From positions 1-64,000 of the forward strand of contig NZ_VMNX01000012.1 in the NCBI RefSeq assembly GCF_009377235.1: a stretch of DNA of 64,000 nt, given 5' to 3'. Shown here piece after piece: positions 1 through 64,000 of this stretch; position 1 is the stretch's first letter; each line of letters opens with the position of its first letter. This DNA is from Streptomyces acidicola (GTDB lineage Bacteria; Actinomycetota; Actinomycetes; Streptomycetales; Streptomycetaceae). The notes under the pieces were generated by a model. It was not told the origin of the DNA. It was given only the letters and a program-made list of their open reading frames with translations, and ran no database searches. Made by a program: the position numbers and the translations under genes.

Positions 1-372
1 GGTCCGGGGAGGGACCTGGGGCCGCTGCTCGCGGGTGTGGCCGCCGTCGTCGCGGCGGCCGGTGCTCTGCTCGCGTTCGCCGACGCGGACTCACCCCTGC
101 GCGGCCCGTTCACGCTGTTCTTCCTCCTCGCGGCACCCGGAGCCGCCATCGGGGCCGCGCTGCGCGGGCTGGACCCGTTCGGCCGCGCCGTGGCGTCGAT
201 CGCGGGCGCGGTCGCGCTGAACCTCCTCGTCGCACAGGGGATGCTGGCGACCCACTCGTGGTCGGTCCGTGGCGGTATCGCGGCTGTGGCCGCCATCAGC
301 TCGCTCGTCCTCCTGCTGGTTCTGGTACGGCGCCTGCGCGGCCGTGCGGAGAGAAGAAGACGGACCTCCTGA
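1..372 (+). CDS. Integral membrane protein, 5' end cut by window edge
   Basis: The reading frame is open from the first base, so the start lies outside the window. The visible 123 residues contain about four hydrophobic segments and end in a basic tail (RRLRGRAERRRRTS), as expected for a cytosolic C terminus. No catalytic motif is visible and I do not recognise a family. The next gene starts 20 bases after the stop on the same strand, so it is probably the upstream member of the polysaccharide operon that follows. A role in export or assembly of that polymer is only inferred from position. Confidence 0.6.
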   Translation, partial: GPGRDLGPLLAGVAAVVAAAGALLAFADADSPLRGPFTLFFLLAAPGAAIGAALRGLDPFGRAVASIAGAVALNLLVAQGMLATHSWSVRGGIAAVAAISSLVLLLVLVRRLRGRAERRRRTS

Positions 373-391
373 AGAAGACGGACCTTCTGAC

Positions 392-1513
392 GTGGACATC
401 AGCGTGTACCGCCCGGGCGAACTCACCGCCGCCGACCGGGCCGCCTGGACGGCCCTGCAGTCGAAGGCCCATCTCCACGGCTCGCCCGAGCTGGCGAACC
501 CGTTCCTGTCCCCGGAGTTCACCCTGGCGGTGGGCAGTTGCCGGCGCGGGGTGCGGATCGCGGTGGTACGGGAGAACGGGGACGCCGCCGCGTTCTTCCC
601 GTTCCAGCGGACCGCCCTCGGCGTCGGGCGGGCCATCGGACTCGGCCTGTCGGACTGTCAGGGCCTGGTGCACCGGCCCGGCTTCGTCTGGGACGCCCGG
701 GAGCTGATGCGGGCCTGCGGGCTCGCGGTGTGGGAGTTCGACCATCTGGCACAGGGCCAGGCGCCCTTCGGGGCCCACGCCACCGGCACCTTCCCGTCCC
801 CGGTCATGGATCTGGAGGGCGGCTACGAGGCGTATCTGGCCCGGCTGCGCGCCAGGTCACCGAAGTTCGTCCGGTCGACTCTCGCCAAGGAACGCCGGCT
901 GGGCCGGGCGGCGGGCGAGGTCCGCTACGTGCACGACGAGCGTGACCCGGCCGCCCTGCGCACCCTGATGGCCTGGAAGTCCGCGCAGTACCGCAGGACC
1001 GGCCGGATGGACCGCTTCGCGCACCCCTGGATCAGCCGGCTGGTACGCCGCCTCTTCCACACCCGCTCCGAGTCGTTCACGGGGAACCTGTCCGTGCTGT
1101 ACGCGGACGGCAAGCCGATCGCCGCACATTTCGGACTGCGTTCCGAGCGGGTGCTGACCGACTGGTTCCCTGCGTACGACCCGGCGTACGGGAGGTTCTC
1201 CCCGGGTCTGCTGCTGCATCTGCACATGGCCGAGGAGGCCGCCGCCGACGGTGTCGCGTACCTGGACCTGGGCCGGGGCCAGAAGCAGTACAAGGATTCC
1301 CTGAAGACACGGGAGATCGCCGTGTCCGAGGGGTGGGTGACCCGCCGTCATCCCGTGGCCTTCGGACACCGGGCTCGCCGAGCTCCGGTCCGGGCGCTGC
1401 GGAACACGGTGGTCGCCCGGCCGGAACTGTTCGAGCCGGCCGACAGACTGCTCAAACGGATGGGCAAAATCCGCTCGAGGGGTCAGTTATCGGACACAAC
1501 AACAAAAATGTGA
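392..1513 (+). CDS. CelD/BcsL-like GNAT acyltransferase of polysaccharide operon
   Basis: This 373-residue cytosolic protein resembles the FemAB/GNAT-fold acyltransferases (Acetyltransf_6, CelD-like) found in exopolysaccharide clusters, which are thought to acylate sugars or lipid-linked intermediates. Family-like features are the LRARSPKFVRSTLAKERR segment, the conserved IAAHFGLRS stretch and the late LDLGRGQKQYKDSLKT stretch. I chose the GTG at 392 because an upstream extension would overlap the preceding gene; a GAAGAAG stretch lies near 373. Codon 366 of 373 is TTA (1487-1489), the only in-frame TTA I found in the genes of this window. In Streptomyces TTA codons are read only by the bldA tRNA, so full-length product is probably limited to late growth or development. 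The exact substrate is unknown. Confidence 0.75.
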   Translation: MDISVYRPGELTAADRAAWTALQSKAHLHGSPELANPFLSPEFTLAVGSCRRGVRIAVVRENGDAAAFFPFQRTALGVGRAIGLGLSDCQGLVHRPGFVWDARELMRACGLAVWEFDHLAQGQAPFGAHATGTFPSPVMDLEGGYEAYLARLRARSPKFVRSTLAKERRLGRAAGEVRYVHDERDPAALRTLMAWKSAQYRRTGRMDRFAHPWISRLVRRLFHTRSESFTGNLSVLYADGKPIAAHFGLRSERVLTDWFPAYDPAYGRFSPGLLLHLHMAEEAAADGVAYLDLGRGQKQYKDSLKTREIAVSEGWVTRRHPVAFGHRARRAPVRALRNTVVARPELFEPADRLLKRMGKIRSRGQLSDTTTKM

Positions 1514-1852
1514 GAGCTCGTTTCAGGTCTTGCCATACGGGCTCAATCATCAATACCGTCGTACATCCACCCGCATCGGTCCATCATCCAGCGGCTCCAG
1601 GGGAGGGGCCCGCGATGGCCCGGCGCGGGGCGCGGTAGGGGGGTGCCGTGCTCGGTGACCGCACTTGTCACCGAGCCGTGCCGCGCGACCGGCTGCCACT
1701 TTTCGGCAGTCGGCCAGCTTTGCCAGCTCACACGGCGTGCACGGAGAGCCAGTTCGTCATGCCCGAGTGAGAAACAAACCCCCCTTTCGAACCGGATCAA
1801 GAGCCGGGCCGCCCAGGGGCGGGCGGTCCGCCGGACGAGAGGGACCAGACTC
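1514..1852 (+). other. Intergenic region with hairpins
   Basis: No gene is evident in these 339 bases. They separate the acyltransferase from the next glycosyltransferase and contain a 10-bp hairpin (1650-1676), a small CTGCC/GGCAG hairpin near 1693-1709, and a purine-rich ribosome binding site (GAGAGGGA) just before the ATG at 1853. The spacing suggests an internal promoter or attenuator for the downstream genes. Confidence 0.5.
1650..1676. terminator. Hairpin GCTCGGTGAC/GTCACCGAGC
   Basis: A perfect 10-bp inverted repeat with a 7-base loop (CGCACTT), 137 bases after the acyltransferase stop. It could terminate or attenuate transcription entering the glycosyltransferase genes. There is no T-run, which is usual for Streptomyces terminators. 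Confidence 0.4.
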
Positions 1853-2680
1853 ATGAGCTCAGTTCTGCGCCCGGCCATACCCGACGACACGGGCGAGCAT
1901 GCACAGGAGGCCGGCAAGTACCGGCCGATCTCCACCCACCTGGCCATCGCGCCGCCGGTGAGCGTGGTGATCCCCGCCATGAACGAGGCGGAGAACCTTC
2001 CGTACGTCTTCAAGACGCTGCCGGCCTGGATCCACGAGGTGGTCCTCGTCGACGGCAACTCCACCGACAACACCGTCGAGGTGGCCCGCGAGCTGTGGCC
2101 GGACGTGAAGGTCGTGCCGCAGCACGGGAAGGGCAAGGGGGATGCCCTGATCACCGGGTTCGAGGCGTGCACCGGCGACATCATCGTGATGATCGACGCG
2201 GACGGCTCGGCCGACGGCCACGAGATCGTGTCGTACGTGTCGGCACTGGTGTCCGGGGCCGACTTCGCCAAGGGCTCGCGGTTCGCCAACGGCGGCGGCA
2301 CGGACGACATGACACCGATCCGCAAGCTCGGCAACCGGGCGCTGTGCGCGGTCGTCAACCGCAAGTTCGGCGCCCGCTACACCGACCTGTGCTACGGCTA
2401 CAACGCGTTCTGGCGGCACTGCCTCGACGAGATCGAACTCGACTGCACCGGCTTCGAGGTCGAGACCCTGATGAACATCCGGGTGGTCAAGGCGGGCCTG
2501 AAGGTGCAGGAGATTCCCAGCCACGAGTATCTGCGCATCCACGGCGCGAGCAACCTGCGGGCCGTGCGCGACGGACTGCGGGTCCTCAGGGTGATCCTCA
2601 ACGAGCGCTCCAACCGGCGTGCGCTGCGCCGCCGTTCGCACTCCCCCGTGCTCACCGCCGGCCGGGGAGAGGCGTCTTGA
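1853..2680 (+). CDS. Family 2 glycosyltransferase (dolichyl-P-mannose synthase-like)
   Basis: This 275-residue GT-A enzyme probably transfers a sugar from a nucleotide donor to a lipid carrier or growing chain at the inner face of the membrane. Visible motifs are the N-terminal VSVVIPAMNEAENL strand, VDGNSTDNTVEVA, and the metal-binding IDADGS (DXD type) near residue 120. No membrane segment is visible, unlike processive synthases. The ATG at 1853 is preceded by GAGAGGGA at a good distance; a longer frame upstream has no such site. The stop overlaps the TTG start of the next glycosyltransferase, so the two are translationally coupled. Confidence 0.85.
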   Translation: MSSVLRPAIPDDTGEHAQEAGKYRPISTHLAIAPPVSVVIPAMNEAENLPYVFKTLPAWIHEVVLVDGNSTDNTVEVARELWPDVKVVPQHGKGKGDALITGFEACTGDIIVMIDADGSADGHEIVSYVSALVSGADFAKGSRFANGGGTDDMTPIRKLGNRALCAVVNRKFGARYTDLCYGYNAFWRHCLDEIELDCTGFEVETLMNIRVVKAGLKVQEIPSHEYLRIHGASNLRAVRDGLRVLRVILNERSNRRALRRRSHSPVLTAGRGEAS

Positions 2681-3696
2681 GCGAGCCGCGTGTCTCGGTC
2701 GTCATCTGCGTGTACACCGAGGACCGCTGGGAGGACATCCTCGCGGCGGTCGCCTCGGTGCGCGCACAGTCCCGGCCGGCTCTGGAGACCCTCCTGGTCG
2801 TCGACCACAACGAGGCGCTCCTGGACCGGCTGGCGAAAGAGTACAAGGACACCGGGGAGGTGCGGGTGCTCGCCAACGCGGGCCCCCGCGGTCTGTCCGC
2901 CGGCCGCAACACCGGGATCGCCGCCTCGTCCGGCGAGATCGTCGCGTTCCTCGACGACGACGCCGTGGCCGAGCGCCACTGGCTGCGGTACTTCGCCGAC
3001 GGGTACGCGGACCCGCGGGTCATGGCCGTGGGCGGCCGGACGGTGCCCGTCTGGGCGTCCGGCCGCCGCCCGGCCTGGTTCCCCGAGGAGTTCGACTGGG
3101 TGGTGGGCTGCGCCTACCGGGGCCTGCCCCGGGGACGGGCCCGGGTGCGCAACGTGCTCGGCGGCAACGCCTCGTTCCGCCGTACCGCCTTCGACGCGGC
3201 CGGCGGCTTCGCGACCGGCATCGGCCGCGACGGCGACAAGCGGCCGCTCGGCTGCGAGGAAACCGAGCTGTGCATCCGGCTCACCCGTGCCCGACCCGAC
3301 GCGGTGCTGCTGCTGGACGACCGCGCGGTGATCCACCACCGGGTGCCCGAGGCGCGCGAGCACTTCCGCTACTTCCGCACGCGCACCTACGCCGAGGGCC
3401 TGTCGAAGGCGCTGGTGGCCCAGAGCGTCGGCGCGGACAAGGGCCTGGAGTCGGAGCGCCGGTACGCGACCCGCGTGCTGCCCGCCGGGGTGGCCCGCGG
3501 ACTGCGCGACGCGCTGCTGGCCCGTCCGGGCGGTGCGGGGCGCGCGGGTGCGATCGTCGCCGGAGTGCTGACGGCGGCCGGCGGGTACGCGGTCGGCAGC
3601 GTCCGGGCGCGCCGGGGCGAGGCGGAGTTCTCGGTGGCTCCGGTGGGGGAGTTCGAGGGGCGACTGCGGGAACCCGGGGGGCCGAGACATGACTGA
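2677..3696 (+). CDS. Family 2 glycosyltransferase
   Basis: A 339-residue GT-A glycosyltransferase. It begins RVSVVICVYTEDRWEDI, has the sugar-nucleotide/metal motif FLDDDAVAERHW, and a later ETELCIRL segment typical of the acceptor/catalytic side of GT2 enzymes. The start is a TTG at 2677, overlapping the previous stop by four bases (TTGA), with GGGGAGAGG a few bases upstream. The C-terminal part is Ala/Gly-rich and weakly hydrophobic, perhaps membrane associating. The 3' end overlaps the deacetylase start by eight bases. It probably adds one of the residues of the locus's repeat unit; donor and linkage cannot be read from sequence. Confidence 0.85.
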   Translation: MSEPRVSVVICVYTEDRWEDILAAVASVRAQSRPALETLLVVDHNEALLDRLAKEYKDTGEVRVLANAGPRGLSAGRNTGIAASSGEIVAFLDDDAVAERHWLRYFADGYADPRVMAVGGRTVPVWASGRRPAWFPEEFDWVVGCAYRGLPRGRARVRNVLGGNASFRRTAFDAAGGFATGIGRDGDKRPLGCEETELCIRLTRARPDAVLLLDDRAVIHHRVPEAREHFRYFRTRTYAEGLSKALVAQSVGADKGLESERRYATRVLPAGVARGLRDALLARPGGAGRAGAIVAGVLTAAGGYAVGSVRARRGEAEFSVAPVGEFEGRLREPGGPRHD

Positions 3697-4486
3697 CGAA
3701 CCCGTGCCGATCCTCATGTACCACGCGGTCGCGGCCGCGCCGGGCGACGCGACGCGCGCCCTGTCCGTCGCCCCCGAGGCGTTCGCCGAGCAGATGGCGC
3801 TGCTCGGGGACCGGGGCTTCACTCCGGTGAGTACGGCCGAGCTGGGGGCGAGCTGGCGCACGGGCCGCCCCCTGCCCGCCCGTCCCGTCCTCGTCACCTT
3901 CGACGACGGGTACGAAGGCGTGCACCGGCACGGTCTGCCCGTCCTCGCCGAGCACGGCTTCGCGGCGACGCTGTTCGTCTCCACGGGCTGGCTCAGGGGC
4001 GCGTACGACACCGGGGGCGCCCTCGACACGATGCTCGACTTCCAGCAGGTGCGCGACCTCGCCGACGCGGGCGTGGAGATCGGCGGGCACAGCCACACGC
4101 ATCCGCAGCTCGACATGCTCGACGACGACGAGCTCCGGTTCGAGCTGGCCCGCTGCTACGAGATCGTCGCCGGTGAACTGGGCACGGTCCCCGTCTCGTT
4201 CGCCTACCCGTACGGCTACTCCAGCCGCCGGGTCCGCCGGGCGGTCCGCGAGACCGGGTTCGCGCAGGCGCTCGCCGTGGGCAACGGGCTCGCGCGGCGC
4301 GCGCAGGGGCCGTACGCGCTGCGCCGTGTCACCGTGCGGCGCAGCACGGGCATCGAGGAGTTCGAGCGGCTCGTCGAGGGCCGCGCGATCGCCCGCACCT
4401 TCGCCAGGGACCGTGCCCTCACCAAGGGGTACGCCATGGTCCGCAGAGCACGACAGGTCCGGAAGGCCGTCCGTTCCCGTGTCTGA
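3689..4486 (+). CDS. NodB-type polysaccharide deacetylase
   Basis: A 265-residue carbohydrate esterase family 4 (NodB homology) protein, expected to remove N- or O-acetyl groups from a glycan. Motif 1 (VTFDDGYEG, with the catalytic and metal-binding Asp pair) is near residue 71, and motif 2 (GGHSHTHPQLD, with the two metal-binding His) is near residue 132. SFAYPYGYSS corresponds to motif 3. No signal peptide or membrane anchor is visible, so it may act on cytosolic or lipid-linked intermediates, unless export is by another route. It overlaps both neighbours (8 bases on each side), so it is part of the same operon. Confidence 0.88.
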   Translation: MTDEPVPILMYHAVAAAPGDATRALSVAPEAFAEQMALLGDRGFTPVSTAELGASWRTGRPLPARPVLVTFDDGYEGVHRHGLPVLAEHGFAATLFVSTGWLRGAYDTGGALDTMLDFQQVRDLADAGVEIGGHSHTHPQLDMLDDDELRFELARCYEIVAGELGTVPVSFAYPYGYSSRRVRRAVRETGFAQALAVGNGLARRAQGPYALRRVTVRRSTGIEEFERLVEGRAIARTFARDRALTKGYAMVRRARQVRKAVRSRV

Positions 4487-7400
4487 AACGACCACCACAG
4501 CCCAGGCCGACGCCGCCACCGGGACCGGTGCGCCCGAGGGGGAGTCCGGCCGCCGGATGCGGCTGCCCGGAATGGGCAAGGGGGCGGGCGGCAACCAGTT
4601 GTTCCGGAATGCCTACGCCCTGATGCTCAACACGGGTATCTCCGCCGTGCTGGGGCTCGGTTTCTGGCTCGCCGCCGCCCGCTACTACTCCGAGTCGTCC
4701 GTCGGCCAGGGCTCCGCCGCGATCGCCGCGATGAAGTTCCTCGCGGGGCTCGCCGCGCTGACCCTGACGGGTGCCCTGGCCCGCTTCATCCCGATCGCGG
4801 GCCAGGGCACGGGGCGGCTCATCTTCCGTACGTACGCGGGCAGTTCGGTGGCCGTGGCACTGGCCGCGATGATGTTCCTGCTGACGCTGGACATGTGGGG
4901 GCCCTCGTACCGCTTCCTGCACGGCCCCCTGAACGGGCTGGGCTTCGTCCTCGCGGTGGTGGCCTGGTCGCTGCTCACGCTCCAGGACGGGGTGCTGACC
5001 GGGCTGCGCAGCGCGGTCTGGGTGCCGGTGGGCAACACCGTGTTCTCGGCGGTCAAGCTGGTGCTGCTGGTCGTCTTCGCCGCCGCGATCCCCGCGACGG
5101 GTGTGTTCGTGTCCTGGGTGGCGGCCATCGCGGTGTCCGTGCTGCCGCTGGGCTGGCTGGTGTTCCGGCGCCTGGTGCCGCGGCATGTGAAGGCGACCGA
5201 GGACCGTGCGCGTCCGCCGTCCCTGAAGGAGATCGGCCGCTTCCTGGCGGGCGACTACACGGGCTCGCTGTTCTCGCTCGCCGTCGTCTACCTCGTCCCG
5301 GTGATCATCGCGGCGCAGGTCAGCTCCGCCGACAACGCGTACTTCTACATCACCACCACGATCGGCGGCACGGTCAACCTGCTCGCCATCAACATGGGCG
5401 CCTCCCTGACCGTCGAGGGCTCGCACGATCCGGGGCGGCTCGCCGCGAACACCCGGGCGGCCCTGAAGCGGATGGCGCGGATCATGCTGCCGGTGTGCGG
5501 GGTGCTGTTCGTGGGGGCGCCCTGGATCCTCGGTGTGTTCGGCGCGGGCTATGCGGAGGCGGCGACACCGCTGCTGCGCTGGTTCGCCGTGGGAGCGCTG
5601 CTGCGTGTCGTCATGGAGACGTACTTCGCGGTGCTGCGCGCCCAGAGCCGTACCGCCGGACTCGCCTGGCTGCAGGGCCTGCTGTGCGTCCTCGTCCTCG
5701 GTTTGACGCTGCTGCTCCTGCCCCGTATGGGCCTGGTCGGCGCGGGCGTCGCGGAGATCTCCAGCCTCGCGGTGATCGTGCTGATCGCCGCGCCGAGGCT
5801 GTACCGCATCCTGCGCACGGCGCCGTCCGACCCGGTGCCCGAGGACGTCCCGCCGGACGGCGACCTCGCCGACCTGGGCGCCGTCGCCAAAAGGCCCGGC
5901 TCCGCCTGGGCACGCCCGCTGGACTCGGACACGCTCGCGCTCGGCATCCACGTCGACTTCGACCACCAGGAACGCCGCCCGGACGTCCGCCCGGGCCCGG
6001 GCACCCCGCCGACGGGCACACCCGCCGTACGGCGGGATCACCGGCCGACCTGGGCGCTCGGTATCCCACTGCCGGAGCAGCGGACGGGCCCGCCGGGCGA
6101 GCGGGAGGTCCAGGAGGAGCCGGAAGCACGGCCGGTGCCGTCCGTACGGCCGGAGATCGGGGCCCTGCCTGTGCGACGGATCGCCGCGCCCGCACGGAAG
6201 GTCGCCGAGCCCTCTCCCCCGTCCCTTCGCGCGAGGTTGCCGCGGCCCACCAGGTCCGGGACGCTGCTGGGCTGTCTGCTGCTGTCCGCGCTGCTGCTGT
6301 ACTGGGTGCCCGCGCTGCGGCTCGACGACGCGGTGCTGGACGGGATGGGCGGACTCGGCCTGATCTCCGTGCTGCCGATGCCGACGCTGGCCGGCGCCGG
6401 ACTGCTGGCCGTCGTCTTCGGCTCGCTGCTGTGGGCGGGCCGGGAACACAAGGGACTGCTGCTGGTCACGCTGCTGGCGACGGTGGTGTCGCTGCACGCA
6501 CTGCCGGCGGTGATCGAGACCGAACCGCGGTTCGCGACGGCCTGGCAGCATCTCGGCTTCATCGACTACATCGACCGCACCGGATCCGCGGTCCCCGACC
6601 TGGACGCACGCTGGAGCTGGCCCGGCTTCTTCGCGGCGGCCGCGTTCGTGGCGAAGGCCTGCGGGGTCGGCGACTTCACCGAGGTGATCCGCTGGTGGCC
6701 GCTGACCATGCAACTGCTCTATCTGGCGCCAATGTTCCTGCTGACGCGCTCGATGCGGGCAGGCTGGCGCGCCAAGTGGACCGGCATCTGGATCTTCGTG
6801 CTGAGCAGCTGGGTCGGCCAGGACTACTTCTCCCCTCAGGGCTTCACGTACCTCCTGTACCTCGTCTTCGTGGCGATCCTGCTCGTGTGGTTCCGCGCGC
6901 CGCGCATGCTGTGGGGCAGGGTGCGCCCCGGCGAGGCGGAGGTGGAGCCGGCCGACCGCCACCGCCGTGCGGTGCTGCTCATGATCCTGATCGCGCTGTA
7001 CGCGGCCACGGTCCCGGCCCACCAGCTGACGCCGTTCGTGATGCTGGGCGTGCTCGCGGCCCTGGTCCTGATCGGCCGCTCCGAACTCCGTGGCCTGCCC
7101 ATCCTCTTCGCGGTCCTGGTGACGGTATGGGTGGGCTTCCTCGCGGAGCCGTACTGGTCGGGCCACTTCGACGAGCTCTTCGGCGGAGTCGGCGGAGTCG
7201 GCGGAAACGTCACGTCCTCCGTCTCCGGCCGGATCGGTGAGGGCAGCTCGACTCACAAACTCGTGCTGTACGCACGCGTGGCGCTCGCCGGCTCGGTGAT
7301 GGCGATGGCCTGCTACGGCTGGTGGCGCCGCCGCGACCACAAGTACCGCGAGCGCTCCTTGCTCGTGCTGACCTTCGTCCCGTTCCTGGGCTTCGGCATG

Positions 7401-8264
7401 CAGTCGTACGGCGGCGAAATGGCCCTGCGCGTCTTCATGTTCGCCCTGCCGGGAGCGGCCCTGCTCGCCGGGCTCGCCCTCTTCCCGCGCACCGGCGTGA
7501 CGGCCGAGGAACGCGACAAGGACAAGGTGAGCCTCGCCCCGCTGGCCGCACTGATGGCCGGACTCGTCCTCATCGGCGGCTTCCTGGTGGCCCGGTGGGG
7601 CAACGAGCCGTTCGAACGGACCCGCACGGGCGAGGTCGCGGCCATGGAGTACGTGTACGCCCACGACGACCCGTCCGTACGGCTGCTGTGGCTGAGCACC
7701 GACACGGTGAACGACGTGACGCCCGCGATGCCGTGGGGCGCACGGGACATGGAGAAGGTCGAGTACCTGCCCACGCTCGCGCCGCCCGACCCGGTGCTGG
7801 TGTCGGGTCTGGCCAAGTCGCTCAAGGACGCGGGCCCGAACTCGTACCTGATGATCAACCGCAGTCAGGTGACCTACCTCCAGTTGGACGCCGGCTACTC
7901 GGCCACCTGGGAAACCCGCCTCCTGAGGAACCTCGACGCCCGCAAGGACCTGAAGAGGGCGTTCACCAACGCGGACGTCACGATGTACACACTCCGCGAT
8001 CAGCCGGAGGGCAGTGCCCCGAAGGCCGACCCGGGCCCGATCGGTCCCCAGGTGACCTGGACACCATGGTCGGTCGTGGGCGGTTTGGCGGCGGCAGCGC
8101 TGATCCTGCTCCTGACGGCGCGGGAGATCGTACGGGTGGCGATGCACCCGAGCGTCCGTCAGCTCCAGTGGCTGCAGAGCAGCTTCTGGTTCTCGCTACC
8201 GCTGCTGGCGGTGTTGCTGGCTTCGCTGGTGCAGCGGTTCCTGACGATGGGGGGCGCCCCATAA
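4479..8264 (+). CDS. Wzx-like flippase fused to large multi-pass membrane domain
   Basis: A 1261-residue polytopic protein. Residues about 35-450 look like a MATE/Wzx-type polysaccharide flippase (many hydrophobic helices starting FRNAYALMLNTGISAVLGLG). Residues about 451-592 are a Pro/Arg-rich hydrophilic linker. Residues about 593-1090 form a second multi-helix domain resembling Wzy polymerases or GT-C enzymes. After a soluble, probably extracytoplasmic stretch (to about 1190), two more helices end the protein. It could flip lipid-linked repeat units and polymerise or ligate them in one chain. The start is the GTG at 4479, overlapping the deacetylase gene by eight bases, with GGAAGG upstream. 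The polymerase or transferase role of the second half is inferred from topology only. Confidence 0.8.
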   Translation: MSETTTTAQADAATGTGAPEGESGRRMRLPGMGKGAGGNQLFRNAYALMLNTGISAVLGLGFWLAAARYYSESSVGQGSAAIAAMKFLAGLAALTLTGALARFIPIAGQGTGRLIFRTYAGSSVAVALAAMMFLLTLDMWGPSYRFLHGPLNGLGFVLAVVAWSLLTLQDGVLTGLRSAVWVPVGNTVFSAVKLVLLVVFAAAIPATGVFVSWVAAIAVSVLPLGWLVFRRLVPRHVKATEDRARPPSLKEIGRFLAGDYTGSLFSLAVVYLVPVIIAAQVSSADNAYFYITTTIGGTVNLLAINMGASLTVEGSHDPGRLAANTRAALKRMARIMLPVCGVLFVGAPWILGVFGAGYAEAATPLLRWFAVGALLRVVMETYFAVLRAQSRTAGLAWLQGLLCVLVLGLTLLLLPRMGLVGAGVAEISSLAVIVLIAAPRLYRILRTAPSDPVPEDVPPDGDLADLGAVAKRPGSAWARPLDSDTLALGIHVDFDHQERRPDVRPGPGTPPTGTPAVRRDHRPTWALGIPLPEQRTGPPGEREVQEEPEARPVPSVRPEIGALPVRRIAAPARKVAEPSPPSLRARLPRPTRSGTLLGCLLLSALLLYWVPALRLDDAVLDGMGGLGLISVLPMPTLAGAGLLAVVFGSLLWAGREHKGLLLVTLLATVVSLHALPAVIETEPRFATAWQHLGFIDYIDRTGSAVPDLDARWSWPGFFAAAAFVAKACGVGDFTEVIRWWPLTMQLLYLAPMFLLTRSMRAGWRAKWTGIWIFVLSSWVGQDYFSPQGFTYLLYLVFVAILLVWFRAPRMLWGRVRPGEAEVEPADRHRRAVLLMILIALYAATVPAHQLTPFVMLGVLAALVLIGRSELRGLPILFAVLVTVWVGFLAEPYWSGHFDELFGGVGGVGGNVTSSVSGRIGEGSSTHKLVLYARVALAGSVMAMACYGWWRRRDHKYRERSLLVLTFVPFLGFGMQSYGGEMALRVFMFALPGAALLAGLALFPRTGVTAEERDKDKVSLAPLAALMAGLVLIGGFLVARWGNEPFERTRTGEVAAMEYVYAHDDPSVRLLWLSTDTVNDVTPAMPWGARDMEKVEYLPTLAPPDPVLVSGLAKSLKDAGPNSYLMINRSQVTYLQLDAGYSATWETRLLRNLDARKDLKRAFTNADVTMYTLRDQPEGSAPKADPGPIGPQVTWTPWSVVGGLAAAALILLLTAREIVRVAMHPSVRQLQWLQSSFWFSLPLLAVLLASLVQRFLTMGGAP

Positions 8265-8309
8265 GGGGCGCGGGTAACTGCGCGAGCAACTACACACAAC
8301 CCGCAGCCG
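8254..8309. repeat. Streptomyces-type intergenic repeat, copy 1, with terminator hairpin
   Basis: GCGCCCC and GGGGCGC (7 bp, 8254-8260/8265-8271) form a hairpin whose 4-base loop contains the TAA stop of the flippase gene. It is followed by a GCGGG...CTGCGCGAGCAAC...AACCCGCAGCC tract. The same arrangement recurs at 11865-11945. Both copies lie between convergent genes, so the element probably acts as a two-way terminator. Related sequences are common between genes in Streptomyces, as I recall. Confidence 0.6.
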
Positions 8310-8340
8310 CCAACCAACCGATCCAGGCAGACGCGGACGC

Positions 8341-9762
8341 TCAACGCCGCAACCACTTCACCTCATACGCCCCCATCTCGAACCGCCGCCCATCAACCTC
8401 CGCACTGATCGACCGATCCAGCGTGTTCACCACAAGAACGGCCTTGTCATCAGCAAGCACCCGCACATTGGGCTTGTCGTCGTCGGCCACGGACACCGAC
8501 TCGTACGTCGTACCCGGCGGAAACTCCTTGCTGAACCGGGACAGCAGGCCCAGCATGGGCAAGGCCCGCCCGCCGTCACTCGTATCGGTCGGAGACCACA
8601 GGCACCCGGCGCAGTCGGGCCCCTTCTCGTTCTCCGGATTCCAGTAGAAACCGGAAGTGGCCCCACCACGGGCCATGGCGATCAACCCGGCCGCGTGAAC
8701 GGCGGAGCGCCGCGTCTCGGACCAGCCTTCCCGCTCGTCGTTCGCGTCGCCCGGCTCGACGTAGTACTCGGCCCACCACAGCGGCAGGTCACCGATCCGT
8801 TCGCGCACCCAGCGGCTGACGGCGGTCAGCTTGTCGGTGGCCTGGAACTCGTCGGGCAGCATCTCGTCGTCCTCGGTGTAGCTGGAGCCGTCCACGACGA
8901 CGAAGTCGGCGCCCACCTTGTTCTTGTTCCAGTAGTCGAAGGCGTCGAGGGGGCGCTGGTCCATGGCGCCCCAGGGACCCCTCAGGGACCGCGACACGCC
9001 GTACTCCTGGCGTGGGTCGAAGCTGTCCATGACCAGGTAGGGGCCGCCGACCATGATGTCCTCGTCGACCTTCTTCAGGGCCTTGTAGACGAGGTTGTAC
9101 AGCTTGGTGTAGCCCTCGTAGTCCCAGCGGGCCTCGGCGTTGTTCCAGAAGCCCTTGAACTCGTTCCAGACGATGAAGTGCCGTACGTCCGGGTACCGCT
9201 TGGCGACGGTCGCGGCGAGCCCCGCGTAGTCCTCGAAGTGCTCCGGATCGGGGGCGGTCTCCAGCGCGTCCTGGCTCCAGTTCGTGTTGTCGGCGCCGGA
9301 CTTGCCGCCCTTCATCCAGTCCGGGGCGCAGCACAGGGTGACGACCGGGACGCCGCCGGAGGCGCGGACGAAGTCGATGCGGCGGTCCATGTCCTCGAAG
9401 TCGTACCGCCCCTTGACGGGTTCGGGGTTGCCCGCGCCCCAGCCCATGATGTGCTGGATCTGCGGCATCGCGGTCTTCGACAGCAGCCCTTCGACCCGCC
9501 CGGTGGCTTTGCCGCTGCCCTCGTCGGCGCTGAACTGGGTGTGCGTGAAGCCCCAGCCGACGTCCGGTCCGAGGTCCTTGGGCGGGACGGCCGGCGTGCC
9601 GTGCACCTTGTCGCCGTCGCGCGAGGTCCCGGCGGTGCTTCCACCGTCCCCGGGCAGTGTGTTGATCAGGGTCAGTACCAGGGCCAGAGCGGCCGCGCCC
9701 ACACCAAGCAGAGCGGTGAGCCGCCACCACCGCGCCCCCGAATTCCACCCATGACGTCCCAT
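8341..9762 (-). CDS. Membrane-anchored GH39-like glycoside hydrolase
   Basis: A 473-residue TIM-barrel glycosidase resembling beta-xylosidase/GH39 and related clan GH-A enzymes. The WNEF motif (IVWNEFKGFW) carries the likely acid/base Glu, and LPLWWAEYYVEP carries a candidate nucleophile Glu. Near the N terminus WWRLTALLGVGAAALALVLTLIN is one uncleaved-looking membrane helix, so the enzyme is probably tethered outside the cell. I start at the ATG at 9762, which gives a short cytosolic tail. An ATG at 9810 is possible, and neither has a strong ribosome binding site. It is convergent with the flippase gene and may trim or release the polymer made by that operon. Confidence 0.75.
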   Translation of the reverse strand: MGRHGWNSGARWWRLTALLGVGAAALALVLTLINTLPGDGGSTAGTSRDGDKVHGTPAVPPKDLGPDVGWGFTHTQFSADEGSGKATGRVEGLLSKTAMPQIQHIMGWGAGNPEPVKGRYDFEDMDRRIDFVRASGGVPVVTLCCAPDWMKGGKSGADNTNWSQDALETAPDPEHFEDYAGLAATVAKRYPDVRHFIVWNEFKGFWNNAEARWDYEGYTKLYNLVYKALKKVDEDIMVGGPYLVMDSFDPRQEYGVSRSLRGPWGAMDQRPLDAFDYWNKNKVGADFVVVDGSSYTEDDEMLPDEFQATDKLTAVSRWVRERIGDLPLWWAEYYVEPGDANDEREGWSETRRSAVHAAGLIAMARGGATSGFYWNPENEKGPDCAGCLWSPTDTSDGGRALPMLGLLSRFSKEFPPGTTYESVSVADDDKPNVRVLADDKAVLVVNTLDRSISAEVDGRRFEMGAYEVKWLRR

Positions 9763-9975
9763 CGGGGACAACAGTAACGGCGGGGCTGTCGGGGGGACAG
9801 ATCCCGTCATGCGACAGCCCGGTAACAGGACGGCCCGTACATATCGGCAAGTACGGCCGGGCCCGTTCCGGGAGTTCGGCCCGCCGCCGGCGGAACGTCG
9901 GGCGGCGGAGCCGACACGACCGGCACACGGGCGAAACCAGGTGCACGGGCCGCCCCCGTGCCGGATCATGGCGGC

Positions 9976-11070
9976 ATGTCCCCGAACCCATACGACGCTC
10001 TGCCGGTCCGGCTCAACGTCGACGACAGCGACTCACCCTCGGACGTCGTCGACGCGCTGTTCCTCGGCCGCTTCGCGACGGGCGAGCAGCCGTACTCGCA
10101 CGCGGCGAACATCGACCGGGTGCGTTCCGGGGCGACGCTGCTGCCGCCCGTCGCCCGTGTGCTGCGCTCGGCGCGGGACGACGACCGCAGCGCGATCCTC
10201 GCGGAGGGCGACGGCTGGACGCTGCTGGTCTCCCGCTGGAACCGGGGCGCGGACGTCACGGTCACGGCGACCAGCGCCGAGCTGGCGGAGAAGGTACTCG
10301 GCCAGGCCACTGAGGGCGCGGCGGACGAGCCGGAGCCACAGCCGGAGAACGTGACGATGGGCTTCTGGTACGTGTCGCCGAGGCGCGGCCCGCACCGTAC
10401 GACGCGACAGATCTCCGCGGGCACCTGGGAGGAGGTCCGCCCGAACTACACCGCGCCGGTGGCGGACGCGATGGACCACCTGATGAAGACGACTCCGGAG
10501 GACATCGCCGGCCGGCTCCTGCTGCTGCACGGCCCGCCGGGCACGGGCAAGACATCGGCGCTGCGCACCCTGGCCCGCTCGTGGCGGGACTGGTGCCAGG
10601 TGGACTGCGTCCTCGACCCCGAGCGGCTGTTCTCCGACGTGGGCTATCTGATGGACATCGCGATCGGCGAGGAGGACGCGGCGGGCAAGGGCCGCTGGCG
10701 CCTGCTGCTCCTGGAGGACTGCGACGAGCTGATCCGCGGTGAGGCGAAGCACACGGCGGGCCAGGCGCTGTCCCGTCTGCTCAACCTCACGGACGGCCTG
10801 CTGGGCCAGGGCCGCAACGTCCTGGTGGGCGTCACCACCAACGAGGACCTGGAGCGCCTCCATCCGGCCGTGGTCCGCCCCGGCCGCTGTCTCGCCCGCA
10901 TCGAGGTCGGCCCGCTGACCCGCCGGGAGGCGGTGAGCTGGCTGGGCAGCGAGGAGGGGGTGGGCCGCGACGGGGCGACCTTGGCGGAGCTGTACGCGCT
11001 GCGCCGGGGGACGTCCCCGACGGCGTTGCCGGAGCCGCGGGCGGGGGCGGACGCGGGGCTGTACCTGTAG
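9976..11070 (+). CDS. AAA-type ATPase with N-terminal DUF5925-like domain
   Basis: A 364-residue protein. The first half (NPYDALPVRLNVDDSDSPSD onwards) resembles the actinobacterial DUF5925 domain. The second half is an AAA module with Walker A GPPGTGKT near residue 186, Walker B LLLLEDCDE near 243, sensor-1-like LVGVTTNEDLERL, and an arginine-rich VVRPGRC segment like those of FtsH/katanin-type AAA proteins. It probably remodels a protein partner using ATP; the partner is unknown. ATG 9976 was preferred to the GTG at 9958. Short spacing and tandem orientation suggest co-transcription with the DUF72 gene. Confidence 0.8.
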   Translation: MSPNPYDALPVRLNVDDSDSPSDVVDALFLGRFATGEQPYSHAANIDRVRSGATLLPPVARVLRSARDDDRSAILAEGDGWTLLVSRWNRGADVTVTATSAELAEKVLGQATEGAADEPEPQPENVTMGFWYVSPRRGPHRTTRQISAGTWEEVRPNYTAPVADAMDHLMKTTPEDIAGRLLLLHGPPGTGKTSALRTLARSWRDWCQVDCVLDPERLFSDVGYLMDIAIGEEDAAGKGRWRLLLLEDCDELIRGEAKHTAGQALSRLLNLTDGLLGQGRNVLVGVTTNEDLERLHPAVVRPGRCLARIEVGPLTRREAVSWLGSEEGVGRDGATLAELYALRRGTSPTALPEPRAGADAGLYL

Positions 11071-11085
11071 TGCTTTGATGGAGGT

Positions 11086-11859
11086 ATGACCCTGTTCGTC
11101 GGCACGTCGGGGTGGCAGTACAAGGACTGGCGCGAGGTCCTGTACCCGGCCGGGGTGCCCACGCGGCTCTGGCTGGAGGAGTACGCGGCACGGTTCGCCA
11201 CGGTCGAGCTCAACAACGCCTTCTACCGGCTGCCGTCCCGGGAGAACTTCGAGGCCTGGCGGGACCGCACCCCGCGGGACTTCGTCGTCGCCGTCAAGGC
11301 GAGCCGCTTCCTCACCCACATCAAGCGGCTGAAGGACCCCGAGGAACCGGTGCACCGGCTGATGAGCCACGCCACCGGGCTCGGCGACCGCCTGGGCCCG
11401 GTCCTCCTCCAGCTACCACCCACACTGCGCGCCGACCCCGGCCTGCTGAACGCCTGTCTGGCCTGCTTCCCCTCCGGGACCCGCATCGCGGTGGAGCCCC
11501 GCCACGACTCCTGGTGGACGCCCGAAGTACGCAGGGCTCTGGAGAAACGGGGCGCCGCCCTGTGCTGGGCCGACGTACGCGCCCAGCCAATGACCCCGCT
11601 GTGGCGGACCACCGACTGGGGCTACGTCCGCTTCCACGAGGGCCGCGCCCAGCAGTGGCCCCGCTACGGCCGCCGGTCCCTGGAGACATGGGTCGACCGA
11701 GTCGCAACGACCTGGTCCCCCGACGACGACGTATACACGTACTTCAACAACGACCCGAACGGGGCGGCGGTGGAGGACGCGAGGGTATTCGCATCCGCAG
11801 CAAACAAAGCGGGCCTAAGGGTCACGAGGGTCTCGGTTCCTTCCAGGGCCGGGCGGTAA
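11086..11859 (+). CDS. DUF72 (YecE-like) protein
   Basis: A 257-residue protein of the DUF72 TIM-barrel-like family, recognised by FVGTSGWQYKDWREVLYP at the N terminus, VELNNAFYRLP, VAVKASRFLTHIKRLKDP and the late YTYFNNDPNGAAVEDA. The family is widespread, but no biochemical role is established that I can name with confidence. The start is odd: GGAGG ends only one base before the ATG at 11086. No downstream Met fits the conserved N terminus, so either initiation uses this very close site or the message begins almost at the start codon. It follows the AAA ATPase gene by 15 bases. Confidence 0.85.
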   Translation: MTLFVGTSGWQYKDWREVLYPAGVPTRLWLEEYAARFATVELNNAFYRLPSRENFEAWRDRTPRDFVVAVKASRFLTHIKRLKDPEEPVHRLMSHATGLGDRLGPVLLQLPPTLRADPGLLNACLACFPSGTRIAVEPRHDSWWTPEVRRALEKRGAALCWADVRAQPMTPLWRTTDWGYVRFHEGRAQQWPRYGRRSLETWVDRVATTWSPDDDVYTYFNNDPNGAAVEDARVFASAANKAGLRVTRVSVPSRAGR

Positions 11860-11864
11860 CGGCA

Positions 11865-11945
11865 CGCCCCAAAGGGGCGCGGGGCTGCATCGATATGCGG
11901 CTCCGCCGCGTGGGCGCGACCAGCCACAACCAACCCGCACCCGGC
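11865..11945. repeat. Streptomyces-type intergenic repeat, copy 2, with hairpins
   Basis: CGCCCC-AAA-GGGGCG (11865-11879) is followed by GCGGC-TCC-GCCGC (11897-11909), then GCGCGACCAGCCACAAC and AACCCGCACCC. It shares the GGGGCGCGGG core, the GCGCGA-CA core and the AACCCGCA tail with copy 1 at 8254-8309, and again lies between convergent genes (DUF72 and GntR). A two-way terminator role is likely. Confidence 0.6.
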
Positions 11946-12003
11946 CAACAACCAACAGCCCCGAGCTCTTGGCCGCCCCACCGCATCAAACTCAACAGAA
12001 CCC

Positions 12004-12372
12004 CTACCCCTCGTAAGCCGCCCGCAGGGCATCCCGCACAGCCCCCAACGCATCGGACTCACTCAACCCCAACCGCCGCACCCGCTCCGCATACACCTGG
12101 GCCTCCGCCGCGGCGGCCCGTTCCGCTGCTGATCCGGCGGCAGCCACAAACGTTCCGTTGCGCCCCCGCGTCTCGATCACCCCGTCCGTCTCCAGGGCGC
12201 GGTAGGCCTTGGCCACGGTGTTGGCGGCCAGCCCGAGCTGCTCGGCGAGCCCCCGCACGGTGGGCAGCCGGTAGCCGACCGGCAACGTCCCGGAACGGGC
12301 CTGCTCGGAGATCTGCGCGCGTACCTGCTCGTAGGGCGCGGTCCCCTCGGTGATACGGATCTTCAAGGTCAC
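12004..12372 (-). CDS. GntR-family regulator, short YtrA-like type
   Basis: A 122-residue protein with an N-terminal GntR winged helix-turn-helix (PYEQVRAQISEQARSGTLP, LPTVRGLAEQLGLAANTVAKAYR, LETDGVIETRGRNGTFV) and only a short helical tail. There is no large ligand domain, as in the YtrA subfamily. I start at the GTG at 12372 (VTLKIRITEG); the longer frame has no support. A tandem 24-bp repeat begins five bases upstream and is a candidate self-operator. YtrA-like regulators often control transporter genes, but none is adjacent. The divergent gene is an acetyltransferase. Confidence 0.85.
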   Translation of the reverse strand: MTLKIRITEGTAPYEQVRAQISEQARSGTLPVGYRLPTVRGLAEQLGLAANTVAKAYRALETDGVIETRGRNGTFVAAAGSAAERAAAAEAQVYAERVRRLGLSESDALGAVRDALRAAYEG

Positions 12373-12376
12373 GGAC

Positions 12377-12424
12377 CGATTGTCCCGTACCCGCCCGGAA
12401 CGATCGCCCCGTACCCGCCGGAAA
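12377..12424. promoter_or_regulatory. Tandem 24-bp direct repeat upstream of GntR gene
   Basis: Two abutting units starting CGATTGTCCCGTACCCGCC (12377-12400) and CGATCGCCCCGTACCCGCC (12401-12424) match except for two substitutions and one indel. They occupy the divergent promoter region between the GntR gene (start 12372) and the acetyltransferase gene (start 12468). An operator for the adjacent regulator is the simplest reading. Confidence 0.5.
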
Positions 12425-12467
12425 ATCGGAGGCACCCACCCGTGCTCGCCCCGTAGCGTGCGACTCC

Positions 12468-13388
12468 ATGACTGTGATCGTGCGCGAGTTCCGCCCCGAG
12501 GACGCCGCGGCACTCGCCCAGGTGCGGCGCCAGGCCCTTCCCGTTCTGATCTCCACTGCAGAGTCCGTCCTCCACGACGTCACCCGCATGCACCCCGACG
12601 CCCACTACGGGCTGCTCGTCGCCGAGGAGGACGGCGAGGTGATCGGCACGGCCGACTCGGGTATGGCCCACGACAGCCCGGTGCCGGGCCAGGGCTACCT
12701 GAACGTGTACGTGCACCCGGAGCGCGTCCACCGTGGCGCGGGCGCCCTGCTCGCCCGCACCGCCGAGGAGCGGCTCACCGCGCTCGGCGCGACGGCGCTG
12801 TTCTGCTGGGTGCTGGACACCGCGGACAACCGTGCCTTCGCCGAGCGGCGGGATTACCGCGCGAGCCGCTCGTCCCGCTTCCTCCGTCTGGACCTGGCCG
12901 ACGGCCCCCTTCCGCCGCCGGCCGTGCCACCGTCCGGTGTCGAACTGCGCGCAGCCGCGGACTTCGCCGACGACCCGCGCCCGCTGTTCGCCCTGGACGC
13001 GGAGACGACGGCGGACGAGCCCGGCGACATCGACGCGGAGCTCGACGACTACGAGCAGTGGCTCGGCAACACCTGGCACCACCCGCTCCTGGACCACGAG
13101 CTGACGACGGTGGCCGTGGTGGACGCCACCCCCGCCGCGTTCACCGCGGCCCGCACCGACGGCCAGGGCCGCTACTTCACAGCGATGACGGGCACGGCAC
13201 GTGCCTTCCGCGGCCGGGGCCTGGCCAAGCTCGCCAAGAACGCCTCCCTGCACCGCGCCCGCGCGGCGGGCTGCACGGAGGCGTTCACCGGCAACGACGC
13301 GTCCAACGGACCCATGCTGGCGATCAACAAGTGGCTCGGCTACGAGGTCTGCGCGACGGAGGTGCGCTATGTCCGCGAACTCGGCTGA
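12468..13388 (+). CDS. GNAT N-acetyltransferase with two GNAT-like halves
   Basis: A 306-residue protein. The N-terminal half has a standard GNAT layout, with VYVHPERVHRGAGALLA as the acetyl-CoA-binding beta4/motif A region (R-x-x-G-x-A-like) near residue 84. The C-terminal half has TGTARAFRGRGLAKLAKNASL, a second and cleaner acetyl-CoA loop, and ends NKWLGYEVCATEVRYVRE, as GNAT domains do. Two-domain GNATs of this kind include aminoglycoside and mycothiol-type acetyltransferases, but the substrate is not evident here. It is divergent from the GntR gene and overlaps the downstream DUF402 gene by 20 bases, so those two form an operon. Confidence 0.8.
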   Translation: MTVIVREFRPEDAAALAQVRRQALPVLISTAESVLHDVTRMHPDAHYGLLVAEEDGEVIGTADSGMAHDSPVPGQGYLNVYVHPERVHRGAGALLARTAEERLTALGATALFCWVLDTADNRAFAERRDYRASRSSRFLRLDLADGPLPPPAVPPSGVELRAAADFADDPRPLFALDAETTADEPGDIDAELDDYEQWLGNTWHHPLLDHELTTVAVVDATPAAFTAARTDGQGRYFTAMTGTARAFRGRGLAKLAKNASLHRARAAGCTEAFTGNDASNGPMLAINKWLGYEVCATEVRYVRELG

Positions 13389-13917
13389 CCCCACGGACCG
13401 TTCGGACGTCGCTCGGGAAGTCGTCGTGAACGTCGCCCTGGAGGTCGTTCTCGTCAAGGCCGGGCGTACGAAGATCCGCTACCCCGCCGAGCTCCTCCAC
13501 GACGACGGCACCCGCGTCACCGTACGCGCCCCCTGGGCGGGCGAGGGCGTCCGGGACTTCGGCTTCGTACGGTTCGAACCAGGCGACGTCTTCGTCGAAC
13601 GTTACTGGCGCGACCGGTGGTACGCGGTGAAGGAGGTACGCGACGGCGCGGGCACCGTCAAGGGCTGGTACTGCGACATCACGCGCCCGGCCACCGTCTC
13701 GGCCACCCCGTCCGGTACCGAACTCGTCGTCGAGGACCTCGACCTGGACCTGTGGCGCTCCGCGGACGGCAGCGCCGTACTGCGCCTGGACGAGGACGAG
13801 TTCGCGGCGAGCGGTCTGGCTCGGACGGACCCCGAGGCCGCCTCCGCCGCCGTGGCCGCCCTCGACGAGCTGGAAGCCCTGGCCCGCGAGGGCGGCTTCG
13901 AGGCACTCCTCGGCTGA
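13369..13917 (+). CDS. DUF402 domain protein
   Basis: A 182-residue protein with the DUF402 core (FVRFEPGDVFVERYWRDRWY, VKGWYCDITRP, YxxDL-like VVEDLDLDLW). DUF402 proteins include nucleoside phosphohydrolases and the FAU-1/RNase-like family, with conserved acidic residues that bind Mg2+, of which several are visible (D in CDIT, EDLDLDL, LDEDEF). The ATG at 13369 has a clear GGAGG six bases upstream and lies inside the end of the acetyltransferase gene, so translation is coupled. Exact substrate unknown. Confidence 0.8.
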   Translation: MSANSADPTDRSDVAREVVVNVALEVVLVKAGRTKIRYPAELLHDDGTRVTVRAPWAGEGVRDFGFVRFEPGDVFVERYWRDRWYAVKEVRDGAGTVKGWYCDITRPATVSATPSGTELVVEDLDLDLWRSADGSAVLRLDEDEFAASGLARTDPEAASAAVAALDELEALAREGGFEALLG

Positions 13918-13938
13918 ACGCACGCGTGTGGTGGACGG

Positions 13939-14535
13939 TCAGGGGCGGGCGATCACCGCGTACCGCTCGTCCTCCACCTCCCGCCCCCACAGCCGGGCGT
14001 CGTCCGAGAGCCGTTCCACCCGCACGTCCTCCGCGAGGGGCGCGAGCAACCCGGTCAGCCGCTCCGCCGATATGCCGACCGGGCTGACCGTCCCCCACAC
14101 CCCCTCGATCAGCACCAGCCGCCCTCCGGGACGCAGCAACGCAGACCATCCCCTCAGCGCTCGCTCCGGGTCCGGCAGCGTCCACAGCACATGGCGGACG
14201 AGTACGACATCGAACCGCTCCTCCCCCACCGGGGGCGTCGCCGCGTCCCCGACGAGGAACACCGCGGCCCGGCCGGCGAGCTTCGTACGGGCCCGGTCGA
14301 CCATCGCCTGCGAGAGATCGACACCCGTCACCCGATGCCCCCGCTCGGCGGCGAGGAGCGACAGGCTGCCCGTCCCGCAGCCGAGGTCCAGCACGTCGGC
14401 CGGCCGCGCGGGCAGCCAGGCGGCCAGCCGGTCCGCCCAGGCCTGCCTCACCTCGGGGTCGCGCAGGCCATGGTCCGGCTCGTCGTCGAAGGTGACGGCC
14501 TCGGTGTCCCAGTCGACGTCATGGTTCGCAGTCAT
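13939..14535 (-). CDS. Class I SAM-dependent methyltransferase
   Basis: A 198-residue Rossmann-fold methyltransferase of the Methyltransf_11/25 type. Motif I VLDLGCGTGSLS (SAM binding) is near residue 48, followed by GVDLSQAMVDRAR, DAATPPVGEERFDVVLVRHVLW and LLRPGGRLVLIEG. No substrate domain is attached. It is convergent with the DUF402 gene, with only 21 bases between the stops. An acetyltransferase gene precedes it on the same strand by about 50 bases. Small-molecule substrate unknown. Confidence 0.85.
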   Translation of the reverse strand: MTANHDVDWDTEAVTFDDEPDHGLRDPEVRQAWADRLAAWLPARPADVLDLGCGTGSLSLLAAERGHRVTGVDLSQAMVDRARTKLAGRAAVFLVGDAATPPVGEERFDVVLVRHVLWTLPDPERALRGWSALLRPGGRLVLIEGVWGTVSPVGISAERLTGLLAPLAEDVRVERLSDDARLWGREVEDERYAVIARP

Positions 14536-14588
14536 TCCGTCAGGGTGACACCCGCCACTGACAATCGGACGGCTGAGGCGCCCGCCGG

Positions 14589-15038
14589 TCAGTCCAGCCG
14601 CTTGCGGTAGTGGATCCGGTCGTACGGCCCGTCCACGCGGCGCTCCACGACCTCGTACCCGAACCTCGGGTAGATCTTCTGGTTCTCCGACATCAGCGCG
14701 TTCGTATAGAGCCTGGCCTCCGACAGGCCGAGCACGCGCGCGCGTGCGTCCACGAACTCCAGCAGCCGCCGCCCCACGCCATGTCCGTGCGCGTCGGGGT
14801 GGACGGCGATGCTGTCGAGCAACAGATGGTCCTCGTACGCCTCGACGACCACGAGGCCGATCACGGGATCGCCCGTGACGAACACCCGCCCCGCGGCCAC
14901 GTTCGCCGCGTGGTCCGCCTCCATGGGTGCCGGCACGACCCCGATGCGCTCGATGTAGTGGTGGTACGCGGCGTCGGTCACCGCCTTCACGGCGGCGACG
15001 TCGGCGGCGACGGCCGGCCGGATCCCTTCATCGGTCAT
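14589..15038 (-). CDS. GNAT family N-acetyltransferase
   Basis: A 149-residue single-domain GNAT enzyme. The acetyl-CoA loop is DSIAVHPDAHGHGVGRRLLEF (Q/R-x-x-G-x-G/A variant HGHGVG), and the C terminus YTNALMSENQKIYPRFGYEVVERRVDGPYD is typical of small-molecule or amino-acid acetyltransferases in this family. It starts at ATG 15038. It lies upstream of the methyltransferase gene on the same strand with a 53-base gap and may share its transcript. Substrate unknown. Confidence 0.82.
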   Translation of the reverse strand: MTDEGIRPAVAADVAAVKAVTDAAYHHYIERIGVVPAPMEADHAANVAAGRVFVTGDPVIGLVVVEAYEDHLLLDSIAVHPDAHGHGVGRRLLEFVDARARVLGLSEARLYTNALMSENQKIYPRFGYEVVERRVDGPYDRIHYRKRLD

Positions 15039-15173
15039 GCCCGCACGCTACCTACCTGAGCGGAGCATGAGCACTTCCTTAAGGCGAGCATAAGGATCTC
15101 GATCACCCGCCTCCAGCAGGCGATTCGGCGGTTTCCTGCGGCTAGTTTCTGATCACGTCGAGGAGCACGACTC

Positions 15174-15210
15174 CGGGGTCTGTCCGGCGGCTCAGGCCGG
15201 ACAGACCCCG
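15174..15210 (-). terminator. Terminator after lipase gene
   Basis: Perfect 15-bp inverted repeat (CGGGGTCTGTCCGGC and its complement) with a 7-base loop, 27 bases past the lipase stop in the direction of transcription. Confidence 0.75.
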
Positions 15211-15236
15211 AACGCATGCGCCGTCGGGCACATGTG

Positions 15237-16097
15237 TCAGCCGATCACCGAAAGGCACGTCGTCGGTGTGGCGTTGGCCGGGTCGAGCGCGTTGGTCACC
15301 TCATGGAACGCGATGCGGTCGAGGAGCCCGATCGCGGCGTGCTCGGAGAGGTCGGCCGCGCACAGGTCCTGGACCACGACGTTGCGGACGTTCGGCCCGT
15401 TGAGGAACTGGGACTGGTACGGCGTGACCACCTCGTCGTACTTGGTGGCGATGACCGTGTACTTGACGCCGGGCACGGTGTCGCCGCCCGCGTTGAGCTT
15501 GGTGAGGAAGGCGGAGCCGGTGATCTGGTCGGCGAGCGCGGGCGTCGCGGTGGAGATGAGGTCCTTCGCTCCGGGGAAGTAGTCGAGCAGTTCGGTGAGA
15601 CCGCCCAGGGTCGTGCCGCGGTTGCTGGGCGCGATGCCGACCAGGGCGTTCACCTCGGCTGCCCCGCCGAGGAACTTGAGGTAGTAGCGGGGCATCATGC
15701 CGCCCTGCGAGTGGCCGACGAGGTCGGTCTTGGCGGCTCCGGTCGCGGCGAGCACCTTGTCGACGAAGTCGTCGAGTTGCTCTGCCGACTTGTCGATGGG
15801 GCCGAGGCCGTAGAAGAACGGGACGCCCGGCAGTTGCCCGTAGTCGAAGGAGTAGACGCAGTAGCCGCGGTTCACCAGGTAGGGGGCGAGCCCGAGCCAG
15901 TTGTCGACGGAGTTCGCGAACGTTCCGTGGACGAGGACGACGGGACGGGGGTGGGCGGCGGAGGGTTTGCAGGAGTAGTCGTTCCAGCCGCTGCTCGGGG
16001 CGGCGGCTGCCTGTGCGGTGGTGGCGGGGGCGATGGTGGCGGCGGAGGCCAGGAGCAGTGAAGCGAGCGGGATGAGCACTCGTTTCCAGGGCAGCAT
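15237..16097 (-). CDS. Secreted lipase/esterase (alpha/beta hydrolase)
   Basis: A 286-residue secreted enzyme. Residues 1 to about 31 are a signal peptide (basic MLPWKR, hydrophobic core, Ala-rich cleavage region ATTAQAAAA). The mature part has VLVHGTFANS with the oxyanion-hole HG, the nucleophile elbow GHSQGG (Ser near residue 135), and a late AFHEVTNAL His consistent with the triad. Four Cys (YSC, YCVY, DLC, TTC) could form two disulfides, as in the Streptomyces class 2 lipases that hydrolyse acylglycerols. AAGGAGATC precedes the ATG. It stands alone between a terminator and the polymerase gene, so it is probably monocistronic. Confidence 0.88.
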   Translation of the reverse strand: MLPWKRVLIPLASLLLASAATIAPATTAQAAAAPSSGWNDYSCKPSAAHPRPVVLVHGTFANSVDNWLGLAPYLVNRGYCVYSFDYGQLPGVPFFYGLGPIDKSAEQLDDFVDKVLAATGAAKTDLVGHSQGGMMPRYYLKFLGGAAEVNALVGIAPSNRGTTLGGLTELLDYFPGAKDLISTATPALADQITGSAFLTKLNAGGDTVPGVKYTVIATKYDEVVTPYQSQFLNGPNVRNVVVQDLCAADLSEHAAIGLLDRIAFHEVTNALDPANATPTTCLSVIG

Positions 16098-16298
16098 CGG
16101 GTGATCTCCTTGCGGCTCAAGGGAGGTGCGACGACATACGCCCTGTGATCCGGATCACGAGGATGCTGTTCGATTCGCCAAGTTACGGGCGAGTAGGTGA
16201 AGTGTGAAGTTACGCGTCAGTAAAAAGTTCCAGTGCCAGCTGTGAGGCCCTGGTGCGTACCGCTGGACATGCGATAAAGGGGTTACGAGGGCAGGGAG

Positions 16299-17309
16299 TT
16301 ACGAGGCCAGCGTGCCCGGCCCGATCACATGGGCACCGAACCTGGCCCGCGCCTTGTCCGCGACCTCCTCGATGCGGCGGGCCTTCTCGTCCACCGGATC
16401 GAAGGTGAGCTGGTGGGTGGCCTGGTCGGCGGGGCTCAGCCCCTCGGCGCGGACGGCGATTCCACGGACGCGGGCGCGCTGGAGGCCGAGCGCCTCGTAC
16501 ATGCGGTACGCGGTGGCGGTGAGCTCCGGCGAGTGCGCGGTCGGCTCCTTGAGCTTGCGACTGCGGGTCGTCGAGATGGGGGTCCCCCCGCTTGAGCGAA
16601 GCCGAGAGTGGGGGAGGTCGGCGTACCGCACGGTGAGGGTGAGCGTGCGGCACACCTTCTCCAGGGCGCGCAGCCGGATGCCGAGCTCCTCGGTGGCGGA
16701 GAGCAGGGCGCGGCGGTGTTCGTCCGGGTCCAGCTCGTCGCGCTGGAAGGAGCGTTCGGCGACGAGAGAGCGCGAGACGGAGTTGGGGACGACCCGGCCG
16801 CGGTCGATGCCCTGCGCCTTCTCCCGCAGTTCGCGGCCGGTGCGGGCACTGGTGAGCCGTTGCAGGGTCGACAGGGGGGCGGCGGCGACCTTGCCGAGGG
16901 TGTCGAGGCCGTACTCGCACAGGGTGCGGGCGGTGGCGGCGCCGACTCCGGGGAGCGCGGCGACCGGCTGCCCGGCCAGGAACTCGGTGAGGGCGCCGGG
17001 TTCTTCGGGCACCACACGGATCAGCCCGGGGCGGGAGCCGTTCAGGGCCATCCTGGCGAACAGCGGGCCCGGCCCGGCTCCGATCGCGCAGTCGATCCCG
17101 TACCGGGCGAGGGAGCGCACCCGGATCATCGAGGCCAGTTCCAGGGCGTCCCGGCCGAAGTACCGCTCGGCACCGTGCAGGTCGACCAGGGCGCGGTCGG
17201 GTGGCAGCGCCTCGATGACGGGCGTGAACTCCTCCAGCAACCCGATGAGCCGGGGCAGAGCGGCCTCGTACGTCGGAGGCAGCTGGAACTGGACGCAGAG
17301 GATGGTCAT
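16299..17309 (-). CDS. imuB: ImuB-like Y-family polymerase with degenerate active site
   Basis: A 336-residue Y-family protein. FTPVIEALPPDRALVDLHGAERYFG aligns with the finger/palm region of DinB, and AALPGVGAATARTLCEYGLDTLGKV is the helix-hairpin-helix. The N-terminal D-x-D-x-F metal motif is replaced by ILCVQFQLPP, and the S-x-D-E motif reads PPDRAL, so at least two of the three catalytic acids are missing. That pattern is known for ImuB, an accessory subunit that recruits DnaE2 to the beta clamp. Its ATG overlaps the dnaE2 stop (ATGA), so it is the second gene of that operon. A palindromic repeat is inserted in frame. No imuA gene is adjacent. Confidence 0.75.
   Translation of the reverse strand: MTILCVQFQLPPTYEAALPRLIGLLEEFTPVIEALPPDRALVDLHGAERYFGRDALELASMIRVRSLARYGIDCAIGAGPGPLFARMALNGSRPGLIRVVPEEPGALTEFLAGQPVAALPGVGAATARTLCEYGLDTLGKVAAAPLSTLQRLTSARTGRELREKAQGIDRGRVVPNSVSRSLVAERSFQRDELDPDEHRRALLSATEELGIRLRALEKVCRTLTLTVRYADLPHSRLRSSGGTPISTTRSRKLKEPTAHSPELTATAYRMYEALGLQRARVRGIAVRAEGLSPADQATHQLTFDPVDEKARRIEEVADKARARFGAHVIGPGTLAS
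16576..16617. repeat. Palindromic repeat inside the ImuB-like gene
   Basis: A segment with GGGGGTCCCCCCGCTTGAGC at its left and GCCGAGAGTGGGGGAGG at its right, about 42 bp, flanked by CCCCC/GGGGG arms. On the coding strand it adds the residues LPHSRLRSSGGTPIS in frame. I recall this sequence as a dispersed Streptomyces repeat; I see only this copy in the window. Confidence 0.65.
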
Positions 17310-20300
17310 CCCGCACTCCCCGGGCTCTGGTGCCACAACTTCCGTCCGCTCGCGGGCCCTTCGCCCGCCGGGCGCAGATCCGCCCAGGGGTGCATCTCGT
17401 ACCCCGTGGACATCCGGATGCGCCGGCCGCCCGCCGGTTCCTCCCCGTCGGGGGAACCGTCGGGTCCCGCTGCTCCACCGGCCTCACCAGCCTCACCGGC
17501 CTGTGCCACCCCGCTCGGCCCGGCCAGCCGCAGCGCCACTCCGTCCAGGCCCTCCTCCCGCCGCAGCTCCACCAGTTCGGCGAGGTTCCAGGCGGCGGAG
17601 CCCACCACGCTGAGGCTGCGCGGCCCCCGCCGCTGCACCACCCCGCGCACCAGCAGCAGCCAGGAGTGGAAGACCGTGTGGGCGCAGGCGTCGTGGGAGT
17701 CGTCGAAGAAGGCGAGGTCGACCAGGCCGGTGCCGTCGTCGAGGGTGGTGAAGATGACCCGCTTGCCGGAGCGGATCGGCGGGGTCTGGGTGGCCGCCTT
17801 GGCGCCCGCGACCAGGACCGTCTCGCCATGCCGTGTCTCCCGCAGCCGCCGCGCGGACACCACGCCGAGCTCGGTCAGGAACTCCCGGTGGTCGTCCATC
17901 AGGTTGTGCGAGACGTCCATGGAGAGCACGCCCAGCTCGGCACTGAGCCGCTCCGCCGAGGACAGGTCGGGCAGCCCGGCGGAGGCGGTTCCCCTCCCGC
18001 CGGCGAGAGGAAGTTGCGCCCCGCCCACGCCACCCGCACCGCGTCCGCCCCGGGCGACCCGGTGCAGTTCGGTCAGGTGCAGTTGCAGGTCACGCCGGTT
18101 GGCGCCGAAGTCGTCCAGCGCGCCGACCTGGGCGAGCCGCTGGGCCAGCGGGCGGCTGGGCCGGGCCCGTTCCCAGAAGTCGAGCAGGGAGGCGTACGGC
18201 TGCCCGTCCGCGATCCGTGCCGCCTCGGCCTCGCTGATGCCGTACACGTCGGAGAGCGCCAGCCGCACACCCCAGATCCCCTTGCCCTCCCGGGGTCCCT
18301 CGGGTCCCCAAGTGCCCTTGCCCGCCCTGGATTCAGACACCAGTTCGATACGGTGGGCGACGCCCGACCGGTTCACGTCCAACGGGAGGATCGGCACCCC
18401 CTGCCGCCGTGCGTCCGCCAGCAGCAGCCTCTTCGGGTACATGCCGGGGTCGTGCGTGAGCAACCCCGCGTAGAACGCGGCCGGGTGATGGGCCTTCAGC
18501 CACGCCGACTGGTACGTCGGCACCGCGAAGGCGACCGCGTGCGCCTTGCAGAAGCCGTACGACCCGAACGCCTCGACGATCTCCCAGGTCCGCGCGACGG
18601 TCTCGGCGTCGTACCCCTTGGCGGCCGCGGCTTCCGCGAACCAGACCCGGATCCGCCCCTGCGACTCGGGGTCCGACAGCCCGCGCCGCACCTGGTCCGC
18701 CTCGTCCCGTCCGCAGCCGGTCATGATGTGCACGATGTCGATGATCTGCTCGTGGAAGACCACGACGCCGTACGTCTCCCTGAGCGGTTCCTCCAGGTCC
18801 GGGTGCGGGTAGCGGACCGGCGCCCGTCCGTGCCGGGCCGCGATGAACGGCCGCACCATGTCGGCGGCGACCGGACCGGGGCGGAACAGCGAGATGTCCA
18901 CCACCAGGTCGTGGAAGGTGGCCGGCTGGAGCCGCCCCACCAGGTCCCGCTGTCCCGGCGACTCGATCTGGAAGCAGCCCAGCGTCTCGGTGGAGCGGAT
19001 GAGCCGGTACGTCGCCGGGTCGCCCGCGTCGATGTCGACGTCGTCCAGATCGATCCGGGTGCCCGCCGCCCGCTCGGCCTCCGCCACCGCGTGCGCCATC
19101 GCGGACTGCATCCGCACACCCAGCACATCGAGCTTGAGCAGCCCGAGGTCCTCGACGTCGTCCTTGTCGAACTGCGACATGGGGAACCCCTCGCCACTGG
19201 TCGGCATCACCGGCGTACGGGCGAGGAGGGAGGCGTCGGAGAGCAGTACCCCGCACGGGTGCATGGCGACTCCGCGCGGGAGGGCGTCGAGTGCCTCGAC
19301 CAGCTCCCAGAACCGTCCGTACCTCGCCCCCTCCCGCTGGAACTCCTCTGCCAGCGCCTTGAGTTCGGGCAGTTCACCGAGGGCCGCCCGTGCGTCGCGT
19401 GCCCGGATGTGCGGGAAGGACTTGGCGATCCGGTCGGTGTCGGCCGGGTCCAGGGACAGGGCGGCGCCCACGTCGCGGATGGCGTGGCGTACGCGGTACG
19501 TCTCCGGCATCGCCACGGTCGCGACCCGTTCGGTGCCGAAGCGGTCGATGATCGCGCGGTAGACCTCCAGCCTGCGCGCGGACTCCACGTCGACGTCGAT
19601 GTCGGGCAGCGCGATCCGCCGCTTGGACAGGAAGCGCTCCATCAGCAGCCCGTGCTGGACGGGGTCGGCGTGTGCGATGCCCAGGAGGTGGTTGACGAGG
19701 GAGCCCGCCCCGGAGCCGCGCGCGGCGACCCGGATCCCCATCCTCCGTACGTCGTCCACGACCTGGGCGACCGTCAGGAAGTAGGAGGCGAAGCCGTGGT
19801 GGGCGATGACGTCGAGTTCCTGGTGCATCCGCTCCCAGTACTCACGCCGCCCGTCGTACCCGCGCAGCACCATCCCCGCCGCGGCCCGGGAGGCGAGGGT
19901 GCGCTGTGCGGTGCGACGGCCCGCGCCGACGAGATGGGCCTCGGGGAAGTGCACGCTGCCGATGCCGAGGTCGTCCTCCGGGTCGACCAGGCACTCGGCG
20001 GCGGTGGCCCGCGTCTGCTCCAGCAGCCGGTACGCGGTGTCACGGCGGTAGCCCGCGGCCTCGACGATCCGCTCGGCGGCGCCCAGCATGGCGGACGCGT
20101 CCTTGAGCCAGGCCTCTCCGGAGTCCAGCTCGCGGCGGGGGTCGATGGGAACGAGCCGGCGGGCTGCGTCCAGGACGTCGGCGACGGGGCCCATACCGGG
20201 GTCGGCGTACCGGACGGCGTTGCTGAGCACCGGGCGCACCCCCTGCTCGGCGGCGAAGCCGACGGTCCGGGCGGCCAGCCGCAGGGAGCCCGGGCCGGTG

Positions 20301-20944
20301 CCGTCGCGGCCGTGCCACACCGCTTCGAGGCGCAGGGCGTCGCCATGGATCTCCCGCCAGGGCGCGAGGAGCCGTGCGGCCCGGTCGGGGCGGCCGGCGG
20401 CGAGCGCGCGGCCCACGTCGGAGTCGGGGCCGAGCAGGACGGTCAGACCCTCGGCGGCGCACGCGGCCCAGGGCAGCAGCGGCCGGCCGCCGTTCTCTCC
20501 CGTGTGGTCGCCCGCATGCGCTGCCGAAACGATTCGGCAGAGCTCGGCCCAGCCTTTCGCGCCCTCCCGGGCGAGGAAGGTCACCCGAGACATCGACTCA
20601 TCGATGAAGGCACCACCACGGACGGGAGTCCGCCGCTTCCCGCGCGGGCCGACCCCCTCGACCGCACGCCCCGCCGCCGGCGGCTCCTCCACCGCCAGAT
20701 CCACCCCGAACAGCGGCCGGATCCCCGCCCCCGCGCAGGCCTTGGCGAAGCGCACCGCCCCCGCGAGGGTGTCCCGGTCGGTGAGCGCGAGGGCGTCCAT
20801 GCCCCGCTCGGAGGCGCGCTCGGCGAGCCGCTCCGGATGCGAGGCGCCGTACCGCAGGGAGAACCCGGACGCGGTGTGCAGATGCGCGAAACCCGGCACA
20901 CGCACCTCCGCACTCCAGGGGCCCCTGCGCGAGCCCTCGAACAT
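17306..20944 (-). CDS. dnaE2: Error-prone DNA polymerase III alpha subunit
   Basis: A 1212-residue C-family polymerase. The PHP domain is at the N terminus (FAHLHTASGFSLRYGASHPE; LALTDRDTLAG). The palm has GSGAGSLVNHLLGI and catalytic PDIDVD near residue 447, with the third Asp in LLKLDVLGV. The HhH and OB-fold regions follow (late TTLDDGTGLVDLAFF). Shorter length and the absence of an extended C-terminal tau-binding region point to DnaE2, the SOS translesion enzyme, rather than replicative DnaE1. A near-consensus LexA box lies 39-54 bases before the ATG. It shares a transcript with the ImuB-like gene. Confidence 0.92.
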   Translation of the reverse strand: MFEGSRRGPWSAEVRVPGFAHLHTASGFSLRYGASHPERLAERASERGMDALALTDRDTLAGAVRFAKACAGAGIRPLFGVDLAVEEPPAAGRAVEGVGPRGKRRTPVRGGAFIDESMSRVTFLAREGAKGWAELCRIVSAAHAGDHTGENGGRPLLPWAACAAEGLTVLLGPDSDVGRALAAGRPDRAARLLAPWREIHGDALRLEAVWHGRDGTGPGSLRLAARTVGFAAEQGVRPVLSNAVRYADPGMGPVADVLDAARRLVPIDPRRELDSGEAWLKDASAMLGAAERIVEAAGYRRDTAYRLLEQTRATAAECLVDPEDDLGIGSVHFPEAHLVGAGRRTAQRTLASRAAAGMVLRGYDGRREYWERMHQELDVIAHHGFASYFLTVAQVVDDVRRMGIRVAARGSGAGSLVNHLLGIAHADPVQHGLLMERFLSKRRIALPDIDVDVESARRLEVYRAIIDRFGTERVATVAMPETYRVRHAIRDVGAALSLDPADTDRIAKSFPHIRARDARAALGELPELKALAEEFQREGARYGRFWELVEALDALPRGVAMHPCGVLLSDASLLARTPVMPTSGEGFPMSQFDKDDVEDLGLLKLDVLGVRMQSAMAHAVAEAERAAGTRIDLDDVDIDAGDPATYRLIRSTETLGCFQIESPGQRDLVGRLQPATFHDLVVDISLFRPGPVAADMVRPFIAARHGRAPVRYPHPDLEEPLRETYGVVVFHEQIIDIVHIMTGCGRDEADQVRRGLSDPESQGRIRVWFAEAAAAKGYDAETVARTWEIVEAFGSYGFCKAHAVAFAVPTYQSAWLKAHHPAAFYAGLLTHDPGMYPKRLLLADARRQGVPILPLDVNRSGVAHRIELVSESRAGKGTWGPEGPREGKGIWGVRLALSDVYGISEAEAARIADGQPYASLLDFWERARPSRPLAQRLAQVGALDDFGANRRDLQLHLTELHRVARGGRGAGGVGGAQLPLAGGRGTASAGLPDLSSAERLSAELGVLSMDVSHNLMDDHREFLTELGVVSARRLRETRHGETVLVAGAKAATQTPPIRSGKRVIFTTLDDGTGLVDLAFFDDSHDACAHTVFHSWLLLVRGVVQRRGPRSLSVVGSAAWNLAELVELRREEGLDGVALRLAGPSGVAQAGEAGEAGGAAGPDGSPDGEEPAGGRRIRMSTGYEMHPWADLRPAGEGPASGRKLWHQSPGSAG

Positions 20945-20982
20945 CAGTTCCCAGCTTCCTCACCCTCACCATACCCCCAATC

Positions 20983-20998
20983 TCGAACTCATGTACGA
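20983..20998. promoter_or_regulatory. Candidate LexA (SOS) box of dnaE2
   Basis: TCGAACTCATGTACGA matches the actinobacterial SOS palindrome TCGAAC-N4-GTTCGA at all but one position (A for T). It lies 39 bases upstream of the dnaE2 ATG, where repression would block initiation. dnaE2/imuB operons are SOS-regulated in other actinobacteria. Confidence 0.65.
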
Positions 20999-21107
20999 CT
21001 CCCGCTCGAACCCACCCCACCTGCGGAAACACCGGTCGGACCGGTCCGTGGGGACATGACACGACGGGGGCGAAACGTCCCTCCCGACCCAGGACGCACC
21101 CCGGACG

Positions 21108-21148
21108 CACTCGGACCCGCAGGCACGGGAAGCCTGCGGGTCCGAGTG
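21108..21148 (-). terminator. Terminator after first S1 protease gene
   Basis: Perfect 17-bp inverted repeat (CACTCGGACCCGCAGGC and its complement) with a 7-base loop, 14 bases past the protease stop. It separates the protease gene from the dnaE2 promoter. Confidence 0.8.
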
Positions 21149-21161
21149 TGTGGGGGGTGTG

Positions 21162-22244
21162 TCAGCCGATCTCGGTACCGGTCGCGGAGAGCGCCTCCGT
21201 GACCGGCTGGAAGAACGTCTCGCCACCGGAGGTGCAGTCGCCGCTGCCGCCGGAGGTGAGGCCGATCGCGTCGCCGCCCGAGAAGAGCGAGCCGCCGCTG
21301 TCTCCGGGCTCGGCGCAGACGTCGGTCTGGATGAGACCGTTGACGATGTCGCCGCCGCCGTAGTTCACGGTGGCGTCCAGGCCGGTGACCGTGCCGTCGT
21401 GCACCTGGGTCGTCGAACCGCTGCGGGTGACCTCCATGCCGACGGTGGCCTCGGCCGCACCCGTGATCTCCTGGGCGGAGCCGTTGTAGAGGTTGACCTC
21501 GCTCGGGTGGTCGACGTCGGCCGTGTACTTGACCAGGCCGTAGTCGTTGTCGGGGAAGCTGGAGTCCTCGTTGGTGCCGATCTCGTTGCCGCTGGAGTCC
21601 GACCAGGTGGAGATGGACTCGGTGCAGTGGCCCGCGGTCAGGAAGAACGGTTCCCCGCCCTTGACCACGTTGAAGCCGAGGGAGCAGCGGCCGCCGCCCC
21701 CGGTGATGGCGTCGCCGCCCGCGATGAAGGGCTTGAACTCACCCTTCGTGCGCTTCAGTTCGGCCTTCGCACCGAGACCGTCGACCACCTCGGTGAGCTT
21801 GGCCCACTCGGCCTCGGAGACCGTGCGGTCCGCGGTGACGACGACCTTGTTGGTCCTCGGGTCGGTCGCCCACGAGGTGCCGGGGATGGTGGCGTCCTCC
21901 TTGAGCGTGGTACGGGCGCTGCTCAGTTCGGCGAGGGAGTTCTCGACGACGCGCGCCTTTGCTCCGGCCGACTCGACGGCCTGGGCCGCCGCCTCGTCGA
22001 GCACGTTCACCACGAGGTGCCTGGCCTTCGCGTCGTAATACGTTCCCGCCGCGTCACCACCGAGGTCCTCGCCGAGCATCGAGGCGAGGTTTCCGGCCGC
22101 CACGGCCGAGAGGATCTTGAGGTCGGGGGTCTTCGCGTTCTCGCTCGCGTTCGCAGTCTGGAAGGTGACACCCGCGGCCACCAGTGTGGCGATACCCGCT
22201 CCTGCCACGGCCGCGCGTCGCCTGGGTATGCGTCGGTGCTTCAA
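21162..22244 (-). CDS. Secreted S1 serine protease, streptogrisin/alpha-lytic type
   Basis: A 360-residue preproprotease. The signal peptide ([20 protein letters not shown]...TANA) is followed by an alpha-lytic-type pro region (about 40-175) with the [20 protein letters not shown] motif. The mature chymotrypsin-fold domain begins near [20 protein letters not shown]. The triad is visible: His in LTAGHC, Asp in DNDYGLVKY, Ser in [11 protein letters not shown] start at TTG 22244 because AGGAGG sits just upstream; the longer frame into the promoter region has no site. The final [20 protein letters not shown] is near-identical in the protease at 23738-24643, so the two are paralogues. Confidence 0.9.
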
Positions 22245-22527
22245 CTCACGTCCTCCTGTGGGGGGTCGGTTCCGGAGGTTGTGGGGACCGGAGGAACCGA
22301 AGGGTGGGCACGGATCTGCTGCCCGAAAAGGGCGCGTCCATGCCAACGGACGACGCCCACTATTCCGAGGCCCCCAGGGAGCACACAAGGCCGACTTCAG
22401 GACGCGCGCGCGTCAACCGGTGTACGCCCCTTACTGCTTGACGCGCGTAAACCTGCGGAGGCCACACCCGGTGGGTCCCCACTGCAAACACAACAACCGA
22501 GGGTTATCCCTGTGCGGTCGGCGGGGT

Positions 22528-23505
22528 CTAGTCCTGTCCGGATGTCGACCCATCGGGGTCCGGATTCAACCGGGGCTCAAGGGGCGGCAGTTGCTCCTGC
22601 ACCGGTTGCTCCCGAACTTGCGAACCTGCCTGTGGACCCGTCTGCTGACCCGCCTGCTGACCTGCCTGCGGACCCGTCTGCGAACTCACCTGCGGCATCT
22701 GCTGGGGCGCCTGCTGCACTGGGCGTTGCTGCGCCACCTCAGGCCCCTGCTGGGCCCGTTCCAGGAACCGCAGCAGCTCCACGGGGAAGGGCAGGACGAG
22801 CGTGGAGTTCTTCTCGGCCGCGACCGCCACCACGGTCTGGAGCAGCCGCAGCTGGAGCGCGGAGGGAGTGTCCTCCATCTGCTGGGCCGCCTCGGCGAGC
22901 TTCTTCGACGCCTGGAGCTCCGCGTCGGCGTTGATGACCCGGGCCCGCCGCTCGCGGTCGGCCTCGGCCTGCCGGGCCATGGAGCGCTTCATGGTCTCGG
23001 GCAGCGAGACGTCCTTGATCTCGACACGGTCGATGGTGACACCCCACTCGACGGCCGGGCTGTCGATCATCAGCTCCAGCCCCTGGTTGAGCTTCTCTCG
23101 ACTGGAGAGCAGATCGTCCAGCTCGCTCTTGCCGATGATGGACCGCAGCGAGGTCTGCGCCATCTGCGAGACGGCGAACCGGTAGTCCTCGACCCGGACG
23201 ATCGCCTCGGCCGGCGCGGTCACCTTGAAGTAGACGACGGCGTCCACCCGCACGGTCACGTTGTCCCGCGTGATCCCCTCCTGTGCGGGCACCGGCAGCG
23301 TCACGATCTGTATGTTGACCTTCTGCAGCCGGTCGACGAAGGGCACGATCATCGTGAACCCCGGCCCCCGCACATGCGACCGCAGCCGCCCGAGCCGGAA
23401 CACCACCCCCCGCTCGTACTGCTTCACCACCCGGGCCGCCGACATCACGTACACCGCGCCGACGGACGCGAGGGAGACTCCCGCGACGACCAGCTCCTCG
23501 ACCAT
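22528..23505 (-). CDS. Slipin / stomatin-like SPFH protein
   Basis: A 325-residue membrane-associated SPFH protein. Residues 5-25 are a hydrophobic anchor (VVAGVSLASVGAVYVMSAA). The SPFH domain follows (VVKQYERGVVFRLGRL, GPGFTMIVPFVDRLQKVNI, AQTSLRSIIGKSELDDLL, WGVTIDRVEIKDVSLPETM), then a coiled-coil-like AEADRERRARVINADAELQAS region. The last 80 residues are Gln/Pro/Gly repeats unusual for the family. Slipins scaffold membrane microdomains and often pair with an NfeD protease, but no NfeD gene is adjacent. It is flanked by two secreted S1 protease genes. Confidence 0.88.
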   Translation of the reverse strand: MVEELVVAGVSLASVGAVYVMSAARVVKQYERGVVFRLGRLRSHVRGPGFTMIVPFVDRLQKVNIQIVTLPVPAQEGITRDNVTVRVDAVVYFKVTAPAEAIVRVEDYRFAVSQMAQTSLRSIIGKSELDDLLSSREKLNQGLELMIDSPAVEWGVTIDRVEIKDVSLPETMKRSMARQAEADRERRARVINADAELQASKKLAEAAQQMEDTPSALQLRLLQTVVAVAAEKNSTLVLPFPVELLRFLERAQQGPEVAQQRPVQQAPQQMPQVSSQTGPQAGQQAGQQTGPQAGSQVREQPVQEQLPPLEPRLNPDPDGSTSGQD

Positions 23506-23639
23506 GTCGGCCCCCAGGGTCCGAAGTCGGAGTGTGAGTGCGGAGTACGTGCGTGCGCCGGAGTACCTGCGGGCGCTTCGGAGTACGGGCGCGCACTCCG
23601 CATGTCCTTCGACGGTAACTCCGTCACACGGACAAGCGG

Positions 23640-23673
23640 GAGCCCCCGCACGGCACTTGCCGTGCGGGGGCTC
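23640..23673 (-). terminator. Terminator after second S1 protease gene
   Basis: Perfect 15-bp stem (GAGCCCCCGCACGGC) with the 4-base loop ACTT, 65 bases past the protease stop and before the slipin gene. Confidence 0.8.
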
Positions 23674-23737
23674 GCCTGCTGCTGGCCGCAGGTTCTGCCG
23701 CGCGATAGCCGAAGCGTCCTCCGGCCGTGCGCACCGG

Positions 23738-24643
23738 TCAGAAGACGTTGACCCCGTAGGCGCTCAGGGCCTCGGTGACCGGCTGGAAGAACGTCGTGCC
23801 GCCGGAGGTGCAGTTGCCGCTGCCGCCGGAGGTCAGACCGTAGGCGGTGCCGTTGCTGCCGTAGAGCGGGCCGCCGGAGTCGCCGGGCTCGGCGCAGACC
23901 GTGGTCTGGATCATGCCGTAGACGATGTCACCGCCGCCGTAGTTCACGGTCGCGTTGAGGGCGGTGACGGACCCGGTGCGGGTGCCCGTCGTGGAACCGG
24001 TACGGATCACGCTGGTGCCCACGCTCGGGGTGGCCGCACGGGTGATGTCCACGTTGCCGGCGGTGCCGGACTTCGTGACGGACGTGTTGGTGTACCGGAC
24101 GATGCCGTAGTCGTTCGTCGGGAAGCTGGAACCCGAGGTGGTCCCGAGCGTCGTGGCGTGCCCCGAGTCCGACCACCAGGTGCCGGCGCCGTCGGTGCAG
24201 TGACCGGCGGTCAGGAAGTAGTCGGCTCCGCTGCTGTTCTTCACGTTGAAGCCGAGGGAGCAGCGCCAGCTACTCGCGTAGATGGCGTCGCCACCCTTGA
24301 TCAGCTTGTTCATCTTGCCCGGGGTCCGCTTGATCGTCAGAGCACCGGCGTTGCTGCCGGCCGCGTCCTTGATCTTCTTGATCTCGGCCTGGGAGACGGT
24401 GCTGTCGACCGTGACGAGGACCTTGTCGGTCTTCGGGTCGATCGCCCAGGCGGTGCCCGGCACATCGGCCTCAAGGATGGAAGAGCTGGCGCTCTTCAGC
24501 TGGGCGGTACTGAAGGTCTGCACGTCACTCGCTTGCGCGGTGGGGACCGTGACGGCGGCCGCGGCCACGAGTCCGGTCGTCACGGCGATCAGCCGAGTCC
24601 GTCTCGCAACGCCGCTACGGGGGGTGGTGCGCGTGATCCTCAC
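23738..24643 (-). CDS. Secreted S1 serine protease, streptogrisin A/B-like
   Basis: A 301-residue preproprotease with a signal peptide ([25 protein letters not shown]), a short pro region with [20 protein letters not shown], and a mature domain starting near [20 protein letters not shown]. The triad is His in LTAGHC, Asp in TNDYGIVRY, Ser in [10 protein letters not shown]. Length and the short pro region fit streptogrisin A/B broad-specificity extracellular proteases. The GTG at 24643 has AGGAGGG upstream (24653-24658), which decides the start. It is a paralogue of the protease at 21162, with the slipin gene between them. Confidence 0.92.
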
Positions 24644-24999
24644 AGTTCGTTCCCTCCTGAGGGAAGTCGGGGGCCCGCCGTGGGGTTTGGGGCCCGTGAG
24701 GCGCAAGTCAAGGAATGCGTCCGGATTCCGAACACGTCGTGCCCCTGACAAGGCGCTGAGGGGAGTATTCGGTCAGGCGGGCGAGTGACGCAAGAGGGCG
24801 TTCGGACGCATGAAAATCAACTGGCCCATTATCAGCGGCACTTGATCTCACAACAGGCCATGTGAGGATTCTGTGCAGGCCCTGAGTCGCGCCTGAGCGG
24901 CCCTCTGAGTGGACCAGTGTGTTTTCCTTTGTGGCGGTCGGAGCGGATTGCGCAACCGGCGTCTTACGCGGCGCGTTGGGCGAGTTGCCGGGGTGGGGA
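24644..24999. other. Intergenic region, protease promoter side
   Basis: 356 bases upstream of the protease gene and downstream of the FAD-binding protein gene. Apart from the ribosome binding site near 24655 and a somewhat AT-rich stretch around 24810-24860, which could hold the protease promoter, I see no gene or clear terminator. Confidence 0.4.
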
Positions 25000-26811
25000 T
25001 CACGCCGCGGCGCGGCAGGGCAGTGCGCTCAGGAATTCGAGCGCGGCCCGTGCCGTCGCGTCGTTCTGGCGGAACGCGGGCCCACCGGTGCGCGGCCGGG
25101 TGAACGCGCCCGAGCCCCGGGCGTCGGTGTGCGGGCCGAGTGCGAAGCGCCGTGGGTGCGGGGCGCCGGAGCGGTCGAGCACCCGGCCGTCGGCGGGGTC
25201 CACGGCGAGCAGTCCCTCGGCGGTGGCGGCGGCCCCGTCGGCGTACAGCGCGCGCAACAGCGTGTCCCGGGTGCGCTCGACCGTGGGGCGGGGCAGCCGT
25301 GCTTCCACCAGCGCACGGGCCCGGACGGCGGCCCCGGGCACACCGGCACCGCGCGCCGTGAACACACCGTCCTCGGCGGTGACGGTCGTCTCCGCGCCGA
25401 GGAAACGCAGCACTCCCGCCCGGGACAGCGCGAGCATCTGCCGCAGCCGGGGACCGGGCGGCCCGGAGGCCAGATGGCTGAAGAACCCGTGCCACCAGGG
25501 CCCGATGTCCCCGAGCCGCACCAGTTGCCCGTAGACGGACAGCAGCCCGAGGAAGACGGCCTGGTCCTGGCTGCGCAGCGGGTTGTGACGGCGGTCCAGG
25601 TCGTCGCGGATGTACGTCCGCAGCTCGTCCTGGAGTTCCTCGTACGATCCGCAGCGCAGCCCGTCGAGGGGACGGTCGAGCGCGGTGAGGTCGAGCCGGT
25701 CGGCCGGGTCGGGCACGGCGGACGCGACGAGCGCCGCCACCTCGGCACCACTCGCGGCAGACGCGTACTTCTCCTCGAAGCCGGACCAGGCGGCCGTCGT
25801 CCGCTCGGGATGCACCGAGAACAGCCGGTGGTAGTGCGCGAACCCCAGCTCCTTCTCCACCAGGGGCCACACGTCCCGCCGGAAGTCGAACTTGTCGGGC
25901 CGTGCGAGCAGCGCGTCCACCTCGGCCGACCCGAAGAACCGTGGCAGCGGCGGCCGTTCGCCCTCCCAGTCGTAGCCGATCTTGGAGTGGTAGGGCACCC
26001 CGCGCCGGGAGCCCACGTACAGGACCGGCTCCCGCCCCGACGGCAGGTACGTCGGCTCCCCCCGGCCGTCGTCCTCGTAGCGCCCGCCCCGGCCCTCGGT
26101 CAGCAGCACCATCAGGTCGACGAACGCGAGTCCGAAGCCGCGCACGAGGACGGGTTCGCCGGGCGCCAGGGCGGACAGGTCGCTGTCGGCGGTGAAGTCG
26201 GGCGGCAGGTACACCAGACCGTGCTCCCGGGCGTACGCGGCCAGCGCGCGCTGCTCCTCGTCGGGTTCGGCGTCGAGGTGACCCAGCGTGAGCACCACGA
26301 GGTCGGCGGGCAGCGGCCGGGGCCGGCCCTCCAGCCACACCTGCTGGCGCCCCTCGCGCGGTCCGCTCACCCGCAGGGCGCGCCGGGTGTGCCGGTGGAC
26401 GCGGATGCCCGGCGGCAGGGCGGCGACAGTCTGCTCGTACACCCAGGCCAGGTACGCGCCCTGAAGTTGCCGGTCGGCGAAGGTGCGTCCACCCACGGCC
26501 GCCCACTCGTGCAGGGTGGGTCCCGGGCGTACCGGTCCGGCCATGTCCACCGTGTCGTCGGTGAACATGGTGACGTCCTGGGCCTCGGAGTTCATCCACA
26601 GCAACGGCGACTGGTCCGGCCGCCAGATACGGCCACCGCCCGGTGGGTACGGGTCCACCAGGTGCACGTCGAGCGCGGAACCGGCGTACAGCTCGGGGGC
26701 GTTGGCGGCGATCCGCTCCAGGACACCGGTCCCCCGCGGCCCGGCGCCGACGATGACGAGTGAGGGCGCCGCGTTCTGCGGTCCGGAGATGGCGGTACGG
26801 GAAGAGGGCAT
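25000..26811 (-). CDS. FAD/NAD(P)-binding protein, FAD_NAD_binding_9 type
   Basis: A 603-residue flavoprotein. The N-terminal dinucleotide-binding fold SLVIVGAGPRGTGVLERIA (GxGxxG variant GAGPRG) is followed by VHLVDPYPPGGGRIWRPDQ. LVVLTLGHLD and VLVRGFGLAFVDLMVLL are later nucleotide-contact strands. The layout matches the poorly characterised FAD-NAD(P)-binding family often annotated as YdhS-like or monooxygenase-like. Ornithine N-hydroxylase-type activity has been suggested for relatives but cannot be assigned here. ATG 26811 has GGAG eight bases upstream; an upstream in-frame start at 26856 is weaker. No partner gene is adjacent. Confidence 0.78.
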   Translation of the reverse strand: MPSSRTAISGPQNAAPSLVIVGAGPRGTGVLERIAANAPELYAGSALDVHLVDPYPPGGGRIWRPDQSPLLWMNSEAQDVTMFTDDTVDMAGPVRPGPTLHEWAAVGGRTFADRQLQGAYLAWVYEQTVAALPPGIRVHRHTRRALRVSGPREGRQQVWLEGRPRPLPADLVVLTLGHLDAEPDEEQRALAAYAREHGLVYLPPDFTADSDLSALAPGEPVLVRGFGLAFVDLMVLLTEGRGGRYEDDGRGEPTYLPSGREPVLYVGSRRGVPYHSKIGYDWEGERPPLPRFFGSAEVDALLARPDKFDFRRDVWPLVEKELGFAHYHRLFSVHPERTTAAWSGFEEKYASAASGAEVAALVASAVPDPADRLDLTALDRPLDGLRCGSYEELQDELRTYIRDDLDRRHNPLRSQDQAVFLGLLSVYGQLVRLGDIGPWWHGFFSHLASGPPGPRLRQMLALSRAGVLRFLGAETTVTAEDGVFTARGAGVPGAAVRARALVEARLPRPTVERTRDTLLRALYADGAAATAEGLLAVDPADGRVLDRSGAPHPRRFALGPHTDARGSGAFTRPRTGGPAFRQNDATARAALEFLSALPCRAAA

Positions 26812-27484
26812 GTGAAGGCTCCGCGATGCGTCGAGTCGAACACGGGGTGCCTTCACACGGGGGCGTCAAGAGGACGCCGTACGGCCTAGCCCCTCAGCAG
26901 GGCCGTCCCTGGAGAGTACGGGGATGTTTCTGTTCACTGTCAAGGCTGTCCATGATGTGAGCGGCCTGTCTCAGATCGGTTGACGCGGAAACGGATGCCT
27001 GTTCCACTTGTGCCCATGCATCCGCAGCAGTGGCTGGTCACGCGCTCCCACATCGACTTCGGTCGAGTGTGGTCCTCGTCCTGTTGAGCTGACCCCCTGC
27101 TCGCCCGCTCACGACGGGCTTCTTCGGCGTTCTCCGTTCTCGCCTCCGCGTTCCGCCTCACGCCCCGGCGCCATGCCTTCACACACAAACCCCTCGGGGG
27201 CAGCGGAAGCGAGAACCTCGGTCGCCACATCGGACCGGCCGGCCGCGTCATTCACCCGTACGCGCTGCTCATCACCCGTCCGCCGAAACAAATATTATTT
27301 CACTCACAGTCAGCAGCCATGCACAGCACAGCCCTTGGGACACACGGGCTCTCGACGAACGGGTTCTGCACCAGTACCGTCACGAAACCCCAGCGCGGTG
27401 TCCAATCACTTGGCGCGCCATCCGCATCATGGACGACGATAGGGGTGCGGAAAGCAAGAATGACCGCTGTGAGAGGAGGCGTCC
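26812..27484. other. 673-bp intergenic region, no gene seen
   Basis: Between divergent genes. Short open frames here lack codon bias and ribosome binding sites. A notably AT-rich patch (AAACAAATATTATTTCACTC, near 27285-27305) stands out in this GC-rich DNA and may be part of the sepF-like promoter. GAGAGGAGG (27471-27479) is the ribosome binding site of the sepF-like gene. Confidence 0.4.
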
Positions 27485-27922
27485 ATGGGATCGGTGCGCA
27501 AGGCGAGTGCCTGGCTTGGCCTCGTCGACGACAACGATGACGAGCGTTACTACGACGACGACTACGCCGAGGGGCAGGAGTCCGGCGATGCCTGGGTCAC
27601 CGACCCGCGTGTGAAGGTCGCGTCCGAGTCCGCCCACGACAAGGGTCGCCGAATCGGCACGGTCACCCCGGACAGCTTCCGGGACGCCCGGCAGATCGGC
27701 GAGCTCTTCCGGGACGGGGTCCCGGTCATCATGAACCTCACGAGCATGGAGCCCGCCGACGCCAAGCGTGTCGTCGACTTCGCGGCCGGCCTGATCTTCG
27801 GTCTGCGCGGTTCGATCGAGCGGGTCTCGACCCGGGTGTTCCTGCTGACCCCGGCGGACACGGAGATCGTCAGCGGCGAGCCCGCGGGCCGTCAGTCGGG
27901 CGGTTTCTTCAACCAGAGCTGA
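27485..27922 (+). CDS. sepF: SepF-family cell division protein (paralogue)
   Basis: A 145-residue SepF (DUF552) protein. It has an N-terminal amphipathic stretch ([16 protein letters not shown]), an acidic linker rich in Asp/Tyr, and the conserved C-terminal core: [49 protein letters not shown]. SepF anchors FtsZ to the membrane. Here the gene is not next to ftsZ or the division cluster, so this is most likely one of the extra SepF copies Streptomyces carries, perhaps specialised for sporulation or branching. GAGAGGAGG precedes the ATG. It is convergent with the acyl-CoA dehydrogenase gene. Confidence 0.9.
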
Positions 27923-27925
27923 GCA

Positions 27926-27947
27926 GGGCGGCTCACCCGCGCCGCCC
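27926..27947. terminator. Two-way hairpin between sepF-like and acyl-CoA dehydrogenase genes
   Basis: GGGCGGC (27926-27932) and GCCGCCC (27941-27947) with an 8-base loop, lying in the 43-base gap between convergent stops. Confidence 0.55.
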
Positions 27948-27965
27948 CGCATTCCGGTGGGGGGA

Positions 27966-29156
27966 TCACCGGAACGCGTCGAGGCCGGTGAGCGCCTTAC
28001 CCAGCACCAGCTGGTGCATCTCGACGGTGCCTTCGTAGGTGAGCACGGACTCCAGGTTGGTGGCGTGCCGCATGACCGGATACTCCAGGGAGATCCCGTT
28101 GGCACCGAGGATCGTCCGGGCGGTACGGCAGATCTCCATGGCCTCCCGTACGTTGTTCAGCTTGCCGAAGCTGACCTGTTCCGGACGCAGCCGTCCCGCG
28201 TCCATCCGCCGCCCCAGGTGATGGGCGAGCAGAATCCCCTTGTGCAGCTCGACCGCCATGTCGGCGAGCTTGGCCTGGGTGAGCTGGAACCCGCCGATCG
28301 GCTTCCCGAACTGCTCCCGCGTCCTCGCGTAGTCCACGGCGGCCTCGAAACAGGCCCGCGCCGCCCCCATCGCACCCCACACGATCCCGTACCGGGCGTG
28401 GGACAGGCAGCTCAGCGGCCCCTTGAGTCCGACGGCCCCGGGCAGTACCGCATCCGCGGGCAACCGCACGTCATCCATGATCAGCTCACTCGTGACGGAC
28501 GCCCGCAGGGACCACTTGTGCCGGATCTCGGGCGCGGCGAACCCGGGTCGGTCCGTCGGTACGACGAACCCGCGGATCCCCTCCTCGGTCTGCGCCCAGA
28601 CCACGGCGACCGAGGCGACGGACCCGTTGGTGATCCACATCTTCCGCCCGCTCAGCACCCAGTCCCCGCCGTCACGCCCCGCGTACGTGCGCATCGACGC
28701 GGGGTCGGATCCGTGGTCCGGCTCGGTCAGCCCGAAGCACCCGATGACCTCACCGGAGGCCATACGCGGCAGCCATGTCTGCTTCTGCTCCTCGCTGCCG
28801 AACCGGTGGATGGCGTACATGGCGAGGGACCCCTGGACGGAGACCAGGGACCGGATTCCCGAGTCGGCCGCCTCCAGCTCCAGACAGGCCAGGCCGTACT
28901 GCACGGCGCTGGCGCCGGCACACCCGTACCCGCTGAGGGACATCCCGAGGGCGCCGAGCTCCCCCAGCTCCCGCGCCAGCTCACGAATCCCGGGCAACTC
29001 GCCCTTCTCGTACCAGTCGGCAACGTCGGGCAGTACCCGCCGCACGGCCCACCTGCGCACGGTGTCCCGGACGGCGAGATCCTCCGCGTCCAGCAGTTCG
29101 TCGATACCGAGCGGATCGGCGGGGTCGAAGGGCGGCAGCTTGGGGGAAGCGGTCAT
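27966..29156 (-). CDS. Acyl-CoA dehydrogenase, glutaryl-CoA dehydrogenase-like
   Basis: A 396-residue flavoenzyme with the full ACAD fold: CFGLTEPDHGSDPASM and SGRKMWITNGSVA (FAD/substrate binding), then RTREQFGKPIGGFQLTQ. The C terminus has ANGISLEYPVMRHATNLESVLTYEGTVEMHQL, whose YEGT Glu is the catalytic base position of glutaryl-CoA dehydrogenases. It probably oxidises and decarboxylates glutaryl-CoA (lysine/tryptophan breakdown) or a similar short acyl-CoA. A perfect ACTAGC-N3-GCTAGT palindrome 24 bases upstream of the ATG may be a TetR-type operator. The drug exporter gene lies just upstream on the same strand. Confidence 0.88.
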   Translation of the reverse strand: MTASPKLPPFDPADPLGIDELLDAEDLAVRDTVRRWAVRRVLPDVADWYEKGELPGIRELARELGELGALGMSLSGYGCAGASAVQYGLACLELEAADSGIRSLVSVQGSLAMYAIHRFGSEEQKQTWLPRMASGEVIGCFGLTEPDHGSDPASMRTYAGRDGGDWVLSGRKMWITNGSVASVAVVWAQTEEGIRGFVVPTDRPGFAAPEIRHKWSLRASVTSELIMDDVRLPADAVLPGAVGLKGPLSCLSHARYGIVWGAMGAARACFEAAVDYARTREQFGKPIGGFQLTQAKLADMAVELHKGILLAHHLGRRMDAGRLRPEQVSFGKLNNVREAMEICRTARTILGANGISLEYPVMRHATNLESVLTYEGTVEMHQLVLGKALTGLDAFR

Positions 29157-29179
29157 CGGGCGGCCTCCGGCTCAGGAAA

Positions 29180-29194
29180 ACTAGCAGCGCTAGT
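29180..29194. promoter_or_regulatory. Palindrome ACTAGC-AGC-GCTAGT, candidate operator
   Basis: Perfect 6-bp arms with a 3-base centre, 24 bases upstream of the acyl-CoA dehydrogenase ATG and downstream of the exporter stop. The size and CTAGC arms resemble TetR-family sites of fatty-acid genes. No TetR gene is adjacent. Confidence 0.5.
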
Positions 29195-29307
29195 CCAGCG
29201 TCGACGCCGACGTTACGACGACACTTCTTTCCGCCGCAACGGCGAGCAGCCGACGGTGCGGCTGTGGTCCCCCACGCCCGCAAGGCGGTCAGCTCGCCTC
29301 AAGGCAG

Positions 29308-30936
29308 TCAGCTCACGGACGACTCCGCCCGCACCTTCGTGTTCGCCTCCCGAGGCGCGGGCACCGGGGCGACGTCCGCCGATCCCGCCGCGGACGCCCC
29401 GCACTCCATGACCCGCGGCAACCGCAGCGCCATCGCCGCGCCCAGCAGCAGCAACGCCGCGCTGACCAGCAAGGTCACATGCAGTCCGTGCACGAAGGAG
29501 TCCCGCGCGGCATGGCGCAGCGCCTCGCCCGACGAACCGCCCAGCCGCCCGGCCACCTGGTACGCCTCGCCCAGCGAGTGCCCGGCCGCCATCGAGGCCG
29601 ACTCCGGGACGCCGGGCACACCGGAGAGTCCGGGGGTGTACGCCGCGTTCATCACGCTGCCGAGCAGGGCGATACCGATGCCCGCGCCGAGCTGGTACGA
29701 CGTCTCGCCGATGGCCGCGGCCCCGCCCGCCTGGGTCTGGGGCGCCTCGCTGAGCATCGACTCGTAAGCCCCGAAGAGCGTCGTCTCCAGGCCGAAGCCG
29801 AGCAGGACGAAGCCGACGAGCAGCAGGGCGGGGTTGTCGTGGGTACCCATCACGGTCAGCAGGACGACCGCGCCCGCCGTGAGGCAGAAGCCCACGGAGA
29901 CCATGCGGCGGGGCCCGAAGCGGCGCAGCATCTGCGCTCCGAGCAGCCCGGCCGCCATGGCCGCGATCGTGAGCGGCAGCATCCGCAGGCCGGTCTCCAG
30001 CGGGGACAACCCCAGCACCAGTTGCAGGTACTGCGCCGCGATCAGTTCCAGACCCACCAGCGCGAGCATCGCGAGCACGATGCAGCCGACGGACGTGCTG
30101 AACGCGGGGCGCGCGAACATCCGCAGGTCCACCAGGGGGTACGTGCGCCGCTTCTGCCGCCGTACAAACGCGGCCAGCAGCCCGGCGCCCAGCACCAGGG
30201 GAAGCAGCGTGTACAGGTCGAACGGGCTGTCCCCGCTGCCGAGCCGCTTCACACCGAGGACGAGGCCGAAGAGACCGGCGGCGGCCATCAGCGCGCCCAC
30301 CACGTCCCAGGGCCCGTTCCGGTCGCCGGTCGACTCGGGCAGCAGCAGGCGCCCGACCGGCAGGCTGACGAGCATCAGCGGGATGTTGACGAGGAAGACA
30401 GAGCCCCACCAGAAGTGCTCCAGCAGGAAACCGCCGAGCAGGGGGCCGACGGCGGCGCCGACCGCGGCCACGCCGGTCCAGACGCCGATCGCCAGCGCGC
30501 GCTCGCGCCGGTCGGGGAACACCTGCCGCAGGATCGACAGCGTCGCCGGCATGATCATGGCGCCGCCGACACCGAGCAGCGCCCGGGCCCCGATCAGCAT
30601 CGAGGCGTTCTCGGCGACGGCCGCCAGGCCCGAGGCGACACCGAAGAGCCCGTAGCCGAGGAGAAGGACCCGTCTGCGGCCGATCCGGTCGCCCAGCGTG
30701 CCGAAGAGGATCAGCAGCGAGGCACAGACGAGGGGATAGACGTCGACGATCCAGAGCAGTTCGACGCCGCTGGGCTTGAGGTCCTCCGTGACGGCCGGCA
30801 CCGCGACGTGCAGCACGGTGGCGTCGACAGCGACCAGCAACAGGCTGGCGCAGAGGACGACGAGGACGACCCAGCGGTTGGCACCGTTTCCGGCCGCCCG
30901 ACGGCACCGCGCAGCGGCCGTGGTCGTCCCGGACAT
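29308..30936 (-). CDS. MFS multidrug exporter, DHA2 (EmrB/QacA) 14-TM type
   Basis: A 542-residue transporter with about 14 hydrophobic helices. The A motif region reads LFGTLGDRIGRRRVLLLGYG between helices 2 and 3, and helix 5 has the antiporter-type ALLGVGGAMIMPATLSI. VDATVLHVAVPAVTEDL in helix 1 is typical of DHA2 drug/H+ antiporters. GGGAGG precedes the ATG at 30936, which decides the start. The frame runs further upstream through the inverted-repeat element, but that part is not coding-like. Substrate unknown; close relatives export dyes, quaternary amines or antibiotics. Confidence 0.88.
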   Translation of the reverse strand: MSGTTTAAARCRRAAGNGANRWVVLVVLCASLLLVAVDATVLHVAVPAVTEDLKPSGVELLWIVDVYPLVCASLLILFGTLGDRIGRRRVLLLGYGLFGVASGLAAVAENASMLIGARALLGVGGAMIMPATLSILRQVFPDRRERALAIGVWTGVAAVGAAVGPLLGGFLLEHFWWGSVFLVNIPLMLVSLPVGRLLLPESTGDRNGPWDVVGALMAAAGLFGLVLGVKRLGSGDSPFDLYTLLPLVLGAGLLAAFVRRQKRRTYPLVDLRMFARPAFSTSVGCIVLAMLALVGLELIAAQYLQLVLGLSPLETGLRMLPLTIAAMAAGLLGAQMLRRFGPRRMVSVGFCLTAGAVVLLTVMGTHDNPALLLVGFVLLGFGLETTLFGAYESMLSEAPQTQAGGAAAIGETSYQLGAGIGIALLGSVMNAAYTPGLSGVPGVPESASMAAGHSLGEAYQVAGRLGGSSGEALRHAARDSFVHGLHVTLLVSAALLLLGAAMALRLPRVMECGASAAGSADVAPVPAPREANTKVRAESSVS

Positions 30937-31288
30937 GTACGTACCTCCCAGATGATCCCTCGCGCTCGGCGGGGCCGCGGGGTGGGGACTCCCCGGCGGC
31001 TCGGCCCGGGAGGAGCGGTGTCCCGGGCCTGGGCCCTGTCGTCGAAGTGCCGCCTGCCGCGCGACGTCTGGCGGCCCGCCCTCCGGGCGGACGACGGCAC
31101 TTCGACGACAGGGCCCGAACAAAGGCGAGTGAGCCGTCAGGGTACGCGAGAACACGCCAGTGGCGCGTGGTGGACCTCTCATGGAACGTTCGGACACCGT
31201 GTGGCGTGCGCCACGCTCCGCTCGCCCGTCACGGTTCACCACGCCCGAAATGGCCGCCCGGTTCCGGGTGGCCTTGATAATCGAGCGC
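30937..31288. other. Divergent promoter region containing an inverted-repeat element
   Basis: 352 bases between the exporter and the GT-C gene. It contains the 86-bp element at 31031-31116 and otherwise no gene I can support. Both flanking promoters must lie here, on either side of the element. Confidence 0.5.
31031..31116. mobile_element. 86-bp MITE-like element with 22-bp terminal inverted repeats
   Basis: The left end (31031-31052) begins GGGCCCTGTCGTCGAAGTGC and the right end (31095-31116) is its exact complement over 22 bp. The interior contains a CCGCCC-TCC-GGGCGG hairpin (31076-31090) and no open frame. The structure suggests a miniature inverted-repeat element. I see no clear target-site duplication, so a large regulatory hairpin remains possible. 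Confidence 0.5.
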
Positions 31289-32449
31289 GTGACCGACCTT
31301 GCAACGCGCCCGGCGCCACCCCTCCTCGGAAGGGCCGCCCCCGCCCTCCTCGGGTACGCCGCCGTGCGTGCCCTGGGCCTCGTCACCCTCGCCGTGTGGA
31401 GCGCGGCACGCGACAAGAGCGCGTACACCCTGCTGACCGCCCGCTGGGACTCGCTCTGGTACGTCAGGGTCGCGGACCTGGGCTACGGCTACGAGGTCCG
31501 CCTCCCGAACGGCGACGTCCACTCGAACCTCGCCTTCTTCCCGCTGCTGCCCTGGCTGGAGCGGGCCGTGTCGGCGGTGACCCGGCTGGCGTACGCGGAC
31601 GCGGGCCTCGTCGTCAGCACGCTCGCCTCGCTGGCCGCGGCCTGGGGGATCTTCGCCGTCGCGGACCACGTGTACGGGCGCCGGACAGGGATCTGCGCGG
31701 TGCTGCTGTGGGCCGTGCTGCCGATCGGGATCGTGCAGTCGATGGCGTACACCGAGTCACTGTTCACCGCCCTCGCCGCGTGGGCGCTGTACGCGGTCCT
31801 GACCGGCCGCTGGGTCACCGCGGGCACGCTCGCCGCGCTCGCCGGGCTGACCCGCCCGGTGGGCCTCGCGGTGGCCGCGGCGGTGTGGGCGGCGGCGCTC
31901 GCTCCCTCGTTCGTGCGAGAGTGGAGCGCGGGAGAACCGGACGGCGCCCCCATGTGGCGGCGCGCCCTCGGCATGCTGCTCGCGCCGCTCGGCGCCGCCG
32001 GCTACGTGCTGTGGGTGGGGCACCACACGGACAGGGGCCCGTTCGGGTATCTGGACGTGCAGGCGGGCTGGCGCAACGGTTTCGACGGGGGCTACGCCTT
32101 CGCCCGGTTCGTCGCCGGCAGGTTCACGTCGTTCCCGTTGGCACTCGCCGGCGTCGGGCTGGTCCTCGGTGTCGCGCTGGTGATCTGGCTGTACGTGGTG
32201 TGCGTCCGGCAGCGGCAGCCGCTCCCGCTGCCGGTGTACACGGGCGTCGTGGTCGCGCTCGCCCTGGGCGCGTCCGGCTACTTCGGCTCGAAACCGCGCC
32301 TGCTGATGCCCGCCTTCCCTCTGCTGCTGCCGCTCGCCAGGGTCCTGGCCGGGCTGCGTACGACCAGGTCAGGGACGGTTCTCGGGGGAATCGCCGTGGC
32401 GTCCGCACTCTACGGGGCGTTCTGGCTGAGCGGCTCCGGTCCGCCCTGA
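31289..32449 (+). CDS. GT-C membrane glycosyltransferase (PIG-V/mannosyltransferase-like)
   Basis: A 386-residue polytopic protein with roughly ten helices. After the first helix comes TARWDSLWYVRVADLGYG, matching the conserved D-containing loop of GT-C mannosyltransferases that use polyprenyl-phosphate donors. HSNLAFFPLLPWLERAV and QSMAYTESLFTALAAWALY are also typical of the PIG-V-like family. It probably mannosylates or glycosylates an envelope lipid or protein on the outer face. The start is uncertain: I use GTG 31289; ATG 31250 is in frame and would add 13 residues. No operon partner is evident; the PAP2 gene follows after 250 bases. Confidence 0.75.
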   Translation: MTDLATRPAPPLLGRAAPALLGYAAVRALGLVTLAVWSAARDKSAYTLLTARWDSLWYVRVADLGYGYEVRLPNGDVHSNLAFFPLLPWLERAVSAVTRLAYADAGLVVSTLASLAAAWGIFAVADHVYGRRTGICAVLLWAVLPIGIVQSMAYTESLFTALAAWALYAVLTGRWVTAGTLAALAGLTRPVGLAVAAAVWAAALAPSFVREWSAGEPDGAPMWRRALGMLLAPLGAAGYVLWVGHHTDRGPFGYLDVQAGWRNGFDGGYAFARFVAGRFTSFPLALAGVGLVLGVALVIWLYVVCVRQRQPLPLPVYTGVVVALALGASGYFGSKPRLLMPAFPLLLPLARVLAGLRTTRSGTVLGGIAVASALYGAFWLSGSGPP

Positions 32450-32699
32450 CCCTCCCGGCGTCCGTCGGCCAACACTCCGTGAGCGGACGGCGAATTCCAC
32501 ACCAGCATTCGGTGAACGAATCCAAAATAGCCATAAAACCAGGACGCCGAAAGATCAGCGGAATTGAAGGCGGCGCCTCCCGCTGATTACGGATTCCACG
32601 AAAATAAACGTCACCCTGAGAGCAATCCCACATCACATCGTCATCACAAAGCGAGTGATTCGGGCCGGGACAGAGCTCACTCGCTGTAACGTCGATTGA
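32450..32699. other. AT-richer spacer with two small inverted repeats
   Basis: This 250-base spacer is clearly AT-richer than its surroundings. It holds ATTCG-N5-CGAAT at 32507-32521 and an 8-bp hairpin ATCAGCGG/CCGCTGAT at 32554-32587. The latter could end the GT-C transcript; the rest probably holds the PAP2 promoter. Confidence 0.4.
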
Positions 32700-33749
32700 G
32701 TGTGTACCGAACGTTTCCTGACCCGCCTTGAGCGGGTCTTCGCGCGGCTGGACCGTGAGCCGGAACGACCGGCCCACATCGATGTGCCCGTGATGAGCCG
32801 GCACAGGGTGGTGCTCTTCGCCGCCACCCTGGCCTTCTACGCGGCCATCGTGTGGGCCGTGCTCATCACCTCGTGGCTGGTCCGCCTCGACTGGCAGCTC
32901 ATGTTCTTCCGGCCGTACCAGCAGTGGCCGGAGGTCCACGCGTTCCTGGACTACTACGTGGTCCTCGGGCAGCGCGGCCCCACCGCCGTGATGGTGGCGG
33001 CCTGGCTGGGCTGGCGCTCCTGGCGGCAGCACACCCTGCGCCCGCTGCTCGCGCTGGGCGTGTCACTGCTGCTGCTGAACGTCACGGTCGGCGCCGCGAA
33101 GCTCGGCATGGGCCGCCTCGGACCGCACTACGCGACCTCGATCGGCTCGAACGAGATGTGGCTGGGCGGCGACATATTTCCTTCGGGCCACACCGCGAAC
33201 GCCGTCGTGACCTGGGGCATCCTCGCCTATCTGGCCTCCACGCCGAGAGCCCGGCGCTGGCTGTCGGCGCTGTCCGCCGTGACCTCGCTCGGCGTGGGCC
33301 TGACCACGGTCTACCTCGGCACACACTGGCTGAGCGACGTCCTGCTGGGCTGGGCCGCCGGTCTGCTGATCCTGCTGGCGCTGCCCTGGTTCGAGCCGCT
33401 CATCGCGCGCGCCGAGGCATGGATCCTGTCGCTGCGGGACGCCTGGTGGGCACGTCAGAGCGCTCCGGCCGCCTCTCCCGCGCTCGGCCCCGCTCCGGCG
33501 GGCGGGCTCCCGTCGGCGACGGCGTCCGTGGGTGCCTCCCCGCTGCGTTCGCCCGCCCAGGACCCGGCCACGGCCCGCGACACCTCCGTCGCGGCACGGT
33601 CCGCCCGGCCGCCGCTGCACCTGTCGTCGGGGCCGCACTCCACACGTTCGGAACGCATCCCGGTCACCCCGGCCGGCAGCCGCCGTCCGCCGCACTCCGA
33701 CCGGGCACCACGGAGCACGACGTCGGCGCGCCCCGTCGCGGGCGGCTGA
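32700..33749 (+). CDS. PAP2-family membrane phosphatase
   Basis: A 349-residue protein with about six helices between residues 35 and 240. The phosphatase motifs are present: KLGMGRLGPH (motif 1, near residue 138), FPSGHT (motif 2) and TTVYLGTHWLSD (motif 3 with catalytic His). Motif 1 has G rather than R before the Pro, a variation seen in bacterial members. It likely dephosphorylates a lipid or polyprenyl pyrophosphate at the outer face. The last 100 residues are a disordered Pro/Ser/Arg tail. The GTG at 32700 has no clear ribosome binding site; GTG 32790 or ATG 32793 are alternatives. Confidence 0.83.
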   Translation: MCTERFLTRLERVFARLDREPERPAHIDVPVMSRHRVVLFAATLAFYAAIVWAVLITSWLVRLDWQLMFFRPYQQWPEVHAFLDYYVVLGQRGPTAVMVAAWLGWRSWRQHTLRPLLALGVSLLLLNVTVGAAKLGMGRLGPHYATSIGSNEMWLGGDIFPSGHTANAVVTWGILAYLASTPRARRWLSALSAVTSLGVGLTTVYLGTHWLSDVLLGWAAGLLILLALPWFEPLIARAEAWILSLRDAWWARQSAPAASPALGPAPAGGLPSATASVGASPLRSPAQDPATARDTSVAARSARPPLHLSSGPHSTRSERIPVTPAGSRRPPHSDRAPRSTTSARPVAGG

Positions 33750-33815
33750 CACGAGACAGCCACGAGACAGCGGGGCCGGTACACACAACCTCACTCCGCC
33801 GACCTCAGCGCACGA

Positions 33816-33850
33816 CGAAGGCCCGGCTCCCTCGGGGGGCCGGGCCTTCG
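33816..33850. terminator. Two-way terminator between PAP2 and I78 genes
   Basis: A 12-bp perfect stem (CGAAGGCCCGGC / GCCGGGCCTTCG) in the gap between convergent stops at 33749 and 33872. Confidence 0.75.
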
Positions 33851-33871
33851 CCTGTGGTCCCTCAGCTTGTC

Positions 33872-34087
33872 TCAGCCCTTCCAGCAGCGCGTCACACGGC
33901 CGTCCCTGACCTCGAAGTTCAGCCGGCCCACGCGGTACTCCATGGTGATGATCGCGCCCGGCGGCAGCGACCGGACCGTGGACCAGCCGTGCTCCCGGGC
34001 GCGGCGCTCGGCGCTGCTCGCCTCAAGGCCGACGTAGGTGTCCGGACTGTCCTGGGGCTCCGGGGGCGGAGTGGGGATGGGTGCCAT
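33872..34087 (-). CDS. Small I78-type peptidase inhibitor-like protein
   Basis: A 71-residue protein. The C-terminal GRLNFEVRDGRVTRCWKG matches the I78 inhibitor signature (R-L-N-x-x-x-D...G-x-x-x-x-x-C), and YVGLEASSAERRAREHGW matches its N-terminal helix. The fold is like the potato/eglin inhibitors: a reactive loop around PPGAIITMEYR. No signal peptide is visible, so it may act inside the cell or have another role. The ATG at 34087 was chosen; an extension upstream is not coding-like. Two S1 proteases are encoded about 10 kb away, but no link is shown. Confidence 0.75.
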   Translation of the reverse strand: MAPIPTPPPEPQDSPDTYVGLEASSAERRAREHGWSTVRSLPPGAIITMEYRVGRLNFEVRDGRVTRCWKG

Positions 34088-34508
34088 GACGGCCACGTTA
34101 GGCGGCGCCCCGCGCGCACGGAAGCCCGGGCCCGCGGAGGCGTTCCACCGCACCGGCCGGGACGGGTGTGGCAGAGGGTCACTGTTCCCCTGCGGTCACA
34201 CTTGTGTCACAGGACCACGACACGCGTTACGGCCGAACCGCGTCACACGTACGAGCGGTTCCGTACGTGTCACGCCCGCTGTCGTACGTAATTCCCGGCC
34301 GACATGACGCCGTCTCGAATAGCACCTCGGAAAACGGGCCGCCGATCGCACGGAGACCGCATTTCTTTCCGATTACCGGTGTTCCCGGGAAGCCCGCGCC
34401 GCACAGGCAATACACAGTTAGGCGCAGGCCCAGGACGCCGGGCGGCGATGGGACGTGGCGACGGCCTCCTCGTCGTCGAGCAGTAGCGGGCGCGGCCGGC
34501 CGGGCGCG
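34088..34508. other. Intergenic region with CGTACGT-type inverted repeat
   Basis: 421 bases, no gene seen. ACACGTACG (34245-34253) and CGTACGTGT (34262-34270) form a 9-bp inverted repeat with an 8-base spacer, upstream of the I78 gene. CGTACGT recurs at about 34283. A regulator site is plausible. Confidence 0.35.
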
Positions 34509-35339
34509 TCACTCGACCGCGGCCACCTTCACCGCGAGGTCGTTGTCCCCCGTGTAATACGGCCCCGCCAGGACCGGGCCGTACTCGGTCTCCAGGGTCG
34601 CCTTCGGGTAGGTGAAGATCGGCTTCTTGTCGGCGATGTCGTCGAGGAGGCGCGCGATCCGTACCCGGGGTCCGGTCACCCCGTCCGGCCGGAGCCACAG
34701 GTCCCACAGGCCGGGGCGGAGAGCCCGGTACGGCACGGTGAAGCGGAACTCGGACCGGTCGGCGGTGAGACCGGCGCGCACGACAGCCTCCGGTGCCTTC
34801 CTGGCCACCAGCTCGACGTACGCGTCCGGCGCCAGCCCGGTGCCGTACACCCGCGCCTTGACGCTCAGCTCGTCCTTGTCCACGAGGATTTCGCCCGCCT
34901 CGGCGTGCGGGGCGCGCAGCCAGCTGCGGACGGTGAGGTTGCCGTACCTGGTCGAGTACGGGACGCGGGCGGCGACGTGCCCGTGGGAGCCGTCGGGCAC
35001 GCGGTCGACGAGGGCGCGCAGGTCGTTGACGCCGGGCGCCAGGCGGCGCGGCTCGTCGTCGGACACCTGAACGTACACGTCCCAGCGGCCCTCGGGGAGC
35101 TCGACGCTGCTGGGCAGGGCGGCCCTGAGGCGGCCGTCGGCGGCCGGAGTGAGGGGCAGGCGCACCTCCTGCTCGCTGTCGCGGAGCCTCAGGAGGAGAT
35201 GGGCGGGCGCGGACTCGCCGCTGTCGGTGACGTCGAAGGTGAGGCCGCCCGCGGAGTCGGCGACGCAGTCGGCACGCGGACCCGGGACGGGGGCCTCGTG
35301 GAGGTGCTGGTTCGCTGCGGTGGGAGCCGGCGTCGTCAT
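34509..35339 (-). CDS. Conserved actinobacterial protein, beta-rich, operon with GT4
   Basis: A 276-residue protein, predicted soluble, rich in beta-type segments. Repeated units like HLLLRLRDSEQEVRLPLTP, RWDVYVQVSDDEPRRL and LWDLWLRPDGVTGPRVRI suggest tandem Ig-like or carbohydrate-binding-like folds. Similar proteins in Streptomyces are sometimes called transferases without proof; I do not recognise a catalytic motif. Its ATG overlaps the stop of the upstream glycosyltransferase (ATGA), so the pair is translationally coupled and probably works on the same glycan. Confidence 0.7.
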   Translation of the reverse strand: MTTPAPTAANQHLHEAPVPGPRADCVADSAGGLTFDVTDSGESAPAHLLLRLRDSEQEVRLPLTPAADGRLRAALPSSVELPEGRWDVYVQVSDDEPRRLAPGVNDLRALVDRVPDGSHGHVAARVPYSTRYGNLTVRSWLRAPHAEAGEILVDKDELSVKARVYGTGLAPDAYVELVARKAPEAVVRAGLTADRSEFRFTVPYRALRPGLWDLWLRPDGVTGPRVRIARLLDDIADKKPIFTYPKATLETEYGPVLAGPYYTGDNDLAVKVAAVE

Positions 35340-36598
35340 GCGGTGCGTCCCTTCCCGAAAGCGGTGCGACCCGCGTCCCGTACGGCGTACGCGCCGGCGA
35401 GCAGCGCTGCCCGGGTGCGGTGCAGCGAACCGCGCGTCCGCCCGCCCGGCGAGTTCCCGCCACCGGCGAGCAGTGCGGAGAAGAGCGACTCGTGGTGCTC
35501 GGCGATGCGGGACGGATCGAAGCGTTCGGAGTCCTTGAGCGCCGCGTGCGCCATCCGCTGCCGCAGCGCGTCGTCGTTGATCAGTTCGAGCAGGCCCTCG
35601 GCGATGGCCTGGACGTTGCCGACCTCGACGAGACGCCCGTCGACGCCGTTGTCGATGATCTCGCCGGGCCCGTGCGGGCAGTCCGTGGAGACGACTGGCA
35701 GGCCGCAGCGCATGGCCTCGACGATCGTCATGCCGAAGGACTCCATGCTGGAGGTGACGGCGGCGATGGAGCCCTTGGCCCACTCCGGCTCGATGGGGTT
35801 GGCCGGACCCATGAGGTAGACGTGGTTGTAGAGGCCCATCCGGTCGATCAGCTCGCGGAGTTTGTCCTTCTGTTTGCCGCCTCCGTAGATCCGCAGGCGC
35901 CAGTCGGGCCGCTGGGTGCGTACCGTGTCGAAGGCCCTGATCAGCAGGTCGTACCGCTTGACGGGGGCCAGCCGTCCGGCCGCGACGACCCACTTGCCGG
36001 AGCCGTCCGCGGGGTCGATGCCCGGCCGCGGCACCGGGTTGGGCACGCCCTGCACCCGGACACCGGGCAGCCGCATCCTGTCGCGGTACGCGCGGGCGTC
36101 GGCCTGAGTGGTCGTGGTGACCGCGTCGAGGCGCGGGTAGAGGCCGCGCAGCGTGGCGCGCAGGGCCGCTGGGTGGCTGTCGAGCGTGAGGTGCTCCTGG
36201 CCGACACGGACCGGGCCACGGCGGGTCTCCCGCGCCAGGTGCACGTTCAGGCCCGGCCTGGTGCCGACGACCACGTCCGCCTCGACCGTGGCGAGGTGCT
36301 CGGCGATACGCCGGTCCGTGAGGGCGCTGTACTGCTCGTAACGGCCCTCCGCGCGCGGGAAGACGCGCGCCGGGCGGCCCAGATCCGGATCCTCGGCGTC
36401 GGCGCCGTCCGGGCGGACGTCGACGAGGTGGCGCACGCGGACCCGCGGGCCGGGCGTGAAGACCGGTTCGTCGCGGTGCCGGAAGACCGAGACGACCTCG
36501 ACGTCGTGCTGCTCGGCCAGAGCGTTCGCGAGGTTGTACGTGGTCCGGATCGTCCCCCCGATGCCGTATGCGTTGTGTATCAGGAAAGAGATATGCAT
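35336..36598 (-). CDS. Family 4 glycosyltransferase (GT-B)
   Basis: A 420-residue GT-B enzyme. The N-terminal ISFLIHNAYGIGGTIRTTYNLA has the acceptor-domain glycine loop. AAGRLAPVKRYDLLIRAF opens the donor domain, and SSMESFGMTIVEAMRCGLPVVSTDCPHGPGEII is the E-x7-E retaining signature. It probably transfers a hexose in envelope glycan or teichoic-acid-type synthesis. The ATG at 36598 is preceded by GGGGG. It shares a transcript with the coupled downstream gene (34509-35339). Confidence 0.88.
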   Translation of the reverse strand: MHISFLIHNAYGIGGTIRTTYNLANALAEQHDVEVVSVFRHRDEPVFTPGPRVRVRHLVDVRPDGADAEDPDLGRPARVFPRAEGRYEQYSALTDRRIAEHLATVEADVVVGTRPGLNVHLARETRRGPVRVGQEHLTLDSHPAALRATLRGLYPRLDAVTTTTQADARAYRDRMRLPGVRVQGVPNPVPRPGIDPADGSGKWVVAAGRLAPVKRYDLLIRAFDTVRTQRPDWRLRIYGGGKQKDKLRELIDRMGLYNHVYLMGPANPIEPEWAKGSIAAVTSSMESFGMTIVEAMRCGLPVVSTDCPHGPGEIIDNGVDGRLVEVGNVQAIAEGLLELINDDALRQRMAHAALKDSERFDPSRIAEHHESLFSALLAGGGNSPGGRTRGSLHRTRAALLAGAYAVRDAGRTAFGKGRTA

Positions 36599-36750
36599 GT
36601 CCCCCGAACCCCCTGTTTCCCTGGTCTCATCCGCCTAGCAGATGGTTGGACCCGGGAACCCCGCACTTGGTTGGGCTTCATCATCAACTTGTGCTGGAAC
36701 GGTTGCCCGATCGGTAGGCGATACGGGGAACCTTTCGACCGCAGACGCAC

Positions 36751-37299
36751 TCAGCAGCCCGGGACGGACCGCTGGCCGCTCAGCTTGATCAGTCCGCACA
36801 GCGTTTTGACGGACACCTTCCAGGTGCCGTTCTGCTCGACCGCGGTGCCCTTCGCGTTCGGCAGGACGGTGGCACCCTTCATGAGCAGCGAGTACGTCAC
36901 TTTCGCGTCGGTCGCCGAGGTGAACTCGACCTTCGTGACCTTCGCCGAGATCTGCCGTCCGCGCTCGACGCGGCTGAGGGCGTCGAGGACCGGCCCCATC
37001 ATCTTGCCGTTCTCCAGGACGGCCTGCCGGTCCTTCTTCGACGTGTGGGAGTTGAAGAACTTCTCCCAGTTCGCCGTGATCTCCTTCTTGGCCGCACCGG
37101 GGTCGGCCGGTTGGGCCGCGCTCGGACTCGCGCTGGGCGTCGCCACGACGCTCGTGGTCCTGTCCGCCATACGGACGGACGCGGCGCTGTCGCCCTTGCC
37201 GCCCTCGCCGCATCCCGTGAGGGCGAGGGCGAGGACCGCCCCCGCGGTCAGTGCCCCCAGCCGTCCGCTCCTCCCCCTGAGGTAGCTCCCGAGAACCAT
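36751..37299 (-). CDS. Lipoprotein with Mtb12-like C-terminal domain
   Basis: A 182-residue lipoprotein. The signal ends in LALTGCGEG, a good lipobox with Cys near residue 26, so it is anchored on the outer leaflet. A Ser/Ala/Pro linker follows, then ITANWEKFFNSHTSKKDRQAVL...PVLDALSRV...AKVTYSLLMKG...GTWKVSVKTLCGLIKLSG, matching the low-molecular-weight antigen MTB12-like domain, which is of unknown function and related to the nuclear transport factor 2-like fold. The start at ATG 37299 is preferred; GTG 37311 is close and possible. Confidence 0.82.
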   Translation of the reverse strand: MVLGSYLRGRSGRLGALTAGAVLALALTGCGEGGKGDSAASVRMADRTTSVVATPSASPSAAQPADPGAAKKEITANWEKFFNSHTSKKDRQAVLENGKMMGPVLDALSRVERGRQISAKVTKVEFTSATDAKVTYSLLMKGATVLPNAKGTAVEQNGTWKVSVKTLCGLIKLSGQRSVPGC

Positions 37300-37434
37300 C
37301 TGGCTCACCACCGGCTGTCGGTCCGGGCCGTGCGCGCCCGGTGCTTTCAGGGTCGGCTCGCAGCGGGCATCGTGCAACTCCATCAGCGGACCGTGCACCC
37401 TGTCCGTCGCGGTACGGCCTCGCGACAACGCCGA

Positions 37435-37464
37435 GGGTCCCGACCGGCGCGCCGGTCGGGACCC
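37435..37464 (-). terminator. Terminator after the Rpf-LysM gene
   Basis: GGGTCCCGACCGGC and its exact complement, 14 bp with a 2-base centre, 24 bases past the stop of the Rpf-like gene. Confidence 0.75.
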
Positions 37465-37487
37465 CGTGCCCGGGACGGGGAGTTGGC

Positions 37488-38682
<1,195 letters not shown>

Positions 38683-39456
38683 GTGCCGCGCATGCTCGAC
38701 GTCAGCGACGACGTACGCGCCGAGATCGGCGACGAAGAAGCAGACCGGCTGCTCGCCGGAGAGAACGCCCCCGGCAGTTATGACTGCACGTCCTGCCGCA
38801 CCCCGGGCGACTCCGAGCAGGAGCGCACCAGCACCGTGCTGTTCATCGGCGACGAGACCGCCGTCCTCGCCTTCGCCCACGCCACCTGTCTGCCCTCGCA
38901 GGTCGTCCAGGTCACCGAGGAGCAGCTGCAGGGCGCCGTCCGGTCCATCTCGGCCGACGGGGGCGCCGCCAAGGCCGTGCCCGAGCAGGCCGTGCTCGGT
39001 GTCACCAGCGGACTCGTCCTGATCAACGGCGAGCTGCACCCGGCGCTCGTCGTCGAACCGACCGCCCCCATCGCCCGCCCCGGCACGACCACGACGGGCG
39101 ACGACTTCCTGCCGCTGCTCATCGAGCAGGGCTTCATGCCGCTGACCGAGATCGACTCGGTCCCGTCGGTGCTGCACGGCTGGTCCGTGCTGCTCGCCAT
39201 GGGACAGCTGCACGCCATCCTCCAGCCGGGCGCGGACGGCGGCCAGCCGGTCGCCTGGTGGCAGGCCCACCAGGCGCTCCAGGTCGCCGACAGCTGGCGC
39301 GCGGCCGCCAACAAGCACCAGCAGGTGCTGTTGTTCGCGGCCCCGGTCGGTTCCATCGGCCGCCAGCCCCGCGAGGACCTGCTGCGCGACGCGCTCGACA
39401 AGGCCGCGGCGAACGGGAAGCTGGTGGCGGCGACGCTCCCGCTGGCCGGCACGTGA
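38683..39456 (+). CDS. Conserved actinobacterial protein of unknown function
   Basis: A 257-residue, mostly acidic soluble protein. Near the N terminus SYDCTSCRTPGD gives a C-x2-C pair, and a further Cys occurs in AHATC, which could be a metal or redox site, but I do not recognise the family. The middle (VLGVTSGLVLINGELHPALVVEPTAPI) is beta-rich, and the C-terminal half is helical with repeated Trp/His (AWWQAHQALQVADSWRAAANKHQQ). The GTG at 38683 has GAGGAG upstream. A terminator hairpin at 39520-39537 follows, so it is probably monocistronic. Confidence 0.7.
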   Translation: MPRMLDVSDDVRAEIGDEEADRLLAGENAPGSYDCTSCRTPGDSEQERTSTVLFIGDETAVLAFAHATCLPSQVVQVTEEQLQGAVRSISADGGAAKAVPEQAVLGVTSGLVLINGELHPALVVEPTAPIARPGTTTTGDDFLPLLIEQGFMPLTEIDSVPSVLHGWSVLLAMGQLHAILQPGADGGQPVAWWQAHQALQVADSWRAAANKHQQVLLFAAPVGSIGRQPREDLLRDALDKAAANGKLVAATLPLAGT

Positions 39457-39519
39457 ACGCTCCGCTTCGGGGACCGTGAAGGGTCCGCTCGTCGGTCGCG
39501 TGCGGGTCGTTCATGGCCC

Positions 39520-39537
39520 GCGCCCCCGACGGGGCGC
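39520..39537 (+). terminator. Terminator hairpin
   Basis: GCGCCCC-CGAC-GGGGCGC, 7-bp stem with 4-base loop, 63 bases past the stop of the preceding gene. Confidence 0.55.
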
Positions 39538-39578
39538 TGGACCGGGGCCTTTCCAATTCGGCCTAACGGCCGCATCCG

Positions 39579-40025
39579 TTGGGCCATGACGTCGTTGGCA
39601 CAGACGTGCACGCATACGACGTTCCCCGCCGCCACGCCTACCAGCCGAGTCCGTCCTTGCGGCCGGCCCAGGGCCCCTCGGCCACGCCGATCTACGACGC
39701 TCTCTACGCCGAGTGGGTCAAGTCCTACCGGGCACTGCCCGGCGACCGTCACGGCGAGGAGGACCTGGGGTTCCAGTCCTTCTTCGGCAACTCCTCGCAC
39801 GGCACCGGCTCGTACGGTGCGTACCAGTCGGGGGTGTACGGCGGCCGCCATGGCGCGGCCCCGCACGCGACCGGCCACTTCGCCCCCCAGCAGGGCACCC
39901 GGCAGCAGGGCTCCGCGGCCCCGGTGACGTCCGTGTGGCAGCCGGTCGGACGGATGCCCACCGGGCACACCGGCATGCACCACATCCCGGCCGCGCTGCC
40001 GCCGGGCCCACGCCGGGGCCACTGA
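39579..40025 (+). CDS. Small Gly/His/Gln-rich protein, DUF6643-like
   Basis: A protein of up to 148 residues that resembles a Streptomyces-specific family of low-complexity proteins. A short ordered stretch, PSATPIYDALYAEWVKSYRALPGDR, is followed by Gly/Ser/His/Tyr/Gln-rich sequence likely to be disordered (GSYGAYQSGVYGGRHGAAPHA). The start is uncertain: TTG 39579 gives the longest product, GTG 39606 begins nearer the conserved part, and neither has a clear ribosome binding site. It is convergent with der and separated by a strong terminator. Function unknown. Confidence 0.6.
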   Translation: MGHDVVGTDVHAYDVPRRHAYQPSPSLRPAQGPSATPIYDALYAEWVKSYRALPGDRHGEEDLGFQSFFGNSSHGTGSYGAYQSGVYGGRHGAAPHATGHFAPQQGTRQQGSAAPVTSVWQPVGRMPTGHTGMHHIPAALPPGPRRGH

Positions 40026-40029
40026 CACA

Positions 40030-40094
40030 CGAGGAGGGCGGCCTCCTCAAGGTCCCCGGATCTCCCGGACGCCTTGAGGAGGCCGCCCTCCTCG
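40030..40094. terminator. Strong two-way terminator downstream of der
   Basis: A 23-bp perfect inverted repeat (CGAGGAGGGCGGCCTCCTCAAGG and complement, shown here as arms 40030-40052 and 40072-40094) with a 19-base loop, between convergent stops at 40025 and 40115. Confidence 0.85.
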
Positions 40095-40114
40095 TCGTCA
40101 CCGTTACGCGGACG

Positions 40115-41593
40115 TCACTTCTTCTTGCCGCGCTTCTCGCGCACCCGCACCGAGATATGGATCGGCGTCCCCTCGAAGCCGAACTCCTCGCGCAGCCGCC
40201 GCTCGACGAAGCGCCGGTAGCCGGCCTCGATGAAGCCCGAGGCGAAGAGCACGAACCGCGGCGGCTTGGTGCCCGCCTGGGTGCCGAAGAGGATGCGCGG
40301 CTGCTTACCGCCCCGGATCGGGTGCGGGTGGGCGGAGACCAGCTCACCGAGGAACGCGTTGAGGCGGCCCGTCGGGACCCGGGTCTCCCAGCCCGCCAGG
40401 GCCGACTCGATCGCCGGGACCAGCTTCTCCATGTGCCGCCCGGTGCGCGCCGAGACGTTGACCCGGGGCGCCCACGCGACCTGGCCGAACTCGGTCTCGA
40501 TCTCCCGCTCCAGGTAGTAGCGGCGCTCCTCGTCGAGGGTGTCCCACTTGTTGTACGCGATGACCATCGCCCGCCCGGACTCCACGGCCATCGTGACGAT
40601 GCGCTGGTCCTGTACGGAGATGGACTCGGCGGCGTCGATCAGGATGACCGCGACCTCGGCCTTCTCCACGGCCGCCGCGGTGCGCAGCGAGGCGTAGTAG
40701 TCGGCGCCCTGCTGGAGGTGGACGCGCTTGCGGATGCCCGCCGTGTCGACGAACTTCCAGGTGACGCCGCCAAGTTCGATGAGCTCGTCGACCGGGTCGC
40801 GGGTGGTGCCCGCCAGTTCGTTGACGACTACGCGCTCTTCGCCCGCCACCTTGTTCAGCAGCGAGGACTTGCCGACGTTCGGGCGGCCGATGAGGGCGAT
40901 ACGGCGTGGGCCGCCGAGCCCGGTGCCAAAGGTCTGCGCGGGCGCCTCGGGCAGCGCCTCCAGGACGGCGTCCAGCATGTCGCCGGTACCGCGGCCGTGC
41001 AGCGCGGACACCGGGTGCGGTTCGCCGAGCCCGAGGGACCACAGGTACGACGCGTCGGCCTCACCGCTCGGGCCGTCGACCTTGTTCGCGCACAGGACGA
41101 CGGGCTTGCCGGCCTTGCGCAGCAGCCGTACGACGGCCTCGTCGGTGTCCGTGGCGCCGACCTTGGCGTCGACGACGAACACGACCGCGTCGGCCGCCTC
41201 GATCGCGAACTCGGCCTGGGCGGCGACGGAGGCGTCGATACCCATGACGTCCTGCTCCCAGCCGCCGGTGTCGACGACCTTGAAGCGGCGGCCCGCCCAC
41301 TCGGCCTCGTACGTGACACGGTCGCGGGTGACGCCCGGCTTGTCCTCGACGACCGCCTCACGGCGGCCGATGATGCGGTTCACCAATGTCGACTTGCCGA
41401 CGTTCGGGCGGCCGACGACGGCGAGGACGGGCAGCGGTCCGTGCCCGGCCGCCTCGATGGCGCCCTCGACGTCCTCGATGTCGAAGCCCTCTTCGGCGGC
41501 GAGCTCCATGAACTCCGCGTACTCGGCGTCGCCAAGCTCTCCGTGCTCGTGCTCGTACTCGCCCGAGCCGTCGGAGGGGATGTGGTCGTTCAT
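40115..41593 (-). CDS. der: Ribosome assembly GTPase Der (EngA)
   Basis: A 492-residue double-GTPase. The G1 loops are GRPNVGKS at 61-68 and again near 235, with DTGGWEQ and DTAGIRKR as the G3 regions and ANKVDG / NKWDT as G4. A C-terminal KH-like domain follows ([28 protein letters not shown]). Der is needed for 50S subunit maturation. An acidic N-terminal extension of about 50 residues is typical of actinobacterial Der. GAGGT precedes the ATG. It is the last gene of the aroH-tyrA-cmk-plsC-der operon, 75 bases after the acyltransferase gene. Confidence 0.95.
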
Positions 41594-41668
41594 GAAGTCG
41601 GTACCTCGTTCATCGTGGTGATCGGTGGAACGCTCCGGTGTGCGGGTGATCCACTACTCAAGTGTGGT

Positions 41669-42316
41669 TCAGCGGCCGGTGAGCCGCCTGGCATTTTCCA
41701 GGTGCCCGGAGAGCTGCTTCTGGATGCGCTCGGTCGCCTCGTCGAGCGCCTTGCGCGTGCGCCGCCCACTGCCGTCGTCCGCCTCGAACGGGTCGCCGAA
41801 GACGACGTCGATGCGGTGGCGCAGCGGGGGCAGCGCCTTTATCAACCGGCCTGGCTTCTCAGAACTTCCCAGCACCGCGACCGGCACGATCGGGGCGCCG
41901 CTGCGGACCGCGAAGTACGAGAGCCCGGCGCGCAGGGAGGCGAAGTCGCCCTCGCCGCGGGTGCCCTCGGGGAAGATGCCGAGAACACCGCCGTTCTCCA
42001 GGACGCCGAGCGCCTGGGTGATGGCCGTGCGGTCGGCGGTCGAACGGTCCACCTTCAGCTGTCCGACGGCGCGCATGAAGGGGTCGAGCGGGCCGACGAA
42101 CGCCTCCTTCTTGACCAGGAAGTGCGACGGCCGGGGCGCCACGCCGATGACCATCGGGCCGTCGATGTTGTGCGAGTGGTTGACGGCGAGGATCACCGGG
42201 CCGGTCGCGGGCACCTTCCAGGCGCCGAGCACACGCGGCTTCCACAGCCCGTACATCAGGCCGACGCCGATACGGCGCCCGACCTCGGCCCCGCGTTCGG
42301 AAGGTGCCCCGGTCAC
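41669..42316 (-). CDS. 1-acyl-glycerol-3-phosphate acyltransferase (PlsC-like)
   Basis: A 215-residue acyltransferase. The H-x4-D motif is NHSHNIDG, the phosphate-binding motif is FPEGTRG, and VPVAVLG corresponds to motif IV. It transfers an acyl chain to lysophosphatidate or a related acceptor at the membrane during phospholipid synthesis. The GTG at 42316 overlaps the cmk stop (GTGA), so translation is coupled. A gene of this family between cmk and der is the normal actinobacterial arrangement. Confidence 0.88.
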   Translation of the reverse strand: MTGAPSERGAEVGRRIGVGLMYGLWKPRVLGAWKVPATGPVILAVNHSHNIDGPMVIGVAPRPSHFLVKKEAFVGPLDPFMRAVGQLKVDRSTADRTAITQALGVLENGGVLGIFPEGTRGEGDFASLRAGLSYFAVRSGAPIVPVAVLGSSEKPGRLIKALPPLRHRIDVVFGDPFEADDGSGRRTRKALDEATERIQKQLSGHLENARRLTGR

Positions 42317-42990
42317 TTCCCCGCCCGCTTCTCCTCGACGAGGGTGACCACGCACTCGATGACCTGCTGGAGCGTGAGGTCCGAGGTGTCCACCTCGACC
42401 GCGTCGTCCGCCTTGGCGAGCGGCGAGGTCTTGCGGCTGGAGTCGGCGGCGTCCCGCTTGAGCAGCGCCTCGCGGGTGGCGTTGACGTCGGCGCCCTTGA
42501 GCTCACCGTTGCGGCGGGCGGCGCGGGCCTCCGAAGAGGCGGTGAGGAAGATCTTCAGGTCGGCGTCCGGCAGCACGGTGGTGCCGATGTCACGGCCCTC
42601 GACGACGATGCCGTTCTCCGCGCCGGCCGCGATCGACCGCTGGAGCTCGGTGATCCGGGTACGCACCTCGGGCACCGCGCTGACCGCGCTGACCTTGGAG
42701 GTGACCTCCTGCGTACGGATCGGACCGGCCACATCCGTCCCGTCCACGGTGATGCTCGGCGCGGACGGATCGGTCCCGGAGACGATCTCCGCCTTGCCGG
42801 CCACGGCGGCGATCGCCGAGGGGTCGTCTATGTCGATCCCGTTGTTCACCATCCACCAGGTGATCGCCCGGTACTGGGCGCCGGTGTCCAGGTAGCTCAG
42901 CCCGAGCTGCGTGGCGACGGCCTTCGAGGTGCTCGACTTGCCCGTGCCGGAGGGGCCGTCGATGGCGACAATCACTGCGGCGCGTTCCAC
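42313..42990 (-). CDS. cmk: Cytidylate kinase
   Basis: A 225-residue NMP kinase. The P-loop IVAIDGPSGTGKSSTSKAVA is at the N terminus, LGLSYLDTGAQYRAITW binds CMP, IVVEGRDIGTTVLPDADLKIFL is the conserved core, and SRKTSPL / DAVEVDTSDLT end the family pattern. It phosphorylates CMP and dCMP. I start at GTG 42990 with GGAAAGG upstream; the longer frame runs into a Pro/Arg stretch without support. It is coupled to the plsC-like gene. A perfect 18-bp palindrome lies 42-59 bases upstream. Confidence 0.93.
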   Translation of the reverse strand: MERAAVIVAIDGPSGTGKSSTSKAVATQLGLSYLDTGAQYRAITWWMVNNGIDIDDPSAIAAVAGKAEIVSGTDPSAPSITVDGTDVAGPIRTQEVTSKVSAVSAVPEVRTRITELQRSIAAGAENGIVVEGRDIGTTVLPDADLKIFLTASSEARAARRNGELKGADVNATREALLKRDAADSSRKTSPLAKADDAVEVDTSDLTLQQVIECVVTLVEEKRAGK

Positions 42991-43031
42991 TGTGGGGGCA
43001 CCTTTCCTGGTCCGGGGTGGTGGAGGGGGCG

Positions 43032-43049
43032 CTAAGCGGCGCCGCTTAG
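43032..43049. promoter_or_regulatory. Perfect palindrome CTAAGCGGCGCCGCTTAG
   Basis: 18-bp fully symmetric sequence 42 bases upstream of the cmk GTG. It could be an operator, or a short RNA hairpin controlling entry into cmk. Confidence 0.4.
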
Positions 43050-43129
43050 GTGCCCCGGACAAGGGTACTGGGTGCGCGTCGCTCATCTGGCCGTACCCAG
43101 GGGCCCCACGACCGTATCGTTCGCGTGCC

Positions 43130-43250
43130 CTACTGGCGGAGTGCCCACCCCCGCTCCCGCAACGCCGCCGTCAGCACCGGCACCGCCCTCGGCTCCACCA
43201 TCAACTGCACCAGACCGGCCTGCTGCCCCGTCGCATGCTCGATCCGTACG
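43130..43250 (-). pseudogene. Duplicated tyrA 3' fragment (121 bp)
   Basis: Identical over 121 bp to the end of tyrA at 43355-43475, including the stop codon. It encodes about the last 39 tyrA residues (ending LREREGWALRQ-like ALRERGWALRQ) but has no start or ribosome binding site, so it is a gene fragment. Confidence 0.85.
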
Positions 43251-43354
43251 ACCAACCCTCGACGCCGCCCTCGCACCGCTCGGCGCCAGGGGCGCCTCCC
43301 AGGCTTCGGGACTGCTGCGGCGGCCTCCGACCGCCGACATCAAGGCACCCCGCA

Positions 43355-43475
43355 CTACTGGCGGAGTGCCCACCCCCGCTCCCGCAACGCCGCCGTCAGC
43401 ACCGGCACCGCCCTCGGCTCCACCATCAACTGCACCAGACCGGCCTGCTGCCCCGTCGCATGCTCGATCCGTACG
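43355..43475 (-). repeat. tyrA 3' end, second member of 121-bp direct repeat
   Basis: This stretch is inside the intact tyrA gene and matches 43130-43250 base for base. The offset is 225 bp. Confidence 0.9.
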
Positions 43476-44440
43476 TCCTCGATGTTGACCCCGGCCATGC
43501 CCGCGTCGGCGAAGATGCGGGCCAGCTGGCCCGGCTGGTCGTCGATCAGTACTGCCACGACCTCGTAGACCCGCGGAGCGGAACCGTGCTTGCCGGGCAC
43601 CCTGATCTGGCCGGCGTTGCCGCGGCGCAGGACGTCCTCGATGCCGGTGGTGCCCTCACGGCGCTTGGCCTCGTCGGAGGACTGCAGGGCGCGCAGGGCG
43701 CGGACGGTCTCGTCGAGGTCGGCGGCGAACTCGCTGAGCAGGTCGGCCACCGGTCCGGGGTTCGCGGAGAGGATGTCGATCCACATAGGGGGGTCGGAGG
43801 CCGCGATGCGGGTCACGTCACGGATGCCTCCGCCGGAGAGCCGTACGGCGGACTCCTCGGCGTGCTCCAGGCGCGCGGCGACCATGCTCGACACCAGGTG
43901 CGGCATGTGGGAGACCAGGGCGACCGCGCGGTCGTGGGCGTCGGCGTCCATGACGACCGGCACGGCACGGCAGTGCGAGACCAGCTCCAGGGCGAGGTTC
44001 AGGACCTCGGTGTCGGTGTCCCGGGTGGGGGTGAGCACCCAGGGGCGGCCCTCGAAGAGGTCGCCGGTGGCCGCCAGAGGGCCCGACTTCTCGCGGCCCG
44101 ACATGGGGTGCGTGCCGATGTACGCGCTGAGGTCGAGGCCGAGAGCCTCCAGCTCACGGCGCGGTCCGCCCTTGACGGAAGCCACGTCGAGGTAGCCGCG
44201 GGCGAGACCGCGCCGCATGGCGTCGGCCAGCGTCGCGGCGACGTGCGCGGGCGGCGCGGCCACGATCGCGAGGTCGACGGGCCCGTCGGGCGCCTCGTCG
44301 GTGCCCGCGCCGAGCGCGGCGGCCGTACGGGCCTGCTCCGGATCGTGGTCGGTGAGGTGGACGGTCACCCCGCGCTGGGCCAGCGCCAGGGCCGCCGAGG
44401 TGCCGATCAGCCCGGTCCCGATGACGAGTGCGGTTCTCAC
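43355..44440 (-). CDS. tyrA: Prephenate dehydrogenase with ACT domain
   Basis: A 361-residue NAD(P)-dependent enzyme of tyrosine synthesis. The Rossmann motif VIGTGLIGTSAALALAQRG is at the N terminus. YIGTHPMSGREKSG and VSHMPHLVSSMVAARL are the catalytic and prephenate-binding segments, and the C-terminal 80 residues (VYEVVAVLIDDQPGQLARIFADAGMAGVNIEDV) form an ACT regulatory domain, probably tyrosine-sensing. GTG 44440 overlaps the aroH stop (GTGA). The last 121 bp are duplicated downstream, but this copy is intact. Confidence 0.93.
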   Translation of the reverse strand: MRTALVIGTGLIGTSAALALAQRGVTVHLTDHDPEQARTAAALGAGTDEAPDGPVDLAIVAAPPAHVAATLADAMRRGLARGYLDVASVKGGPRRELEALGLDLSAYIGTHPMSGREKSGPLAATGDLFEGRPWVLTPTRDTDTEVLNLALELVSHCRAVPVVMDADAHDRAVALVSHMPHLVSSMVAARLEHAEESAVRLSGGGIRDVTRIAASDPPMWIDILSANPGPVADLLSEFAADLDETVRALRALQSSDEAKRREGTTGIEDVLRRGNAGQIRVPGKHGSAPRVYEVVAVLIDDQPGQLARIFADAGMAGVNIEDVRIEHATGQQAGLVQLMVEPRAVPVLTAALRERGWALRQ

Positions 44441-44799
44441 TGGGCGATGTCCTTGCGGAGTGCGGCCGCGGCGCCGAGGTAGACGTGCGCGATCTCCGCG
44501 CGCGGCCGGTCGGACTCGATGTGCGCGAGGACCCGTACGACCCGGGGCATCGCGCCCTTCACGTCCAGTTCCTGCGCGCATATCAGCGGGACGTCGGCGA
44601 TGCCGAGCTTGCGGGCGGCGGCCGCCGGGAAGTCGCTGTGCAGGTCGGGTGTCGCCGTGAACCAGATGCTGATCAGGTCGTCCGCGGTGAGCTCGTTCCG
44701 CTGCAGGATGGCTGTGAGCAGCTCGCTGACCTGCTCCTCCATGTGTCCGGCCTCGTCCCGCTCCAGTTGGACGGCGCCTCGGACCGCTCGTACCGGCAC
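44437..44799 (-). CDS. aroH: Chorismate mutase, AroH type
   Basis: A 120-residue AroH-class chorismate mutase (pseudo-alpha/beta barrel, trimeric in the family). VRAVRGAVQLERDEAGHMEEQVSELL and IWFTATPDLHSDFPAAAARKLG are the family core, with the active-site Arg and Glu region in RAVRGA and AQELDVKG, and MPRVVRVLAHIESDRPR near the C terminus. It turns chorismate into prephenate, the substrate of the coupled downstream TyrA. GAGGAG precedes GTG 44799. First gene of the operon. Confidence 0.92.
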   Translation of the reverse strand: MPVRAVRGAVQLERDEAGHMEEQVSELLTAILQRNELTADDLISIWFTATPDLHSDFPAAAARKLGIADVPLICAQELDVKGAMPRVVRVLAHIESDRPRAEIAHVYLGAAAALRKDIAQ

Positions 44800-44955
44800 G
44801 GCTGTGCTCCTCGCTGATGTACGTACACGACTCGTCACCCAAGCGTAGTCAGCCCGGAACGCACCGGTGCGCGGCGCCCGCCTGCCGAGAAGGCCGCCGT
44901 GAGGCACCGGGAAATTCGGTTCGCCAGGCGTGATCCACCCCGTACGCTCCCGGGC

Positions 44956-45720
44956 ATGCAGTCCGAGGCCCTGGTCCGCGACCACACGATCTACGCCTGT
45001 GTCATGGGGTCGCGCGCCTTCGGCCTGGCCACGGACGACAGCGACACCGACCGCAGGGGCGTCTTCCTCGCCCCCACTCCCCTGTACTGGCGCTTCGAGA
45101 AGCCGCCGACGCATGTGGAAGGCCCGGCGGAGGAACAGTTCAGCTGGGAGCTGGAGCGTTTCTGCTCCCTCGCCCTGCGCGCCAACCCGAACATCCTGGA
45201 ATGCCTGCACTCACCGCTGGTGGAGCACGTCGACGACAGAGGCCGTGAACTCCTGTCCCTGCGCGGGGCGTTTCTGTCCCGGCAGGTCCACGAAACGTTC
45301 GTGCGCTATGCCCTCGCCCAGCGCAGGAAGCTCGAAGCGGACGTCCGCAAGCACGGCGCCCCGCGCTGGAAGCACGCGATGCACCTGCTGCGCCTCCTGA
45401 CGAGCTGCCGTGACCTCCTGCGCACGGGCGAACTCACCCTCGACGTGGGCGAGCTGCGCACGCCACTCCTCGCGGTCAAGCACGGCGAGGTGCCCTGGTC
45501 CGAGGTGCAGTCCCGGATGACCCGGCTGGCGGCGGAGGCGGACGAGGCGGCGACCCGCTCCCCACTGCCGCCGGAGCCGGACCGGGCCCGCGTGGAGGAC
45601 TTCCTCGTACGGACCCGCCGCGCCTCAGCCCTCGAAGCCGTCCACGCCCGTGAGCCGGACCCGTACGACGAGGTCGTGCAGGGCGTCGTACGCGGCGGGG
45701 GCGTCCGCCAGCGCGGATAG
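44956..45720 (+). CDS. PF10127-like nucleotidyltransferase (RlaP-type)
   Basis: A 254-residue DNA polymerase beta-like nucleotidyltransferase. CVMGSRAFGLATDDSDTDRRGVFL is the family signature: G-S turn and the S-D-x-D metal-binding acids, near residues 17-33. PNILECLHSP and RYALAQRRKLEADV follow, and a helical region (WKHAMHLLRLLTSCRDLL) ends in an Arg/Pro tail. It resembles the PF10127 NTases (RlaP) that have been linked by genome context to RNA repair; substrate unknown. The last 96 bases overlap the end of a paralogous NTase gene on the other strand. ATG 44956 lacks a clear ribosome binding site. Confidence 0.82.
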   Translation: MQSEALVRDHTIYACVMGSRAFGLATDDSDTDRRGVFLAPTPLYWRFEKPPTHVEGPAEEQFSWELERFCSLALRANPNILECLHSPLVEHVDDRGRELLSLRGAFLSRQVHETFVRYALAQRRKLEADVRKHGAPRWKHAMHLLRLLTSCRDLLRTGELTLDVGELRTPLLAVKHGEVPWSEVQSRMTRLAAEADEAATRSPLPPEPDRARVEDFLVRTRRASALEAVHAREPDPYDEVVQGVVRGGGVRQRG

Positions 45721-46413
45721 GGCCTGCGCCTCGTCCAGCACGCCGTGCAGCCGCTCCACATCGCTCTCCACGCGCGCGTGGTCGACGTCGGCGGCCCCGT
45801 GCTCGTGCTCGGCCTTGGCGGCGACGAGGTCCGGCAGGTACGCGGGCGCGTCGGTCTCCCCCGCGAGCGTGGGCAGATGGGCCTGGACCTCGCCGCTGCG
45901 CATCAGGTGGATCCCCGTGAGCAGCACGCGGAACGTGTAGAGCAGCGGCTTGAGTTCGCCGGTCTTCTGGAAAAGCCGCCACTGGGTGGCCGCGAAGCCC
46001 CGGTAGTGGTGGGCGTGGTGCCGGGTGAGGACACCGGGGGCCAGCGCGGCCAGCTCTCGGTGGGCGTCAGTGGTGTGCACGACCAGCGGGGAGAGCAGTT
46101 GCTCCAGCACGTAGCCGTTGCGGCGCAGCATCAGCCGGACGAACTTGCGCAGGTCGTGCGTGACGAGGTCCAGCTCGACGCCGTCCCGGTCCCACATCCT
46201 GGAACGGGTCTCCTCCGGCTCCCGCAGCCCGATCAGTTCAGCAGTCGGCAGCAGGTGGACGCCCCTGAGGTCGACGTCCGAGTCGCGCGAGGGGAAGCCG
46301 TACAGGTGCGCTCCGGAGACGGTCGCGAACAGCAGTTCGTCGGGCTGTTCGGCGACCACCGGCGCAAGGTCGATATCGATGTCGATGTCGAGAGTCGCGA
46401 GGGTCTCAGTCAC
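45625..46413 (-). CDS. PF10127-like nucleotidyltransferase, paralogue in NrtR operon
   Basis: A 262-residue NTase. FATVSGAHLYGFPSRDSDVDLRGV holds the G-A-H variant of the G-S turn and the S-D-x-D metal site, as in its convergent partner at 44956. VELDLVTHDLRKFVRLMLRRNGYVLEQLLSPLVV supplies the third acidic residue (ELDL). An ILE-ASP repeat near the start (DIDIDID) is encoded by a short GATATC-type repeat. The GTG at 46413 is three bases from the upstream ADP-ribosylglycohydrolase stop, so it is the last gene of the nrtR operon. Its 3' 96 bases lie opposite the partner gene's 3' end. Confidence 0.85.
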   Translation of the reverse strand: MTETLATLDIDIDIDLAPVVAEQPDELLFATVSGAHLYGFPSRDSDVDLRGVHLLPTAELIGLREPEETRSRMWDRDGVELDLVTHDLRKFVRLMLRRNGYVLEQLLSPLVVHTTDAHRELAALAPGVLTRHHAHHYRGFAATQWRLFQKTGELKPLLYTFRVLLTGIHLMRSGEVQAHLPTLAGETDAPAYLPDLVAAKAEHEHGAADVDHARVESDVERLHGVLDEAQALSALADAPAAYDALHDLVVRVRLTGVDGFEG

Positions 46414-46416
46414 CGC

Positions 46417-47439
46417 TCAAGCGTCCCAGAGCGCCCCCAGCGACACGAGGTCGCCCTGGTACTCGATGCGGTCGGCCCACTCCGTCGGCCAGGCCGCCGG
46501 GCCGAGGTAAGCGCCCGCGAAGGCACCGGCGAGGCAGGCGATGGAGTCCGAGTCGCCCGAGGTGCAGGCTCCGCGGCGCAGGGCCGTGACGGGTTCGTCG
46601 GGGAAGAGCAGGAAGCAGAGCAGGCCGGTGGCGAGCGCCTCCTCGGCAATCCAGCCCTCACCCGTGGCCAGGCAGGGGTCGGTCTCGGGTGACGGGTGGC
46701 TCAGGGCCTGCTGGAGCCGGTCGAGGGCGCTCAGGCACTCGTCCCAGCCGCGGGAGATGAAAACCTCGGGCGAGGCGTCCTGGCTGTAGCGCCAGAGGTC
46801 GCCGAGCCAGCGCGTGTGGTAGCGGCCGCGGTTCTCGTACGCGTACGACCTCAACCGGTCGACCAGGCCCAGCGGTTCGACGCCCTGGGCGAGGAGCCGT
46901 ACCGCGTGTGCGGTGAGGTCGGCGGCGGTGAGCGCCGTGGGGTGCCCGTGGGTGAGTGCGGCCTGCAACTGGGCGGCGCCCGCACGCTGTTCGTCGCTCA
47001 GCCGGGGGACGAGCCCGAGCGGGGCGACCCGCATGTTGGCCCCGCAGCCCTTGGAGTGGATCTGGCTGGCGTCCTGCCAGGGTCGGCGCTCCTTGGTGAG
47101 CAGGTCGCAGGCGACCAGGCAGGTGCGGCCGGGGGCTCGGTTGTTCTCCGGCGAGCGGGACCAGGCGACGTACTCGGCGCGGGCGGCCCGCTCCAGGGCC
47201 TCGGGGCCGAGCGGGCCGCGGTCCATCGCGGTGCGCAGCGCCCGTCCGAGAGCCAGGGTCATCTGGGTGTCGTCCGTGACGAACGCGGGCTTCGGGAGCT
47301 CCATCTCCCGCCAGGGCCCACACTTGGCGAGGATCGACGGGACGTCGTTGAACTCGGTGGGGAAGCCGAGCGCGTCGCCGAGGGCGAGGCCGAGCAGGGA
47401 TCCGGTGGCGGCGCGCTTGGCAAGCAGGGTCGTGGTCAT
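46417..47439 (-). CDS. ADP-ribosylglycohydrolase (DraG/ARH type)
   Basis: A 340-residue all-helical hydrolase. The metal-binding motifs are LALGDALGFPTEF, TDDTQMTLAL (T-D-D-T acids, residue about 55) and the late SGDSDSIACLAGAFAGAYLG (D-x-D), which coordinate two Mg2+ in the family. It would remove ADP-ribose from a protein, nucleic acid or small molecule. The ATG shares one base with the nrtR stop (TGATG), so translation is coupled. Being between an ADP-ribose-sensing regulator and a nucleotidyltransferase suggests one ADP-ribose-linked pathway. Confidence 0.88.
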   Translation of the reverse strand: MTTTLLAKRAATGSLLGLALGDALGFPTEFNDVPSILAKCGPWREMELPKPAFVTDDTQMTLALGRALRTAMDRGPLGPEALERAARAEYVAWSRSPENNRAPGRTCLVACDLLTKERRPWQDASQIHSKGCGANMRVAPLGLVPRLSDEQRAGAAQLQAALTHGHPTALTAADLTAHAVRLLAQGVEPLGLVDRLRSYAYENRGRYHTRWLGDLWRYSQDASPEVFISRGWDECLSALDRLQQALSHPSPETDPCLATGEGWIAEEALATGLLCFLLFPDEPVTALRRGACTSGDSDSIACLAGAFAGAYLGPAAWPTEWADRIEYQGDLVSLGALWDA

Positions 47440-48155
47440 CAGAGCCGTCCTTCGGGCGTGGGTCGCAACAGAGGCGGGTGCAGGGTGGTGGCCTCGCCCG
47501 CGCGATAGAGCGCGGCGGGTTTGCCGCGGCCCCCGGTCAGGCGCGCGGCGCCAGGGACCGGCTCGACGAAGCCCGGCGTACTCAGCACCTTGCGCCGGAA
47601 GTTGGGCCGGTCGAGGGCGGTGCCCCACACGGTCTCGTAGACCTGCTGCAACTCGCCGAGCGTGAACTCGGGTGGGCAGAAGGACGTGGCGAGACAGCTG
47701 TACTCGAGCTTGGCGCCGACGCGTTCGTGGGCGTCGGCGAGGATCCGGTCGTGGTCGAAGGCGAGCGGGCCGGCCGTGTCGTACGGCAGCCACCGGGCCT
47801 GTGCCGCGTCGCCGCCGCCGTGCGGTTCGGGCGGGTGCGGCAGCAGCGCGGCGAACGCGACGGTGACGACCCGCATCCTCGGGTCCCGGCCGGGTTCGCT
47901 GTACGTCCGCAGTTGCTCGAGGTGGAGTTCGGAGACGTCCTCCAGGCCGGTCTCCTCGGCGAGTTCACGCCGGGCGGCCGTCTCAGCGGACTCGTGCGGC
48001 AGCACGAACCCTCCGGGCAGCGCCCAGTGGCCCGCGTACGGCTCCTGCCCGCGCTCGACGAGCAGCACCTGGAGCGTGCCGGCCCGGACGGTGAGGACTG
48101 CCAGGTCGGCGGTGACGGCGAAGGGTTCGTAGGCGTACTTGTCGTAACCGTTCAT
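47439..48155 (-). CDS. nrtR: NrtR-family Nudix regulator (ADP-ribose responsive)
   Basis: A 238-residue protein. The N-terminal Nudix domain has a complete box, GGFVLPHESAETAARRELAEETGLE (G-x5-E-x7-RE-L-xEE-x-G; residues about 48-70). The C-terminal domain (PPEFTLGELQQVYETVWG, LDRPNFRRKVL, GKPAALYRAG) is the NrtR winged helix. NrtR proteins repress NAD-metabolism genes and release DNA on binding ADP-ribose. Many have lost Nudix activity, but here the box is intact, so it could also hydrolyse ADP-ribose. AGGTGG precedes ATG 48155, and candidate operators lie upstream at 48190-48221. Confidence 0.85.
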   Translation of the reverse strand: MNGYDKYAYEPFAVTADLAVLTVRAGTLQVLLVERGQEPYAGHWALPGGFVLPHESAETAARRELAEETGLEDVSELHLEQLRTYSEPGRDPRMRVVTVAFAALLPHPPEPHGGGDAAQARWLPYDTAGPLAFDHDRILADAHERVGAKLEYSCLATSFCPPEFTLGELQQVYETVWGTALDRPNFRRKVLSTPGFVEPVPGAARLTGGRGKPAALYRAGEATTLHPPLLRPTPEGRL

Positions 48156-48189
48156 GGTCCACCTACCCCTCTTGATCGGTCACTCTTAA

Positions 48190-48221
48190 TGGTCACCATG
48201 ACCAATAGTCACTACGACTAT
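48190..48221. promoter_or_regulatory. Two abutting palindromes, candidate NrtR operator
   Basis: TGGTCA-CCA-TGACCA (48190-48204) is followed directly by ATAGTC-ACTAC-GACTAT (48205-48221). Both are perfect inverted repeats, 35-66 bases upstream of the nrtR ATG, in an AT-richer stretch likely to contain the promoter. Autoregulation is common in this family. Confidence 0.6.
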
Positions 48222-48274
48222 AAAGAGTTCGGAGGGTGCCGACAACCCGTTGGCGGCAAAGAAACGAGACATGA

Positions 48275-48315
48275 CGAAGCGGCCGGACCCGAGTCATCCG
48301 GGCCCGGCCGCTTCG
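48275..48315 (-). terminator. Terminator at the end of the par/scp/rluB operon
   Basis: CGAAGCGGCCGG/CCGGCCGCTTCG, a 12-bp perfect stem extended inside by CCCG/CGGG, 49 bases past the rluB stop. Confidence 0.75.
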
Positions 48316-48363
48316 AAGCGTCACGAAGAGGTGCCGTGGATCTTCACGGACCTGTCGACGGAT

Positions 48364-49443
48364 CTACAGGTCGACCTCACGCATCAGCATCCCGACCTCG
48401 GTGTTGGACAGCCGTCGCAGCCAGCCCGACTTCTGGTCGCCGAGAGTGATCGGCCCGAAAGCGGTGCGCACGAGCTTGTCGACCGGGAAGCCTGCCTCGG
48501 CGAGCATGCGGCGCACGATGTGCTTGCGGCCCTCGTGCAGGGTGACCTCCACGAGGTAGTTCTTGCCGGTCTGCTCGACCACCCGGAAGTGGTCCGCGCG
48601 CGCGTACCCGTCCTCCAGCTGGATGCCGTCCTTCAGGCGCTTGCCCAGGTCGCGCGGGATCGGGCCGACGATGTGCGCCAGGTAGGTCTTCTTCACTCCG
48701 TACCGGGGGTGGGTCAGCCGGTTGGCCAGCTCCCCGTGGTTGGTGAGCAGGATGACGCCCTCGGTCTCGGCGTCGAGGCGACCGACGTGGAAGAGCCGGG
48801 TCTCGCGGTTCGTGACGTAGTCACCGAGGCACTGCCGCCCCTCCGGGTCCTCCATCGAGGAGACGACTCCGACGGGCTTGTTCAGCGAGAAGAACTGGTA
48901 CGACTGCGTGGCCACGGTGAGCCCGTCGACCTTGATCTCGTCCTTCTCGGGGTCGACCCGCAGGCCCTGCTCGAGAACGATCTCGCCGTTGACCTCGACC
49001 CGCGCCTGCTCGATCAGCTCCTCGCAGGCACGCCGCGAACCGTAACCGGCCCGTGCGAGCACCTTCTGCAGCCGCTCGCCCTCCTGCTCGGCTCCGGGGA
49101 AGGTCTTGGGCGGCTTGACGGCTTCCTTGCCCGCGTACCGCTCGCGGTTGCGCTCCTCGGCGCGCGCGTCGTACTCACGGGAGCGTGCGGGGGCCGTACG
49201 CCCGCGCCCGGCCTGCCGCTCGCCCTGCTGCGGCTTCTTGGGCCCGCCCTTGGCGCCGCCGCGCGCGGAGCCGCCGCGCCCCGACTTCGGTCCGTCCGGG
49301 GTGGCACCGGGGCCGACGTCGTAGCGGCGCTCCTCCGGGCGGGGCTTGCGGGGGCGGCCCTGCCCCTGCTTCTGGTCCCTGTTGTTGCCGGCACCGCGGT
49401 AGTTACCGCGCCCGTCGCTCTTACCGCTACCGCTGCTTCGCAT
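48364..49443 (-). CDS. rluB: Ribosomal large subunit pseudouridine synthase (RluB/RsuA type)
   Basis: A 359-residue enzyme. Residues 1 to about 125 are a basic, disordered Gly/Arg/Pro-rich extension. An S4 RNA-binding domain follows (RLQKVLARAGYGSRRACEELI...VNGEIV), then the catalytic domain with the GRLD motif (HVGRLDAETEGVILLTN; catalytic Asp) and KKTYLAHIVG. It converts uridine to pseudouridine in rRNA. ATG 49443 shares one base with the scpB stop (TGATG). It is the last gene of the parA-RHH-scpA-scpB operon, a position seen in many actinobacteria. Confidence 0.92.
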   Translation of the reverse strand: MRSSGSGKSDGRGNYRGAGNNRDQKQGQGRPRKPRPEERRYDVGPGATPDGPKSGRGGSARGGAKGGPKKPQQGERQAGRGRTAPARSREYDARAEERNRERYAGKEAVKPPKTFPGAEQEGERLQKVLARAGYGSRRACEELIEQARVEVNGEIVLEQGLRVDPEKDEIKVDGLTVATQSYQFFSLNKPVGVVSSMEDPEGRQCLGDYVTNRETRLFHVGRLDAETEGVILLTNHGELANRLTHPRYGVKKTYLAHIVGPIPRDLGKRLKDGIQLEDGYARADHFRVVEQTGKNYLVEVTLHEGRKHIVRRMLAEAGFPVDKLVRTAFGPITLGDQKSGWLRRLSNTEVGMLMREVDL

Positions 49444-50117
49444 CAAAATTCCGTCGTCGTCGTTTTCGGCATGTCCGTCGCCGGACCGTCGTCCGCGTCC
49501 GGGGCGTCCGGATCGAAGGACGGTACGGCTTCCTGGGTCTCGGCCTCGATCGCCTCCGCCTCCGGGAGGAAGGGCGCGAGCTCCGGGAGCTCGTCCAGAC
49601 CGCGCAGGCCCATCCGCTCCAGGAAGTAGTTCGTCGTCCTGTACAGGATCGCACCTGTCTCGGGTTCCGCGCCCGCCTCCTCGACCAGTCCGCGCTGGAG
49701 GAGGGTGCGCATGACCCCGTCACAGTTCACGCCACGCACGGCGGAGACCCGGGAACGGCTGACCGGCTGCCGGTACGCGACCACGGCCAGCGTCTCCAGG
49801 GCGGCCTGCGTGAGCCGTGCCTGCTGCCCGTCGAGAACGAAACGCTCGACGGCGGCGGCATACTCACCTCGCGTGTAGAACCTCCAGCCCCCGGCCACGA
49901 ACCGCAGCTCGAACCCCCGCCCCTGCACGGTGTAGTCGTCGGCCAGCTCCCGCAACGCCTTCGCGATCTGCCGCCGGGGCCGATCGAGGATCTTCGCCAG
50001 GTGCTCCTCGGTGGCGGGCTCGTCCACGACCATGAGGACGGCCTCCAGAGCGGGCTTGAGGTCGAGATCGGCGACGTTCCGGTGACCGGCCGGCGCCTCG
50101 GTGATCTCCTCGCTCAC
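49443..50117 (-). CDS. scpB: Segregation and condensation protein B
   Basis: A 224-residue ScpB (kite protein) with two winged-helix domains: ALEAVLMVVDEPATEEHLAKIL and LTQAALETLAVVAYRQPVSRSRVSAVRGVNCDGVMRTLLQRGLVEEAG, the latter being the family signature. It binds ScpA and, with SMC, helps compact and separate the chromosome. The GTG at 50117 overlaps the scpA stop (GTGA), with GAGGAGGAG upstream. The acidic C-terminal tail is variable. Confidence 0.94.
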   Translation of the reverse strand: MSEEITEAPAGHRNVADLDLKPALEAVLMVVDEPATEEHLAKILDRPRRQIAKALRELADDYTVQGRGFELRFVAGGWRFYTRGEYAAAVERFVLDGQQARLTQAALETLAVVAYRQPVSRSRVSAVRGVNCDGVMRTLLQRGLVEEAGAEPETGAILYRTTNYFLERMGLRGLDELPELAPFLPEAEAIEAETQEAVPSFDPDAPDADDGPATDMPKTTTTEF

Positions 50118-51292
50118 GTCTTCTTCTCCTCCTCGGGCCGCTCGGGCGGTCGGTCGAACTCGTCGGTCACCAGCGGCGTCCCGTCCCCCTCGCCCCCGGT
50201 CCACCGCACGAGCAGCTCCCCGAGGGCGGTCTCCTGCTCCAGTGCCACGGCCTTCTCGCGGTACAGCTCCAGCAGGGCCAGGAACCGGGCGACGACGGTG
50301 AGGGTGTCGTCGGTGTCGGCGACGAGCACCCGGAAGGTGGCCTCTTTGAGCTCCCTGAGCCGCCCCACGACGAGCGCGGCCTGCTCCTGCACACTCACCA
50401 GGGGCGCGTGGATGTGGTCGACGTACACCTGGGGCTTCGGCTTCGGCTGCATCGCCTTCACGGCGAGCTTCGCGAACCCTTCCGCGCCGATGCTGATGAC
50501 GACCTCGGGCAACAGCTCCGCGTGGTGCGGTTCGAGCCCTACGGTACGGGGGTAGCGCCGGGCCTCTTCGTCCAGGCGGTGGCTGAGGATGTCGGCGATC
50601 TGTTTGTACGCGCGGTACTGCAGCAGCCGCGCGAACAGCAGGTCCCGCGCCTCCAGCAATGCGAGATCGGCCTCGTCCTCGACCTCCGCGGACGGCAACA
50701 GCCGCGCAGCCTTGAGATCGAGCAGCGTGGCGGCCACGACGAGGAACTCGGTCGTCTGGTCGAGATCCCAGTCCGGCCCCATGGCCCGGATGTGTGCCAT
50801 GAACTCATCGGTCACCTTCGACAGCGCGACCTCGGTGACGTCCAGCTTGTGCTTCGAGATCAACTGCAGGAGAAGGTCGAAGGGCCCTTCGAAGTTGGCG
50901 AGCCGGACCTTGAAGATGCCGTCGTCGGGTTGGCCGGGTTCCGGCTCGACGGGTTCGCCGGGTTCGCCGTGTTCGCCTGTGTCTTCGGCGGCCGGCTGGG
51001 GGACGTCGGGCTCGGTGTCCTCGGGCCGGGCGGGCGGCTCCGGCTCGACGGAGGCGCTCTCGGCCTGCGGGCGGGGTGCGGCGGTCTCCGGTTCCGGACG
51101 GGGCTCCGCGGTTCCGGACAGGGCCACGGCCTCGGGTTCCGGGTGAGGACGCCCGGCGTTCTCGGGCTCAGAATCCGTTTCGGTCCCCACGACCTCCGGG
51201 GGCGTCATGAGGGGCCCCGCCTTGGGCCCTCGGCCCAGCGCACGCCGACGACCGGCCGAACCGCCGGAGTGGGACGTATGGGACGAGGTCAT
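50114..51292 (-). CDS. scpA: Segregation and condensation protein A
   Basis: A 392-residue kleisin. The first 125 residues are a disordered Pro/Glu-rich extension. The core begins IFKVRLANFEGPFDLLLQLISKHKLDVTEVALSKVTDEFMAHI (SMC-neck binding) and ends with the C-terminal winged helix (LRELKEATFRVLVADTDDTLTVVARFLALLELYREKAVALEQ). It bridges the SMC heads with ScpB. ATG 51292 is used; ATG 51208 is a possible internal start within the tail. The RHH-like gene ends 57 bases upstream. Confidence 0.93.
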   Translation of the reverse strand: MTSSHTSHSGGSAGRRRALGRGPKAGPLMTPPEVVGTETDSEPENAGRPHPEPEAVALSGTAEPRPEPETAAPRPQAESASVEPEPPARPEDTEPDVPQPAAEDTGEHGEPGEPVEPEPGQPDDGIFKVRLANFEGPFDLLLQLISKHKLDVTEVALSKVTDEFMAHIRAMGPDWDLDQTTEFLVVAATLLDLKAARLLPSAEVEDEADLALLEARDLLFARLLQYRAYKQIADILSHRLDEEARRYPRTVGLEPHHAELLPEVVISIGAEGFAKLAVKAMQPKPKPQVYVDHIHAPLVSVQEQAALVVGRLRELKEATFRVLVADTDDTLTVVARFLALLELYREKAVALEQETALGELLVRWTGGEGDGTPLVTDEFDRPPERPEEEKKT

Positions 51293-51349
51293 AGCCGTCG
51301 CAGGCTACCGCGTACCACCCTCCGAAGCCGACCACCGGTTCCGGACCGG

Positions 51350-51976
51350 CTATCGCCCCCGCAGCCGGCGTACGAGGATGCTCGCGTCCCCGCGGGACTC
51401 AAGGTCGGCCAGCACCACGGCGACCGCCTCGCGCACGATCCGCCCCCGGTCGACCGCCAGCCCGTGCTCCCCGCGGAGCACCAGCCGGGCGTGTTCGAGG
51501 TCCATGAGCTCCTCGGCGGACACGTACACGGTGATCTTCTCGTCGTGCCGCTCGCGCCCGCTGGGCCGCCGCCCCGCGGCCCGCCCTCGGCGGCGGGACG
51601 CACCGGCGGCGGACGCGGGCGAACCTTCCTGTGCGGGCTGAACGGCTTGCCCGGGCTGCCGCCGAGTCGAGCGCGTCGCCCCCGGAACGGGCCCGGTGGC
51701 CTTGTCCGCCTCCGTGGCGGCCGCCCGGCTGCGGGACTCCCCCGCGTCGGCCGGCTCCGCGTCCGCGGCCACATGCTCGGCGCCCTCGCCGTCACCGCCC
51801 TGCGCGGGCACCGACGGCGGCGCGTCCTCCGCGGTGGCGGGATCACTCTCCCCCGCCGGCGCCGGCACCCTGGCCTCGCCGTTGGCCTGGCGCCGGGGAG
51901 TGGACGCCTGGAGCGCCATCCCCCCTGTCGTTCGGAACAGTTCGTCGGCCCCCGGCAGACTCACTCGGCGTGACAC
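51350..51976 (-). CDS. ParA-associated protein with ribbon-helix-helix-like C terminus
   Basis: A 208-residue protein. The first 135 residues are low-complexity Ala/Pro/Arg/Glu. The C terminus KITVYVSAEELMDLEHARLVLRG, then GLAVDRGRIVREAVAVVLADL, has the beta-strand plus two helices of a ribbon-helix-helix DNA-binding fold. It overlaps the end of parA by 16 bases (GTG 51976 has GGGAGG ten bases upstream; GTG 51964 is an alternative). By position it may be the DNA-binding partner of this ParA, replacing ParB, but that is inferred. Confidence 0.7.
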   Translation of the reverse strand: MSRRVSLPGADELFRTTGGMALQASTPRRQANGEARVPAPAGESDPATAEDAPPSVPAQGGDGEGAEHVAADAEPADAGESRSRAAATEADKATGPVPGATRSTRRQPGQAVQPAQEGSPASAAGASRRRGRAAGRRPSGRERHDEKITVYVSAEELMDLEHARLVLRGEHGLAVDRGRIVREAVAVVLADLESRGDASILVRRLRGR

Positions 51977-53139
51977 CGGGCGAGCACCTCCCTGGCGAGC
52001 TGGCGATAGGCGGCGGCACCGACGGAATTGGAGGCGTACGTGGTGATCGGCTCACCGGCGACCGTGGTCTCCGGGAAGCGGACCGTACGCCCGATGACCG
52101 TGTGGTAGACGTGATCGTCGAACGCCTCGACGACACGCGCGAGCACCTCGCGGCTGTGCACGGTGCGCGAGTCGTACATCGTGGCGAGGATCCCGTCGAG
52201 CTCCAGCTCCGGGTTGAGCCGCTCCTGAACCTTCTCGATCGTCTCGGTCAGCAGCGCCACACCACGGAGGGCGAAGAACTCGCACTCCAGGGGGACGATC
52301 ACCTTGTGCGCGGCCGTCAACGCGTTCACCGTGAGCAGACCCAGCGAGGGCTGGCAGTCGATCACGATGTAGTCGTAGTCCGCCATGAGCGGCTTCAGGG
52401 CGCGCTGCAGCGTGGACTCGCGCGCGACCTCGCTCACCAGCTGGACCTCGGCGGCCGACAGGTCGATGTTGCTCGGCAGCAGGTCCATATTGGGGACCGC
52501 GGTCTTCAGCAGGACCTCGTCGGCCGCCATGCCCCGCTCCATGAGCAGGTTGTAGACGGTGAGGTCGAGCTCCATCGGGTTCACGCCGAGGCCGACCGAG
52601 AGCGCTCCCTGCGGGTCGAAGTCGACCAGCAGGACACGCCGTCCGTACTCCGCGAGCGCGGCGCCCAGGTTGATGGTCGACGTCGTCTTGCCGACGCCGC
52701 CCTTCTGGTTGCACATCGCGATGATCTTCGCGGGGCCGTGGTCGGTCAGCGGGCCCGGGATCGGGAAGTACGGCAGCGGGCGCCCGGTCGGGCCGATGCG
52801 CTCACGGCGCTGTCGGGCCGCGTCGGGCGCGAGCGTGGCCGCGTACTCCGGATCGGGCTCGTACTCGGCGTCGGGGTCGTAGAAGTGCCCCTCGGGCAGT
52901 TCGTCGTAGTCGGCGAAGTGGTTGCGGATCTCGCCACTTCCGTCGCCGGCCATGGCGTTCACGTGATGGCCATCCATGCTCATGTGTGCTGTCTGAGTCA
53001 CCCCTGGACCTGGGTGACTCCGGTGGGCTGCGAAGGTGCGCACAGCTACGGAGCCGACAGCCTGAAGCCCCGTGGGCCGATGACCCTGCGCAGGGATTCC
53101 TGGTTGACCACCCCCGGGAGTAAATGTCGACTCATTCAC
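51961..53139 (-). CDS. ParA-family ATPase linked to scpAB
   Basis: A 392-residue deviant Walker ATPase. Residues 1 to about 130 are a non-conserved extension. The ATPase begins AKIIAMCNQKGGVGKTTSTI (signature Lys in KGGVGKTT near 145), then VLLVDFDPQGALSVGLG, the ATP-contacting YDYIVIDCQPSLG, and VHSREVLARVVEAF. No parB is adjacent; instead an RHH-like gene and scpA follow. It is therefore a second, SMC-linked ParA rather than the oriC parAB copy. AAGGAGGT lies ten bases upstream of GTG 53139. It is the first gene of the operon. Confidence 0.9.
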   Translation of the reverse strand: MNESTFTPGGGQPGIPAQGHRPTGLQAVGSVAVRTFAAHRSHPGPGVTQTAHMSMDGHHVNAMAGDGSGEIRNHFADYDELPEGHFYDPDAEYEPDPEYAATLAPDAARQRRERIGPTGRPLPYFPIPGPLTDHGPAKIIAMCNQKGGVGKTTSTINLGAALAEYGRRVLLVDFDPQGALSVGLGVNPMELDLTVYNLLMERGMAADEVLLKTAVPNMDLLPSNIDLSAAEVQLVSEVARESTLQRALKPLMADYDYIVIDCQPSLGLLTVNALTAAHKVIVPLECEFFALRGVALLTETIEKVQERLNPELELDGILATMYDSRTVHSREVLARVVEAFDDHVYHTVIGRTVRFPETTVAGEPITTYASNSVGAAAYRQLAREVLARCHAE

Positions 53140-53561
53140 AAGTCGTCTTACCTCCTTGGTGACCAGGGAACTTCTAGATAGGTCAGCGTGGCACCATGCC
53201 GACGGTTGGCGACTCTATGGCGTGTCGGCGGTTCGCAGCAACACAATCCGCCGGACCCGGCCCGATGTGTCGGCAATGAACCATCCCCCTGTCAAGGGCG
53301 TACGGCCGTCGCACGGCAGGTTTCACCGTTGCGCGAATCGGTTGAAGGGTTACGTTCGAGGCGAGTTGACCACGCATTGTGAGGTGAACATACACACTTC
53401 CGGCCGGACCTCATCAGGCCAGGTCCGGCCGGAAGTGCGCTGTTGACGAGTCGTGTTGACGTATCGCCTTTTTCCGTCGGCAAGTCGACTCGGAGCAGTC
53501 CGGAGCAGATGCGGAGCGGGTCCGGAACAGGTCCGGCGCTGGGCCGGGACATGTCGGCGGT
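53140..53561. other. 422-bp spacer between ald and the parA operon
   Basis: No gene seen. Contains the hairpin at 53395-53437, imperfect TCCGGA-type repeats (about 53497-53540) and the parA promoter region with its AAGGAGGT site. Confidence 0.45.
53395..53437 (-). terminator. Terminator downstream of ald
   Basis: A perfect 17-bp inverted repeat (CACTTCCGGCCGGACCT and complement) with a 9-base loop, about 125 bases past the ald stop and before the parA promoter. Confidence 0.65.
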
Positions 53562-54686
<1,125 letters not shown>

Positions 54687-54818
54687 GGTCCTTGGCTCAG
54701 AGGGGTGTGGCGCACGCGCGCAGGGGGCGACGCGTACTCAGGCAATGCAGGACATACCCGTACGCACCGGAGCGCACCGGGAGACACCGCAGGGAACCGG
54801 CGGCGAACCCAGTTTAAT

Positions 54819-54844
54819 GAAGGCTTCGCTACTGTCTAGCCTTC
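54819..54844 (-). terminator. Terminator after the NB-ARC/TPR gene
   Basis: GAAGGCT/AGCCTTC, 7-bp stem with 12-base loop, just past the stop at 54852; an A/T-rich CATTAAACT follows in the direction of transcription. Confidence 0.55.
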
Positions 54845-54851
54845 CAATGCA

Positions 54852-56987
54852 TCAAGCTCCAGCCGATCCGCTACGGATTTCGCAGGTGTTAGCGCGGTGT
54901 TCCGTCTCGGTCTCGTCGGCGGCGCAGGCTTCGCCCTCGTGGATTCCGTGGCGTGCGTGGAGTTCGTCGAGTCGGTCGAGTTCGTCTCCCAGCATGCGCT
55001 CGGCCGCCCCCCGGTGCAGCCGGGCCGCCGCCGGGTCCCCGAGCCTCTCCAGCGTGTCGGCGAGCCGGACGTGCAGCGCGGCCTGCAACCGCGTGTCCTC
55101 GGCGCGGCGCGCCCACTCCAGGGCCTCCTGGCAGATGGCCAGTGACTCCTCGAACCGTCCCGCGTACTCCTGTACGCGCCCCATCTCGCTCAGCGCCCTC
55201 GCCTGGCCGCTCATGTCGCCGAGCCTGCGGTAGCCGGTGAGGGCCGAGGACCAGGTGCGCAGCGCCTCGCTGTAGCGGCCCACGCAGGTGTGCGTGCCGG
55301 CGATACGGCCGTAGAGCCGGGCCGCGTCGGCGCGCTCGTCGCGGGCGAGCCGCTGGGCGAGCGCCCTGCCGTACCAGTCGGCGGCCCGCTCGTAATCCCC
55401 GAGCTCCTGGTGGGCGCCCCCTACGGATTCCATCGCGCGGCCGGTCGCATACGGGTCGTTCGCCTCCCGTCCGGCGTCCAGCGCGGCCCGGTAGCGGGTG
55501 AGTGCCTCGTTCGTACGGCCGGTGCGGGCGTCCAGGTCGGCGAGGTTCAGCAGGGCGGCGGCCTTCTCCCGGGGCAGCTTCCGGCGCTCGGCGACATCGA
55601 GGACGAGCCGGTGGATGCCGTACAGATCGGGGGCGGCGGCCTGGGTGCCGAAGTGGGCGACCATCGTGCGCACCAGCTGGGACATCAGGCGCCGGGCGAG
55701 CGTGTCCAGCTCCCCGTCGGCGACCGCGAGCCGCGCCGCGGCCAGCAGCGCGGGCCGGCGGATGCGCAGCCAGTCCTCGGCGGCCCGGGGCGTGGGGAAG
55801 CGCAGGGCGCGGGGCATCTCCTGGAGCTTCTCGCGGGCCTGGGAACTGTCGGTCTCGGTGATGGTGCGGCAGGACTGCAGGAGGCGCAGGGTGCGCTCCA
55901 GCATCCGGGCTCGGGCCAGCTGGAGCTCGGCCGGTCGGTCCTGGCTCTCGGCGAGGGCACGCAGCATGGGCTGCAGACACCCGGGCACCTCGTACTGCGG
56001 CAGTGGCGAGTCGACCACGTGGAGGAAGCCGAGCGCCACGAAGTCGTCCAGCGTGGTGCGGGCGGCGCCGACCGAGCAGCCGGCCAGCGCGGACGCGGTG
56101 TGCGGGTCGACGAGGCCCGCCGGGGCGAGCGAGAGCAGTCGCAGTATCCGGGCGGCGGGGCTGAGCAGGGAGCCGTACGCGAGCCGGAAGACGCGGGCGA
56201 GCGGCGGGCCCTCCTCGTCCGCGACGTTCAGGTGCCGGGCCAGGTCGGCCACGGCGGCCTTGGGGCGGGCGGCGAGCCAGCCCCCGGCGAGCATCAGCGC
56301 GGCGGGCTGGCCGGTGCACTCCAGGACCAGTTCCTCGGCGGCGCGCGGGTCGACGGTGACGCGCACGGATCCGGTGAAGCGGCTGAGCAGTTCCACCGCG
56401 GACTTGGTGTCCAGGCCGCCCAGGGTGCACGGGCGCACGTCGGAGATGCCGGTCAACGGCCCGCCGGACACCGCGACGACCAGGCAGTCGGGGTTGTCCG
56501 GGAGCAGCGCGTCGACCTGCTCGGCGTCGGCCGCGTCGTCCAGCAGGAGCAGCACCCGCCGGTCGGCGAGGGCGTCGCGCAGCGCCGCGCTGAGGTCGTC
56601 CTCGGCCGCGCCGGGCGGGGAGGGCAGGTCCAGCGCGGAGAGCAGCTCGCGGGCCGCGCGCTCGATCGGTACGCGGGTGCCGTCGGGCTCCGTGAGGCGC
56701 GCACGGAGCACGCCGTCGGGGTAACTCTCGGCGACCTGTCGTGCGAGTTCCTCGGCGAGCGCGGTGCGGCCGTAGCCGGGGCGGCCCGCGATGAGGAGTA
56801 CGCGCGCGCGTGGCGCTTTGCGGCCGGAGAGGGTTTCGAGACCGGCGCTCTCGATGTCGGCACGCAGTTCCTTCAACTCGCGCTCGCGGCCGAGAAACTG
56901 ACGATCCGTGGGGGTGTCGTCGACAGCCGGGGGCTGTTCGGTTCCGGACACCTCGGTGCTCTCCGTGTCGACCGCCTGATCCGTCAC
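54852..56987 (-). CDS. NB-ARC-type ATPase with TPR repeats, SARP-like lacking DNA-binding domain
   Basis: A 711-residue STAND ATPase. FLGRERELKELRADIE opens the NB-ARC module. The P-loop is AGRPGYGRTALAEELA (residue about 67), with Arg where the catalytic Lys of GKT normally sits; RVLLLLDDAADAEQV is Walker B and QPAALMLAGGWLA is the helical-domain GLPLAL-like motif. The C-terminal 250 residues are about six TPR repeats (AALLNLADLDARTGRTNEAL; GRVQEYAGRFEESL). AfsR-type regulators have this layout after a SARP domain, which is absent here. GGGAG precedes GTG 56987. It may be a signalling switch; target unknown. Confidence 0.83.
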   Translation of the reverse strand: MTDQAVDTESTEVSGTEQPPAVDDTPTDRQFLGRERELKELRADIESAGLETLSGRKAPRARVLLIAGRPGYGRTALAEELARQVAESYPDGVLRARLTEPDGTRVPIERAARELLSALDLPSPPGAAEDDLSAALRDALADRRVLLLLDDAADAEQVDALLPDNPDCLVVAVSGGPLTGISDVRPCTLGGLDTKSAVELLSRFTGSVRVTVDPRAAEELVLECTGQPAALMLAGGWLAARPKAAVADLARHLNVADEEGPPLARVFRLAYGSLLSPAARILRLLSLAPAGLVDPHTASALAGCSVGAARTTLDDFVALGFLHVVDSPLPQYEVPGCLQPMLRALAESQDRPAELQLARARMLERTLRLLQSCRTITETDSSQAREKLQEMPRALRFPTPRAAEDWLRIRRPALLAAARLAVADGELDTLARRLMSQLVRTMVAHFGTQAAAPDLYGIHRLVLDVAERRKLPREKAAALLNLADLDARTGRTNEALTRYRAALDAGREANDPYATGRAMESVGGAHQELGDYERAADWYGRALAQRLARDERADAARLYGRIAGTHTCVGRYSEALRTWSSALTGYRRLGDMSGQARALSEMGRVQEYAGRFEESLAICQEALEWARRAEDTRLQAALHVRLADTLERLGDPAAARLHRGAAERMLGDELDRLDELHARHGIHEGEACAADETETEHRANTCEIRSGSAGA

Positions 56988-57047
56988 GGGTCACGCTCCC
57001 GTCCCACTGCACGCGCAAGGCCCGCCGGGACTCCGGTGCGGGCGTGC

Positions 57048-57072
57048 TGCAGAGCCTAGTTCACGCTCTGCA
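57048..57072. promoter_or_regulatory. Inverted repeat TGCAGAGC/GCTCTGCA upstream of NB-ARC gene
   Basis: 8-bp perfect arms with a 9-base spacer, 61 bases upstream of the gene's GTG; GCAGAGC occurs again at 57082. A candidate operator. Confidence 0.4.
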
Positions 57073-57203
57073 ACGATCCCGGCAGAGCACGGCGGAGGCG
57101 TCCCCCGATCGGATCAGGCGATCGTAGGACCGGCGGTGTCGGACCGGTCTGAAGCCCGCACACGGGGCAGGCGGGACGTTCGAAACACGCCCCAAGGCGC
57201 CTC

Positions 57204-57830
57204 TCAGGGCTCGAACGGCCGGGCCGGCCACGGGGCCTCAGCGGGGCGCAGCGCGTCGAGCCCGTCGCCGCTCAGGGCCGCGACCAGGGAGAGGACGCCG
57301 ACGACCAGGCAGTTGTTGTGCAGGTCACCGGCCAGGACGCCGCGTACGAGCTCGTCGACGGGGACGCGGGCCAGCTCCATGTCGGCCTCCTCGTCCTCGA
57401 CCTCGTAGCGCCGGCCGTCGGCCTCGGAGAGGCCGCGGGCGAGGAAGATCCGCACGGCCTCGTCGCAGCCGCCGGGCGTGGTGTAGACATCGGTGAGGAC
57501 GCGCCAGTCCTCGGCCTTGACGTGCGCCTCCTCGTACAGCTCGCGCTGGGCGGCGTGCAGCGGGTTCTCGCCGGGGACGTCCAGGAGCCCGGCGGGGATC
57601 TCCCACAGCTTCTGGCGCACGGGGTGGCGGTACTGGCGGATGACCAGGACACGGCCGGTGTCGTCGAGGGCGAGTACGGCGACGGAGCCGGGGTGGACCT
57701 GGTAGTCGCGGTGGACGACCGATCCGTCCGGCATGACCACGTCGTCGGTGCGCACGGAGGTCTTGTTGCCGACGAAGGGCGTGTCGGTCGCCCTGACCTC
57801 CCACTCCTCGGCGGTGTCCTTGATGGCCAT
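57204..57830 (-). CDS. Nudix hydrolase, ADP-ribose pyrophosphatase type
   Basis: A 208-residue Nudix protein. VAVLALDDTGRVLVIRQYRHPVRQKLWEIPAGLLD leads into the Nudix box GLLDVPGENPLHAAQRELYEEAHV (G-x5-E-x7-RE-L-xEE), and a late DEEADMELARVPVDELV fits ADP-ribose pyrophosphatases. It hydrolyses ADP-ribose or other NDP-sugars, a housekeeping role. GGGAGGA precedes ATG 57830. It lies just downstream of pyrG on the same strand, but a strong hairpin separates them. Confidence 0.9.
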   Translation of the reverse strand: MAIKDTAEEWEVRATDTPFVGNKTSVRTDDVVMPDGSVVHRDYQVHPGSVAVLALDDTGRVLVIRQYRHPVRQKLWEIPAGLLDVPGENPLHAAQRELYEEAHVKAEDWRVLTDVYTTPGGCDEAVRIFLARGLSEADGRRYEVEDEEADMELARVPVDELVRGVLAGDLHNNCLVVGVLSLVAALSGDGLDALRPAEAPWPARPFEP

Positions 57831-57861
57831 GTCGACTTGTCCTCCCACACGTGCAAAGAAG

Positions 57862-57897
57862 CCGGGGTGAGCGTCCCGCGGGACGCTCACCCCGGCC
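57862..57897 (-). terminator. Terminator after pyrG
   Basis: GCCGGGGTGAGCGTCCC with its exact complement, 17 bp either side of a GC centre, 28 bases past the pyrG stop. Confidence 0.8.
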
Positions 57898-57924
57898 ACC
57901 GTACAGCTCGCGTACGGCTTGCTC

Positions 57925-59589
<1,665 letters not shown>

Positions 59590-60125
59590 GGCCAAGAGGG
59601 GGCTCCCGTGGTCGCGGTATGGAGTGCGGGGCGGCTGTCGTCCCGGAGGGTTCCGGGGTGCCGTCGCTGCGGTTCGGGGGACCCTTTGTTTGCAGCATCG
59701 AAGCTGGGGAGCCCACCGGTCCACGGGCTACCAGCGTATCAGCGACGGCGCGACACGAGTTCCGGCCACGCTCCGCGCACGAGCCGCCACGCAGGCCACT
59801 CGACGTCACACGACGTCACCCTTTGCTCACTCGTTCGGCGCACGTACGTTGCCGAGAGCGGCACGCGGAGACCAGTACAGCGTCGTATCCTCTTCGGACA
59901 TCGCTGCCGAGCCCGGCCGGCGAACGGCACCACCCCCGCCCGTCTCCGGAACCACATGAGCTCGTCAGTTCGTTGAGCAACGACCGCCTTCATTCCGTTG
60001 AGCATCGTTGTACAGCGACGCTTTAACAGAACCCAGGGATCTCGTTTGACACTGGTCCTATGGGTCCCATGACCGCACAGCGACCGCCCCTCGAGGGGCG
60101 ACGTGGCCGTTCGACTGGAGTTACA
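59590..60125. other. 536-bp divergent spacer between pyrG and the GH15 gene
   Basis: No gene seen. A direct repeat CGTTGAGCAACG / CGTTGAGCATCG (59971-59982, 59996-60007; 25-bp period) and a good TTGACA -35 box at 60046 lie on the GH15 side. The pyrG side contains no clear site. Confidence 0.45.
60046..60051 (+). promoter_or_regulatory. Perfect TTGACA -35 hexamer before the GH15 gene
   Basis: A consensus -35 sequence 80 bases upstream of the preferred TTG start. No clean -10 follows at 17-18 bases, so only the -35 is supported. Transcription from here would start downstream of the ATG at 60060, which favours the later start. Confidence 0.4.
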
Positions 60126-61928
60126 TTGGCCGGGCGCATCGAAGACTACGCACTCATCGGAGACATGCAGACCGCCGCGCTGGTCTGCCGGGACGGCACG
60201 GTGGACTGGCTGTGCCTGCCCCGTTTCGACTCCCATGCCGTCTTCGCAGGGCTACTCGGCAACGAGGAGCATGGTTTCTGGCGTCTCGGACCGGCCCACG
60301 CGGCCGACGCCGAGCCGCCGTCGGCATCCCGGCGGTCCTACCGCGGGGACTCGCTCGTCCTGGAATCGGAGTGGGACACCCCGCGCGGCACGGTCCGAGT
60401 GACCGATTTCATGCCGCCGCGCGACGGCGCCCCACAGCTGATCCGGATCGTCGAGGGCGTCAGCGGCCGCGTGCCGATGCGCTCCGCGCTGCGGATGCGC
60501 TTCTCCTACGGCCGTGTCGTGCCGTGGGTGCACAAGCACGAGGGCCGGACGGTCGCGGTCGCCGGGCCCGATTCCGTGTGGTTCGACACCACGGCCGAGA
60601 CCTACGGCAAGTCACTGACGACGTACGCCGACTTCACGGTGGCGCCGGGTGAGAAGATCGCCTTCACCATTTCCTGGCAGCCTTCTCACAAGGAGCCGCC
60701 GGCGCTGCCGGAGCCGGAGCAGTCGCTGGAGGCGACGGAGGAGTTCTGGCGCGAGTGGGTGGAGCACTGTACGTACCACGGGCCCTACCGCGAGGCCGTG
60801 ATCCGCTCGCTGATCACGCTGAAGGCCCTGACGTACGCCCCCACGGGCGGCATCGTGGCGGCTCCCACCACCTCGCTCCCGGAGCACATCGGCGGGGTCC
60901 GCAACTGGGACTACCGCTACACATGGCTGCGTGACGCGGCGATCACCCTGTCCTCGCTGCTGCGCACCGGCTACCGCGAGGAGGCCCGCGCCTGGCGCGA
61001 GTGGCTGCTGCGGGCCGTGGCCGGCGACCCCGAGAACCTACAGATCATGTACGGCATCGCGGGCGAGCGGGAGCTGGGCGAGGCCGAGCTGGACTGGCTG
61101 CCCGGATACGAGAACTCGGCACCGGTCCGGGTGGGCAACGGCGCGGCGCACCAGCTCCAGCTGGACGTGTACGGCGAGGTCACCGAGGCCCTGCACCTGG
61201 CTCATATGACAGGTCTGGCCCGCAACGACTACGCGGCCCTGCTCCAGCTGAAGCTGATCCGCTACCTGGAGGACCACTGGGACGAGCCGGACGAGGGCAT
61301 CTGGGAGGTGCGCGGCCCGCGCCGCCACTTCGTGCACTCCAAGGTGATGGCCTGGGTGGCCGTGGACCGCACGATCAAGCTGATCGAGTCGGGCGACGCG
61401 GACGGCCCGCTGGAGAAGTGGCGCGAGCTGCGCGACGACATCCACCGGGACGTGTGCGAGCGCGGCTACGACAAGGAGCGCAACACCTTCACTCAGTCGT
61501 ACGGCTCGAAGGAGCTGGACGCCTCGCTGCTGCTGATCCCGCAGGTGGGCTTCCTACCGCCGGACGACAAGCGCGTGATCGGCACGATCGAGGCCATCCA
61601 GCGCGAGCTGTCGACGTCGGACGGGTTCATCCTGCGCTACCCGACCTCCGGCGACGACGAGGGCGTGGACGGGCTCCCGGGCGACGAGGGCGCGTTCCTG
61701 GCCTGCTCGTTCTGGATGGCGGACGACCTGGCGATGATCGGCCGCGTCGACGAGGCCCGCAAGCTGTTCGAGAAGCTGCTGGCCCTGCGCAACGACCTGG
61801 GTCTGCTCGCCGAGGAGTGGGACCCGCGTCTGAAGCGCCAGGTCGGTAACTTCCCCCAGGCGTTCAGCCATGTGCCGCTGATCGACACGGCCCTGAGGCT
61901 GACGGCTTCGGGCGCCTACGGGGGCTGA
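60126..61928 (+). CDS. Glycoside hydrolase family 15 (glucoamylase/trehalase-like)
   Basis: A 600-residue (alpha/alpha)6-barrel enzyme preceded by an N-terminal beta domain. RIEDYALIGDMQTAALVCRDGTVDWLCLPRFD is the family opening. GVRNWDYRYTWLRDAAITL and the late GLLAEEWDP carry the general-acid and base Glu of GH15. It has no signal peptide, so it acts in the cytosol; in actinobacteria such enzymes include trehalases. I prefer the TTG at 60126 because GGAG lies five bases upstream and the homology starts there. An ATG at 60060 would add 22 residues. It is convergent with the GT4 gene. Confidence 0.88.
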   Translation: MAGRIEDYALIGDMQTAALVCRDGTVDWLCLPRFDSHAVFAGLLGNEEHGFWRLGPAHAADAEPPSASRRSYRGDSLVLESEWDTPRGTVRVTDFMPPRDGAPQLIRIVEGVSGRVPMRSALRMRFSYGRVVPWVHKHEGRTVAVAGPDSVWFDTTAETYGKSLTTYADFTVAPGEKIAFTISWQPSHKEPPALPEPEQSLEATEEFWREWVEHCTYHGPYREAVIRSLITLKALTYAPTGGIVAAPTTSLPEHIGGVRNWDYRYTWLRDAAITLSSLLRTGYREEARAWREWLLRAVAGDPENLQIMYGIAGERELGEAELDWLPGYENSAPVRVGNGAAHQLQLDVYGEVTEALHLAHMTGLARNDYAALLQLKLIRYLEDHWDEPDEGIWEVRGPRRHFVHSKVMAWVAVDRTIKLIESGDADGPLEKWRELRDDIHRDVCERGYDKERNTFTQSYGSKELDASLLLIPQVGFLPPDDKRVIGTIEAIQRELSTSDGFILRYPTSGDDEGVDGLPGDEGAFLACSFWMADDLAMIGRVDEARKLFEKLLALRNDLGLLAEEWDPRLKRQVGNFPQAFSHVPLIDTALRLTASGAYGG

Positions 61929-62160
61929 TTCCGGCATCCGCGCGCGGCGGATCGGTGTGCAGACAGGCGCGTGAAGCAAGCGCTTGCGCCCTGACTCACG
62001 GGTCAGGACCGGTCCGCCGTAGGAACAGGACCGGTCCGCCCGACTCGACGGGGGGCCGGTCCGCCACGCCCGAGCCTCGGTTGCCGCCCGGCAGGCGACT
62101 GGCCCTGCGGGCACAGAGATCAGGTGCTCTCAGGGCAGCGTGGGTCGGCAGGCGGCCCGA
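61929..62160. repeat. GGACCGGTCC repeats between convergent genes
   Basis: GGACCGGTCC occurs at 62006-62015 and 62028-62037 with a related GGCCGGTCC at about 62054. A 12-bp palindrome GCAAGCGCTTGC lies at 61976-61987. The arrangement may work as termination or spacer structure. Confidence 0.45.
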
Positions 62161-63291
62161 CTAGGAAAGCGGCCGGGGCTGGGTCAACTCGTCGTAGACA
62201 CTGAGCACCTGGGACACCGTCTCGTCCTCGGTCGGCCAGCTGGCCGTCTGCCGGACGCCCCGCTCCTTGAGGAACTCCCGCCGACCGGGATCGGCCAGGA
62301 GACGTACGACGGCCTCTCCGAAAGCCTCCCCGTCGCCGTACGGAACGAGCTCGGCCGCGTCGCCGACCAGTTCGGGGATGCCGGGGGCGGCCGCCGCGAC
62401 GAGCGGCACGCGCGCGTGGAGGGCTTCCTGGGCGAGCACCGACCGGGCCTCCCAACTGCTCGGCAGCAGCGCGAGATCCGCGGCGGCGATCAGCTCACCG
62501 ACATCGTCACGCCGCCCCACCAGCCGCACGGGCAGTTCCTCGTCCTCGATGCGCCGCTGCAGATCGGGCCGCAGCGGCCCCTCCCCCGCGACCACGAGCA
62601 ACGGCACGGGGTCGAGCCCGCACCAGGCCCGCGCGGCGTCCAGCAGCGTCTCGTACCCCCGGTACCGGTCGAGCGTGCCGACGGCCATGAGCAACGGTCG
62701 GTCGGTGGCGCCGACTTCCGCCCGCGCCTTGGACCGCGGCCGATCGGGGTCCTCGTCGCCGGGACGCCGCGCGGGCAGGGCGACGGCGGCGAGTCGTGCG
62801 TCCCGCGCACCCCGGCTGCGCGCCCGGTCGACGAGGTCGGAGGTCGTCCCGAGCACCACCGTCGCGGCCTTGGCGACCCGCCGCTCCAGCATCCGCAGCA
62901 GATGCCCCCGCGCCCCCTCGGCATGCGCGCGCGAATGCCACGTCACCACGAACGGCACCGGCCGCCCGCTGAGCGCGAGCGAGGCACGGAACGCGGCGTG
63001 CAGCCCGTGCGCGTGCACCAGGTCGGCGTCCGCGCAGGCCGTCCGCAGCGCGGCCACGGAGGCGGGGTCGCTGCTGCGGGGTACGGGAACATGCACGGCG
63101 CCCACACCGGTGAAGTCGTACGTCCGGTCCGCCTCGCCGGGGGCGCACACGGTGACCCGGACGCCGCGGGCGACGAGGCCCGAGGCCAGCGACCGCACGT
63201 GCGTACTGCTGCCCGCGCTCCCGCCGCCGAGCACCTGCACGGTGCGCAGCGGCGACTGGCCGTGTGGTGAGTGGCTGCTCACGTGGCTCAC
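62161..63291 (-). CDS. Family 4 glycosyltransferase (GT-B)
   Basis: A 376-residue GT-B enzyme. RTVQVLGGGSAGSSTHVRSLASGL is the acceptor-domain glycine loop, LLMAVGTLDRYRGYETLLDAA opens the donor domain, and LPSSWEARSVLAQEALHARVPLVAAAAPGIPELV has the E-x7-E retaining motif. Short Ala/Gly-rich sequence and the GGGSAG-x-S-T opening resemble glycosyltransferases near recN in other actinobacteria. GTG 63291 has AGGAG ten bases upstream; the longer frame is unsupported. Envelope glycan substrate is assumed. Confidence 0.83.
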   Translation of the reverse strand: MSHVSSHSPHGQSPLRTVQVLGGGSAGSSTHVRSLASGLVARGVRVTVCAPGEADRTYDFTGVGAVHVPVPRSSDPASVAALRTACADADLVHAHGLHAAFRASLALSGRPVPFVVTWHSRAHAEGARGHLLRMLERRVAKAATVVLGTTSDLVDRARSRGARDARLAAVALPARRPGDEDPDRPRSKARAEVGATDRPLLMAVGTLDRYRGYETLLDAARAWCGLDPVPLLVVAGEGPLRPDLQRRIEDEELPVRLVGRRDDVGELIAAADLALLPSSWEARSVLAQEALHARVPLVAAAAPGIPELVGDAAELVPYGDGEAFGEAVVRLLADPGRREFLKERGVRQTASWPTEDETVSQVLSVYDELTQPRPLS

Positions 63292-63648
63292 GTGGCCGGG
63301 GCTCCTGGTTCGGCATCGGGCGGTCACGAAGAAACGTACAGAAGGATCGTGCGGAGGGGGTGTACCGCACAAACCGCTTCCGCGTGCTACGCCAAGGATG
63401 CCAGGCCATGAGGAAGTTGCGGCACCACGCAGGAGGCGCTCCCGCACCACCATGGGCAACCCGACCACACCAGGTCACTCACACGAGTGACCTTCCGTAC
63501 GGCGGTTCCTCTCCCTGGCCACGGGTGCGCTCGTGGCGGCTGCTCACCGGGGTTTCAGAGAGCGTGCCACCTCACCGATCCGTTCCCCGCACGCGGCAGC
63601 CGCCACGAGCGCGCCCGCGTGGGCGAGCGCGGCCCGAGTCGCCCACGA
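63292..63648. other. Spacer between recN and GT4 with a long-range inverted repeat
   Basis: No gene seen. GCGCTCGTGGCGGCTGC (63527-63543) and its exact complement (63596-63612) are 52 bases apart; the structure sits past the recN stop and could terminate it. Confidence 0.5.
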
Positions 63649-64000
63649 CTACCCGTCGCCCCGGGCCGTCGCCAGCAACTCCTCCGCATGGGCCCGGGCC
63701 GTCTCGGAGTCCTCCTGCCCCGCCAGCATCCGCGACAGCTCCCGGATACGTTCCTCGCCCTCCAGCACCTTCACCCCGGAGCGCGTCACGGACCCGTCGT
63801 TGGTCTTCTCCACCAGCAACTGCCGGTCTGCGAACGCGGCGACCTGCGGCAGATGCGTCACGACCACGACCTGCGCGGTCTTGGCGAGCTTGGCGAGCCG
63901 CCGGCCGATCTCGACCGCGGCCTTGCCGCCGACCCCCGCGTCGACCTCGTCGAACAGATACGTCGGCACGGGATCGGTCCCGGCGAAGACCACCTCCACC
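63649..64000 (-). CDS. recN: DNA repair protein RecN, 5' part beyond window
   Basis: The last 117 residues of RecN. FAGTDPVPTYLFDEVDAGVGGKAAVEIG is the ABC-type Walker B/D-loop region, AQVVVVTHLPQVAAFADRQLLVEK is the H-loop, and SRMLAG...ETARAHAEELL ends the family pattern. RecN is an SMC-like ATPase of double-strand break repair, SOS-induced in many bacteria. The frame is open to the window edge, so start, signature motif and promoter are not visible. Confidence 0.92.
   Translation of the reverse strand, partial: VEVVFAGTDPVPTYLFDEVDAGVGGKAAVEIGRRLAKLAKTAQVVVVTHLPQVAAFADRQLLVEKTNDGSVTRSGVKVLEGEERIRELSRMLAGQEDSETARAHAEELLATARGDG

Follow-up and report, generated by a model that had tools for sequence, protein, structure and literature searches.

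Streptomyces are soil bacteria. ADP-ribose is a breakdown product of NAD, and repressors of the NrtR type sense it. The window analysed here, 64,000 nucleotides of a Streptomyces acidicola contig, carries an nrtR gene directly followed by genes for an ADP-ribosylglycohydrolase (ARH) and a nucleotidyltransferase (NTase), with a second NTase of the same family converging on them. Why would an ADP-ribose sensor sit in one cluster with nucleotidyltransferases of a family tied to RNA repair? Our preferred explanation, for which we see an even balance of chances, is that the operon couples ADP-ribose sensing and removal, together with NAD salvage in relatives, to one RlaP of the Hen1-Pnkp system. 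The four genes are as follows.

44956..45720, + strand: NTase A, RlaP family (PF10127), a 254 aa ORF convergent with B, on the strand opposite to the operon
45625..46413, - strand: NTase B, RlaP family (PF10127), a 262 aa ORF, last gene of the nrtR operon
46417..47439, - strand: ARH, ADP-ribosylglycohydrolase of the ARH/DraG superfamily, a 340 aa ORF with [TS]DDT and GDSDS motifs
47439..48155, - strand: NrtR, Nudix domain with intact Nudix box plus winged helix, a 238 aa ORF, predicted operon repressor

Gene content of the locus

The ORFs bore out the four genes, coordinates, coupling and convergence given by an earlier sequence-only reading: nrtR and ARH have one base in common (TGATG), the gap between ARH and B is 3 nt, and the 3' ends of A and B overlap by 96 nt. 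Its family assignments (NrtR, ARH and two PF10127 proteins paired at one locus) were likewise correct, all lying above the Pfam cut-offs. In a comparison with five relatives dN/dS was 0.13-0.36 for the four genes, and by this sequence-based measure A, B, ARH and NrtR are under purifying selection. The four genes and ten neighbours (40115-53139) were scanned against Pfam; the neighbour at 51350-51976 had no match, and among the ten neighbours the scan found no ADP-ribosyltransferase and no phosphatase, chaperone or effector family.

NrtR has a Nudix domain (PF00293, 82.8 bits, cut-off 21.1) followed by an NrtR winged helix (PF21906 NrtR_WHD, 59.3 bits, cut-off 27), and it falls below the cut-off of the NCBIfam equivalog NF050029 (128.2 vs 400 bits). 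Its best PDB matches are AraR and the Nudix-family entry 3gz5, and the Nudix box is intact in 32/33 NrtR1 sequences. ARH matches PF03747 at 217 bits (cut-off 26.2). The motifs [TS]DDT and GDSDS, which we take to be the acidic motifs of its metal site, occur in 43/43 matches (two of these being copies of the window) and in 41/41 matches (the two window copies left out), respectively. Orthology of ARH to DraG (TIGR02662, 67 vs an equivalog cut-off of 337 bits) or to Tri1 (NF041672, 59 vs 490 bits) was rejected.

A and B scored 118 and 187 bits with PF10127 (cut-off 23), so that a placement of the NTases outside this family was rejected, and they are its only matches in the S. acidicola genome. 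Conserved NTase acids are present in both; in alignments of 30 sequences the invariant residues were G18, S19, D30, D32, E60 and E65 in A and S33, G34, D46, D48 and D82 in B. The role of RlaP nucleotidyltransferases is stated as a prediction in the literature consulted. A sequence search with NTase B found no solved RlaP structure, its two matches lying above E 0.1. The AlphaFold2 model of B had a mean pLDDT of 89.4; that of A, with a pLDDT of 72, was too weak for a structure search. By E-value, the best PDB matches of the B model were aminoglycoside (ANT-4) and HalB nucleotidyltransferases, with TM-scores mostly of 0.4-0.5, and matches among viral models reached a TM-score of 0.76. HalB has a signal-making role, and given these matches B may have a HalB-like one.

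A predicted operator before nrtR

Upstream of nrtR lie the following features.

48217..48245, - strand: sigma-70-like promoter of the operon, TTGTCG-17-TATAGT, the sole one in 44700-48500 (shuffles mean 0.0, sd 0.1)
48202..48224, - strand: predicted NrtR operator 1, TTTATAGTCGTAGTGACTATTGG, a palindrome overlapping the -10 box
48186..48208, - strand: predicted NrtR operator 2, CTATTGGTCATGGTGACCATTAA, a palindrome in tandem with operator 1

A search of the 10.25-Mb genome for the operator at up to 3 mismatches returned these two sites alone, both before nrtR, and a control with the reversed pattern returned 0. Because the tandem palindromes before nrtR are the sole such sites genome-wide, we predict that nrtR-ARH-B form a single operon under autoregulation. 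NTase A, on the opposite strand, has no NrtR site. S. acidicola also encodes a paralogue, NrtR2; the best sites for the NrtR2 pattern lie at its own promoter (with 2 and 3 mismatches), and two further places in the genome match with 3 mismatches.

In relatives the predicted operator precedes whichever gene leads the locus, be it nrtR, pnuC or ARH. A site of >25 bits is present in the rluB-ARH region of 38/42 fetched loci with an ARH match (the remaining four missed this score), and outside the loci used to train the matrix such a site occurs in 26/30; the maximum over 20 shuffles of each rluB-ARH region was 12.4 bits. Three loci have a pnuC-nadR pair distant from the ARH locus that is likewise preceded by the predicted operator or a variant.

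Conservation within Streptomyces

In a genus sample of 121 genomes, with this NrtR defined at >=71% identity, ARH lay within 4.5 kb of it in 79/79 NrtR-bearing genomes, so the pairing is not due to chance; one genome has a second NrtR copy without ARH. Within the genus the locus keeps a fixed chromosomal place among the core genes rluB-scpBA and aroH-tyrA. An ARH locus is present in 99 genomes, in which NrtR is intact at the locus in 79, A in 76 and B in 46, making B the gene most often missing of the four; in several genomes B is short or broken. Where B is intact it adjoins ARH in 46 of 50 genomes, and the spacing from ARH to B is 3-4 nt in 19/27 loci, as judged from gene starts called in the relatives with a simple custom caller. 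Twenty of the 99 genomes have an ARH locus without an NTase (10 with NrtR, 3 with NadR and NrtR, and 7 with ARH alone). Beyond the genus the picture differs: among 296 Actinomycetes genomes sampled for RlaP (40 places in 39 genomes opened), the NrtR and ARH neighbourhood was seen in Streptomyces only. The neighbourhood survey thus gave a split outcome, with conservation at one chromosomal place in the genus and none seen outside it.

NAD salvage

The sequence-only reading had noted that no NAD-biosynthesis gene is adjacent and had proposed a role other than the control of NAD synthesis. The first statement is true of the window, where the neighbours were scanned, and untrue of many related loci. 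NadR is present in 42/121 genus genomes and its gene adjoins this nrtR in 38 of the 42; nadR is found at the ARH locus in 39/99 genomes with that locus, which makes 39/121, or roughly one in three, of the genomes sampled in the genus, and the fetched loci with nadR read pnuC-nadR-nrtR-ARH(-B). With these counts, and with the operator or its variant before the distant pnuC-nadR pairs, the absence of an NAD link was rejected for the genus. The proposal may hold locally in S. acidicola: NadR was not found in the genome, the sole PnuC-family gene belongs to an operon of riboflavin type preceded by an FMN riboswitch, and no operator within 3 mismatches was found other than those at the nrtR operon.

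Link to Hen1-Pnkp RNA repair

A tie between such NTases and RNA repair had been suggested earlier and proved stronger than claimed. In Deinococcus, relatives of A and B with 49-57% identity form part of hen1-A-B(-pnkp) RNA-repair operons, and in some Streptosporangiales such relatives are neighbours of hen1-pnkp. The order hen1-A-B was seen in 3/3 Deinococcus plasmid regions opened (B matched 4 Deinococcus records), with pnkp next in 2, and hen1-pnkp was within 6 kb of A-B in 4/80 Streptosporangiales loci, as well as near A-B in locus L039. Among the 296 Actinomycetes, Hen1 was present in 66/78 genomes with RlaP vs 20/218 without, a co-occurrence uncorrected for phylogeny; the 12 RlaP genomes lacking Hen1 include one with an A/B pair. 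A Pnkp match, partial in some cases, was found in 50/50 genomes with B and 87/88 with A.

S. acidicola itself has overlapping hen1 and pnkp genes on another contig (Hen1 681 bits, Pnkp 1363 bits) and neither gene at the nrtR-ARH-B/A locus. The tie of RlaP to the repair system is seen through co-occurrence and the operons of relatives and not in cis in this genome. An NrtR operator before the S. acidicola hen1-pnkp genes was rejected, no site lying within 3 mismatches; in 126 additional loci, among them those of Pnkp and Hen1, no site exceeded 24.3 bits, and the one with this score was not before hen1.

Comparison with known systems

NrtR regulons for nicotinamide riboside salvage with the arrangement nadR-pnuC-nrtR are described, for instance, in Streptococcus suis (PMC6800001). 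As far as that account goes, our loci resemble them in having NrtR beside NadR and PnuC in relatives, a palindromic operator of their own and predicted autoregulation. They differ in the operator (TTTATAGTC-N4-TGACTATTAA), in the constant presence of ARH beside NrtR, in the RlaP B gene at the end of many loci and, in S. acidicola, in the lack of pnuC-nadR at the locus. The ARG-centred anti-ADP-ribosylation systems (PMC9503650) share with our locus an ARH, a Nudix-HTH regulator and the lack of an ADP-ribosyltransferase found in cis. A phosphatase accompanies them in a little over 55% of cases and is not obligatory; neither a phosphatase nor a chaperone or effector family was seen in the S. acidicola neighbours scanned, and section 3.8 of that paper does not name RlaP as a partner. 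Hen1-Pnkp repair operons (TIGR04074/TIGR04075; PMC4411300) match in that A-B of relatives lie in or near hen1(-pnkp) and S. acidicola has hen1-pnkp. The difference is that the S. acidicola pair is split, with B in the NrtR operon, A convergent and hen1-pnkp elsewhere. With RlaP as described in the parts consulted of PMC7824862 (PF10127), A and B share the nucleotidyltransferase fold and acids and a link to RNA ligation; they differ in being a pair of paralogues that occur together. We found neither the nrtR-ARH-B operon nor NrtR control of RlaP described in the open literature, judged mostly by titles and abstract starts, and parts of it may be listed in earlier papers.

Proposed mechanism and rival explanations

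From this arrangement we infer a functional coupling of an NAD/ADP-ribose stress signal to one RNA-end-repair nucleotidyltransferase. NrtR would repress nrtR-ARH-B by binding the tandem palindromes over the promoter. By analogy with characterised NrtRs, NAD+ consumption or ADP-ribosyl turnover would yield free ADP-ribose and release NrtR, upon which ARH would remove ADP-ribose from its targets; NrtR, whose Nudix box is intact, may itself hydrolyse ADP-ribose and so reset the switch. Where present, nadR (with pnuC in the fetched cases) would remake NAD+ from imported nicotinamide riboside. A and B would be the RlaP pair that elsewhere is part of Hen1-Pnkp operons, with B here under NrtR and A separate.

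A stronger version, which we put forward only tentatively, makes ADP-ribose the inducer of RNA-end repair: consumption of NAD+, whether by NADases, through ADP-ribosylation or in NAD-using RNA repair of the KptA type, would release NrtR and induce ARH, NAD-salvage genes where present and RlaP B, which would complete the Hen1-Pnkp tRNA-repair machine, with RlaP A supplied separately. Were this true, ADP-ribose would serve as a transcriptional signal that calls up RNA repair. One regulon would then link NAD depletion with tRNA damage, both of them outcomes of bacterial conflict, and the RlaP nucleotidyltransferases would gain a partner open to testing as well as a natural inducer. Several observations count against the coupling: B is the gene most often missing, A is outside operator control, and hen1 and pnkp are not at the locus and have no NrtR site of their own within 3 mismatches. 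The low equivalog score of NrtR, the genomes that have RlaP without Hen1 (12) or Hen1 without RlaP (20), and the four loci below the 25-bit operator score also weigh against it. With B often missing or broken and A not under the operator, the place of B in the operon could be incidental.

That would suit an ordinary housekeeping regulon, in which nicotinamide riboside salvage is joined to recycling of ADP-ribosyl adducts by ARH and the NTase pair is an independent passenger. The loci without an NTase and those with nadR fit it, as do the damaged copies of B and the orientation of A; furthermore, an ARH profile search of called genes found no ARH beside A-B in Streptosporangiales, the sole match being a Streptomyces genome already inside the profile. 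Against it stand the short spacing of B behind ARH, its place next to ARH in most genomes with an intact B, and the purifying selection on B; we think this reading rather unlikely. Clearly less probable is a defence operon against ADP-ribosylating phages, with ARH undoing phage ADP-ribosylation and RlaP helping to repair tRNAs cut during infection. Distant RlaP relatives are present in phages, and an ARH and a Nudix-HTH regulator with no neighbouring ADP-ribosyltransferase fit the template drawn in PMC9503650; yet the fixed place among core genes, the purifying selection and the lack of accessory families among the neighbours speak against it. A known defence system was set aside, as PADLOC models gave no match to A, B or ARH and a weak one to the Nudix region of NrtR (PDC-S07, 26.9 bits).

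The least probable reading, and a very doubtful one, is that of the sequence-only reading, in which a mark on RNA, either ADP-ribose or a nucleotide, is written by the NTases, sensed within the cluster and erased by ARH. It would accord with the tie of RlaP to RNA repair and with a report from S. coelicolor that SCO3953 modifies 5'-phosphorylated RNA and SCO6450 removes ADP-ribose from that RNA (PMC9411070, as far as consulted). Against it, RlaP pairs occur without an adjoining ARH in Streptosporangiales and Deinococcus, the neighbours scanned hold no ADP-ribosyltransferase, and in the genus sample nadR nearly always sits next to this nrtR.

Organization and conservation of the cluster

The four genes lie in a genome of 10.25 Mb, arranged as follows:

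44956-45720 (+), NTase A, RlaP family (PF10127)
45625-46413 (-), NTase B, RlaP family (PF10127)
46417-47439 (-), ARH, ADP-ribosylglycohydrolase
47439-48155 (-), NrtR (NrtR1, the NrtR of the ARH locus)

An ORF check and Pfam profiles bore out the ORFs, couplings and family names that the sequence-only reading had proposed. The cluster is flanked on one side by rluB-scpB-scpA-parA (Pfam families pseudouridine synthase, ScpB, ScpA and ParA-type ATPase) and on the other by aroH-tyrA-cmk-plsC-der (chorismate mutase, prephenate dehydrogenase, cytidylate kinase, acyltransferase and EngA-type GTPase). In 19 of 27 loci B starts 3 or 4 nt beyond the end of ARH, and in 9 of 23 its tail overlaps that of A by 75 nt. 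Purifying selection acts on each of the four genes; it is weaker than on rluB, although NrtR departs from this in some pairs. The window's ARH, of which SCO1766 is presumably the S. coelicolor orthologue, retains both motifs, and both NTases retain the glycine-serine and DxD positions and the later acids (alignments of 30). The predicted structure of NTase B is a confident model whose top structural matches are nucleotidyltransferases. The Nudix box (GX5EX7REUXEEXGU) is intact in the window's NrtR and in 32 of the 33 NrtR1 sequences of the fetched loci; for MsNrtR, PMC6800001 reports that ADP-ribose hydrolase activity is lost and that the box is changed at three residues. The cluster is real, conserved and mostly explicable by known parts.

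A predicted operator upstream of nrtR

Two tandem palindromes (48186-48224), recognized as a sequence pattern, lie upstream of nrtR and form the predicted operators:

48202-48224, operator 1
48186-48208, operator 2

Chance would give 0.02 matches to the pattern in the window. A genome-wide scan allowing up to three mismatches returned two sites, both before nrtR, and the reversed-pattern control returned none. Only one sigma-70-like promoter was recognized within 44700-48500, and its -10 box falls within operator 1. Among fetched loci with an ARH match, the rluB-ARH interval scores above 25 bits in 38 of 42 (shuffles reach at most 12.4 bits), and the operator does so in 26 of the 30 loci outside the training loci. 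The loci under 25 bits are L077 (21.6), L084 (16.2), L099 (none) and L110, where the ARH match is a fragment on the opposite strand and an operator site is present nearby. The site centre mostly lies 16-58 nt from where the first gene, be it nrtR, pnuC or ARH, is called to start.

Link to NAD salvage

This NrtR (at least 71% identity) is found in 79 of 121 genomes sampled from the window's genus, with ARH within 4.5 kb in all 79, and an ARH match (at least 62%, two of them partial or short) in 99; these and the other genus counts were tallied from gene positions copied by hand. NadR occurs in 42 of the 121, beside this NrtR in 38 and at the ARH locus in 39; nadR is located elsewhere in genomes G101 and G337, adjoins an NrtR of 65% identity in G340, and adjoins ARH in G407, which gave no NrtR match. 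With A and B assigned manually on the basis of score and profile range, the 99 ARH loci carry, among the matches listed, NrtR+B+A (19), NadR+NrtR+B+A (19), NadR+NrtR+A (15), NrtR+A (10), NrtR alone (10), ARH alone (7), B+A without NrtR (5) and A only (4), the remaining 10 falling into smaller groups of at most four each; 20 of the 99 have no NTase among the matches listed. At locus L044, Pfam confirmed PnuC (PF04973) and NadR (AAA_28 and cytidylyltransferase-like). Three pnuC-nadR operons that lie apart from the ARH locus also have this operator, or a variant of it, ahead of pnuC (L095, 35.9 bits; L096, 43.2; L098, 23.3), and the operon of L096 ends in a second nrtR.

In the window's own genome, NadR gave no match with the query that matched 42 genomes of the genus sample. 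The one PnuC-family gene there lies in a riboflavin-type operon and is probably a riboflavin transporter, presumably RibM:

L241 1555-3091 (own genome, contig C234), FMN riboswitch before the rib operon

Since NadR is unmatched and the PnuC-family gene belongs to this operon, the genome apparently retains the switch and ARH without NR salvage of the pnuC-nadR kind.

A second NrtR and altered operators

The own genome also encodes a second NrtR, 55-61% identical:

L074 8681-9439 (own genome, contig C526), second NrtR with its own palindrome, TTTATCGTCAGGGAGACGACTAG

A variant operator, [TC]TTATTGTCANNNTGACGATNAA, is present in five of the six loci fetched as lacking NrtR1 beside ARH (L100-L104, not L099), and it has a GACGA half-site in common with the site before the second NrtR. 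This shared half-site suggests that regulation at these NrtR1-less loci may have been taken over by the paralogue. Other operator variants occur at L040 and L049, both without NrtR, and the operator at L113 is nearly standard in form.

Paralogues of the L074 kind are present in many genomes of the genus. The Nudix-box residues of that at L074 are intact by eye, and a gene near it is presumably a sigma-factor gene.

Proposed mechanism

The best supported reading is an operon repressed by its own NrtR and, in some of the genus, shared with NR salvage; it holds ARH and, last, RlaP B. Gene order, palindromes, promoter overlap, family membership and co-occurrence are observed. NrtR would bind the predicted operator and repress its own operon, ADP-ribose would release it, and ARH and RlaP B would be made from one operon, with A encoded on the opposite strand; we also infer a substrate for ARH, an activity for RlaP and a shared purpose. 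Against this reading stand the absence of B from half of the ARH loci, among the matches listed, its short or broken state in several, and the finding of no NrtR site at hen1-pnkp.

NrtR with nadR-pnuC is already described in Streptococcus suis (PMC6800001), defence against viral ADP-ribosylation is proposed for ARH with Nudix-HTH regulators (PMC9503650), RlaP is predicted to put back lost nucleotides ahead of RNA ligation (PMC7824862, PMC6514570), repair by Hen1-Pnkp has been demonstrated in vitro (PMC4411300), a signalling role of free ADP-ribose and a part in nucleic-acid repair are under discussion (PMC3680494), and the uncharacterised DraG/ARH homologues of S. coelicolor number eight (PMC9411070), a count given as seven in PMC5087735. 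The unexpected element is an RNA-repair nucleotidyltransferase under an ADP-ribose-type switch; an open-literature search of incomplete coverage found no description of an NrtR operon carrying a Hen1-Pnkp-type RlaP.

Link to RNA repair

NTases A and B do not stand for RlaPs in general. In a plasmid collection compared with both A and B, and a phage collection compared with B, their closest relatives outside Actinomycetes are 49-57% identical and sit on Deinococcus plasmids. Gene order, taken from three of the four matching records, is hen1-A-B-orf-pnkp in D. ficus, with genes overlapping by 4 nt, hen1-A-B-pnkp in D. gobiensis, and hen1-A-B in D. taeanensis, with no pnkp within the stretch. The D. 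taeanensis plasmid also carries a Thg1-type tRNA(His) guanylyltransferase gene (L200 4985-5764), two small ORFs upstream of hen1-A-B. Among 80 loci of what we take to be Streptosporangiales, A and B share a strand in 71, lying at most 150 nt apart in 68 of those, and hen1-pnkp falls inside the 6-kb flanks of A-B in four (L128, L135, L146 and L149); hen1-pnkp is near A-B in L039 as well.

Across 296 Actinomycetes genomes, with kinship ignored, RlaP occurs in 78 and Hen1 in 86 (both 66, RlaP only 12, Hen1 only 20, neither 198); for the 28 from the window's genus the split, kinship again ignored, is 23 with both and 5 with neither. Hen1 is present, likewise with kinship ignored, in 23 of the 24 genomes with this type of A or B, all but G161, these 24 being drawn from 39 of the 78 RlaP genomes plus the window's own. 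In the 121-genome sample, RlaP is absent from 7 of 8 genomes without Pnkp versus 12 of 113 with it, counting PF10127 among the matches listed, where low-scoring fragments may be missed, and ignoring kinship; the exception, G370, has RlaP without a Pnkp match.

In genome G389 (C1 5445970-5450278, L239) the Pnkp gene was seen as separated fragments only, with NTase A present and no B match. In nine loci (L040-L042, L045-L048, L051 and L052) NTase A has, ahead of it and in the same orientation, a gene for a small Rieske-type protein that was not seen in the window. One genome of the genus has, at another chromosomal place (L107 4445-7013), a tandem A-B pair flanked by a divergently oriented gene of the ARH family that is distinct from the window's ARH, with about 25% identity.
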